Source of the DNA: Chloroflexota bacterium
Lineage (GTDB): Bacteria; Chloroflexota; Anaerolineae; Anaerolineales; DRMV01
Assembly (NCBI GenBank): GCA_011322445.1
Contig: DRMV01000028.1
Span: 1-35,083, forward strand
DNA length: 35,083 nt
Direction: 5' to 3'
Below the pieces are notes generated by a model. The model made no database searches. It was not told the origin of the DNA and saw only the letters and a program-made list of their open reading frames with translations. Within the stretch, counting starts at the first letter, position 1, and the number at the start of each line of letters is the position of its first letter. The translations under genes and the position numbers were made by a program. Below, piece after piece: positions 1 through 35,083 of the stretch.

Positions 1-59
1 AGAAGTTCAGCAACGATGAGGTCTTTGATTTGGGTGATGCGTTCTGTGGTAGACTTCAT
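1..59 (-). CDS. 5' end of an unidentified leftward gene (partial)
   Basis: Only the first 19 codons lie in the window; the gene runs off the left edge. The ATG is at 59-57 on the minus strand and is preceded by AAAGGA about 8 bases upstream, a good ribosome binding site. The visible residues are MKSTTERITQIKDLIVAEL, a polar, probably helical start without signal peptide or membrane segment. A divergent promoter candidate lies at 102-129. The product cannot be named from this fragment. Confidence 0.6.
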   Translation of the reverse strand, partial: MKSTTERITQIKDLIVAEL

Positions 60-101
60 TTGGGAGTCCTTTGGTGAGAGATAGATGATGCGTTTATCTC
101 T

Positions 102-129
102 GTTATACCAGAGGACTCCTTTTCTACAA
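102..129 (-). promoter_or_regulatory. Promoter candidate for the partial leftward gene
   Basis: Read on the minus strand there is TTGTAG (129-124), a 16-base spacer, then TATAAC (107-102). It sits about 43 bases before the ATG at 59 and faces away from the thioredoxin promoter at 153-181. Confidence 0.45.
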
Positions 130-152
130 CATTTGAGTGCTCCCTTTGAGAC

Positions 153-181
153 TTGTCTTTTGCCTGGTTCTCCGTTACAAT
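153..181 (+). promoter_or_regulatory. Sigma-70-type promoter of the thioredoxin gene
   Basis: TTGTCT (153-158) and TACAAT (176-181) are separated by exactly 17 bases. The predicted transcript starts near 188 and leaves a leader of about 25 bases with a GGAGG ribosome binding site at 202-206. Confidence 0.6.
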
Positions 182-213
182 CGGCCCCGCCAACCCCTGC
201 TGGAGGAAACACG

Positions 214-543
214 ATGGCTGCTGAGTTGCCTGAAATGACCACCGACCGCTTCGAGGAAGAGGTTTTGCAGAGCGATTTGCCCGTGTTGATTGATTTCACC
301 GCGGAGTGGTGTGCCCCCTGCAAGATGCTCGACCCTCTCGTGGCCGAACTGGCTGAGGAGTGGGTGGGGCGCGCCAAAGTGTTCCAGATGGATGCTGACA
401 AGAATACCGACCTGCTGGTGCAGTGGCGCATTATGGGCGTGCCGACCCTTGCCCTCTTCAAAGGTGGTAAAATTGTGGCACGCATGACTGGTTATAAACC
501 CAAGAAGGCCATCATCAAGAAGTTTGGCAAGCATCTTTCGTGA
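214..543 (+). CDS. trx: Thioredoxin
   Basis: A 109-residue single-domain thioredoxin, a cytoplasmic protein-disulfide reductase. The active site WCAPCK has the redox cysteines at residues 33 and 36, and the conserved cis-proline is Pro77 in MGVPT. The length is typical of the family. The reading frame is open further upstream (from 85), but ATG 214 is chosen because GGAGGAAAC lies just ahead of it and because the extra N-terminal residues match no thioredoxin. It appears monocistronic: its promoter is at 153-181, and the tRNA promoter starts six bases after its stop. WCAPC instead of WCGPC is a common variant. The stop TGA at 541-543 is followed directly by TAG. Confidence 0.93.
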   Translation: MAAELPEMTTDRFEEEVLQSDLPVLIDFTAEWCAPCKMLDPLVAELAEEWVGRAKVFQMDADKNTDLLVQWRIMGVPTLALFKGGKIVARMTGYKPKKAIIKKFGKHLS

Positions 544-548
544 TAGCC

Positions 549-577
549 TTGACAATGCTTCGGCGCGTAGGTAAAAT
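549..577 (+). promoter_or_regulatory. Near-consensus promoter of the tRNA operon
   Basis: Perfect TTGACA (549-554), a 17-base spacer and TAAAAT (572-577). Transcription should start near 584, some 17 bases before tRNA-Phe. The GC-rich discriminator (TCGGGGGCG) resembles stringently controlled stable-RNA promoters; that last point is inference. Confidence 0.75.
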
Positions 578-600
578 TCGGGGGCGCTAAGGCGAAAGGC

Positions 601-673
<73 letters not shown>

Positions 674-681
674 CTGAATAA

Positions 682-757
<76 letters not shown>

Positions 758-775
758 CGCACGATGTAAGGCAAA

Positions 776-830
776 GGGCTGAGGGCAGGTGGCTGGCACA
801 CAGCCGTTTGCCTTCAGCCCAAAGTTTTCT
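776..830 (+). promoter_or_regulatory. Nested hairpin between tRNA-Gly and tRNA-Cys
   Basis: A 12-base arm GGGCTGAGGGCA (776-787) pairs with TGCCTTCAGCCC (809-820) with one mismatch, and encloses an inner stem GGCTG/CAGCC (791-795/801-805). AAAGTTTTCTT follows. A competing arm, AAGGCAAA (768-775), can pair with TTTGCCTT (807-814). It may be a processing structure or an attenuator ahead of tRNA-Cys; its function is not known. Confidence 0.5.
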
Positions 831-831
831 T

Positions 832-903
832 GGCGACGTAGCCAAGTGGGAAGGCAGGGGCCTGCAAAGCCCTGATTCGCGGGTTCGAATCCCGCCGTCG
901 CCT
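832..903 (+). tRNA. tRNA-Cys (anticodon GCA)
   Basis: Acceptor GGCGACG pairs with CGTCGCC. The anticodon loop CTGCAAA gives GCA inside the stem GGGGC/GCCCT, and the T arm is GCGGG-TTCGAAT-CCCGC. The discriminator is T903, the identity base for cysteine. No CCA is encoded. It is the last gene of the tRNA run and is followed by a terminator. Confidence 0.95.
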
Positions 904-907
904 CTCT

Positions 908-937
908 GCCCCTCGCCCCGCGAGGGGCATTTTGTTT
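908..937 (+). terminator. Rho-independent terminator of the tRNA operon
   Basis: A perfect 9-base stem GCCCCTCGC/GCGAGGGGC (908-916/920-928) with a CCC loop is followed by ATTTTGTTT. It lies 4 bases after tRNA-Cys. Confidence 0.85.
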
Positions 938-975
938 CTGCCCCCGTGGTATGATAAATGCCAGCCAAGGGAGAG

Positions 976-1038
976 AAACCACAGAGATTACGCAGATGCC
1001 GCAGAAAATATCTGTGAAATCTGCGTAATCTGTGGTTT
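976..1038. repeat. Dispersed inverted repeat, copy 1
   Basis: AAACCACAG-AG-ATTACGCAGAT (976-997) is the reverse complement of ATCTGCGTAATCTGTGGTTT (1019-1038) apart from a two-base insertion. A close relative lies at 31601-31663, and a half-unit with the same AATC-GTG rhythm lies near 3300-3335. It sits in the leader of the SDR gene and could fold into a long hairpin in its mRNA. Short peptides readable through it have no independent support. Confidence 0.8.
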
Positions 1039-1065
1039 ACTTCCGAAACACAAGCGAGGTGAGCG

Positions 1066-1893
1066 ATGGCGCAGCCGGATTTCTGCGAAAAATTCTCTCT
1101 GGAAGGCCGCGTGGCGCTGGTGACGGGCGGGGCGGGGCTGCTCGGCGAGCAGTTTTGCCACACCCTGGCTGCGGCGGGCGCCGCCGTGGCCGTGGTAGAT
1201 CTTTCCCCCGAAGGCGCGCGCCGGGTTGCAGAGGGCATTCAGGCCGCTGGCGACCAGGCTCACCCCTACACGGTGGACATTACCGACCCTGCAGCCGTCC
1301 GCGCCGCCGTGGACGACATCCGCACTCGCTGGGGCAGGCTGGATGTGCTGGTCAACAGCGCCGCCCTCGACCCCAAAGTCAGCGCCGAGGGCGCGGTGCG
1401 CTCGTCTTCCGCCTTTGAAGATTTCCCCCTGGAAACCTGGCGGCAGGCGCTGGACGTCAACCTGACGGGCATGTTCATCGTCACCCAGGCCGTGGTGCGG
1501 GTAATGAGCCAGCAGGGGAAGGGCAGCATCATCAACATCTGCTCCACCTACGGGCTGGTGGGCCCCGACCAGCGCATTTACCAGAAGCCTGGCCAGCCGC
1601 CGCAGTTCAAGCCGGTGTATTACACCGTCACCAAGGCCGCCGTGCTGGGCTTTACCCGTTACCTGGCTACCTACTACGCGGGCACCGAAATCCGCGTTAA
1701 TGCCCTCACGCCCGGCGGGGTGTATAATCGCCAGGATGAGGCCTTTGTGCAGGCTTACAGCGCCCGCACCGTCTTGGGACGCATGGCGCGCAAGGACGAG
1801 ATGAACGGCGCTTTGCTGTTCCTGGCTTCCGATGCTTCCTCTTATATGACCGGCGCCAACCTGGTGGTAGACGGCGGCTGGACGGCGTGGTGA
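1066..1893 (+). CDS. SDR-family oxidoreductase of a nonulosonate-type cluster
   Basis: A 275-residue short-chain dehydrogenase/reductase that should bind NAD(P)H in a Rossmann fold. The nucleotide motif TGGAGLLG covers residues 20-27, NSAA near residue 98 replaces the usual NNAG, and the catalytic set is Asn132, Ser160, Tyr186 and Lys190 (YTVTK). The C-terminus has the typical GANLVVDGGW. The start ATG follows GAGGTGAGCG. It is 7 bases from the next gene, and with the cytidylyltransferase and NeuB this suggests a dehydrogenase step in making or modifying a nonulosonic acid precursor, as for PtmA-like SDRs in legionaminate loci. The SDR fold is certain; the substrate is inference. The leader carries inverted repeat copy 1. 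Confidence 0.88.
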   Translation: MAQPDFCEKFSLEGRVALVTGGAGLLGEQFCHTLAAAGAAVAVVDLSPEGARRVAEGIQAAGDQAHPYTVDITDPAAVRAAVDDIRTRWGRLDVLVNSAALDPKVSAEGAVRSSSAFEDFPLETWRQALDVNLTGMFIVTQAVVRVMSQQGKGSIINICSTYGLVGPDQRIYQKPGQPPQFKPVYYTVTKAAVLGFTRYLATYYAGTEIRVNALTPGGVYNRQDEAFVQAYSARTVLGRMARKDEMNGALLFLASDASSYMTGANLVVDGGWTAW

Positions 1894-1900
1894 GGTGGCG

Positions 1901-3121
1901 ATGCCCGAAGTCTTAGCCATCATCCCCGCGCGGGGCGGCTCCAAATCCATCCCGCGCAAGAACATCAAGCCCTTTGCCGGCCACCCGCTGATTGCCTATA
2001 GCATTGCCGCCGGGCTGCAGGCCGAAAGCGTGACGCGGGTCATCGTTTCCACCGACGACGACGAAATCGCTGCCGTGGCGCGGGAATACGGCGCGGAGGT
2101 GCCCTTCCGCCGCCCCGCTGAACTCGCCCAGGATGCCACCCCCGACCTGCCGGTCTTCACCCACGCCCTGGCGTGGCTGGAAGAGCGCGAAGGCTACCGC
2201 CCCGACCTGGTGGTGCAACTGCGCCCGACCACGCCGGTGCGCCCGCCCGACCTGATTGATCGCGCCGTGCGCCTGCTGCAACAGCACCCGGAAGCCGACT
2301 CGGTGCGCGGCGTGGTGCCTTCCGGCCAAAACCCCCACAAAATGTGGCGCATCGCCGAAGATGGCCGCATGATCCCCCTGTTGGAAGTGCCCGGCATCGC
2401 CGAACCCTACAACGCCCCCCGCCAGAGCCTGCCACCGACTTACTGGCAGACCGGCCACATTGACGTCATTCGCCCGCGGGTGTTTGCCACCGGCAGCATG
2501 AGCGGCAAAATTATTTTGCCCGTGGTGCTGGAACGCGAGTACACCGTGGATCTGGACACTCCCCTGGACTGGTTGTGGGCGGAATGGCTGGTGCGCTATG
2601 TCGGGATGCCCATGGTGTGGCCTGGCCGTCAGCCGCGCCCCATGCCGCAAAAGGTTCGCTTAGTAGTGCTTGATTTTGACGGCACGCTCACTGACGACCG
2701 TGTGTGGGTAGACGAAACCGGCCGCGAAATGGTGGCCGCCCACCGCGGCGATGGCTTCGGCATCGCCCGCCTGCGGGAAGCCGGAGTGCAGGTGGTCATC
2801 CTCTCTCGGGAAACCAACCCCGTGGTGACGGCCCGCGCCCGCAAACTGGGCGTGCCTGTCTTCCAGAGCGTGACCGACAAGGCCGCAGCCATGCGCTCGC
2901 TGCTGGAAAAATACGACATCCCCGCGGAAGAGGCCGTTTTCGTGGGCAACGACGTCAACGACCTGCCCGCCTTCAAGGAAGTCGGCTGGGCGGTAGCCGT
3001 GGGCGATGCCCACCCCGACGTGCAGCGCGCCGCCGATTGGGTGCTTTCCAAACCCGGCGGCCATGGCGCGGTGCGCGAACTGTGCGACCTTATCCTTGAT
3101 CGCCGCGACGCCGCGGCATAG
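1901..3121 (+). CDS. neuA: CMP-nonulosonate cytidylyltransferase fused to a KdsC-like HAD phosphatase
   Basis: A 406-residue two-domain protein. Residues 1 to about 230 are a CMP-acylneuraminate/CMP-Kdo-type cytidylyltransferase with the nucleotide-binding start IPARGGSKSIPRKN. Residues about 250-400 are a HAD phosphatase of the KdsC/YrbI group with all motifs: DFDGTLTDD (nucleophile Asp258), the Ser of ILSRE, a Lys in TDKAAAM, and VGNDVNDLP. The first domain would activate a nonulosonic acid with CTP; the second could dephosphorylate a sugar-9-phosphate precursor. The arrangement resembles animal CMAS. ATG 1901 is preferred over GTG 1895 because GAGG ends five bases before it. The neighbouring SDR and NeuB support the role. 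The exact sugar cannot be told. Confidence 0.88.
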   Translation: MPEVLAIIPARGGSKSIPRKNIKPFAGHPLIAYSIAAGLQAESVTRVIVSTDDDEIAAVAREYGAEVPFRRPAELAQDATPDLPVFTHALAWLEEREGYRPDLVVQLRPTTPVRPPDLIDRAVRLLQQHPEADSVRGVVPSGQNPHKMWRIAEDGRMIPLLEVPGIAEPYNAPRQSLPPTYWQTGHIDVIRPRVFATGSMSGKIILPVVLEREYTVDLDTPLDWLWAEWLVRYVGMPMVWPGRQPRPMPQKVRLVVLDFDGTLTDDRVWVDETGREMVAAHRGDGFGIARLREAGVQVVILSRETNPVVTARARKLGVPVFQSVTDKAAAMRSLLEKYDIPAEEAVFVGNDVNDLPAFKEVGWAVAVGDAHPDVQRAADWVLSKPGGHGAVRELCDLILDRRDAAA

Positions 3122-3137
3122 CACGTTTCAAAATCAA

Positions 3138-3190
3138 TGTCCTGAGCGGAAGCGCCGTAAGGCGCTGGAGTCGAAGGACGCTTTTTGACA
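3138..3190. repeat. REP-like stem-loop repeat, copy A
   Basis: An outer GTCCT/AGGAC pair (3139-3143/3175-3179) encloses a perfect inner hairpin AGCGCC-GTAA-GGCGCT (3151-3166), followed by CTTTTT. The pieces CTGAGCGGAAGCGC and GCGCTGGAGTCGAAG recur in copy B at 3224-3286. The T-run could let it end transcription after neuA. It lies in the 240-base gap before neuB. Confidence 0.65.
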
Positions 3191-3214
3191 GGATAGGCGT
3201 TCGTGCTTTACTGT
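3185..3214 (+). promoter_or_regulatory. Weak promoter candidate ahead of neuB
   Basis: A perfect TTGACA (3185-3190) is followed after 18 bases by TACTGT (3209-3214), a poor -10. The gap and the repeats separate neuB from the two upstream genes, so a separate promoter is plausible. Confidence 0.3.
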
Positions 3215-3223
3215 GTTTTCCCA

Positions 3224-3286
3224 CGCGCTGAGTGGAAGTGCGAGCGTCAGCGAGCGCTGTAGTCGAAGCGCACTGTGCTCAGCGCG
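3224..3286. repeat. REP-like stem-loop repeat, copy B
   Basis: A perfect 9-base inverted repeat CGCGCTGAG/CTCAGCGCG (3224-3232/3278-3286) brackets a second version of the unit, CTGAGTGGAAGTGC and GCGCTGTAGTCGAAG. Compared with copy A it has diverged at several positions. Confidence 0.6.
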
Positions 3287-3361
3287 GCACTTTGCTTGCC
3301 AAATCGGTGTCCATCGGTGAAATCGGTGGATTGACCTATCCCTTCGTTTGGAGGTTCTTCC

Positions 3362-4243
3362 ATGTCCCCTGAAATTCGCATCGGCGACCGGCTGGTGGGT
3401 GAAGGCCATCCTACCTACATCATCGCCGAAATCGGCATCAACCACAACGGCAGCGTAGATATTGCCAAACTGCTCATCGATGCCGCGGTCAAGGCCGGCG
3501 TGGATGCGGTCAAATTCCAGAAACGCACCCCCGAAATCTGCACGCCCCGCGACCAGTGGAACAAGATGCGCGAAACTCCCTGGGGCTACATCCGCTACAT
3601 TGATTACCGCCACAAGGTGGAATTTGGGCAGGACGAATACCAGGAAATCGACCGCTACTGCCGTGAAAAAGGCATTACCTGGTTTGCCTCGGTGTGGGAC
3701 GAGCCTTCGGTGGATTTTTTGGAGCAGTTCAACCCCGTGGCCTACAAAATTCCTTCGGCAGCGCTGACCGACCACAACCTGCTGCGCCACGTGCGCGCCA
3801 CCGGCAGACCGATGATTATTTCTACCGGCATGTCGACCATGGAGCAGATTCGCGCCGCGGTGGAAGTCGTGGGTACGGACGATCTGGTCATTATGCACGC
3901 CACCAGCACCTACCCCTGCGAGCCCGAAGAACTCAACCTGCGCATGATTCAGACCCTCAAGCAGGAATTCCCCAACGTGCCCATCGGCTACTCCGGCCAC
4001 GAGGTCGGGCTGGTGACCACCGCTGTGGCGGTGGCGCTGGGCGCGTGCATGGTGGAACGCCACATCACGTTAGACCGCGCCATGTGGGGCAGCGACCAGG
4101 CGGCTTCGGTGGAACCCGGCGGCCTGCAGAAACTGGTGAAATACATCCGCGTGACCGAGCGCGCTTTAGGCGACGGCGTCAAACGGGTGTATGAATCCGA
4201 AATGCCCGCGCTGCGCAAACTGCGGCGGGTGGGGTTGCAGTAG
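3362..4243 (+). CDS. neuB: NeuB-family nonulosonic acid synthase lacking the SAF domain
   Basis: A 293-residue protein with the NeuB TIM-barrel signature: AEIGINHNG near residue 22, DAVKFQKR near 49, KIPSAALTD near 130, STGMS, HATSTYPCEPEELNLRMI, and GYSGHEVG, followed by the metal/substrate histidines in VERHITLD. The family condenses PEP with an N-acyl hexosamine or its phosphate to give a nonulosonic acid. Standard NeuB is about 340-350 residues with a C-terminal SAF (antifreeze-like) domain that closes the partner's active site; this protein stops right after the barrel. A GGAGG precedes the ATG. Its product would feed the cytidylyltransferase/HAD fusion upstream. The fold is secure; the exact sugar is unknown. 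Confidence 0.9.
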   Translation: MSPEIRIGDRLVGEGHPTYIIAEIGINHNGSVDIAKLLIDAAVKAGVDAVKFQKRTPEICTPRDQWNKMRETPWGYIRYIDYRHKVEFGQDEYQEIDRYCREKGITWFASVWDEPSVDFLEQFNPVAYKIPSAALTDHNLLRHVRATGRPMIISTGMSTMEQIRAAVEVVGTDDLVIMHATSTYPCEPEELNLRMIQTLKQEFPNVPIGYSGHEVGLVTTAVAVALGACMVERHITLDRAMWGSDQAASVEPGGLQKLVKYIRVTERALGDGVKRVYESEMPALRKLRRVGLQ

Positions 4244-4255
4244 GTGGAGGCGATA

Positions 4256-5269
4256 GTGCGCGGGCGAGTACGTTTTTGGGGCTTGCTCATCCTTTGGGCA
4301 GCAGTAGCGGCAGGTTGCAGACCTGCCGCTTCTGGCATCCGGCAGGCAACGGCGGTGGGAACGGCTTCCCTTGGAGGGCAGCCTTCGCCCACGGCTACCC
4401 TGCCGCCCCCCACGGTGACGCCTTCCCCACAGCCTTCCCCTTCGCCGACGCTCACCCCCACCCCGACGCGCACGCCGCCGCCTTCCCCCACCCCGTGCGC
4501 TGCGGAAGTCTGCGTGTTGCCTTGGCGCTTTCCGTTGCGCCGCCCCATTGCCCTCCCTGACAGCAGCGCCATTGCGCCGACGTACCCTTTCGGCTCTGAT
4601 TACCACGGCCTGCGGCACGCGCACCATGGCGTGGATATGGAAAACCCTCGCGGCACCCCGGTGCTTGCCGCTGCCGATGGCGAGGTGGTGTTTGCGGGAA
4701 CGGACACGCAAACGCTGTTGGGGCCGGTACTGGATTTTTACGGCCAGGCCGTGGTGTTGCGGCATGACCTCGCCGGGGCGGGGCAGGCGGTTTATACGCT
4801 TTACGGCCATTTGGATACGGTCGCGGTGCAGGTGGGGCAAACGGTGGCCGCGGGAACGGTCATCGGCACGGTGGGCAGCCGCGGTGTGGCGGTAGGCCCG
4901 CATTTGCATTTCGAGGTGCGCCTGGGGGAAAACGCCTACGATGCCGTTCAGAATCCGGTGCTTTGGCTGCGCCCGCTGGCAAAGGGTGACGGCGCTTTGG
5001 CTATGCGTCTGACCGATGGGAAAGGGACCCCGCGGCACCTGACCGACATTGTGGTGCGCGGCGTGGATGCCGGGCTGCCAACGCTTTACCCGCAAACTTA
5101 TGCCACGGCCGACCTGTCAGGCGACCCCCGGCTGCACGAAAATCTAGCCCTCGGCAGCCTGCCCGCCGGGCGCTATGAGGTGGAAATCACCTGCTGCGGA
5201 CGCCTGTTTCGCCGACAAATCGTGATTCAGCCTTACCGCCTGACCTTTGTTCGCCTTGCCCTTCCATAA
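4256..5269 (+). CDS. M23 (LytM-type) peptidase lipoprotein
   Basis: A 337-residue exported zinc peptidase homologue. A basic start (RGRVR), a hydrophobic stretch and a lipobox-like VAAGC indicate lipid anchoring; the -3 residue of the lipobox is Ala, which is weak. A Pro/Ser/Thr-rich linker spans roughly residues 45-85. The LytM domain follows with HHGVD (ligands His123 and Asp127), YGHLD (His185) and HLHFE (His216, His218), so all zinc and catalytic positions are present. A beta-rich tail of about 100 residues follows. Such enzymes cut peptidoglycan cross-bridges or regulate other hydrolases. GTG 4256 is chosen because GGAGG lies five bases ahead; GTG 4244 is the alternative. It starts 12 bases after neuB. 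Confidence 0.87.
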   Translation: MRGRVRFWGLLILWAAVAAGCRPAASGIRQATAVGTASLGGQPSPTATLPPPTVTPSPQPSPSPTLTPTPTRTPPPSPTPCAAEVCVLPWRFPLRRPIALPDSSAIAPTYPFGSDYHGLRHAHHGVDMENPRGTPVLAAADGEVVFAGTDTQTLLGPVLDFYGQAVVLRHDLAGAGQAVYTLYGHLDTVAVQVGQTVAAGTVIGTVGSRGVAVGPHLHFEVRLGENAYDAVQNPVLWLRPLAKGDGALAMRLTDGKGTPRHLTDIVVRGVDAGLPTLYPQTYATADLSGDPRLHENLALGSLPAGRYEVEITCCGRLFRRQIVIQPYRLTFVRLALP

Positions 5270-5293
5270 AAGGGGGAGCATCCTAAAAACGCC

Positions 5294-5333
5294 CCGACTA
5301 TCCGACCACCCGACTATTCGACTATCCGACGAC
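5294..5333. repeat. Octamer tandem repeat (five units)
   Basis: Five successive 8-base units: CCGACTAT, CCGACCAC, CCGACTAT, TCGACTAT, CCGACGAC. They lie between the M23 gene and the thioesterase promoter. The units are too short and have no spacers, so this is not CRISPR. Confidence 0.85.
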
Positions 5334-5366
5334 TCAATGATTCCCCGCTTCTCTCGCGGAAACGTG

Positions 5367-5372
5367 TATAAT
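5367..5372 (+). promoter_or_regulatory. -10 box of the thioesterase gene (leaderless)
   Basis: A perfect TATAAT ends six bases before the ATG at 5379, which places the transcription start at or next to the start codon. No ribosome binding site is present. No good -35 is visible at 16-18 bases. Confidence 0.55.
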
Positions 5373-5378
5373 CAAAGC

Positions 5379-5810
5379 ATGTTCCGCTTCTACAAACCCA
5401 TCGAAGTGCGCTTCAGCGACCTGGATGTGTTAGGGCACGTCAACAATGCCCGGTACCTGACCTACATGGAGCAGGCGCGGGTGGCCTATTTTCGAATGCT
5501 CCGCCTGCGCAAGCCCAACGAGCCGCGGGTGGGCTTCATCCTTGCCAGCGCGCACATTGACTTCCGCCGCCCCATTTTGATGGATTCGCAAGTGCGGGTG
5601 GGGGTGCGGGTCACGCGCCTGGGCGACAAAAGCTTCACCATGGCTTACCGCCTGGAAGACGCCGTCAGTGGGGAGGTTTTTGCTACCGCCGAGACGGTGC
5701 AGGTGAGTTTCGATTACGAAAAGCAGCGTTCTATTCCGCTGCCCGATGCCTGGCGGCAGGCCATGGCCTCTTTTGAACACATTCCCTCCTATGAGGAGCC
5801 CCGCGCATGA
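5379..5810 (+). CDS. Acyl-CoA thioesterase, 4HBT/YbgC type
   Basis: A 143-residue hotdog-fold thioesterase that would hydrolyse acyl-CoA or acyl-ACP in the cytoplasm. The active-site region FSDLDVLGHVNNARYLTYMEQAR (split: FSDLDVLGHVNN, ARYLTYMEQAR) carries the family's catalytic Asp in DxDxxGHVNN. The length is normal for 4HBT proteins. The frame is open upstream, but ATG 5379 is chosen because homology starts there and a TATAAT lies six bases before it, with no Shine-Dalgarno. The end overlaps the M42 peptidase start by four bases (ATGA), so the two are co-transcribed. The acyl substrate is unknown. Confidence 0.9.
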   Translation: MFRFYKPIEVRFSDLDVLGHVNNARYLTYMEQARVAYFRMLRLRKPNEPRVGFILASAHIDFRRPILMDSQVRVGVRVTRLGDKSFTMAYRLEDAVSGEVFATAETVQVSFDYEKQRSIPLPDAWRQAMASFEHIPSYEEPRA

Positions 5811-6859
5811 GCCTTCCCCCTATTGACACCGATTTCTTGCAGGCTTTTCTGACCGATTTGCTCAACACGCCCAGCCCTACGGGGTTTGCTCATCGGGCGA
5901 TTGACCTGACTTATCGCACCTTGCAAACCGTTTTACCGGAAGCCGACCTGCGGGTGACGCCCAAAGGCGCTTTGGTGGCCCGCTGGGAAGTCCCTGCTTC
6001 GGCAGCCCCCTGTGCCCTGACTGCCCATGTTGACACCCTTGGCGCGGTGGTGAAGGAAATCAAGTCCAACGGGCGGTTGAAGTTGAGCCGGGTAGGTAGC
6101 TTCCCCTGGAATTTCGTCGAAGGCGAAGAGGTATGGGTGCACCCGATGGAAGGGGAGCCTGTGCCCGGCACGTTGCTGCTGACGGCGGCTTCGGTGCATG
6201 TGTATGGTAAGGAAGCCTACGATGCCAAACGCGACGACGACCACATGGAGGTGCGGCTGGATGCTGTGGTGCACTCGGAGGAAGACGTCGCGGCCTTGGG
6301 CGTGCGGGTAGGCGATTTTGTCTCGTTTGAGCCGCGAGTGCGCTGGCACAACGGCTTCGTGCGTTCCCGCCACCTGGATGACAAAGCCGCGGTGGCCTGT
6401 GTGGTGGCAGCGGCAAAGGCGCTGCACGACGCCGGGCTGCAGCCCGCCCGCACCACTTACCTGCACATCAGCAATTACGAAGAAGTGGGCCACGGCGCGG
6501 CTGCGGGCTTGCCTGCTGAGGTTGCCGAACTGGTTTCGGTCGACATGGCCGCGGTGGGCAAAGGCCAGACCAGCGACGAGTTCCACGCGACCTTGTGCGT
6601 CAAAGATAGCAGTGGGCCGTATCACTATGGCTTGAGCCGCAAACTGCGCTTGCTGGCTGAGGAAAACGGCATTCCTTACAAAGTCGATGTTTACCCCCAT
6701 TATGGCTCCGATGGCGAAGCGGCCTGGCGCGCCGGCCTGGATGCCGCGGTGGCGCTCATCGGGCCGGGGGTGGATGCTTCCCACAATTACGAGCGCACCC
6801 ACATGGATGCCTTGCAGGCCACCACCCGCTGGCTGCTGGCCTATCTTTTGAGCGGCTAA
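5807..6859 (+). CDS. M42-family metallopeptidase
   Basis: A 350-residue co-catalytic zinc aminopeptidase-like protein. The metal and catalytic positions of the M42 group are visible: TAHVDTLG (first His/Asp), SRHLDDKAAVA (bridging Asp), NYEEVGHG (general-base Glu followed by a metal Glu), VSVDMAAVG, and the C-terminal His in YERTHMDAL. The insert with ASVHVYGKEAYDAKRDDD recalls the M42 proteins linked to NAGGN osmoprotectant loci, but no NAGGN synthesis genes are in the window, so that link is weak. It is translationally coupled to the thioesterase. A weak terminator candidate follows its stop. Confidence 0.87.
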   Translation: MSLPPIDTDFLQAFLTDLLNTPSPTGFAHRAIDLTYRTLQTVLPEADLRVTPKGALVARWEVPASAAPCALTAHVDTLGAVVKEIKSNGRLKLSRVGSFPWNFVEGEEVWVHPMEGEPVPGTLLLTAASVHVYGKEAYDAKRDDDHMEVRLDAVVHSEEDVAALGVRVGDFVSFEPRVRWHNGFVRSRHLDDKAAVACVVAAAKALHDAGLQPARTTYLHISNYEEVGHGAAAGLPAEVAELVSVDMAAVGKGQTSDEFHATLCVKDSSGPYHYGLSRKLRLLAEENGIPYKVDVYPHYGSDGEAAWRAGLDAAVALIGPGVDASHNYERTHMDALQATTRWLLAYLLSG

Positions 6860-6869
6860 TTCTGCCGGT

Positions 6870-6894
6870 GCCCCCTGGCGCATTTGGGGCTTTT
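6870..6894 (+). terminator. Weak terminator candidate after the M42 peptidase
   Basis: A stem GCCCC/GGGGC (6870-6874/6886-6890) with an 11-base loop is followed by TTTT. The rest of the 190-base gap (to 7050) shows no gene, tRNA or clear promoter. Confidence 0.4.
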
Positions 6895-7050
6895 GCCTCC
6901 GCGGGATGCCTGGCAGGCAGCCTTCGCGAAACCCAACACCAAAGCATTTGGCAGTCAAGGCTTCATCTTCGGGCGCAACATCACGAGACTGCGGCGGCAC
7001 CCCGGCCACGGCTGGCGTGGCGCTCTTCGAGACAGGAAGCGGTTTGAAAT

Positions 7051-9090
7051 ATGGGCACTAAAAAATCTTCTTTTCACATCCCCGCCGAAAGGCTTTATCG
7101 TTTGGTGAGGGAACTCAACGCCGACCTGGAACTGCGCGCCGTCTTGAAACGGGCGATTGCCCTGACCCTGGAAACTGTGGGCGGGAACGCGGGTAGCATC
7201 ATTGTGGTGGATGAGAGCGGTCAGGTGCTCTCCGCGGCAATTTTGCAAGACGGCCGCCTTTACGATAACACGACGTTCCAGCTAAAAGCCATGCTGGGGC
7301 ACGGCCTGGCGGGGTGGGTTTTCCGCACGGGTGAAGCGGCTTTGGTGCCCGACACCTCGGCCGATGAGCGGTGGATGCCGATGTTGCGCGACGATGACGC
7401 CTCAGATCGCCGCTCGGCCATTTGTGTGCCGCTTGTGGTCAAGGATCAGCGAGTAGGCGTTTTTACGGTGGTGCATCCCCAGCCGCATGCTTTTACCGAA
7501 GAGCATTTGGCAGGGGTGCAGGCGATGGCCAACCTGGTAAGCCCGGTCGTGATGAACGCCTTGCTCTATGCTCAAAGCCGCCGCCAGGCGCGCTTGATGC
7601 GGGCCTGGGCGGAAAGCGCAATGGTCATTTCCGAGACGCTGGATGCGGCGCAAATTATCGAGCGCATGTTGGAACAGGTGGGGCGGGCGCTGCGCACTGA
7701 GGCCGTGGCTCTGGCTTTCCAGGACACGACCAGTGAGGTTTGGGTCGTGACCGACGCGGTGGGAGTGCTGAGCGACCGGTTGATGGGTGTGCGCTTGCCG
7801 GGTTCTTCTGCCGAGGCTGATGTGCCTCAATGCCCTTCCTTGGAGCCTTTGCGCACGTTGGGGGCGCGCGCCATGACCTGCGCCTTGCTCCCCATCGAGG
7901 AAGGCCCGGCAGGGGCGCTGATTGCTGTCAACCCCGTGGAAGGCCGTTTCCGCGACGATATGGTTTCGTTGCTGGAAGGCCTCGCTAATCTCACCGGTAC
8001 GGCCTTGCGCCATGCCCGGCTGTTTTCCGCACTGCGGGAAGCCCACGAGCAATATCGCGCCCTTTTCAATGACACACTGGACTGGATTTTCATCACTGAC
8101 CTGCACGGACGGGTCGTGGAAGCCAACAAGCGTGCCAAAGAGGATCTGGGCTACCGCTGGGAAACGTTGCGGGCCGGCACGCTGCCGATCACCGGCGTGC
8201 ACGACCTGCCTACCGGCATCTTGCCCGATGCCCTGGATGAAATTCCCGAGTCGCCCCCGCTGACGTATGAGTCGGAAGTGCACACTCCCGGCGACGAGCG
8301 TATTCCCGTCGAGGTGTACGTGCGGCGGGTGAGTTTCCGGGGGGCGCCGCACTTGCAGTGGATTTTGCGCGATATTACCGAGCGCAAGCGCCTTGATACC
8401 CTGCGTGACGACTTGCTCGCCATGCTTTACCATGACCTGCGAGCCCCCCTTTCCAGCATCGGCATGAGCCTGGAACTGCTGGAGCAGGCATGCACGAGCG
8501 GTGACGGCGATGCCCAGGAACTGATCAAGATCGCCCGCCGGGCGACGGCGCGCCTGGAGCGCCTGAGTTCGAACATGCTGGACCTGAGCCGTCTGGAAGC
8601 CGGGCAAATGCCCCTCAAACGCGAGGCGGTGCAGCCCCAAACGCTGATGAGTGAGGCCCTGGAAGTCATTGCGCCGCACGCCGAGCAGCGCCAGCAGACG
8701 GTGCGGCTGGAGCTTTCCGCCGACTTGCCGCCTGTGAGCGCCGACCGCGAGATGATTCGGCGGGTGCTCATCAACTTGTTGGAGAACGCGGTCAAATACT
8801 CGCCGCCCGGCTCGCACATTCGGGCTGGGGCGCGCCGGGAAGGCCCAATGGTGCGCTTCTGGGTGGCCGACAACGGGCCGGGCATCCCCAAGGAAGAGCA
8901 GGAACGCATTTTCCATAAGTACGACCGCGGCAGCGCCAAACGTGGCAAGGGGTTGGGGCTGGGGCTGGCTTTCGCCCGCCTGGCGGTTCAGGCCCACGGC
9001 GGCACCATTGGCGTGGAAAGCGAACCGGGCCAGGGGGCGTTGTTCTGCTTCACCTTGCCGGTGGCCGAGGAGGAAACGCCGTCGGCGTAG
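7051..9090 (+). CDS. Soluble hybrid sensor histidine kinase, GAF-GAF-PAS-HisKA-HATPase
   Basis: A 679-residue cytoplasmic kinase without membrane segments. A first GAF domain spans about 20-170, a second GAF-like domain about 195-330, and a PAS domain about 335-450 (ALFNDTLDWIFITDLHGRVVEAN, ending DITERKRLD). The phospho-acceptor His461 lies in LYHDLRAPLSS. The ATP-binding part has the N box LLENAVKYSPPG, DNGPGIP and GKGLGLGLA, so the kinase should be active. No receiver domain or response regulator gene is in the window, making it an orphan. GGAAG lies 12 bases ahead of the ATG. The next gene starts 38 bases downstream. The signal it senses is unknown. Confidence 0.92.
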   Translation: MGTKKSSFHIPAERLYRLVRELNADLELRAVLKRAIALTLETVGGNAGSIIVVDESGQVLSAAILQDGRLYDNTTFQLKAMLGHGLAGWVFRTGEAALVPDTSADERWMPMLRDDDASDRRSAICVPLVVKDQRVGVFTVVHPQPHAFTEEHLAGVQAMANLVSPVVMNALLYAQSRRQARLMRAWAESAMVISETLDAAQIIERMLEQVGRALRTEAVALAFQDTTSEVWVVTDAVGVLSDRLMGVRLPGSSAEADVPQCPSLEPLRTLGARAMTCALLPIEEGPAGALIAVNPVEGRFRDDMVSLLEGLANLTGTALRHARLFSALREAHEQYRALFNDTLDWIFITDLHGRVVEANKRAKEDLGYRWETLRAGTLPITGVHDLPTGILPDALDEIPESPPLTYESEVHTPGDERIPVEVYVRRVSFRGAPHLQWILRDITERKRLDTLRDDLLAMLYHDLRAPLSSIGMSLELLEQACTSGDGDAQELIKIARRATARLERLSSNMLDLSRLEAGQMPLKREAVQPQTLMSEALEVIAPHAEQRQQTVRLELSADLPPVSADREMIRRVLINLLENAVKYSPPGSHIRAGARREGPMVRFWVADNGPGIPKEEQERIFHKYDRGSAKRGKGLGLGLAFARLAVQAHGGTIGVESEPGQGALFCFTLPVAEEETPSA

Positions 9091-9128
9091 CGGTTCCGAA
9101 TTTACCCTTTCTGGAGGCAAAATCTCCC

Positions 9129-10013
9129 ATGCAAGAGATTGCGACCAATGTGTTTTTGCTCAATGACTATCGCGGCGTGGTGCCGGGTGTGATTGTGCGC
9201 AAGGAAGGCACGGTGTTGGTCGATTCCCCGCCGTGCCCGCAAGATAGCCGCCTGTGGCGCGCCCGTTGCCGCAACCTCGGCGACAGTTTGAACATGCTTC
9301 TCGTTTATCTGGATGCCCACGCCGACCGTACGTTGGGCGCGCGCATGTTAGAAGTGCCGGTGGTGGCGCACGAGCACACGGTGCAGGTCTTCCGCAACCG
9401 GGCGGCGATTTTTCGCGTCCAGGGCAACCCGCGCGGCGAGGCCTGGGAACGCTGTGCCCAGATTTCCAACATGCGTTGGGCGCCCCCCCAGATGGGCATT
9501 ACGCATCGTCTGGAAGTGTATTGGGATGAAGCGCCGATCATCATCGAGCACCACCCCGGGCCGCACCCGGGCGCGCTGTGGGTCATTTTGCCCGACCAGC
9601 AGGTGATCTTTGTGGGCGATGCGGTCACTGTGCATCAGCCGCCTTTCCTGGCGCATGCCGACCTGCCCCTTTGGATCGAAGCGATTGACCTGTTGCTCGC
9701 GCCCGACCATCGGGACTTCCTCATCGTCGGCGGGCGCGAAGGCTTGGTGCCCGGCTCGGCGCTGAGCCACATGCGCACTTTCCTGGAAACCACCCACCAG
9801 CGGCTGGAAGCCCTGGCCGCCCAAAAGGCCACGCCCGAAGACGCCGCGGCCCTGGCCCCCGACCTGCTGGCAATGTGGGATTTCGACAGCACCCACGAGC
9901 CGGACCTGGCCGATTTCTACCTTGCCCGGCTGCGTCAGGGTTTGCAGCGCTACTTTGCCGCGCGTTACGTCGCTCGCACCCACGGGCACCACACTCCCCA
10001 GAGGATGGACTGA
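9129..10013 (+). CDS. Metallo-beta-lactamase-fold protein with degenerate metal motif
   Basis: A 294-residue protein with the MBL layout: NVFLLNDYRGVVPGVIVRKEGTVLVDSPP (split: NVFLLNDYRG, VIVRKEGTVLVDSPP) as the opening beta-hairpin, then LDAHADRT where HxHxDH is expected, VVAHEHT, HHPGPHPGALWV and VIFVGDAVT. In the first motif the first and last histidines are Asp and Arg, so site 1 is altered while the central His/Asp, the GPHPG histidine and the GDAV aspartate remain. Catalysis with two metals is therefore doubtful. GGAGG lies 11 bases before the ATG, and the asparaginase gene starts one base after its stop. Function unknown. Confidence 0.75.
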   Translation: MQEIATNVFLLNDYRGVVPGVIVRKEGTVLVDSPPCPQDSRLWRARCRNLGDSLNMLLVYLDAHADRTLGARMLEVPVVAHEHTVQVFRNRAAIFRVQGNPRGEAWERCAQISNMRWAPPQMGITHRLEVYWDEAPIIIEHHPGPHPGALWVILPDQQVIFVGDAVTVHQPPFLAHADLPLWIEAIDLLLAPDHRDFLIVGGREGLVPGSALSHMRTFLETTHQRLEALAAQKATPEDAAALAPDLLAMWDFDSTHEPDLADFYLARLRQGLQRYFAARYVARTHGHHTPQRMD

Positions 10014-10014
10014 G

Positions 10015-11103
10015 ATGGCTCAACTTCTCGTCTGGGGCGACCACCCCGAACCGTGGCCGCCCTATCAGCCTGCCTACGAACTCACCCGTGGCGATGTGGT
10101 GGAAAGCATCCACGATGCCGCCATCGCCGTGGTCGATGCCCAGGGCAACCTGCTGGCTGCGCATGGCAACCCCTTCGTGTTCACTTACCTGCGCTCCTCG
10201 GCCAAACCCTTCCAGGCGCTGCCCTTCATTGAGGACGGCGGGCACAAGCATTTCGGCCTCACGCCTGAAGAGATCGCCATCATCTGCGCGTCGCATTCCG
10301 GCACCGACGAGCACGTCCGGGTGGTCAGCGGCATTCAAGCCAAAGTGGGCCTGCAGGAAAGCCAACTGCAATGCGGCGTCCACCCGCCCTATCACCAGCC
10401 CACCGCGGTGGCGCTGGAATGCCGCGGCGAAGCCCCCACCCCCAACCGCCACAACTGCTCCGGCAAGCACACCGGCATGTTGGCGCAGGCCGTCTTTCAC
10501 GGCTGGCCGACCGAAAATTACCTCGACATCGAGCATCCCGTGCAGCAGCGCATTTTGCACGCCTTTGCCGAAATGTGCGGGCTGGACGCCGAGGCCGTGC
10601 ACCTCGGCACCGACGGCTGCTCCGCGCCTAACTTTTCTCTGCCCCTCTACCACGCGGCCTACGCCTACGCCCGCCTGGCCGACCCGCGCGGCCTGCCGCC
10701 CCGTCGCGCGGCTGCGCTGGAAACCGTCTTCGCTGCGATGACCGGCAACCCCTTCATGGTGGGCGGCCCCGGGCGCTTTGACACCCGCTTCATGGAAGCC
10801 GCGGGCGGCACGATGCTTTCCAAAGCCGGGGCGGAAGCCTACCAGGGGCTGGCGCTCAAGCCGGGCGTGGTGCCCGGGGTGGAAAGCGGTGTGGGCATTG
10901 CCATCAAGATCGCTGATGGCGACGGCAAGGGTCGCGCCCACCCCGCAGTGGTGCTGGAAGTGCTGCGCCAACTCGGCGCGCTCGACGACGCGCTCGCGGA
11001 AGCCCTGGCCGACTTCGGCCCGCGGCTCACCCTCACCAACTGGCGCAAAATCCCCGTGGGCGAGGGCAGGCCATGCTTTACGCTGGAGGGCGAGATTGGC
11101 TGA
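10015..11103 (+). CDS. ansA: L-asparaginase of the Rhizobium etli (class 3) type
   Basis: A 362-residue enzyme of the asparaginase II family related to serine beta-lactamase-like amidohydrolases, unlike the E. coli threonine enzymes. Visible motifs are LRSSAKPFQALPF (the Ser-x-x-Lys pair), ASHSGTDEHV, NCSGKHTGML (the conserved Cys and Lys near the substrate) and DGCSAPNF, ending with GVESGVGIAIKIADGD. It would hydrolyse L-asparagine to aspartate and ammonia. ATG 10015 follows the previous stop by one base, with GAGGA upstream; an earlier in-frame ATG at 9922 would overlap the MBL gene by 92 bases. The TTG start of the endonuclease III gene overlaps its end. Annotation of the family is secure, activity is inferred. 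Confidence 0.85.
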   Translation: MAQLLVWGDHPEPWPPYQPAYELTRGDVVESIHDAAIAVVDAQGNLLAAHGNPFVFTYLRSSAKPFQALPFIEDGGHKHFGLTPEEIAIICASHSGTDEHVRVVSGIQAKVGLQESQLQCGVHPPYHQPTAVALECRGEAPTPNRHNCSGKHTGMLAQAVFHGWPTENYLDIEHPVQQRILHAFAEMCGLDAEAVHLGTDGCSAPNFSLPLYHAAYAYARLADPRGLPPRRAAALETVFAAMTGNPFMVGGPGRFDTRFMEAAGGTMLSKAGAEAYQGLALKPGVVPGVESGVGIAIKIADGDGKGRAHPAVVLEVLRQLGALDDALAEALADFGPRLTLTNWRKIPVGEGRPCFTLEGEIG

Positions 11104-11803
11104 GCGCGAAAAAGCCGCCTTCCCTCCGCCGGAAGCCCTGCGCCCCAAAGCCCTGGAAGTGCACCGCCGCCTGCTGGCCCACTTCGGCGAGCCGGTCTGG
11201 CGGCAGCCCCTGCCCCCGCTGGACGAACTGGTCTCCACTATCCTTTCCCAAAACACCAACGACAACAACCGCGACCGCGCCTTCTTCGCCCTCAAGGCCC
11301 GCTACCCTTCGTGGGAAGCCGTGCGTGATGCCCCCACCGAGGAAGTCATCGAAACCATCCGCCCGGCGGGGCTGGCGAATCAGAAGGGGCCGCGCATCCA
11401 AAACGTGCTGCGGCAAATCACCGCCGAGCAGGGGTGGCTCACCTTAGATTACCTCTCGGAGATGCCGCCCGACGAAGCCAAACGCCACCTCACCCGCTTC
11501 AAAGGCGTGGGGCCGAAAACCGCGGCCATCGTGCTGCAATTTTCCTTAGGCAAGCCCGCCTTCCCGGTGGACACCCACATCTACCGCGTCACCGGCAGGT
11601 TGGGCTTGCGCCCGCCCAAAATGAGCCGCGAAGCCGCGCATGATTTTCTCGAAAAAGTCTTCCCGCCCGAAACCTACTACGACGCCCACCTCAACCTGAT
11701 TCGCTTGGGGCGGGAAATCTGCACCGCCCGCAAGCCGCACTGCGCCGAGTGCCCGTTGCGCGACCTGTGCGACTTTGCCCGACAGCAGGAGGTTTCCCCA
11801 TGA
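11096..11803 (+). CDS. nth: Endonuclease III family DNA glycosylase/AP lyase
   Basis: A 235-residue base-excision repair enzyme. The helix-hairpin-helix FKGVGPKTAAIVLQF holds catalytic Lys141, and PVDTHIYRV holds Asp159; their 18-residue spacing equals that of Lys120/Asp138 in E. coli Nth. The 4Fe-4S loop is complete, with C-x6-C-x2-C-x5-C (CTARKPHCAECPLRDLC). The unusual TTG start at 11096 is chosen because GGAGGG ends five bases before it and no in-frame ATG gives a sensible N-terminus. It overlaps the asparaginase stop by 8 bases and the next kinase start by 4 bases, which implies translational coupling. Confidence 0.93.
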   Translation: MAEREKAAFPPPEALRPKALEVHRRLLAHFGEPVWRQPLPPLDELVSTILSQNTNDNNRDRAFFALKARYPSWEAVRDAPTEEVIETIRPAGLANQKGPRIQNVLRQITAEQGWLTLDYLSEMPPDEAKRHLTRFKGVGPKTAAIVLQFSLGKPAFPVDTHIYRVTGRLGLRPPKMSREAAHDFLEKVFPPETYYDAHLNLIRLGREICTARKPHCAECPLRDLCDFARQQEVSP

Positions 11804-12753
11804 CCGACTGGCTGGAAATTCTGACCGCCGAGGGGGTGCCCTGGGCGCTGTATGATGCCCGGGGCCAGAGGCTTGCGGCTGCCGAAGCCGAGAATGTCCC
11901 TGCTGCTCCCCCGGCGGGTGTGCCCTGGCCGCCGTCCGCGCCCACCGAGGCCGAGTGCCCCGGCGTGGCGCCTTGCCGCCTGTACCCCCTGGAAGACGGG
12001 CGGGTGTTGGTCGTGTGGGGGGCTTCCCGCCGCAGTCTGGCCGCCGCGCTGGAAGCCGAGCGCGCCCGCCTGCCGAAATTCATTTCCACCCTCACCCACG
12101 AACTGCGCCTGCCGCTGACCTCCATCAAAGGCTATGCCGACCTGCTGGTCAAGGGCGTGATGGGGCCGGTCAGCGAGCAACAGGCGCAGTTCCTTGGCGT
12201 CATCCGCAACAATGTGGAGCGCATGGCCACGCTCATCGAGCGGGTTTCCGAAATGGGCAAACTGGAATCGGGACGCCTGCGCCCGAAACGCGAGCCGCTG
12301 GCCCTCAAGCAGGCGGTGGAAGCCGTGGTGGCGAAATACCGCCCGCTGTGCGAAGAGAAGGGGCAGACTCTGGAAGCCGACCTGCCTTCTGGCCTGCCGG
12401 TGGTGTTGGGCGATACGGCGCGGGTGGTGCAAATTCTGGAGGCGCTGCTCGACAACGCCCACAAATACGCCCCCGAGGGTGGGCACATCCGTGTGCACGC
12501 CGCGGCGACGGAAGGCGGCGTGCAGGTCACGGTGTGCGACGATGGCCCCGGCATTGCCCCGGAAGACGCGCCGCGCGTGTTCGAGGCTTTCTTCCGCTCC
12601 GAAATTCCCGAAGTGCGCGAACACCCCGGCTGGGGGCTTTCGCTGCATGTGGCGAAGCAACTGGCGGAGGGCATGGGCGGGGCGCTGGGCTTTGACGCGC
12701 ATCCCGAAGGCGGCGTGTGCTTCTGGCTGCGGCTGCAGGCGGCTGAGGGTTGA
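11800..12753 (+). CDS. Short cytoplasmic sensor histidine kinase
   Basis: A 317-residue orphan kinase. Residues 1-80 form a small N-terminal region without recognisable sensor motif, rich in Ala and Pro. HisKA follows with [19 protein letters not shown] (His in the H box), then the N box [20 protein letters not shown] and a short G2 motif [10 protein letters not shown]. There is no transmembrane segment, so any signal must be cytoplasmic or come from a partner. The ATG overlaps the nth stop (ATGA) and is preceded by GGAGG. No response regulator is nearby. It is the second orphan kinase in this five-gene run. Confidence 0.88.
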
Positions 12754-12771
12754 GCGGCTTCCCTTCAGGTG

Positions 12772-12780
12772 TGCTATCAT
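12772..12780 (+). promoter_or_regulatory. Extended -10 promoter of the GT2 gene (leaderless)
   Basis: TG-C-TATCAT is an extended -10 element ending eight bases before the ATG at 12789. TTGAGC lies 19 bases upstream at 12750. No Shine-Dalgarno is present, so a leaderless message is likely. Confidence 0.5.
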
Positions 12781-12788
12781 TGCCCCCT

Positions 12789-13568
12789 ATGAGCGATTTA
12801 CCCCTGGTCACCATTGTCACGCCTTCGTATAACCAGGCGCGTTTTCTGGAAGCCACCATCCAGTCGGTGCTTGCGCAAGATTACCCGCGCGTGGAATACA
12901 TCATCGTGGATGGCGGCTCCACCGATGGCAGCGTGGATATCATCCGCCGCTACGCCGACCGCTTAGCGTGGTGGGTTTCGGAACCGGACCGCGGCCAGAC
13001 CGACGCCATCAACAAGGGCTTTGCCCGCGCTCGCGGTGCAATTCTGGCCTGGCTGAACTCCGACGATACCTACGAGCCGCACGCCGTCCGCGAGGCGGTG
13101 GCTTTCCTGCAGGCGCACCCCGACGTGGGACTGGTGTATGGCGATGCCAACTACATTGACGAGCACGGGCGCGTCATCGGGCGCTTTCCCGCGGCGCAGA
13201 CCGATTACCGCAAACTGCGGCGCGGTTATGTCCACATTCCTCAGCAGGCGGCGTTTTTTCGCACCGACCTCTGGCGGCAGGTCGGGCCGTTGGACCCTAC
13301 TTTTTACTTTGCGATGGATTACGACCTGTGGGTGCGGCTGGCAAAGGTGAGCGAAGTGCGCTATGTGCCCCGGCTGTGGGCTAATTTTCGCATCCACGGC
13401 GACGCCAAAACCATCAAAGACGACGACCGCTGCTGGCCGGAGATGCTGCGGGTGCACTTTCGGGAAGGCGGCGGCTATCTGTCGCCGATTGTGGCAAAAT
13501 ACTACTTGCGGAAGGCTTTGGCGCCCGCCCTGCGCCTGCGCTGGCAGTGGCGCTTGCGCGGGCGATGA
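12789..13568 (+). CDS. Family 2 glycosyltransferase
   Basis: A 259-residue GT-A fold transferase. It opens with [20 protein letters not shown], followed by [12 protein letters not shown], the DxD-like motif NSDD near residue 95 that binds the metal and nucleotide sugar, and an acceptor-side [10 protein letters not shown], which resembles the ED(Y/F)D-type catalytic-base motif. No membrane helix is present. It heads a surface polysaccharide operon with the Wzz-like and ligase/polymerase genes and presumably adds a sugar to a lipid-linked chain on the cytoplasmic face. ATG 12789 begins at the conserved N-terminus and just after an extended -10 box. Donor and acceptor sugars are unknown. Confidence 0.9.
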
Positions 13569-13578
13569 GGAGGTGGCT

Positions 13579-14685
13579 GTGAAAACCTGGCGCTTGGCAA
13601 CGATGGGACGCTGGCTGTTGCGGCACTGGCTCCTCGGCGTGCCGCTGATGGTGGTAGGGGCGCTTCTGGGCGCGGCGCTGGTGCGCTGGGCCTTCCCCAC
13701 GCCCTATTGGGCCGACAGCACGCTGTATGTGGGCTTCAACGCCGATGCCGTGCTGCGCTACCCCGAAGATTACAAGAACTGGGAACTCACCCAACTGGAC
13801 GGTTTTGTGACCTCGCAGGCCGTGTTGCAGCCGGTGCTGGAAGCCCTCGCGGCGAGCGGCGATGCTTACTGGAAGGATTGGACGCTGGACGACCTGGCGG
13901 CGCACTTGCAGCCGCGCTGGTTTACCGCCGGTGAGTGGCACTTGCACGCCACCGCCGACACACCCCGCCATGCGACCTTCCTGGCGGCGGTGTGGGGCAA
14001 GGTGGCGTTGGATAAAATCCATGCGGCCATTCAGGAAGGCGAGCGGTTTCTCGCCGCCGACCGCCGCTGGCGGATGCTGGAAACCCGCCGCGAAGCGGCA
14101 GAGGCCGCGCGTGCCCGTTTGCAGGTGGCGCGCAAGGCGTTGGAAGGCTGGCTCGACCGCCTGGAGGCTGGCAATGTTGCCGTGACGGCCGCCGACCGCG
14201 CCGAGATGGCTTATTGGGCTTCGTTTGCGGAATTCCCCGAGGGGGGGCAGGTGCAGCCTTTGCCTTCGGAAGGCGCGACCGTGGCAGATTATCGCGCCTG
14301 GGGTGAGGCCGTGTTGCGGCAAATGGCTGCTGCTGACCAGGCCTGGCAGGCTGAACTGGACGACATTGCCGCCGCACAGCAGCAGGCCGCCGCGGCGCGC
14401 GAAGCCGCGCGCAAACTTTCGGCGGGCATTTCGGCCGAGTGGCAGGCGGCCCTGGCCGCCGATATGCCCGGCAATGCCGCTTTGGAGGCCGAAGAGCCCG
14501 GCTTTTGGGCCAACCTGGCCGCTTCGGCGACGGGGTTGAAGCCGCAGGCGCATGCGGTTTATACCTGGAAGGATGGCGCAGCGGTGGGTGCGCTGGCGGG
14601 CCTGTTGCTCTGGATGGCCTGGGCGCTGCTGGCGGCTTTGTGGCAGGGCGAGCGGGCCTTTGGCGAGGGGGAGGGCGATGCGTAA
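13579..14685 (+). CDS. Wzz-like polysaccharide co-polymerase (chain-length type)
   Basis: A 368-residue membrane protein with two membrane segments, near residues 15-35 and 335-360. The long extracytoplasmic middle contains a charged, Ala-rich coiled-coil region (about 150-290). This two-helix hairpin design is that of chain-length determinants and the membrane part of tyrosine-kinase co-polymerases, but there is no kinase domain or clear Wzz Pro-Gly motif, so the call rests on topology and context. GTG 13579 has GGAGG five bases upstream. Its stop overlaps the ligase gene by 8 bases. Together they would set the length of a polymer made with the GT2 enzyme. Confidence 0.65.
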   Translation: MKTWRLATMGRWLLRHWLLGVPLMVVGALLGAALVRWAFPTPYWADSTLYVGFNADAVLRYPEDYKNWELTQLDGFVTSQAVLQPVLEALAASGDAYWKDWTLDDLAAHLQPRWFTAGEWHLHATADTPRHATFLAAVWGKVALDKIHAAIQEGERFLAADRRWRMLETRREAAEAARARLQVARKALEGWLDRLEAGNVAVTAADRAEMAYWASFAEFPEGGQVQPLPSEGATVADYRAWGEAVLRQMAAADQAWQAELDDIAAAQQQAAAAREAARKLSAGISAEWQAALAADMPGNAALEAEEPGFWANLAASATGLKPQAHAVYTWKDGAAVGALAGLLLWMAWALLAALWQGERAFGEGEGDA

Positions 14686-16093
14686 ACAGGTGTGGGAGCG
14701 CATCCGTTGGGGACTGTGGGTGCTGCTGCTTTTGGGGCTGCCCATCAGCAGTTTTGCCTATTTCCCCAAGGCGATTGGCGGCGGCGCGCAGGTGCGGCCT
14801 TTTGCGCTCTACCCGCTCATCGTGCTGGCGATTTTCGTGACGCTGCCCGCCCTCTTTCGCCGTCGCTTGCCCCTCAGCGCGGCGTGGCTGGGCCTGTTTG
14901 TGATGGTGGCGGTGCTGGCGTCGGCGCTGTTCCTCTTTCGCGACCTGCCGCCGGTGAACGGCGTGCGCCCGCCGGCGCGGGTGGTGCGCGGCTTCATTAC
15001 CCTGGTCATTGGCGCCGCGTTTTACCTCACCGTGGCGCTTTTTCCCCGCTCGTGGGAAGACCTGCGCCGCACCCTGCGATGGCTTTACGCAGCCCTGGCG
15101 TGGGCGCTGGCTTGGGGTACGTTCCAAATCGGTTATGTTTTGACCCATTCCTACGCCTGGTATTTGAAGGCCAATCACCTGCAGCGGCTGATTTCCAGCC
15201 GCGATTTGCTCACCCGCCGCATCTCCGGCCCCGCGTATGAGCCGAACTGGTTTGCCTCGCAGTTGTTGCTGGTGTTCCTGCCCTGGCTGCTGGCTTCGGT
15301 GCTTACCGGGCGCAGCCTGTTTCGCTTGCGCTGGCGCTGGGTGACGGTGGAACTGGCCCTGACCGTGTGGGCGTTTGTGGTGTTGTTGTTCACCTATTCG
15401 CGGGCGGGTTTGGCGATGGCCGGGGGCATGCTCGCCCTGGCTGTCTTCCTGCGCCCCTCGGAACGCTTTTCAATGAAGGCGCGCCTGCTCAGCCTGGCCG
15501 GGTTGGGGGTGGTGGCGGTGGCTGCCCTGGCTGTGTTGGGGAAGATCAACCCTTACTTCGCCCGTTTGTGGACGGCGGCAGGACAGCCTTTGGAAAAATA
15601 TGTCTTCATGTTGGGGATGCAGGGGCGTTTTTCGTACTGGCAGGCCGCGTATGCAGTTTATCAACAGCACCCGTGGCTGGGCGTCGGGCTGGGAAATTTT
15701 GCCTTTTACTTTGCCCAGGCTGTGCATCCCAAGCCGTTGGGCGGCTTGGATACCGAACTGCTCAAGGTGCTGCTCCCCGGGTCGGGCTATGGGCTGGTGA
15801 CGCCGAAAAACCTTTACGTGCGCCTGCTTGCGGAAACCGGGCTGGTGGGCTTTGTGACGTTTATGGCTTTCTGGCAGGGTGTGTTTCGAGATGGGGTGCA
15901 GTTGTTTGTTGCGGGCGGTGAAGAAAGTTTCTGGGGGCTGGGTGCCATTTTGGGCTTCGCCGCGCTGTTGCTTTATGGCCTTTCGTTTGGTTCATTCGCC
16001 GTGGCCAGCATGTGGGTATTCCTGGGGCTGGTGACAGCGGCTGCGCTGGTGGCGCGGGCTTCTCGTGAGCCTGCTGCCGTGGAAAAGGGATAA
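14678..16093 (+). CDS. O-antigen ligase/polymerase family membrane protein
   Basis: A 471-residue polytopic membrane protein with about 10-12 hydrophobic segments. Features of the Wzy/WaaL (O-antigen ligase) superfamily are the RISGPAYEPNWFAS region, FTYSRAG at the end of a helix, a large outside loop from about residue 300 (KYVFMLGMQGRFSYWQAAYAV, split: KYVFMLGMQG, RFSYWQAAYAV), HPWLGVGLGNF, and TPKNLYVRLLAETG. The family joins undecaprenyl-linked glycans to an acceptor or polymerises them outside the membrane. In an organism without LPS the acceptor would be another surface molecule. Its start overlaps the Wzz-like gene, and the metallopeptidase starts 3 bases after its stop. Confidence 0.82.
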   Translation: MRKQVWERIRWGLWVLLLLGLPISSFAYFPKAIGGGAQVRPFALYPLIVLAIFVTLPALFRRRLPLSAAWLGLFVMVAVLASALFLFRDLPPVNGVRPPARVVRGFITLVIGAAFYLTVALFPRSWEDLRRTLRWLYAALAWALAWGTFQIGYVLTHSYAWYLKANHLQRLISSRDLLTRRISGPAYEPNWFASQLLLVFLPWLLASVLTGRSLFRLRWRWVTVELALTVWAFVVLLFTYSRAGLAMAGGMLALAVFLRPSERFSMKARLLSLAGLGVVAVAALAVLGKINPYFARLWTAAGQPLEKYVFMLGMQGRFSYWQAAYAVYQQHPWLGVGLGNFAFYFAQAVHPKPLGGLDTELLKVLLPGSGYGLVTPKNLYVRLLAETGLVGFVTFMAFWQGVFRDGVQLFVAGGEESFWGLGAILGFAALLLYGLSFGSFAVASMWVFLGLVTAAALVARASREPAAVEKG

Positions 16094-16096
16094 ACG

Positions 16097-18115
16097 ATGA
16101 GTGATAAGAAAATCTTGCTGGCTGTGGGTGGGTGCCTGCTCGTGCTGGTGCTTGCCTTTTGCGCCGTTGTGGGTGGGTTAGGCGTGTGGTTGTATCATCA
16201 AAGCGGCTCATGGGAGTGGTCGTTTTCTCTCGGTGGTACGGCAACGCCCGTGGCGGACCTTCCCACGGCAACGCCTGAGCCTACTTTAAGCCCTACTGAA
16301 GCGGTGGAAGTCCAGACGACCATTGAAGAAACGCTGGCGGCGTTGAAGGCGCGGCAGGCCCCCGAGAGCGACCCGGTGGCGCTGGCTCGTCGGCTTCAGC
16401 ACGTGACCGAGGTGTGGGCGACGCCGGCCTCCCCCCCTGCGCACCGCGTGGGCGATGTGGCGCACTTTTGGGTTAGCAATCAAGATACCAACGAGAACTT
16501 TCAGGTCACTGCGCGGCTGGCCTATTTGCGCCCCCATGTTTATTTTTGGGTGCAGGAAGGCGTGAAGTATGATCAGAAGGCGCTCAAGCGGTTGGTCGAT
16601 ACTTTCGAGGATAAAATCTACCCCACCGATCGCGCCTTTTTCGGCTCGGAGTGGACGCCCGGTATTGATGGCGATCCCCACCTTTATATTCTCTATACCC
16701 GCGGTGTGGGTTCCTGGGTGGCGGGATATTTTTCTTCGGCTGATGAGATCCCGCCATTCGCCCACGAGTATTCCAATGCTCATGAAATGTTCGTGCTCAA
16801 TGCCGATAACGTCAACCTCTCTCATGAATTTACTTATGGCGTGTTGGCGCACGAGTTCCAGCATATGATTCACTGGTACCATGACCGCAATGAGACAACC
16901 TGGCTCAACGAGGGGGCTTCGGAGTTGGCTTCGTTGCTCAACGGCTATGATGTGGGTGGTTCGGATTGGGCCTATGCGCGTCAGCCCGATACGCAGTTGA
17001 ATGCGTGGAGCGACCCGCAGCAGGAAGACCCTTCGGCGCATTATGGCGCTTCGTTCATGTTCATGGCGTATTTTCTGGGGCGCTATGGCGAGCAGGCAAC
17101 CCGCACGCTCATCGCTCGGCCTGAAAACGGCCTGGAAAGCGTGGATTTGACGCTCAAGGAAATTGGCGCTGGGGAAATGGCCGACGGTCTCTTTGCCGAT
17201 TGGGCGGTGGCGAACTGGTTGCAAGACCCTTCGCTGGATGATGGGCGGTATGGCTACAAGACTCCGGGCTATACCAGGCAGCCGTGGTTCCAGCCGCAGC
17301 ATGAGGTGAAAACCTGCCCGGATGAGGGCGGAGATACGGTGCACCAGTATGGCGTGGACTACATCAAAATCACCTGCCGCGGCGATTACACTCTGCGTTT
17401 TCAGGGCGCTTCTACGGTGCCGCTTTTCCCTGCCGCACCGCATAGTGGGAAGTTTGTCTTTTGGACGGGCTACGGTGATGAGTCGGATATTACCCTCACG
17501 CGCAAGTTCGACTTGAGCGGGGTTTCCCAGGCGACGTTGCGGTATTGGACATGGTATGATATTGAAAAGGATTACGATTACGCCTACGTCGAGGCCTCGA
17601 CCGATGGGCGCTCGTGGGAAATTCTCAAGACCCCTTCGGGCACCGATACCGACCCTTCGGGTAACAGTTACGGCTGGGGCTACACGGGCGTTTCGGGCGG
17701 CGGTTCGCAGGCTCGCTGGATCGAAGAGCAGGTGGACCTTTCCCCCTATGCGGGCAAAACGGTGTGGGTGCGTTTCGAGTATGTGACCGACGCGGCCGTG
17801 AACCATGTTGGGATGTTGCTGGATGACATCCGTGTGCCGGAAGTTGGTTACAGCGCCGATTTTGAAGATGGTCACGATGGCTGGGAAGGCCGTGGCTTTG
17901 TGCGCGTAGGGCGCTGGCTGCCGCAGACTTTCCGACTGAGCCTGATTGATTATTCGCAAGGGCAGCCGGTGGTGCGCCCGCTGGTGTTGGGGCCGGATGG
18001 TACGGCGTCGGTGCCCTTGCGCCTCACGGGTAAGCCAGTGGTGTTGGTGGTCAGCGGCACAACGCGCGTCACGCGGCAACCTGCTCAATACACCTGGTCT
18101 GTTCAGTCACCCTGA
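16097..18115 (+). CDS. Membrane-anchored HExxH metallopeptidase with beta-sandwich domain
   Basis: A 672-residue surface protein. A lysine-rich start and a hydrophobic segment at residues 5-32 form a signal anchor, followed by a Thr/Pro-rich linker. The catalytic region has HEFQHMIHWYHD (His252, Glu253, His256) and, about 20 residues on, WLNEGASELA, as in gluzincin-type enzymes; the nearest relatives are probably the immune-inhibitor-A/M6-like or M30-like groups. A MAM/jelly-roll-like region (about 450-610) contains YWTWYDIEKDYDYAYVEAS and KTVWVRFEY. It lies 3 bases after the ligase gene, so it belongs to the surface operon. The natural substrate is unknown. Confidence 0.82.
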   Translation: MSDKKILLAVGGCLLVLVLAFCAVVGGLGVWLYHQSGSWEWSFSLGGTATPVADLPTATPEPTLSPTEAVEVQTTIEETLAALKARQAPESDPVALARRLQHVTEVWATPASPPAHRVGDVAHFWVSNQDTNENFQVTARLAYLRPHVYFWVQEGVKYDQKALKRLVDTFEDKIYPTDRAFFGSEWTPGIDGDPHLYILYTRGVGSWVAGYFSSADEIPPFAHEYSNAHEMFVLNADNVNLSHEFTYGVLAHEFQHMIHWYHDRNETTWLNEGASELASLLNGYDVGGSDWAYARQPDTQLNAWSDPQQEDPSAHYGASFMFMAYFLGRYGEQATRTLIARPENGLESVDLTLKEIGAGEMADGLFADWAVANWLQDPSLDDGRYGYKTPGYTRQPWFQPQHEVKTCPDEGGDTVHQYGVDYIKITCRGDYTLRFQGASTVPLFPAAPHSGKFVFWTGYGDESDITLTRKFDLSGVSQATLRYWTWYDIEKDYDYAYVEASTDGRSWEILKTPSGTDTDPSGNSYGWGYTGVSGGGSQARWIEEQVDLSPYAGKTVWVRFEYVTDAAVNHVGMLLDDIRVPEVGYSADFEDGHDGWEGRGFVRVGRWLPQTFRLSLIDYSQGQPVVRPLVLGPDGTASVPLRLTGKPVVLVVSGTTRVTRQPAQYTWSVQSP

Positions 18116-18138
18116 TACCCTTTGACGAGGAGGCTTCT

Positions 18139-18369
18139 GTGACCAACGCTGATGACCGCTTGAACGAACTCAAGGCCTTGAAAGAGCGCCGCAAAAATGG
18201 CGAGCTGGATGTTGTGGGGTACTACAAGGGCCTGGTGAGTATTTTGGCGACCACCGTGCAGCATTTGCAAGATGAAGAAATTGCCGAGGCGGAAGCCAAA
18301 AAGCAGATTCCGCTCATTTTGGTGTTTTTGGAAGAGCAAATTGGGAAACTGGCCGACCGCGGCGGGTGA
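18139..18369 (+). CDS. Small helical protein of unknown function
   Basis: A 76-residue acidic/lysine-rich protein, predicted to be almost all helix (DDRLNELKALKERRKNGEL at the start, HLQDEEIAEAEAKKQ in the middle). No signal peptide. GTG 18139 has GAGGAGG five bases upstream, one of the best ribosome binding sites in the window, and the gene follows the metallopeptidase by 23 bases, so translation is well supported. I do not recognise a family. Its stop is 9 bases from the end of the convergent YtxH-like gene. Confidence 0.75.
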   Translation: MTNADDRLNELKALKERRKNGELDVVGYYKGLVSILATTVQHLQDEEIAEAEAKKQIPLILVFLEEQIGKLADRGG

Positions 18370-18378
18370 ACGCAGGGG

Positions 18379-18600
18379 TTAGCGGCCGGTTTCGTCGCCG
18401 CGCAGCCGTGCCAGTTCGGCTTCCAAGGCTGCCCGCTGCTCGGCGGCTGCGCGGCGGGCTTCTTCTTGAATGGCGGCCAGCCGCTGTTGGAAGGTTTTTC
18501 GCAAGTCTTTGCCGGCGTCCGGCGCGAGTAGCCATGCGGCCACGGCCCCTGCGAGTAGACCCGCTGTGGCCCCGCCCAGGAATTTGCTGAATTTGCCCAT
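18379..18600 (-). CDS. YtxH-like small membrane protein
   Basis: A 73-residue protein with MGKFSKFLGG, one glycine/alanine-rich hydrophobic segment (GLLAGAVAAWLLAP) and the GKDLRK turn typical of YtxH/gas-vesicle-like proteins, followed by a charged coiled-coil tail rich in Glu, Arg and Ala. Such proteins are often stress-linked and membrane-associated, but their role is unclear. The ATG at 18600 (minus strand) is preceded by AAGGAGG at ideal distance. A TATAAT on the minus strand at 18685-18680 may be its -10 box. It is convergent with the small helical gene. Confidence 0.8.
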   Translation of the reverse strand: MGKFSKFLGGATAGLLAGAVAAWLLAPDAGKDLRKTFQQRLAAIQEEARRAAAEQRAALEAELARLRGDETGR

Positions 18601-18679
18601 GGTGGACCTCCTTGGTTTTGCCCGCTTCACGGGCAGATGAAAGCCATTGACAATTGATATGTGAGTCGTGCTCTGGTTG

Positions 18680-18685
18680 ATTATA
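18680..18685 (-). promoter_or_regulatory. -10 candidate for the YtxH-like gene
   Basis: TATAAT on the minus strand, about 80 bases before the ATG at 18600. No good -35 is seen at the right distance. Confidence 0.35.
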
Positions 18686-18729
18686 CCCGCAAGCGGCACC
18701 CTGACGTGCCGGAGAGGGAGCCTGTGGTG

Positions 18730-19191
18730 ATGGATGCCCCCCGCGATGTGTTGAGAGATCCCCGTATGCATTTCAATTTAGCCCTGGCTGTGCTGGGGAC
18801 GGGCGCGTTTGTGTTGGGGTTGCACCCTGACTGGTTTGGCCTGGCAACGACGCCCGAGGTTGGCTTTCTCCAAATTGTGTTCATGGTGACGGGCATGGGG
18901 GTTTATACGGGGGCTGCCATTGCGGCTTTGCGCTTGCTTTGGCATGGCCGCAAATGGTCGGTGGTGGCGCAGATCGGCGCGCGTTTGATGGCGACAGGCT
19001 ATGTGGCTTTTGCCGCTTCGGTCATGGCCGATATTCTTGGGCTGGGCTCCCAAACCTGGCCGAAAACAGCCCATTTCGGGCCGGTGCAACATTATGGCAT
19101 GTTGGTGGGGGAAGGGGTGATGTGGATTGGCCTGATGCTGATGTACCCGTACCGTCGGTATCTCGAGGGAGGGGAGGATGACGAAGCGTGA
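18730..19191 (+). CDS. Uncharacterised four-helix membrane protein
   Basis: A 153-residue membrane protein with about four hydrophobic segments (ALAVLGTGAFVLGL, FLQIVFMVTGMGVYTGAAIAAL (split: FLQIVFMVTG, MGVYTGAAIAAL), ATGYVAFAASVMADILGLG, and MLVGEGVMWIGLMLMYPY) and an acidic C-terminus (EGGEDDEA). I do not recognise a family. ATG 18730 follows AGGGAG by nine bases; a GTG at 18661 would add 23 polar residues but has no ribosome binding site. Its last 14 bases overlap the next gene, which suggests that the two products act together. Confidence 0.7.
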   Translation: MDAPRDVLRDPRMHFNLALAVLGTGAFVLGLHPDWFGLATTPEVGFLQIVFMVTGMGVYTGAAIAALRLLWHGRKWSVVAQIGARLMATGYVAFAASVMADILGLGSQTWPKTAHFGPVQHYGMLVGEGVMWIGLMLMYPYRRYLEGGEDDEA

Positions 19192-19837
19192 AATGCAACC
19201 TGCTGACCTCCCTGTCATGCCTCGATGGTTGTGGCAGGGGAAACTAACGCCTGCTTTCTGGACGGTGAGCAGCGTGATTTCGATGACGGTCAATGTGATT
19301 TTGATCGTGGCGCTTCTTGTGGTGGGGAAGCAGCTGTTCACGCTCAAACAGGCTGTGGTGCCTTTGGTAGATGGGCTGAACCAAAACTTCGTTTTGATGG
19401 ACAAGGCTGTCATTGCCACGCAGGTAGAAGTTCACGACCATATTCCTGTCGTGTTTGACCTGCCTGTGAAAGCCGATACGGATGTGGTGCTTTCGCACGA
19501 TGTGCTCATTCGCGATGCCCGCGTCAATTTGAGCACCGGCGGGCTGGTGATTCAGAATGCCCCTGCCGACATTGTGTTGCCGAAAGGCACGGTGTTGCCC
19601 ATCCGGCTCAGCATTGTGGTGCCGGTGAACACGAAAGTGCCGGTTGACTTGAATGTCCCCGTCAGAATTCCGCTGCAAGAGACGGAACTCCACCGCCCCT
19701 TCGTGGGGCTGCAGCAGGTGGTTGCCCCCTATAAGGCGCTGTTGGATGGCGTGCCCAATTCGTGGGGCGGGTTGTGTGCGCGCTATCCGAGCCTGTGGTG
19801 CGATTTCACGTGGGGAATGATGGACGCTGTGCCGTAG
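19178..19837 (+). CDS. Uncharacterised single-pass protein with a beta-rich outer domain
   Basis: A 219-residue protein. One membrane segment lies at about residues 30-50 (ISMTVNVILIVALLVVG). The following domain is an alternation of short beta-like, Val/Pro-rich strands (HIPVVFDLPVKADTDVVL, LPIRLSIVVPVNTKVPVDL, NVPVRIPLQE), repeating a V-P-V or I-P-V step. Two cysteines near the C-terminus (LCARYPSLWC) could form a disulfide outside the cell. The start ATG lies after GGAGGGGAGG and overlaps the previous gene by 14 bases. No family is recognised; function unknown. It is convergent with the BTAD regulator. Confidence 0.72.
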   Translation: MTKREMQPADLPVMPRWLWQGKLTPAFWTVSSVISMTVNVILIVALLVVGKQLFTLKQAVVPLVDGLNQNFVLMDKAVIATQVEVHDHIPVVFDLPVKADTDVVLSHDVLIRDARVNLSTGGLVIQNAPADIVLPKGTVLPIRLSIVVPVNTKVPVDLNVPVRIPLQETELHRPFVGLQQVVAPYKALLDGVPNSWGGLCARYPSLWCDFTWGMMDAVP

Positions 19838-19885
19838 GCAAAGGTGCCTTTCGGCGGGCGCTTCCTGCTTGCTTTTTTGGGGAGG

Positions 19886-22800
19886 TTACGGCCAAATATC
19901 GTCGCGCGCCAACAGGCGTTGGATGGCTTTTCCCAGGCTGGGGTGGTCGGTCAGCGTTTCCAGTTGGGCGCGATGTTGGCGTATGGCGGTTTTTTCTTCG
20001 GGGGAAAGCCCGCCGGCTAAAGTCAGCACTTCCAGCCCCCAGCGTTCCAGCGGTTGGTAGCCAATGGCGCGGCTCAGATGGATGCCTTCCCGGGCGGCTT
20101 CCTGGGCCTGGGTGTTTTCTCCTTGACCGAGATAAGCCAACGCTTGCTCGATGTAGGCGCCAATGGCGGCTTCGGGAAGTTTGAGGGTGAGGGCTTCTTG
20201 CAAGGGGGTTTCCAGCCGCACCAGGGCTTCGCGGTATCGGCCTTGCAGATTGAGCACTTCTGCTTCAATGACGTGCAGCAACGGCACCACGCGGTGGAGG
20301 GTGTGCATTTGTTCCTCGGCGGCCTGGGCCAGTTGCCGGACGGCGGTGTCGGTGTCGCCCAAGTGGGCCAGTGCCAGGGCGGCACGCATCCGGGCTTTGC
20401 TTTCCAGCACGAAGTCGTTGCTCGATGCCAGGCTTTGGCGGTAGAGCGAGAGGGCGCTTTCCCAATCGTGCAGGAAGGCGAAGATGTCGCCGCGGATGCT
20501 GAGGGCGAGGGCGTAGCCTGGAAGGTTGTCGTGGCGGGCATGGAGTTCGAGGGCCTGGCGGGTGGCTTCCCATGCCTTGGCGAGGTCGCCCCTGGCCAGC
20601 AAAGGCATTGCGCAATAGGCATGGATGTAGGTGAGCATCCGCAGTTTGCGGAATTGGGCGGCCCGCTCGCGGGCCTCGGTGCAGTCGGCGAGGGCGGCCT
20701 CGATCTGACCGCTCATGAAGTGGGCCAGGGCGCGCACCCCTAAGGCGTCGGCCATGCCCAAAATGCGGTGACTGCGCTGGAAGGCAGAGAGGGATTGGTT
20801 GGCTTCGGGAATGGCAATGTCGGGGCGGGCGCGCAGCACGGCAATCAGCGCCCGCTGGTAATGCACGCTGCCCAGGAAAAGGGAGGCCAGCGGTGTATGG
20901 CTTTCCTGGGCCAGGGCCCTGGCCTGCGCCAGATGAATCATGGCTTCTTCGACCTTCCCCTGCATAGCCACCAGTAAGGCGTGGTGAGCGTGCACTTCCA
21001 TGCGGGGAAGGATGGCATTGGGCACCTGTTCCAGCCAGTTGAGCGCCTGGTGGGTCAGGATGGCGGCATCGGCGTGGCGATTGGCGATCTGGTAGATGTG
21101 GGCCTGGGCATTGAGCAGGCTGCTGCGCAGAAGGGCGCTGTGGCGGGCGTCGGCGAGGTCTTGCAGCGTGCGGACGATGTTTTCGAGAGTGGCGACGTCC
21201 ACGGTATCCCCGGCCAGCAGCACCCATTCGGCGTAAAGTTGCCAGATGTCGTCGTCGCGGAAGGCGTCGGGGGCGAGGGCCACGCAGTGCGCCGCGTTGC
21301 GGAAGGCGTCGCCGGCCTGGTGGGCAATGCCCAGGCTGAGGGCGTAATGGGCGGCGCGAATCCACCAGCGGAAAGCGGTGAAGGGGTCGCCGGCTTCTTC
21401 GTAATGGCGGGCAATGACCGCAGCATGGCTGTGGGCGGCTTCGCCCCAGACGGCCTGGCGCGCTTCGGCCAGCCTGCGGTGAATGGCTTGTCGGCGGGGG
21501 CGGCTCAGGGTGCGGGTGATCACTTCTTCCAGTTTGCTGTGCACTAAGGTGTAGACCAGCCGCCCTTCCGATTCGCGCACATCCAGCCAGTGGGTGTCTT
21601 CCAGCATTTCGAGGGCGTGCATCAGGCGCTCTTCAGGCAGGCCGACGGCGTGGGCCAATACCTGCCAGGGCATGCCGGCGCCTTGCAGCGCGATGTGGGC
21701 GAGCACCAGGCGGGCGTCGTCGGTCAGGTAACGCAGGCGTTGTTCCAGCAGGGAAGCCACGTGCTGGGAAAGCGGCCATTGCCCCACCGGCTTGTTGGCC
21801 TGGCCCGATTCGATCTGGTAGCGGAGGATGCCGAGCAAGTAGTGGGGGGTGCCGGCGATGGAAGCGCGCCACAGGTTTTCGGTTTCGTCTTCCGAGAGGG
21901 GGCGCCCCAGCATGGCTTCGGCCAGCGCCGCCGTTTCTTGCTTGCTCAGGCCGGTGAGCGCGCCGCTGGGGATGCGTTGCTCGTGGAGCAGCGGGATGAG
22001 CCGCTCGCCGAGGGGGCTTTCGTGCAGCGCCTCGCGGCGGGCGGCGATGAGCAGGAAGCCGTGGCGGGTATGGTAGGGCGCGTTGGCGAAGGGTTCACGC
22101 GTCAACCAGTAGGTCAGCGTGTCGGCGGTGGCAGGGTCGCTCCATTGGGCATCGTCCACACAGACCAACAAGGGCGTGTCTTCGGCCATCACGAGCAGGG
22201 TTTGCCGCAGGGCTTCCATCAGTTGTTGTTGCTGTGGTGCCGGGGGCAGCGCGATGGAAACCGGCGGCAGGAATTGGCGCGCTTCGGGGAAAAGGTGTAA
22301 AAGGTAAGGCCACCATGCTTGCGCCACCTGCGCCCACTCGTGAGGCGCAATGTGCCGCCGAATAGCGTCAACCAGGGGCGCGAAGGGCAGTGAGCGTTCC
22401 CCGTGGTGGCAGGTGATGCTGAGCAGGCGGTGGGTGTCGGCCGCGCGGCGGGAAAACTCCTGCAGCAGGCGGGTTTTGCCCTGGCCGCTTTCCCCCAGCA
22501 GCAGAAACACCCCGCCTTCGTGGGCGCGGCGCTGGAGTTCCTGCAGCAACCTGTCGCGGCCGATGAAGGGAGCGTGCAAAGTGGGGTGGGGCTCCAGGGA
22601 AGGGGGCGCAACCGCAGGGCGTGGGCGACGAAGCAGCCGCCGGGCAATTTGCAGCGTTTCGGCGGGGTAGTCCTGGCCGAGAATGTCGCGCATGTGTTGG
22701 CGTTGCTGTTCCAGGAAGGCGTGGGCCTCGGCGGTGCTTCCCTGCGCGCGCAGGGCACGCAGCGCCAGCAAGAGGATCTCGGGCTGGTCGGGGTGGACGT

Positions 22801-23398
22801 TCAGGCTGGTTTCGCAGAAGTGGAAGGCTTCGGGATAGTCTTGTTGGGCGAAGTGGTGCTGGGCCAATCGGTTGAGCAGGGCGCGGTAGTGCTTTTCGAG
22901 GCGGTGGGTGGTGGTGACCAACCAGTCGTCGAAAGCGGGCCCTGCTGAGGCGGAAAAGCCTTCCAGAAAAGGGCCCCGCCAAAGCGAAAGGGCTTCTGCC
23001 AGGCGGGCCGCGTGATGCGGCGGCAGCGGGGCGTCGGGGGGCAGGCGCTGCGCCTGGGGCAGGTCGTGCTGGCAGATGTGGATGAATTCCCGATAATCGA
23101 CGAAAAGGTGGGGGTGCTCTTCGAGGAGGTATCTGCCGTTGTTGCGCCGGAAGGCCCCCGGCGGCAGGATTTTTTGAATGCGGCTAAGAGTGGAAGAAAG
23201 CCGGCTGCTGACACGCTGGGGGTCGGCGTCTTCCCCAAAGAGCATGCGGAGCAAGCGGTCGCGCGACAGGGCGCTGGTGTGCGCGGCCAGCAAAAAGAGG
23301 GTGGCGCGCTCTCGCCGCCGAAGGGCTTTCAGGGCGGCTGTGGAGAGGCTCTCTGCCACGATTTCGGGCTGGCCTAACAGAAGGACTTGGAGAGACAT
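19886..23398 (-). CDS. Large BTAD/AAA-ATPase/TPR transcriptional regulator
   Basis: A 1170-residue protein of the SARP/MalT-like STAND type. Residues 1 to about 95 are an OmpR-type winged helix (RRRERATLFLLAAHTSALSRD, split: RRRERATLFLLA, AHTSALSRD; SSRLSSTLSRIQKILP). A bacterial transcriptional activator domain follows to about 250 (YREFIHICQHDL, CETSLNVHPDQPEILLLALR (split: CETSLNVHP, DQPEILLLALR)). An AAA ATPase begins near 275 with the P-loop GESGQGKT and a Walker B LLVCVDDAQW. The C-terminal half consists of TPR-like helical repeats. No LuxR-type HTH is seen at the C-terminus. A TATAAT lies about 40 bases upstream, divergent from the nuo promoter; control of nuo is possible but only inferred from position. 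Confidence 0.88.
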   Translation of the reverse strand: MSLQVLLLGQPEIVAESLSTAALKALRRRERATLFLLAAHTSALSRDRLLRMLFGEDADPQRVSSRLSSTLSRIQKILPPGAFRRNNGRYLLEEHPHLFVDYREFIHICQHDLPQAQRLPPDAPLPPHHAARLAEALSLWRGPFLEGFSASAGPAFDDWLVTTTHRLEKHYRALLNRLAQHHFAQQDYPEAFHFCETSLNVHPDQPEILLLALRALRAQGSTAEAHAFLEQQRQHMRDILGQDYPAETLQIARRLLRRPRPAVAPPSLEPHPTLHAPFIGRDRLLQELQRRAHEGGVFLLLGESGQGKTRLLQEFSRRAADTHRLLSITCHHGERSLPFAPLVDAIRRHIAPHEWAQVAQAWWPYLLHLFPEARQFLPPVSIALPPAPQQQQLMEALRQTLLVMAEDTPLLVCVDDAQWSDPATADTLTYWLTREPFANAPYHTRHGFLLIAARREALHESPLGERLIPLLHEQRIPSGALTGLSKQETAALAEAMLGRPLSEDETENLWRASIAGTPHYLLGILRYQIESGQANKPVGQWPLSQHVASLLEQRLRYLTDDARLVLAHIALQGAGMPWQVLAHAVGLPEERLMHALEMLEDTHWLDVRESEGRLVYTLVHSKLEEVITRTLSRPRRQAIHRRLAEARQAVWGEAAHSHAAVIARHYEEAGDPFTAFRWWIRAAHYALSLGIAHQAGDAFRNAAHCVALAPDAFRDDDIWQLYAEWVLLAGDTVDVATLENIVRTLQDLADARHSALLRSSLLNAQAHIYQIANRHADAAILTHQALNWLEQVPNAILPRMEVHAHHALLVAMQGKVEEAMIHLAQARALAQESHTPLASLFLGSVHYQRALIAVLRARPDIAIPEANQSLSAFQRSHRILGMADALGVRALAHFMSGQIEAALADCTEARERAAQFRKLRMLTYIHAYCAMPLLARGDLAKAWEATRQALELHARHDNLPGYALALSIRGDIFAFLHDWESALSLYRQSLASSNDFVLESKARMRAALALAHLGDTDTAVRQLAQAAEEQMHTLHRVVPLLHVIEAEVLNLQGRYREALVRLETPLQEALTLKLPEAAIGAYIEQALAYLGQGENTQAQEAAREGIHLSRAIGYQPLERWGLEVLTLAGGLSPEEKTAIRQHRAQLETLTDHPSLGKAIQRLLARDDIWP

Positions 23399-23437
23399 GG
23401 CAAAGGAAAAGTTCGCGGAGGGATTAATGTGGTTTTC

Positions 23438-23443
23438 ATTATA
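23438..23443 (-). promoter_or_regulatory. -10 box of the BTAD regulator gene
   Basis: A perfect TATAAT on the minus strand, 39 bases upstream of the ATG at 23398. No -35 at 16-19 bases resembles TTGACA, so an activator may be needed. Confidence 0.5.
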
Positions 23444-23566
23444 CTACTATCACCTTCGGCGGCCATTCGATACGGCTTGGAGGGCATTTGCCGGGGTGGG
23501 TGGGGGTGTCGTTTGTCAGGTTTTGAGCGCCAAGATGAGAGGAGCGTAAGCGCGCGAGGGATTTTG

Positions 23567-23575
23567 TGGTAAAAT
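23567..23575 (+). promoter_or_regulatory. Extended -10 promoter of the nuo operon
   Basis: TG-G-TAAAAT is an extended -10 element. The predicted start is near 23582, leaving a leader of about 88 bases before nuoA. No -35 is evident. Confidence 0.5.
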
Positions 23576-23580
23576 GCCAG

Positions 23581-23599
23581 CGTTTCACTTTGTGAAACG
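23581..23599. promoter_or_regulatory. Perfect dyad over the predicted nuo transcription start
   Basis: CGTTTCAC-TTT-GTGAAACG is a perfect 8+3+8 inverted repeat that begins six bases after the -10 box. As DNA it could be an operator blocking initiation; as RNA it would be a 5'-terminal hairpin. It does not match the Rex (TTGTG-N8-CACAA), CRP or FNR consensus. Confidence 0.6.
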
Positions 23600-23669
23600 T
23601 GCAACAGAGTTCAGGCAGGATATGGTCATCCCTTCCCCGGCGCGCAGGGGAAGCAAACGAGGAGCGCAC

Positions 23670-24023
23670 ATGAACGGTTGGCTGTATGTGGGCATCTTTA
23701 TTGCTTTGTCGCTATTCTTCCCGGCGTTGTTGGCCGTGTTGGGGTTGATTTTAGGCCCCCGCCGCCCGAATCCCATTAAAACTGACACTTATGAATGCGG
23801 TTTGGAAACCGTGGGGGAGACGTGGGTGCAGTTTAAAGTGCAATATTACCTGTTTGCACTGGTTTTCCTGATTTTCGATGTGGAAGTGGTCTTTCTCTAC
23901 CCGTGGGCGGTGGCTTACCACGCCTTGCCCTTTTATGGGGTGGTAGAAGGTGTCATTTTTGTGGTCATGCTTGCAGCCGCGTTGGTGTATGCGTGGCGCA
24001 AGGGCGCTTTGGAATGGTCGTAA
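23670..24023 (+). CDS. nuoA: NADH-quinone oxidoreductase subunit A
   Basis: A 117-residue membrane subunit of respiratory complex I with three hydrophobic segments. The conserved loop after helix 1 is present (NPIKTDTYECGLETVG with the invariant Cys), and helix 2 has FALVFLIFDVEVVFLYPWA with the essential acidic residues. The loop helps form the quinone access region with NuoH and NuoD. The frame is open upstream to 23574, but ATG 23670 has GAGGAG just ahead and matches the family start. It is separated from nuoH by 80 bases with a terminator-like hairpin; nuoB, C and D, which usually follow, are missing. Confidence 0.95.
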   Translation: MNGWLYVGIFIALSLFFPALLAVLGLILGPRRPNPIKTDTYECGLETVGETWVQFKVQYYLFALVFLIFDVEVVFLYPWAVAYHALPFYGVVEGVIFVVMLAAALVYAWRKGALEWS

Positions 24024-24060
24024 AAGGCTGATGGGCTAAACGCTACATCGGCCTTTCTTA
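24023..24060 (+). terminator. Terminator-like hairpin between nuoA and nuoH
   Basis: AAAGGCTGAT (24023-24032) pairs with ATCGGCCTTT (24047-24056) over 10 bases with one G-U, followed by CTTATC. The T-tract is short, so attenuation or mRNA end protection is as likely as full termination. Confidence 0.55.
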
Positions 24061-24103
24061 TCGGCGCGTTGCAGAACCTCTTTGCTGTGGAGGAGCGTGT
24101 CCT

Positions 24104-25342
24104 ATGGGAATTTTGAGTCAGCCCATTGGGGTCATTGCTGAATGGTTACGCAATCTTTTGCTGGGGTGGGGCCTGTCGCAAGGGCTGACCACCGTTTTGT
24201 TGTATCTGCTCGGCGGCGCGGTGGTCGCTATTTTGGTGCAGACGTGGGTGATTTTCCTCATCTGGTATGAGCGGAAACTCATCGGCCGCATTCAAGACCG
24301 CCTGGGGCCGAACCGCGTGGGGCCTTATGGCTTGCTGCAGCCCTTTGCAGACTTCATCAAAATCATGACCAAAGAGGTTATCGTGCCCTCGGGGGCCGAT
24401 AAGCCTTTGTATTTCTGGGGCCCGATTTTGATGGATGCCGGTGTGCTGATGTTGTGGGCTGTCATCCCGCTGATGCCGATGGTGGGGATGGACCTCAACG
24501 TCGCCGCGCTTTATACCATTGCGGTGGGCGGCTTCGCAACGTTGGGGATTTTGCTTTCCGGCTGGTCTTCGAACAACAAGTTTGCGCTGGTGAGTGCCAT
24601 CCGCACGGTAGCGCAGATGGTGTCGTATGAGGTGCCCACGGTGTTGGCGCTTCTCATCCCGGTGCTGCTGGCGGGGACGATGAGCCTGCACGGCATTGTG
24701 GAAGCCCAGCACGTTTGGTACATCGTGTTTGCGCCGCTGGCTTTCCTGATTTACTTTGTGGCTTCGGTGGCTGAAAACGGGCGCTCGCCCTTCGACTTGA
24801 TGGAAGCCGAATCGGAGATTGTGGCCGGTTTCCACATTGAGTATTCGGGGATGGTGTTCGCTATCTTTTATGTGGCGGACTTTTTGCATGCGTTTACCAT
24901 CGGCGCGCTGGCGGCTGTGCTTTTCCTGGGTGGCTGGCGCGGCCCGGGGGCTGAGAGTTTCCCACTGCTGGGCTTTATTTACCTGTGGATTAAGGCGTTT
25001 GCTGTGTATTTCGTGGGCGTGTGGGTACGCGGTACGGTGCCCCGCGTGCGCGTGGATCAGTTGATGGATTTCAGTTGGAAATTCTTGACGCCGCTGGCGT
25101 TGATTCTGTTGGTGCTTACGGCGGTGCTGGACCATTTCGTGTTCGGCCTGGGCACCTGGGTGCGCGCGTTGAGCCATTTGCTGATGAATGTGGTGGTGGC
25201 GGTAGCGGTGTTGCGGTACCTGGATCATCATGAGAAGGTGCGGGCCAGCCGCCGCCAGATGGTGGCGCAGCCTGGTCAGTACCCCGTGGCGCGGCCGCCT
25301 CGCCCTGCGGTGGCCGAGAACCCGACCGAAGCGGCTTCGTAA
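24104..25342 (+). CDS. nuoH: NADH-quinone oxidoreductase subunit H
   Basis: A 412-residue polytopic subunit joining the membrane arm to the peripheral arm and forming much of the quinone channel. Signatures are YERKLIGRIQDRLGPNRVGPYG near residue 56 (split: YERKLIGRIQ, DRLGPNRVGPYG) and ENGRSPFDLMEAESEIVAGF near 225, with EYSGMVFAIFY. The last 40 residues form a polar, Pro/Arg-rich tail (RRQMVAQPGQYPVARPPRP) longer than in E. coli NuoH. GGAGGAG lies ahead of the ATG. Next is nuoJ, 13 bases on; nuoI, which normally lies between H and J, is missing. Confidence 0.96.
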   Translation: MGILSQPIGVIAEWLRNLLLGWGLSQGLTTVLLYLLGGAVVAILVQTWVIFLIWYERKLIGRIQDRLGPNRVGPYGLLQPFADFIKIMTKEVIVPSGADKPLYFWGPILMDAGVLMLWAVIPLMPMVGMDLNVAALYTIAVGGFATLGILLSGWSSNNKFALVSAIRTVAQMVSYEVPTVLALLIPVLLAGTMSLHGIVEAQHVWYIVFAPLAFLIYFVASVAENGRSPFDLMEAESEIVAGFHIEYSGMVFAIFYVADFLHAFTIGALAAVLFLGGWRGPGAESFPLLGFIYLWIKAFAVYFVGVWVRGTVPRVRVDQLMDFSWKFLTPLALILLVLTAVLDHFVFGLGTWVRALSHLLMNVVVAVAVLRYLDHHEKVRASRRQMVAQPGQYPVARPPRPAVAENPTEAAS

Positions 25343-25355
25343 GAGGAGCAGAAGC

Positions 25356-25865
25356 ATGACGGCGATGCAAATTATCTTCCTCCTGACGGCGGTGGTCACC
25401 CTCTTTTCGGCTTTGCGGGTGGTGACGACCCCCAATATGATTCATGCGGCGTTGTGGCTGGTAACCACGCTGGTGGGCGTGGCTGTGTTGTATGTGTTGC
25501 TGAGCGCCTCTTTCCTGGCTGTGGCACAAGTGGTCATTTATGTGGGCGCGATTGCCATTTTGATGATGTTCGTGATTATGCTTACCCGTCGCGAGATGCG
25601 CGATCATGGCCCGCAGACCGGTAAGCAGTGGCCGTGGGCGGCTGTGTTGGCGGTGCTGTTGTTCGGCGGGCTGGTGTGGATGGTGCAGAGCATGAGCCTG
25701 GCCGCCGCACCGGTGGCCGAAGTGCCGCAAACTGCCATTGCTGACCTCGGCAAGGCGCTGGTTTCGCCGGGCGGGTTTGTGATTCCGTTCGAGGTGGCCT
25801 CGGTGCTGCTGCTCGCTGCGCTGATCGGCGCAGTGTATGTGGCCTGGACGCGCCGCCACTCGTAG
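25356..25865 (+). CDS. nuoJ: NADH-quinone oxidoreductase subunit J
   Basis: A 169-residue subunit with five hydrophobic segments, carrying the characteristic VAQVVIYVGAIAILMMFVIML (split: VAQVVIYVGAI, AILMMFVIML) with the pi-bulge region of helix 3. The family takes part in coupling quinone reduction to proton pumping at the junction of the two arms. ATG 25356 has AGAGGAG upstream; the frame is open further up, but only inside nuoH. nuoK starts 10 bases after its stop. Confidence 0.95.
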   Translation: MTAMQIIFLLTAVVTLFSALRVVTTPNMIHAALWLVTTLVGVAVLYVLLSASFLAVAQVVIYVGAIAILMMFVIMLTRREMRDHGPQTGKQWPWAAVLAVLLFGGLVWMVQSMSLAAAPVAEVPQTAIADLGKALVSPGGFVIPFEVASVLLLAALIGAVYVAWTRRHS

Positions 25866-25875
25866 GAGGGTTGCC

Positions 25876-26184
25876 ATGATTCCGTTGAACTGGTATCTGA
25901 TTTTGGCCGCGGCGCTGTTTTCCATTGGGTTGTTTGGCGTGCTTTCTCGGCGGAATGCCGTGGCGATTTTGATGAGCGTGGAATTGATGCTCAATGCCGT
26001 GAACATCAACCTGTTGGCTTTTTGGCGTTATCGTGACCCTGCCCATCCGGTAGGGATGGTGTTCGCGGTGATTGTGTTTGCCGTGGCTGCGGCGGAGGTG
26101 GCCGTGGGCCTGGCGCTGTTCATCGCCGTTTACCGCCGCTTCAACTCGGTGGCTGCCGACGAGATCAATTTGTTGAAATGGTAG
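25876..26184 (+). CDS. nuoK: NADH-quinone oxidoreductase subunit K
   Basis: A 102-residue three-helix subunit, the normal length. The membrane glutamates needed for proton transfer are present in VAILMSVELMLNAVNIN and in the third helix AAAEVAVGLALFIAVYR. The start ATG 25876 has GGAGGG just ahead. A GC-rich hairpin lies between it and nuoL. Confidence 0.96.
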   Translation: MIPLNWYLILAAALFSIGLFGVLSRRNAVAILMSVELMLNAVNINLLAFWRYRDPAHPVGMVFAVIVFAVAAAEVAVGLALFIAVYRRFNSVAADEINLLKW

Positions 26185-26191
26185 GGCCTGG

Positions 26192-26211
26192 CGTCGGGCT
26201 GCGGCCCGGCG
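26192..26211 (+). promoter_or_regulatory. Intercistronic hairpin between nuoK and nuoL
   Basis: CGTCGGGC-TGCG-GCCCGGCG is an 8-base stem (one G-U) with a four-base loop and no T-tract. It may protect or separate the mRNA segments; function not shown. Confidence 0.4.
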
Positions 26212-26246
26212 GCAGGGCGTATCCCCAGAGATGATGTGAGGACGCC

Positions 26247-28463
26247 ATGCCGACGACGACTTTGCTCTGGTTACTTCCCGTTTTTCCTTTGCTGGCCTTT
26301 GTGCTGATTGTGCTTTTCACCAATCGGAACAAGGCCTTGAGCCACACCCTGGCCGTAGGAGCGGCTTTCCTCTCCTGGCTGGGGGCGATGGTGATTTTCG
26401 TGCGGGCGTTGAAAATCGGCCCTGAAGCCCTGGCCGAGCACCCCATCCATTCGTGGGTCAACTGGTTACCCACCGGTAACGGTTATTTGAAAATCGGTGT
26501 GATGGTGGACCCGTTGACCGCGGCGGTGCTCTTCTTCGTCGCCTGGACGATCTTCATGATCTTCCTTTACAGCGTCGGGTACCACAACTTTGGGTATCCG
26601 GAAGGCGACCATGACCAGAAAGGCTTGCCCCCGCACGGCGCAACCGTGGTGGACGAGCATGGGCACAAGCATCGTGTGCCTTCCATCGAGCCGATGTATT
26701 CCCGCTTCTTTGCCTACATTGGCTTGTTCGCCGCGGGGATGTATCTGCTGGCGATTTCCGACAACCTGCTCACGCTGTTCGTGGGCTGGGAAATCATGGG
26801 CCTGTGCTCGTACCTGCTGATTGGCTTCTGGTTCGCCAAGCCTTCGGCGCGGGCGGCGGGCATCAAAGCCTTCATGACCACCCGTGTGGGCGATGTGTTC
26901 ATGTTGTTGGGCATCGCCTATCTCTACGAGGCGACAGGCACGCTTTCCTTCCCCGACATTTTCAAGCCCGAAATGCTACACGCGTTGGCGAATGCCAACA
27001 GCGGCGTGCTGGGGCTTTCGGCGGCCGGGCTGATCGGCATTTTGCTCTTCATCGGTACGGTCGGCAAATCGGCGCAATGGCCGCTGCATGTGTGGCTGCC
27101 GGATGCTATGGAAGGCCCGACGCCGGTTTCGGCCATGATTCACGCTGCGACGATGGTTTCCGCGGGCGTGTACATGGTCATTCGTATGTTCCCGCTGCTC
27201 AAAGCGGGTTCGATGAACGGGGCGTTCCTCTCGCCGCTGACGGTGATGGGCTTCATCGGCGGCTTTACGGCCTTGTTCGCTGCCACCATTGCCGTGGCGC
27301 AGAACGACATCAAACGCGTCCTCGCTTATTCGACGATTTCTCAGCTGGGTTACATGGTGGCTGCGTTGGGCGCGGGTTCGTACATCGCGGCGACCTTCCA
27401 TCTGATTACCCACGCTTTCTTCAAAGCGTTGCTCTTCCTGGGCTCGGGTTCGGTCATTCACGGTATGGAGCACGGGGTGTTGCATACCGGCAATCATGAG
27501 GTCGACCCGCAAGATATGTTCAACATGGGCGGCCTCGCGAAGAAGATGCCCATCACGTTCTGGACTTTCGTCATTGGCGGGTTTGCCCTCTCCGGCTTCC
27601 CGGTGCTGACGGCGGGCTTCTGGTCGAAAGACATGATTTTGAGCACCTCTTTCTTCGGTGGGCATCAGGTGATTTTCTGGACGCTGGCGATTGCGGCCTT
27701 CTTGACCGCTTTCTACACCATGCGGCAGATTACCCTCACCTTCTTGGGGAAGCCGCGCACGCCGGAAGCCGAGCACGCTCATGAGACACCGTGGACGATG
27801 ACTGTCCCGCTGATGGTGCTGGCGTTCTTTGCCTTCACCGCGGGCTGGACGGGCATTCCGGAGCACTTCCCGCTGCTGGGTGGGTTGCTGCCCGATTGGT
27901 TCTCCCACTGGGTGGGGGCGACCTACGAGGCACTGTTGCAGCAGGCCGGGATGTTCAAAGAGGTGGCCGAAGGCGGCAGCCTGTTGCCGCTTTACACTTC
28001 GTTCACCGTTTCGCTGGGCGGGCTGTTCCTGGGCTGGCTGGTGTATAAGGACGTGACTTCGCCCGACCCGGCAACCGACCCGCTCAAGAAATGGCTGGGG
28101 CCGGTGCACACCCTGTTGCAGAACAAGTACTATTTCGACGAACTCTACGGGTATATCTTCATTCGCCCGGCTTACTGGTTCGCCGAAGTGTTTACTTTCC
28201 GCTGGGTCGACCGTGGCCTGATCGACGGTATTTTGCACGCCATTGCGCGGGCGGTGTATGACCTCGGCAAGGCGCTGGCGTACTGGATTGACCTGCCCAT
28301 CATCAGCGGGGCGGGTGACCTCATCGGGAACATCGTGCGAACCTTTGGGCGCGCCTTCCGGGTGGTGCAGACCGGCCGGGTGCAGGATTACATGGTCGCT
28401 GCCATGACCTCCGTGGTGGCCTTTGGCGCCTTGGTGTATTACCTGCTGGTCTTTGCCCACTAA
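26247..28463 (+). CDS. nuoL: NADH-quinone oxidoreductase subunit L
   Basis: A 738-residue antiporter-like subunit, the distal proton pump of complex I. The core has GWEIMGLCSYLLIGFW with the functional Glu, GKSAQWPLHVWLPDAMEGPTPVSA (split: GKSAQWPLHV, WLPDAMEGPTPVSA) with the key Lys, and the HAATMVSAGVYM stretch with its conserved His. The C-terminal 200 residues include the lateral helix that clamps the pump subunits (YFDELYGYIF onward). A His/charged loop near residues 115-150 (PEGDHDQKGLPPHGA) lies between helices. GAGGACG precedes the ATG. It is followed by nuoM after 23 bases. Confidence 0.96.
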   Translation: MPTTTLLWLLPVFPLLAFVLIVLFTNRNKALSHTLAVGAAFLSWLGAMVIFVRALKIGPEALAEHPIHSWVNWLPTGNGYLKIGVMVDPLTAAVLFFVAWTIFMIFLYSVGYHNFGYPEGDHDQKGLPPHGATVVDEHGHKHRVPSIEPMYSRFFAYIGLFAAGMYLLAISDNLLTLFVGWEIMGLCSYLLIGFWFAKPSARAAGIKAFMTTRVGDVFMLLGIAYLYEATGTLSFPDIFKPEMLHALANANSGVLGLSAAGLIGILLFIGTVGKSAQWPLHVWLPDAMEGPTPVSAMIHAATMVSAGVYMVIRMFPLLKAGSMNGAFLSPLTVMGFIGGFTALFAATIAVAQNDIKRVLAYSTISQLGYMVAALGAGSYIAATFHLITHAFFKALLFLGSGSVIHGMEHGVLHTGNHEVDPQDMFNMGGLAKKMPITFWTFVIGGFALSGFPVLTAGFWSKDMILSTSFFGGHQVIFWTLAIAAFLTAFYTMRQITLTFLGKPRTPEAEHAHETPWTMTVPLMVLAFFAFTAGWTGIPEHFPLLGGLLPDWFSHWVGATYEALLQQAGMFKEVAEGGSLLPLYTSFTVSLGGLFLGWLVYKDVTSPDPATDPLKKWLGPVHTLLQNKYYFDELYGYIFIRPAYWFAEVFTFRWVDRGLIDGILHAIARAVYDLGKALAYWIDLPIISGAGDLIGNIVRTFGRAFRVVQTGRVQDYMVAAMTSVVAFGALVYYLLVFAH

Positions 28464-28486
28464 GATCGGCGGATAAGGAGCGAACT

Positions 28487-30049
28487 ATGGCGTTTCTTCA
28501 GAATCATTTGCTCTCGTGGATTTTGTTCACGCCTGCGCTGGCCGCAGTTGTGATCCTGTTCTTCCCCAAGGAAAAGGTGAATTTCCACCGCTGGTTTGCG
28601 TTTATTGCCAGTCTGGTGCCTTTGGCGCTTTCCATTTGGCTGTGGGTGGCGTTCAATCCCAATGCCGAGGGCTTCCAGTTTCAGGAGCAGGCGCAGTGGT
28701 TTACCGCCGTGCATTCCACTTATCACCTTGGGGTGGACGGCATTGCCCTGGTGATGGTGCTGTTGACCACGCTCCTGACCAGTGCGGCTTTGCTGGCTTC
28801 TTTCAGCATCAAAGAACGTGTGAAAACTTACATGGTGCTCTTCCTGCTGATGGAAACCGGCATGCTGGGCGTGTTCATGGCGCTGGACTTGGTGTTCTTC
28901 TATGTGTTCTGGGAAGTCAGCCTCATCCCGATGTTCTTCCTCATTAGCCAGTGGGGCAGCGAAAAAGGCGTGCGGGTGTGGGGCAAAGGGCGCGAAGTCA
29001 AGGAACGCGACTATGCGGCCTTCAAGTTCTTGCTCTACACCATGGCCGGTTCGTTGGGTTTGCTGGCAGCCATCTTCCTGTTGGGGATGGTGAGCGGTTC
29101 GTTTGACCTGCCTGTGGTGCTGGCGCACTGGAAGACGGTGAGCGGTACGCTGTGGGGCATTCCGGTGGCGACGATCAAGGCGATTGTGTTTTGGGCTTTT
29201 GTGATTGCCTTCGCCATCAAGGTGCCGGTGTGGCCGTTCCACACATGGTTGCCCGATGCCCACACGGCTGCGCCGACGCCCGGCTCGATGATTCTGGCCG
29301 GCGTGATGCTGAAACTGGGCGCGTTTGGCTTCTTGCGCTTCATTTTGCCGCTTTACCCTGAACAGGCCAAAATGTTTGCCGGGGCGCTGGCTTTCCTCGG
29401 GATGATGTCTATCGTGATGGGGGCATTTGCTTCCTTCGGGCAGACCGACTTCAAGCGCCTGGTGGCATATTCTTCGGTCAATCACATGGGCTTTGTGATT
29501 TTGGGCATCGCTGCGGCGGCTTATGCCGCTTCTACCGATCCGACTACGGCGGCGATTGCCCTGAACGGTGCTGTGTTGCAGATGTTCAACCACGGCCTTT
29601 CCGCAGCCGGGATGTTCTTCCTGGTGGGCGTGATTTACGAGCGGGCGCACACCCGCGACCTGCGGGAGTTTGGCGGGTTGTGGCCGTTGGTGCCGATTTA
29701 TGGCGGCATTTTGGTCTTCACCTCGATGGCTTCCCTCGGGCTGCCCGGGTTGAACGGCTTCGTTTCTGAGTTCCTGGTGGTGCGGGGCTCGTGGCCGGTC
29801 TTTACCCTCTACACTGCCTTGAGCATGTTGGGTTTGCTCTTCACTGGCGCTTACATCCTCAAGGGGCTGCGAGATGTGCTCCAGGGGCCGCTGAACACCA
29901 GGTGGGTCGGTCACTTGAGCGATATTTCGGTGCGGGAAATCGCGGTGATTGCGCCGCTGATGGTGCTGATGCTGTGGATTGGTGTCTGGCCGATGTGGAT
30001 TCTGAATGTAATCAACAAGGCGGCGGTTCATTTGCTGGCCTTGCTCTGA
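28487..30049 (+). CDS. nuoM: NADH-quinone oxidoreductase subunit M
   Basis: A 520-residue antiporter-like proton-pumping subunit. Visible signatures are DGIALVMVLLTT, FYVFWEVSLIPMFFLIS with the essential Glu, IKVPVWPFHTWLPDAHTAAP (split: IKVPVWPFHTW, LPDAHTAAP) with the conserved Lys and His, and YSSVNHMGFVILG. AAGGAGC lies ahead of the ATG. The order L-M-N is the usual one. Confidence 0.96.
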   Translation: MAFLQNHLLSWILFTPALAAVVILFFPKEKVNFHRWFAFIASLVPLALSIWLWVAFNPNAEGFQFQEQAQWFTAVHSTYHLGVDGIALVMVLLTTLLTSAALLASFSIKERVKTYMVLFLLMETGMLGVFMALDLVFFYVFWEVSLIPMFFLISQWGSEKGVRVWGKGREVKERDYAAFKFLLYTMAGSLGLLAAIFLLGMVSGSFDLPVVLAHWKTVSGTLWGIPVATIKAIVFWAFVIAFAIKVPVWPFHTWLPDAHTAAPTPGSMILAGVMLKLGAFGFLRFILPLYPEQAKMFAGALAFLGMMSIVMGAFASFGQTDFKRLVAYSSVNHMGFVILGIAAAAYAASTDPTTAAIALNGAVLQMFNHGLSAAGMFFLVGVIYERAHTRDLREFGGLWPLVPIYGGILVFTSMASLGLPGLNGFVSEFLVVRGSWPVFTLYTALSMLGLLFTGAYILKGLRDVLQGPLNTRWVGHLSDISVREIAVIAPLMVLMLWIGVWPMWILNVINKAAVHLLALL

Positions 30050-30087
30050 TGCTGGCGCGAGCCGACTTGTGTCTTGGAGGTGCCTAA

Positions 30088-31545
30088 GTGAGTGGCATTA
30101 ACTCTGCAATGATGTTGGCGATTCTGCCTGAGTTGCTGATCCTGCTGGTGGCCGCGGCGGTGCTGGTCGTGGACCTGGTGGAACGGGGAAAGCACCCTCG
30201 CCTGCTGGGCTGGATCACCGTCGCGGGGTTGGGCGTGGCCTTTGTCGCCAGCCTGCTTTATGGCCGCCCACCGCAGGACGGTGCGCTGGTGTGGGGCGGC
30301 ATGTTGCGCCACGACTGGCTGGCCTTTGTGTTCCAGATGGTGTTCATCGTGGGCGCTGCGGCAACGGCGCTTTTTGGCATGGACGTGGAAAACCTCGGCG
30401 AGCGGGGTGAGTTTTACATCCTGCTGCTGGCTTCGACGCTGGGCATGACCCTGATGGCCGCGGCTGCCGATTTAGTGATGCTTTACCTGGCGATTGAGAC
30501 CACTTCGATTCCCATGTATGTACTGGCGGGCTTCCTGCATGCCGACCGCAAATCCAACGAAGCAGGTTTCAAATACCTGCTCTTTGGCGCAATGGCCTCG
30601 GCGGTGATGCTCTACGGCTTTAGCCTGCTCTACGGCTTCACCGGGGAGACCCAGTTGGCCGCACTCCCGGCTGCCATTGCCCAAAGCGGGATGGGGCTGG
30701 GTGTGCTGTTGGGTATCATTGTCTTGATTTTGGTGGGCTTTGGCTTCAAGACCTCGGTTGTGCCGCTGCACTTCTGGGCCCCCGATGTCTACCAGGGCGC
30801 GCCCACGCCGGTGACCGGCTTCCTTTCCACCGCGTCGAAGGCGGCTGGTTTTGCGGTGCTGGTACGGGTGTTCCTGGTGGCTTTCCCCGGCCAGAGCATC
30901 CCTTATTGGGGCGCTTTGCTGGCGGCGATGTCGGTCGCTACCATGACCTTGGGGAACACCCTGGCGCTGGCCCAGAAAGATATCAAGCGCATGTTGGCTT
31001 ATTCGTCCATTGCCCACGCTGGCTATATTTTGGTGGGTGTGGTTGCGCTGAGTGAGTTGGGCCTCACGGGTGTGGTGTTTTACCTGGGCGTGTATTTGCT
31101 GAGCAACCTGACCGCCTTTGGCGTGGTGGCGATGGTCGAGAAGGCCGATGACTCCAATGAAATTGCCGATTACGCCGGGTTGGGTAAACGTGCCCCGTGG
31201 CTGGCGCTGGCGCTGATGATTGCGTTGCTCTCCCTTGCCGGTATGCCGCCGTTTGGCGGTTTTGTAGGGAAGGCATGGCTGTTCGGCGCCGCGGTGACGA
31301 CGAAGAAGGCGAACCTGGTGTGGCTGGCGGTCGTGGGTGTGCTCAACTCGGTCGTGGCAATGTACTACTACCTGGTGGTGCTCAAGGTGGCTTATTTCGA
31401 CCCGCCCAAGACCGAAGGCAAGATTGCAGTAAGCACCTCTTACACCGTTGGGTTGACGGTGCTGGCGGCGGCGGTGTTGCTGGTGGGCATCGCTTTCGCC
31501 CCGTGGTTTGCCTGGGCACAGCGGGCTGCCGCCGTGTTGTTCTGA
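30088..31545 (+). CDS. nuoN: NADH-quinone oxidoreductase subunit N
   Basis: A 485-residue antiporter-like subunit and the last gene of the nuo run. It has MLYLAIETTSIPMYVLAGF with the functional Glu, GFGFKTSVVPLHFWAPDVYQ with the conserved Lys, and YSSIAHAGYILVG. The GTG start at 30088 has TTGGAGG nine bases ahead; no better ATG is available. After its stop come inverted repeat copy 2 and the atp promoter. Confidence 0.95.
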   Translation: MSGINSAMMLAILPELLILLVAAAVLVVDLVERGKHPRLLGWITVAGLGVAFVASLLYGRPPQDGALVWGGMLRHDWLAFVFQMVFIVGAAATALFGMDVENLGERGEFYILLLASTLGMTLMAAAADLVMLYLAIETTSIPMYVLAGFLHADRKSNEAGFKYLLFGAMASAVMLYGFSLLYGFTGETQLAALPAAIAQSGMGLGVLLGIIVLILVGFGFKTSVVPLHFWAPDVYQGAPTPVTGFLSTASKAAGFAVLVRVFLVAFPGQSIPYWGALLAAMSVATMTLGNTLALAQKDIKRMLAYSSIAHAGYILVGVVALSELGLTGVVFYLGVYLLSNLTAFGVVAMVEKADDSNEIADYAGLGKRAPWLALALMIALLSLAGMPPFGGFVGKAWLFGAAVTTKKANLVWLAVVGVLNSVVAMYYYLVVLKVAYFDPPKTEGKIAVSTSYTVGLTVLAAAVLLVGIAFAPWFAWAQRAAAVLF

Positions 31546-31600
31546 CATGTGGCGTTCGGGCGGCTGAAGTGGAACTTTGGCTGCCATCTTTCGCCGGGAA

Positions 31601-31663
31601 CAAACCGCAGATTTCACAGATTACGCAGAAAAATCTGCGCCTATCTGCGTAATCTGCGGTTTG
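31601..31663. repeat. Dispersed inverted repeat, copy 2
   Basis: CAAACCGCAG (31601-31610) pairs with CTGCGGTTTG (31654-31663), and AGATTACGCAGA (31618-31629) pairs with TCTGCGTAATCT (31644-31655). A tight CGCAGA-AAAA-TCTGCG hairpin (31624-31639) competes. GAGTTTTTT follows, so it may end nuo transcription. Sequence and layout match copy 1 at 976-1038. Confidence 0.8.
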
Positions 31664-31705
31664 TTGAGTTTTTTGGGCGTTTTGGCGATTCTGATGCCGC
31701 AATGG

Positions 31706-31735
31706 TTGACGGCACCTTAAGCCCCATGTTACAAT
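31706..31735 (+). promoter_or_regulatory. Strong promoter of the ATP synthase F0 operon
   Basis: TTGACG (31706-31711), an 18-base spacer, and an extended -10 TG-T-TACAAT (31727-31735). The -10 ends nine bases before the ATG at 31745, which has no Shine-Dalgarno, so the first gene is probably translated from a leaderless mRNA. Confidence 0.7.
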
Positions 31736-31744
31736 GCTGCCGCT

Positions 31745-32026
31745 ATGGATGAGTTCCAACGGCAGAAACTTGCCCGTCAGAAGGTGTTCAACCTCACCCT
31801 GGCCTCAGTGATGGCCCAGGTGGGGCTTTTGACGGTGGTCGTCTTGGGGGTGGCGCTGTGGGTCGGGCTGACCCTCGATGCCCATTACGGCACCCGCCCG
31901 CTGTGGACGATTGTGTTGGTGGTGCTGAGCGTGCCGCTCACCATCGGTGGGATGCTGTGGGTGGTGCGCCGGGCCAGCCACCGTCTGGAAGACGAGTCGC
32001 CTTCAGAGGGTGAGAAACAGCAGTAG
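31745..32026 (+). CDS. AtpZ/AtpI-family protein of the ATP synthase operon
   Basis: A 93-residue protein with two hydrophobic segments (MAQVGLLTVVVLGVALWVGL and LWTIVLVVLSVPLTIGGMLW) joined by the LDAHYGTRP turn, the usual layout of AtpZ/AtpI proteins at the head of atp operons. They assist c-ring assembly or ion supply. The charged tail (RRASHRLEDESPSEGEKQQ) is cytoplasmic. The start follows directly after the promoter. Assignment to AtpZ rather than AtpI is uncertain; position and size are the main support. Confidence 0.82.
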   Translation: MDEFQRQKLARQKVFNLTLASVMAQVGLLTVVVLGVALWVGLTLDAHYGTRPLWTIVLVVLSVPLTIGGMLWVVRRASHRLEDESPSEGEKQQ

Positions 32027-32076
32027 TTACGCCGCGCAGGCCCCGGGCCGCGCGAGTTATCTTGGAGGAAGAATTC

Positions 32077-33063
32077 ATGGCTGACCCCAAGAAGGACCCT
32101 GGGACCAAGAAAAAAGGCAACTTGCGCAAGGAATTTGGCATCCTTATGCTCATTACGGGGGTTTTGGGTGGTATCGGCTGGTACTTTTTCCCGCCGGTCA
32201 TGCCCCATGTGCAACTCCCTGCTGAGCCGGTAATGTCGCATCCGCTGTTTACCCTGCCGGTGCTGGGCGAGGTTTACCTGACCAACACCCTGGTTGCGAT
32301 GATTTTGATGGACCTGGTGGTGTTGGCGTTGGTGTATATCGTCCAAAAGGCGGCAAAGAGCGGCGATTTGGTGCCGCGTGGCCTGAGCGGCGCTTTCGAA
32401 GCCTTGCTGGAAGCCATGTATAACCTGACCGAGAGCACCGCGGGCAAGTGGACGGCGGATATCTTCCCCTATTTTGCGACCTTCTTTATCCTGGTGTTGA
32501 TTGCCAATTACATGGAACTTTTGCCGGGGGTAGATAGCATTGGCTGGCTGGCCCATGCCGAGCATACCGGCCACGCGGCGAAAGGCATTTTCCTGTTGAA
32601 GGATGCCGGGGAATATACCGTGGTGCCGTGGGTGCGGGTGCTTTCCACCGACTTGAACTTCACTGCCGCGCTGGCGCTGGTTTCGGTGTTCATGACGCAA
32701 GTCATTGGCGTCAAGGCGCTGGGGCTGCCTTACTTTGGCAAGTTCTTCAACATCAAAGCACTCTTCACCGTCAAGCCGCGCTGGATGGGCGTAATTGATT
32801 TCTTCGTGAGCATTCTGGAAATCGTTTCCGAGGTTGCCAAAATTGTCTCGTTCTCTTTCCGGTTGTTCGGTAACCTCTTTGCCGGTTCGGTGATGCTCTT
32901 CGTGATTGGCTTCCTGGTGCCTATCTGGTTCCAGAGTGCGGTGCTGCTGCTGGAATCTTTCGTGGGTGTCATTCAGGCGTTGGTGTTTGGTATGCTGACC
33001 CTGATGTTCATGTCGCTGGCGACCCACCCGCACGGCGGCGAACACGAGGAAGCCCACGCCTGA
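32077..33063 (+). CDS. atpB: F0F1 ATP synthase subunit a
   Basis: A 328-residue membrane subunit that forms the two proton half-channels beside the c-ring. The essential Arg lies in SFSFRLFGNLFAGSVML near residue 270, and NYMELLPGVDS marks an earlier conserved helix. It is longer than E. coli subunit a (271), mainly through a lysine-rich N-terminus (MADPKKDPGTKKKGNLRK) before the first helix. ATG 32077 is chosen because GGAGGAAG lies ahead of it; the TTG at 32062 falls inside that site. The C-terminus is His-rich. A hairpin lies between it and atpE. Confidence 0.94.
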   Translation: MADPKKDPGTKKKGNLRKEFGILMLITGVLGGIGWYFFPPVMPHVQLPAEPVMSHPLFTLPVLGEVYLTNTLVAMILMDLVVLALVYIVQKAAKSGDLVPRGLSGAFEALLEAMYNLTESTAGKWTADIFPYFATFFILVLIANYMELLPGVDSIGWLAHAEHTGHAAKGIFLLKDAGEYTVVPWVRVLSTDLNFTAALALVSVFMTQVIGVKALGLPYFGKFFNIKALFTVKPRWMGVIDFFVSILEIVSEVAKIVSFSFRLFGNLFAGSVMLFVIGFLVPIWFQSAVLLLESFVGVIQALVFGMLTLMFMSLATHPHGGEHEEAHA

Positions 33064-33075
33064 TGTTGTGTTTTC

Positions 33076-33090
33076 GGCGGCCTGGCCGCC
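33076..33090 (+). promoter_or_regulatory. Hairpin in the atpB-atpE gap
   Basis: GGCGGC-CTG-GCCGCC is a perfect 6-base stem, followed by an AT-rich leader and the GGAGG of atpE. High expression of subunit c is often helped by structures in this gap; here that is inference. Confidence 0.45.
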
Positions 33091-33136
33091 TTCAAAAATT
33101 CGTCACAAATCCTATCTACGGAGGTCGAGGGTAACG

Positions 33137-33370
33137 ATGGAACAAGCAATTGTGCAAGCCGCGAAACTTATCGGTGCTGGCCTGGCGATGATTGGCGCCT
33201 TGGGCGGCGGGATTGGTATCGGCCTTTCGGCGCAGGGCGCGGTGCAGGGCATTGCCCGCAACCCCGATGCTGCCGGTCAGGTGCAGACCAACATGATTTT
33301 GGGTATCGCCTTCTCTGAGGCTGTCGCGATCTACTGTCTGGTGATTGCCCTGCTCATCCTGTTCGTGTAA
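33137..33370 (+). CDS. atpE: F0F1 ATP synthase subunit c
   Basis: A 77-residue two-helix hairpin that forms the rotor ring. The glycine-rich helix 1 is ALGGGIGIGLSAQG, the loop is ARNPDAAGQ, and the ion-binding Glu is in helix 2 (GIAFSEAVAIYCLVIALL). Compared with the sodium enzyme of Ilyobacter tartaricus, the Gln of helix 1 is Ile and the Ser after the Glu is Ala, so proton use is expected. ATG 33137 follows GGAGG and AGGG; the frame is open upstream to 33068, but that part would not fit subunit c. Confidence 0.95.
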   Translation: MEQAIVQAAKLIGAGLAMIGALGGGIGIGLSAQGAVQGIARNPDAAGQVQTNMILGIAFSEAVAIYCLVIALLILFV

Positions 33371-33406
33371 CGCTGATTCCAGCCCCCATTGGGAAGGAGG
33401 CTCGCC

Positions 33407-34159
33407 TTGGAACTCTTAGGGAAACTGGGCATTTCGCTGGGCTATTTGATCGTCCAGATTCTGAACTTTATCATCATGTTCTGGGTGCTCAAGAAATTCG
33501 CCTATCCGGCGATCTTGGGCATGTTGGAGAAGCGGCGCGAGATTATCGCCAAAGGGCTGGAAGACGCCCGCGTGGCGGCTGAAGCGCGGGCCAACGCCGA
33601 GAAGGAAGCCGAGAAGATCCTGGCCGAAGCGCGTGCCAAGGCCAGCCAGATTGTGCGGGAAGCCAGCGAGCGCGCTGAGGCTGTGGGGCGTGAAATCAAA
33701 GCCGCGGCGGAAGCCGAGGCCGCCAAGGTGCGCGAAGAGGCGCTGGAAACCGCCCAGGCCGAGCGCGAGCGCATTCTGCGGGAACTGCGCGGCCAGGTGG
33801 CGATGCTGGCCATTGCCGCGGCGCAAAAACTCATCGGCGCCGCACTGGACGAGCAGCGCCAGCGCCAGTTGCTTGATGAATTCTTCTCGGGCATCAAGGG
33901 CGGCAAAGTTACCGTGCTGGACGACCTGGGCACGGTGGAAGAAGCGCCTGCTGCTGAAGTGATCAGCGCCTTGCCCCTGACCGAAGAAGAACAGGAAACC
34001 ATCAAGCAGGCTATCCTCGCCAAAGTTGAGAAAGTTGGTGAAATCACCTTCAAAGTCGATCCGTCCATCATGGGCGGCGTGGTCATCCGCATTGGCGATA
34101 AAGTGTTGGATGGTTCGGTGAGTGGCCAGTTGCAGGAACTGCGCGAAAGCCTGGCGTAA
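33407..34159 (+). CDS. atpF-atpH: ATP synthase subunit b fused to the delta C-terminal domain
   Basis: A 250-residue fusion. Residues 1-30 are the membrane helix of subunit b (GYLIVQILNFIIMFWVLKKF); about 35-150 is the long charged coiled coil of the stator stalk. The last 65 residues match the C-terminal part of delta/OSCP: ALPLTEEEQETIKQAIL, ITFKVDPSIMGGVVIRIGDK (split: ITFKVDPSIM, GGVVIRIGDK) and VLDGSVSGQLQELRESL. The helical N-terminal domain of delta that grips subunit alpha is not present in full. TTG 33407 is chosen because GGAAGGAGG ends six bases ahead; the TTG at 33389 overlaps that site. No atpA follows. Confidence 0.88.
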   Translation: MELLGKLGISLGYLIVQILNFIIMFWVLKKFAYPAILGMLEKRREIIAKGLEDARVAAEARANAEKEAEKILAEARAKASQIVREASERAEAVGREIKAAAEAEAAKVREEALETAQAERERILRELRGQVAMLAIAAAQKLIGAALDEQRQRQLLDEFFSGIKGGKVTVLDDLGTVEEAPAAEVISALPLTEEEQETIKQAILAKVEKVGEITFKVDPSIMGGVVIRIGDKVLDGSVSGQLQELRESLA

Positions 34160-34191
34160 GCGCCTTACTTCAGCGTTTTTTTGAACCCAAC

Positions 34192-34232
34192 AGGCCTCCG
34201 AGGGCTTTGAGACTTCGGAGGCCTTTGCTTTA
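34192..34232 (+). terminator. Terminator of the atp F0 operon
   Basis: AGGCCTCCGA (34192-34201) pairs perfectly with TCGGAGGCCT (34215-34224), followed by TTGCTTTAT. It may also serve the convergent repeat-protein gene. Confidence 0.75.
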
Positions 34233-34250
34233 TATTGCGGCTATCCGCTG

Positions 34251-34284
34251 CCCTGTTCTGGACAGGGCGCAGGGCCCTGCGCCC
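34251..34284. repeat. Short hairpin plus 20-base palindrome
   Basis: CCCTGT-TCTGG-ACAGGG (34251-34267) runs into a perfect palindrome, GGGCGCAGGG followed by CCCTGCGCCC (34265-34284). It lies just beyond the 3' end of the leftward repeat-protein gene and may end its transcription or be a dispersed repeat. Confidence 0.6.
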
Positions 34285-34293
34285 CTACAGGCG

Positions 34294-35083
34294 TTACGGC
34301 CACCAGCGGCCCACATCCTGAATGGCGCGGAAGGTTTCGCTCACCGCCTCCTGCCCGCCTAAGGCGTGGATGACGGGAGCCAGTGCCCGCAGGTCGGCGA
34401 GCAGGTCGCTGCGGGTGCGGCGGGCGAGGATGGGCAGGGTCTCGGCCCAAAGGGGATAGAGGCGCTCCGGCGGCATCTCGGTCAACCGCGGGGCCAGTCC
34501 CGAAAGGGCATCGGCGCGCTCATTTTCATCCCAAATGCTCCGGGCCGCCGCAAGAGCCTCGGTCAGGGCCTGCTCCCGCAATTCCGGCGGCAGGTGGGGC
34601 GCCAGGGCCGCAAGGGCCTCGGCGCGGGCATCTTCATCCCGGATGCTCAGGGCCTCGGCCAGGGCCTGCTCCAGCAAGTCGGGCGGCAGGTGGGGGGCCA
34701 AGGCCGCAAGGGCACGGGCGCGAGCATCTTCATCCCGGATGCTCCGGGCCGCCGCCAGGGCCTCGCTCAGAGCCTGCTCCCGCAAGTCCGGTGGCAGGTG
34801 GGGCGCCAGGGCCGCAAGGGCCTCGGCGCGAGGACTTCTAAGGCCAAGAGCGTCCTTCTCTGGAAGGCTCCGGGCCGCCGCCAGGGCCTTGGTCAGCAAC
34901 TCCACCGGCAGGTGGGGCACCAGGGCCGCAAGTGCACGGGCGCGGGCATATTCATCCCGGATGCTCCGGGCCGCCGCCAGGGCCTCGCTCAGAGCCTGCT
35001 CCCGCAAGTCCGGTGGCAGGTGGGGGGCCAGGGCCGCAAGGGCCTCGGCGCGAGGACTTCTAAGGCCAAGAGCGTCCTTCTCC
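34294..35083 (-). CDS. Alpha-solenoid repeat protein, C-terminal part (5' end beyond window)
   Basis: The frame is open from the right edge to the stop at 34296-34294, giving at least 262 residues; no start is in the window, since TTG 35007 lies inside a repeat. The protein is built of units of about 37 residues with the theme RAEALAALAPHLPPDLREQA and LSEALAAARSIRDED, Ala/Leu-rich paired helices like HEAT or TPR solenoids. It ends with a non-repeat cap, GGQEAVSETFRAIQDVGRWWP. The missing N-terminus decides its role. Proteins with such repeats in Chloroflexota and cyanobacteria can carry protease, NACHT or CHAT domains; that is only a hint here. Confidence 0.82.
   Translation of the reverse strand, partial: EKDALGLRSPRAEALAALAPHLPPDLREQALSEALAAARSIRDEYARARALAALVPHLPVELLTKALAAARSLPEKDALGLRSPRAEALAALAPHLPPDLREQALSEALAAARSIRDEDARARALAALAPHLPPDLLEQALAEALSIRDEDARAEALAALAPHLPPELREQALTEALAAARSIWDENERADALSGLAPRLTEMPPERLYPLWAETLPILARRTRSDLLADLRALAPVIHALGGQEAVSETFRAIQDVGRWWP
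34731..35083 (-). repeat. 222-base tandem duplication within the solenoid gene
   Basis: The stretch 34731-34860 returns almost unchanged at 34953-35082, an offset of 222 bases or 74 codons, which is two 37-residue units. Only isolated differences are visible (for example position 34805 compared with 35027), so the duplication is recent or homogenised. The second copy is cut by the window edge. Confidence 0.85.

Follow-up and report, generated by a model that had tools for sequence, protein, structure and literature searches.

A predicted ATP synthase stalk subunit in Anaerolineales joins complete subunit b to the C-terminal domain of delta

Introduction

In known ATP synthases, the six-helix N-terminal domain (NTD) of subunit delta (OSCP) caps the alpha3beta3 crown and binds the alpha N-termini, and it is generally regarded as an essential stator anchor for F1. 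A 35,083-nucleotide contig from a Chloroflexota bacterium of the order Anaerolineales (hereafter the window) carries a gene in which subunit b continues into a part of delta that ends the protein, and this raises the question of how F1 is held where the cap is missing. We found no account of a b-delta fusion in Chloroflexota or Anaerolineae in the open-access papers searched.

Results

Complete subunit b is followed by the C-terminal domain of delta

Both parts of the fusion protein are recognized by sequence profiles. ATP-synt_B (PF00430) exceeds the Pfam cut-off (E 5e-25) and TIGR01144 scores 109 bits against a cut-off of 65.5, which, together with an N-terminal membrane helix and the a-c-b gene order, identifies an F-type subunit b. 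The OSCP/delta profile also exceeds its Pfam cut-off (E 4e-20), covering only positions 104-172 of 172. These matches bear out a sequence-only reading of this DNA, which had described a normal b joined to the end of delta alone. That reading also held that the delta NTD was missing or that the final part of the coiled coil had taken its place; the loss stands, while the replacement does not. Residues 8-163 of the fusion protein correspond to residues 5-160 of the 168 of PS3 b, so homology extends to the natural end of b and no part of b is replaced; a linker then follows.

The predicted fold agrees with this division. An AlphaFold2 model computed from a 29-row alignment of fused relatives (mean pLDDT 88) consists of a single helix (residues 11-143), a further helix (149-161), the linker and an alpha/beta delta-CTD fold (177-249). 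The sequence-only reading would have fallen had a six-helix delta domain appeared at residues 110-185, and the model contains no such bundle there. Residues 179-249 superpose on residues 104-174 of E. coli delta (Z 10.6, 1.7 Å rmsd, 38% identity), which, with the OSCP match, identifies the C-terminal alpha/beta domain (CTD) of delta. In the 29 relatives, the conserved F160 and V185 are separated by 15-27 residues. Judged from sequence and model, subunit b is complete, a linker connects its end to the delta CTD, and the delta NTD has been lost.

Table 1. Features of the Fo gene cluster, in window coordinates
Feature	Position	Strand	Basis and remarks
AtpI/AtpZ-like small membrane protein (ATPase_gene1)	31745..32026	+	PF09527, barely above cut-off
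Subunit a (atpB)	32062..33063	+	ATP-synt_A
Subunit c (atpE), 77 aa	33137..33370	+	ATP-synt_C
Ribosome-binding site AAGGAGG	33394..33400	+	Sequence; 6 nt upstream of TTG
b-deltaCTD fusion gene, 250 aa	33407..34159	+	TTG start at 33407, stop 34157-34159 (ORF list, sequence); Pfam, TIGRFAM, sequence alignment, model
Complete subunit b, residues 1-163	33407..33895	+	Membrane helix, coiled coil, C-terminal helices
b-to-delta-CTD linker, about residues 164-178	33896..33940	+	AlphaFold2 model, relatives' alignment
Delta/OSCP C-terminal domain, residues 179-250	33941..34156	+	OSCP profile, structural superposition
Hairpin, 12 pairs	34192..34224	+	33 nt past fusion-gene stop; fold z-score -2.7

The Fo genes stand apart from the F1 genes

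Of the ATP synthase genes, the window holds only those of Fo, in the order I-a-c-(b-deltaC), and its reading frames include no F1 gene downstream of the fusion gene; the F1 genes lie on a different contig. The closest solved relative of subunit a is that of Chloroflexus aurantiacus (9itj_T, 140 bits; next match 68). Subunit c lacks the Q in helix 1 and has A-V after its ion-binding E; compared with the generally known set of Na+ ligands, this sequence is of the H+ type. The hairpin past the fusion gene probably marks the end of the operon, and was not listed by a consensus terminator scan because its loop is 9 nt long. Directly upstream of the Fo genes, nuoM-like and nuoN-like complex I genes (28487-31545) have the same orientation, and expression of the respiratory and Fo genes may therefore be linked. 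On the opposite strand, an open-ended reading frame (34294-35083) with HEAT-like repeats of about 30 residues (ALAALAPHLPPDLREQALSEALAAARSIRDED) runs off the contig end.

The genome encodes a single b and no separate delta

The sequence-only reading had called for a search for a separate atpH or a second atpF, and a complete atpH elsewhere in the genome would have refuted it. The genome (a 2.63 Mb draft in 53 contigs, 96% complete) has one OSCP match and one ATP-synt_B match above cut-off, both being the fusion gene, so the latter search yields no second b or b' gene. Alpha, gamma and beta occur once each, in the order alpha-gamma-beta-epsilon (L013:6392-11031, contig C18); these F1 genes are directly consecutive and have no delta gene among them. 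A third gene above the ATP-synt_ab cut-off (L014) reads, from its sequence, as Rho. A profile of the NTD alone, derived from 19 full-length Anaerolineae deltas, found all 4 of 4 full-delta control genomes (E 1e-30 to 1e-37), no match in this genome, and nothing above noise in 19 other fused genomes and 8 genomes with the mini-deltas described below (best E 0.006). With no match by PF00213 beyond the fusion gene or by the NTD profile, we rejected a separate atpH or delta NTD elsewhere in the genome; the domain is absent from the fusion gene, from its model and from the genome. Each fused genome has one b gene, with the single exception of G070, which has two. A single b gene implies that b pairs with itself, and a b2 dimer would then bear two delta CTDs.

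Fused and free-standing delta CTDs are widespread in Anaerolineae

An OSCP match occurs in 143 of the 150 Anaerolineae genomes compared; roughly half of these matches span the whole profile and the others essentially only its end. Comparison of 60 loci of the class distinguished three layouts: N-ATPase operons with the order beta-epsilon-a-c-(b-deltaC)-alpha-gamma; complete F-type operons in which a separate, CTD-only mini-delta lies between b and alpha, found in families other than that of the window; and split operons of the window type, I-a-c-(b-deltaC). The mini-deltas are 84-123 aa long, plus one of 167 aa, and their genes share 1-4 bases with the end of b, which leaves no place upstream for a concealed NTD. 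The smallest of them (84 aa) and its b (164 aa) together equal the length of the fusion.

Among named genomes at least 584 relatives were found. All of the best 80, which were inspected, carry b and the delta CTD in one reading frame of 235-268 aa; 70 have the full I-a-c-bdeltaC order, and the flanks examined contain no F1 gene. The fused loci include those of the isolates Longilinea arvoryzae KOME-1 and Levilinea saccharolytica KIBI-1, and in two relatives assembled as single contigs (G009 and G026) the only OSCP match is the fused gene. The comparison with other Anaerolineae that the sequence-only reading had recommended thus shows the delta CTD-b fusion to be a trait of a whole clade, beside which free-standing delta-CTD genes occur. 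In other classes of Chloroflexota, a full delta is the rule.

Some loci depart from these layouts. The 167-aa delta (L057:5266-5769) has, before its CTD, about 90 residues that do not match the OSCP NTD and are possibly a strongly diverged or replaced NTD. Within family f35, three genomes (G065, at L084; G111; G146) carry two operons each, an F-type one with a CTD-only mini-delta and an N-ATPase one with b-deltaC; in G065 the two are about 3 kb apart. In another member, G034 (99% complete), neither an OSCP nor an alpha match was found, and this genome is apparently without any F-type ATP synthase.

Relation to known stator proteins

The long subunit b of N-ATPases, reportedly treated by Dibrova et al. 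in 2010, is the closest precedent, rather than the mycobacterial fusion. Its family (TIGR03321, alt_F1F0_F0_B) resembles the window protein in having a delta-CTD-like end on b and no separate delta; the longer b of these delta-less enzymes has been likened to A-type subunit E (PMC5706428; PMC4154653). However, N-ATPases form their own clade, have beta-epsilon-...-a-c-b-alpha-gamma operons rather than I-a-c-b, and usually occur as a second enzyme beside a normal one, whereas the window's enzyme is the only one and of the H+ type. Mycobacterial b-delta (PRK13428/NF009961; PDB 7jg5_d) likewise has b and delta in one chain, and 7jg5_d is among the best structural matches of the fusion protein. As the sequence-only reading had stated, delta is complete in that protein, which is 445 aa long with two matched stretches and is paired with a separate b' (170 aa); the window protein has only the CTD behind b, and its genome only one b gene.

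Loss of the NTD with retention of the CTD is shared with the engineered deltaDN-alpha of PS3 (PDB 9jc1) and with a natural deltaDN-alpha of Acidaminococcus, though in these the CTD is joined to alpha and in the window to b. The fusion-protein CTD superposes on that of 9jc1 at 1.5 Å with 46% identity. The ATP synthase of Chloroflexus aurantiacus (PDB 9itj-9itu), from the same phylum and with the closest subunit a, has a shortened delta (157 aa), but its delta and b are separate chains, part of the NTD is kept, and each entry contains two a and four b chains. A long coiled coil and a delta-CTD-like end on one chain are also found in FliH2 and in V- and A-type subunit E, and two CTDs per b2 would be a FliH2-like arrangement. 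These proteins belong to other complexes, and the likeness to subunit E is weak in sequence (E about 0.003) and in structure (V-type, Z 6.8 over residues 67-250; Foldseek probability 0.57, Thermus V/A-ATPase chain), where part of it comes from long helices. Dictyoglomus has been reported to lack delta (PMC4154653).

The docking helix of alpha is retained

The N-terminal amphipathic helix of alpha is kept in full-delta, mini-delta and fused genomes alike. At positions 8, 12, 16 and 19, at least 92% of rows in each group have hydrophobic residues, as do all fused genomes compared; identity within the helix falls from 0.48 in full-delta genomes to 0.34 in fused ones. N-ATPase alphas diverge in this helix. 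In the alpha of the present genome (L013:6392-8059), LERAAR and GGSLTALP are also separated by an inserted loop of about 50 residues. This insertion, with recurring letters VDGKVYxGPL..., is common to 20 of 28 fused genomes; clade f20/f22/f47 lacks it, and two genomes of family f17 with a full delta (L025, L036) have it. With 8 of the 28 fused genomes lacking it and two full-delta genomes having it, we rejected the insertion as a general replacement of the NTD.

Discussion

How F1 may be held without the cap

We put at roughly three in four the chance that the fusion protein is a peripheral-stalk subunit of the cell's only rotary, H+-type F1Fo, and that its tethered delta CTD holds F1 in a cap-less enzyme. 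Every stalk would be a b homodimer bearing two delta CTDs, at least one of which would dock in the canonical way against the C-terminal helices of b and one alpha N-terminal helix. With the cap contact gone, F1 would be retained by the covalently tethered CTD, much as with FliH2 or V/A-type subunit E. The sequence-only reading had inferred that the stator must hold F1 differently; since the delta CTD fold and the alpha docking helix are both kept, F1 may instead be attached in the canonical way with only the cap missing. In PS3 FoF1, one alpha N-terminus contacts the delta C-terminal region and the other two the NTD, and an isolated delta CTD joined to alpha still binds b2 canonically (PMC12229609). 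On the other hand, the CTD was joined to alpha in that work out of concern that its own binding to alpha3beta3 was too weak (PMC12229609); in the window protein it is fused to b and not to alpha, so the alpha contact must be non-covalent, which counts against this explanation, as does the lower identity of the alpha helix in fused genomes.

In canonical enzymes, the NTD provides most of the affinity for F1, and an unrelated cap protein from another locus of the genome might have taken over from the lost NTD; the retention of the alpha helix would also fit this. We regard this as improbable: the I-a-c-b operons of the named loci contain no extra recognized ATP synthase gene, the F1 genes of this genome are directly consecutive, and minimal a-c-b-miniDelta-alpha-gamma-beta-epsilon operons have no space for another gene. 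That the fusion gene is itself part of an N-ATPase, a laterally moved Na+ pump with a long b, is very unlikely. TIGR03321 does align over its whole length, to residues 20-254 (256-aa numbering), but at 89.4 bits against a cut-off of 224.7; the order is I-a-c-b, with F1 genes on contig C18, and not beta-epsilon-I-R-a-c-b-alpha-gamma; N-ATPases form a separate clade without window rows in the alpha and Fo trees (99-100*); subunit c lacks Na+ ligands; and this is the sole ATP synthase of the genome. We rejected membership on operon order, clade, c ligands and profile cut-off. The draft state of the assembly (53 contigs, 96% complete) could be thought to conceal a normal atpH through an assembly or annotation artefact, an explanation that is barely credible given the same fused reading frame in 80 of 80 independent loci (the best of at least 584), isolates included, and the fused gene as the only OSCP match of single-contig G009 and G026.

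A further possibility, which we consider less likely than not, is that one F1, having no NTD on its three-fold axis, binds two or three b2 stalks with a separate a for each. Through the delta CTD-b fusion, a stalk and its a could attach to any one of the three alphas. The H+/ATP ratio would rise, allowing ATP to be made at low proton-motive force and suiting the cell to life under such conditions. The Chloroflexus structures reportedly show two stalks held by a delta dimer; their 18 PDB entries contain 36 a and 72 b chains, whereas the a chains of other organisms number one per entry, and the window a is closest to that of Chloroflexus aurantiacus. According to Kobayashi et al. 2025, the delta NTD limits PS3 FoF1 to one stalk; PS3 enzymes without it, with the CTD fused to alpha, have one to three stalks and an H+/ATP ratio of 5.8 versus 3.0, and a natural deltaDN-alpha gene is named in Acidaminococcus (PMC12229609). 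The window enzyme thus lacks the known one-stalk limiter and has, in Chloroflexus, an apparently two-stalk cousin; conceivably, the main ATP synthase of Anaerolineales is naturally multi-stalk, repeated loss of the NTD having lifted the limit. The absence of a complete NTD on the three-fold axis is, however, permissive and not sufficient. Chloroflexus delta retains part of the NTD and represents a different solution, the two CTDs of one b2 dimer could occupy two alpha sites and block further stalks, and N-ATPases share the b layout and are not known as multi-stalk.

Whatever the stalk number, the delta NTD is missing from the only ATP synthase of an entire clade that includes cultured members, and in neighbouring families delta has been reduced to a free-standing CTD of 84-121 residues. 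These organisms offer natural cases in which to test the role of the delta cap, the minimum of contacts that will hold F1, and whether evolution has tuned stalk number and hence the H+/ATP ratio, a question raised by the PS3 engineering.

Evolutionary history of the fusion

Quick trees of alpha and of concatenated a+b+c, which include some contaminated bins (G046, G032), agree in their main points, and both separate N-ATPase rows from all F-type rows (99-100*). In the a+b+c tree, the window falls within a clade of 27 fused rows (98*), with a second fused pair (families f43 and f13) outside it; by its starred branches, the fusion must have arisen twice and the mini-delta four times. In the Fo tree made without N-ATPases, the distribution of the NTD requires five changes, of which four are forced. 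These sequence trees therefore give good support to repeated loss of the delta NTD, at least four times. A repeated origin of the fusion is likely and no more: in both trees, starred branches favour two origins, but an AU test does not reject a single origin (p 0.106), and we do not claim two.

Family f51, which belongs to the same order as the window, has alphas that fall in the N-ATPase clade, two in G293 and one in G300 (L223, L225, L226); a second alpha of G300 forms a long, uncertain branch. Since no F-type alpha was found in G293, the normal ATP synthase may have given way to N-type enzymes in that genome.
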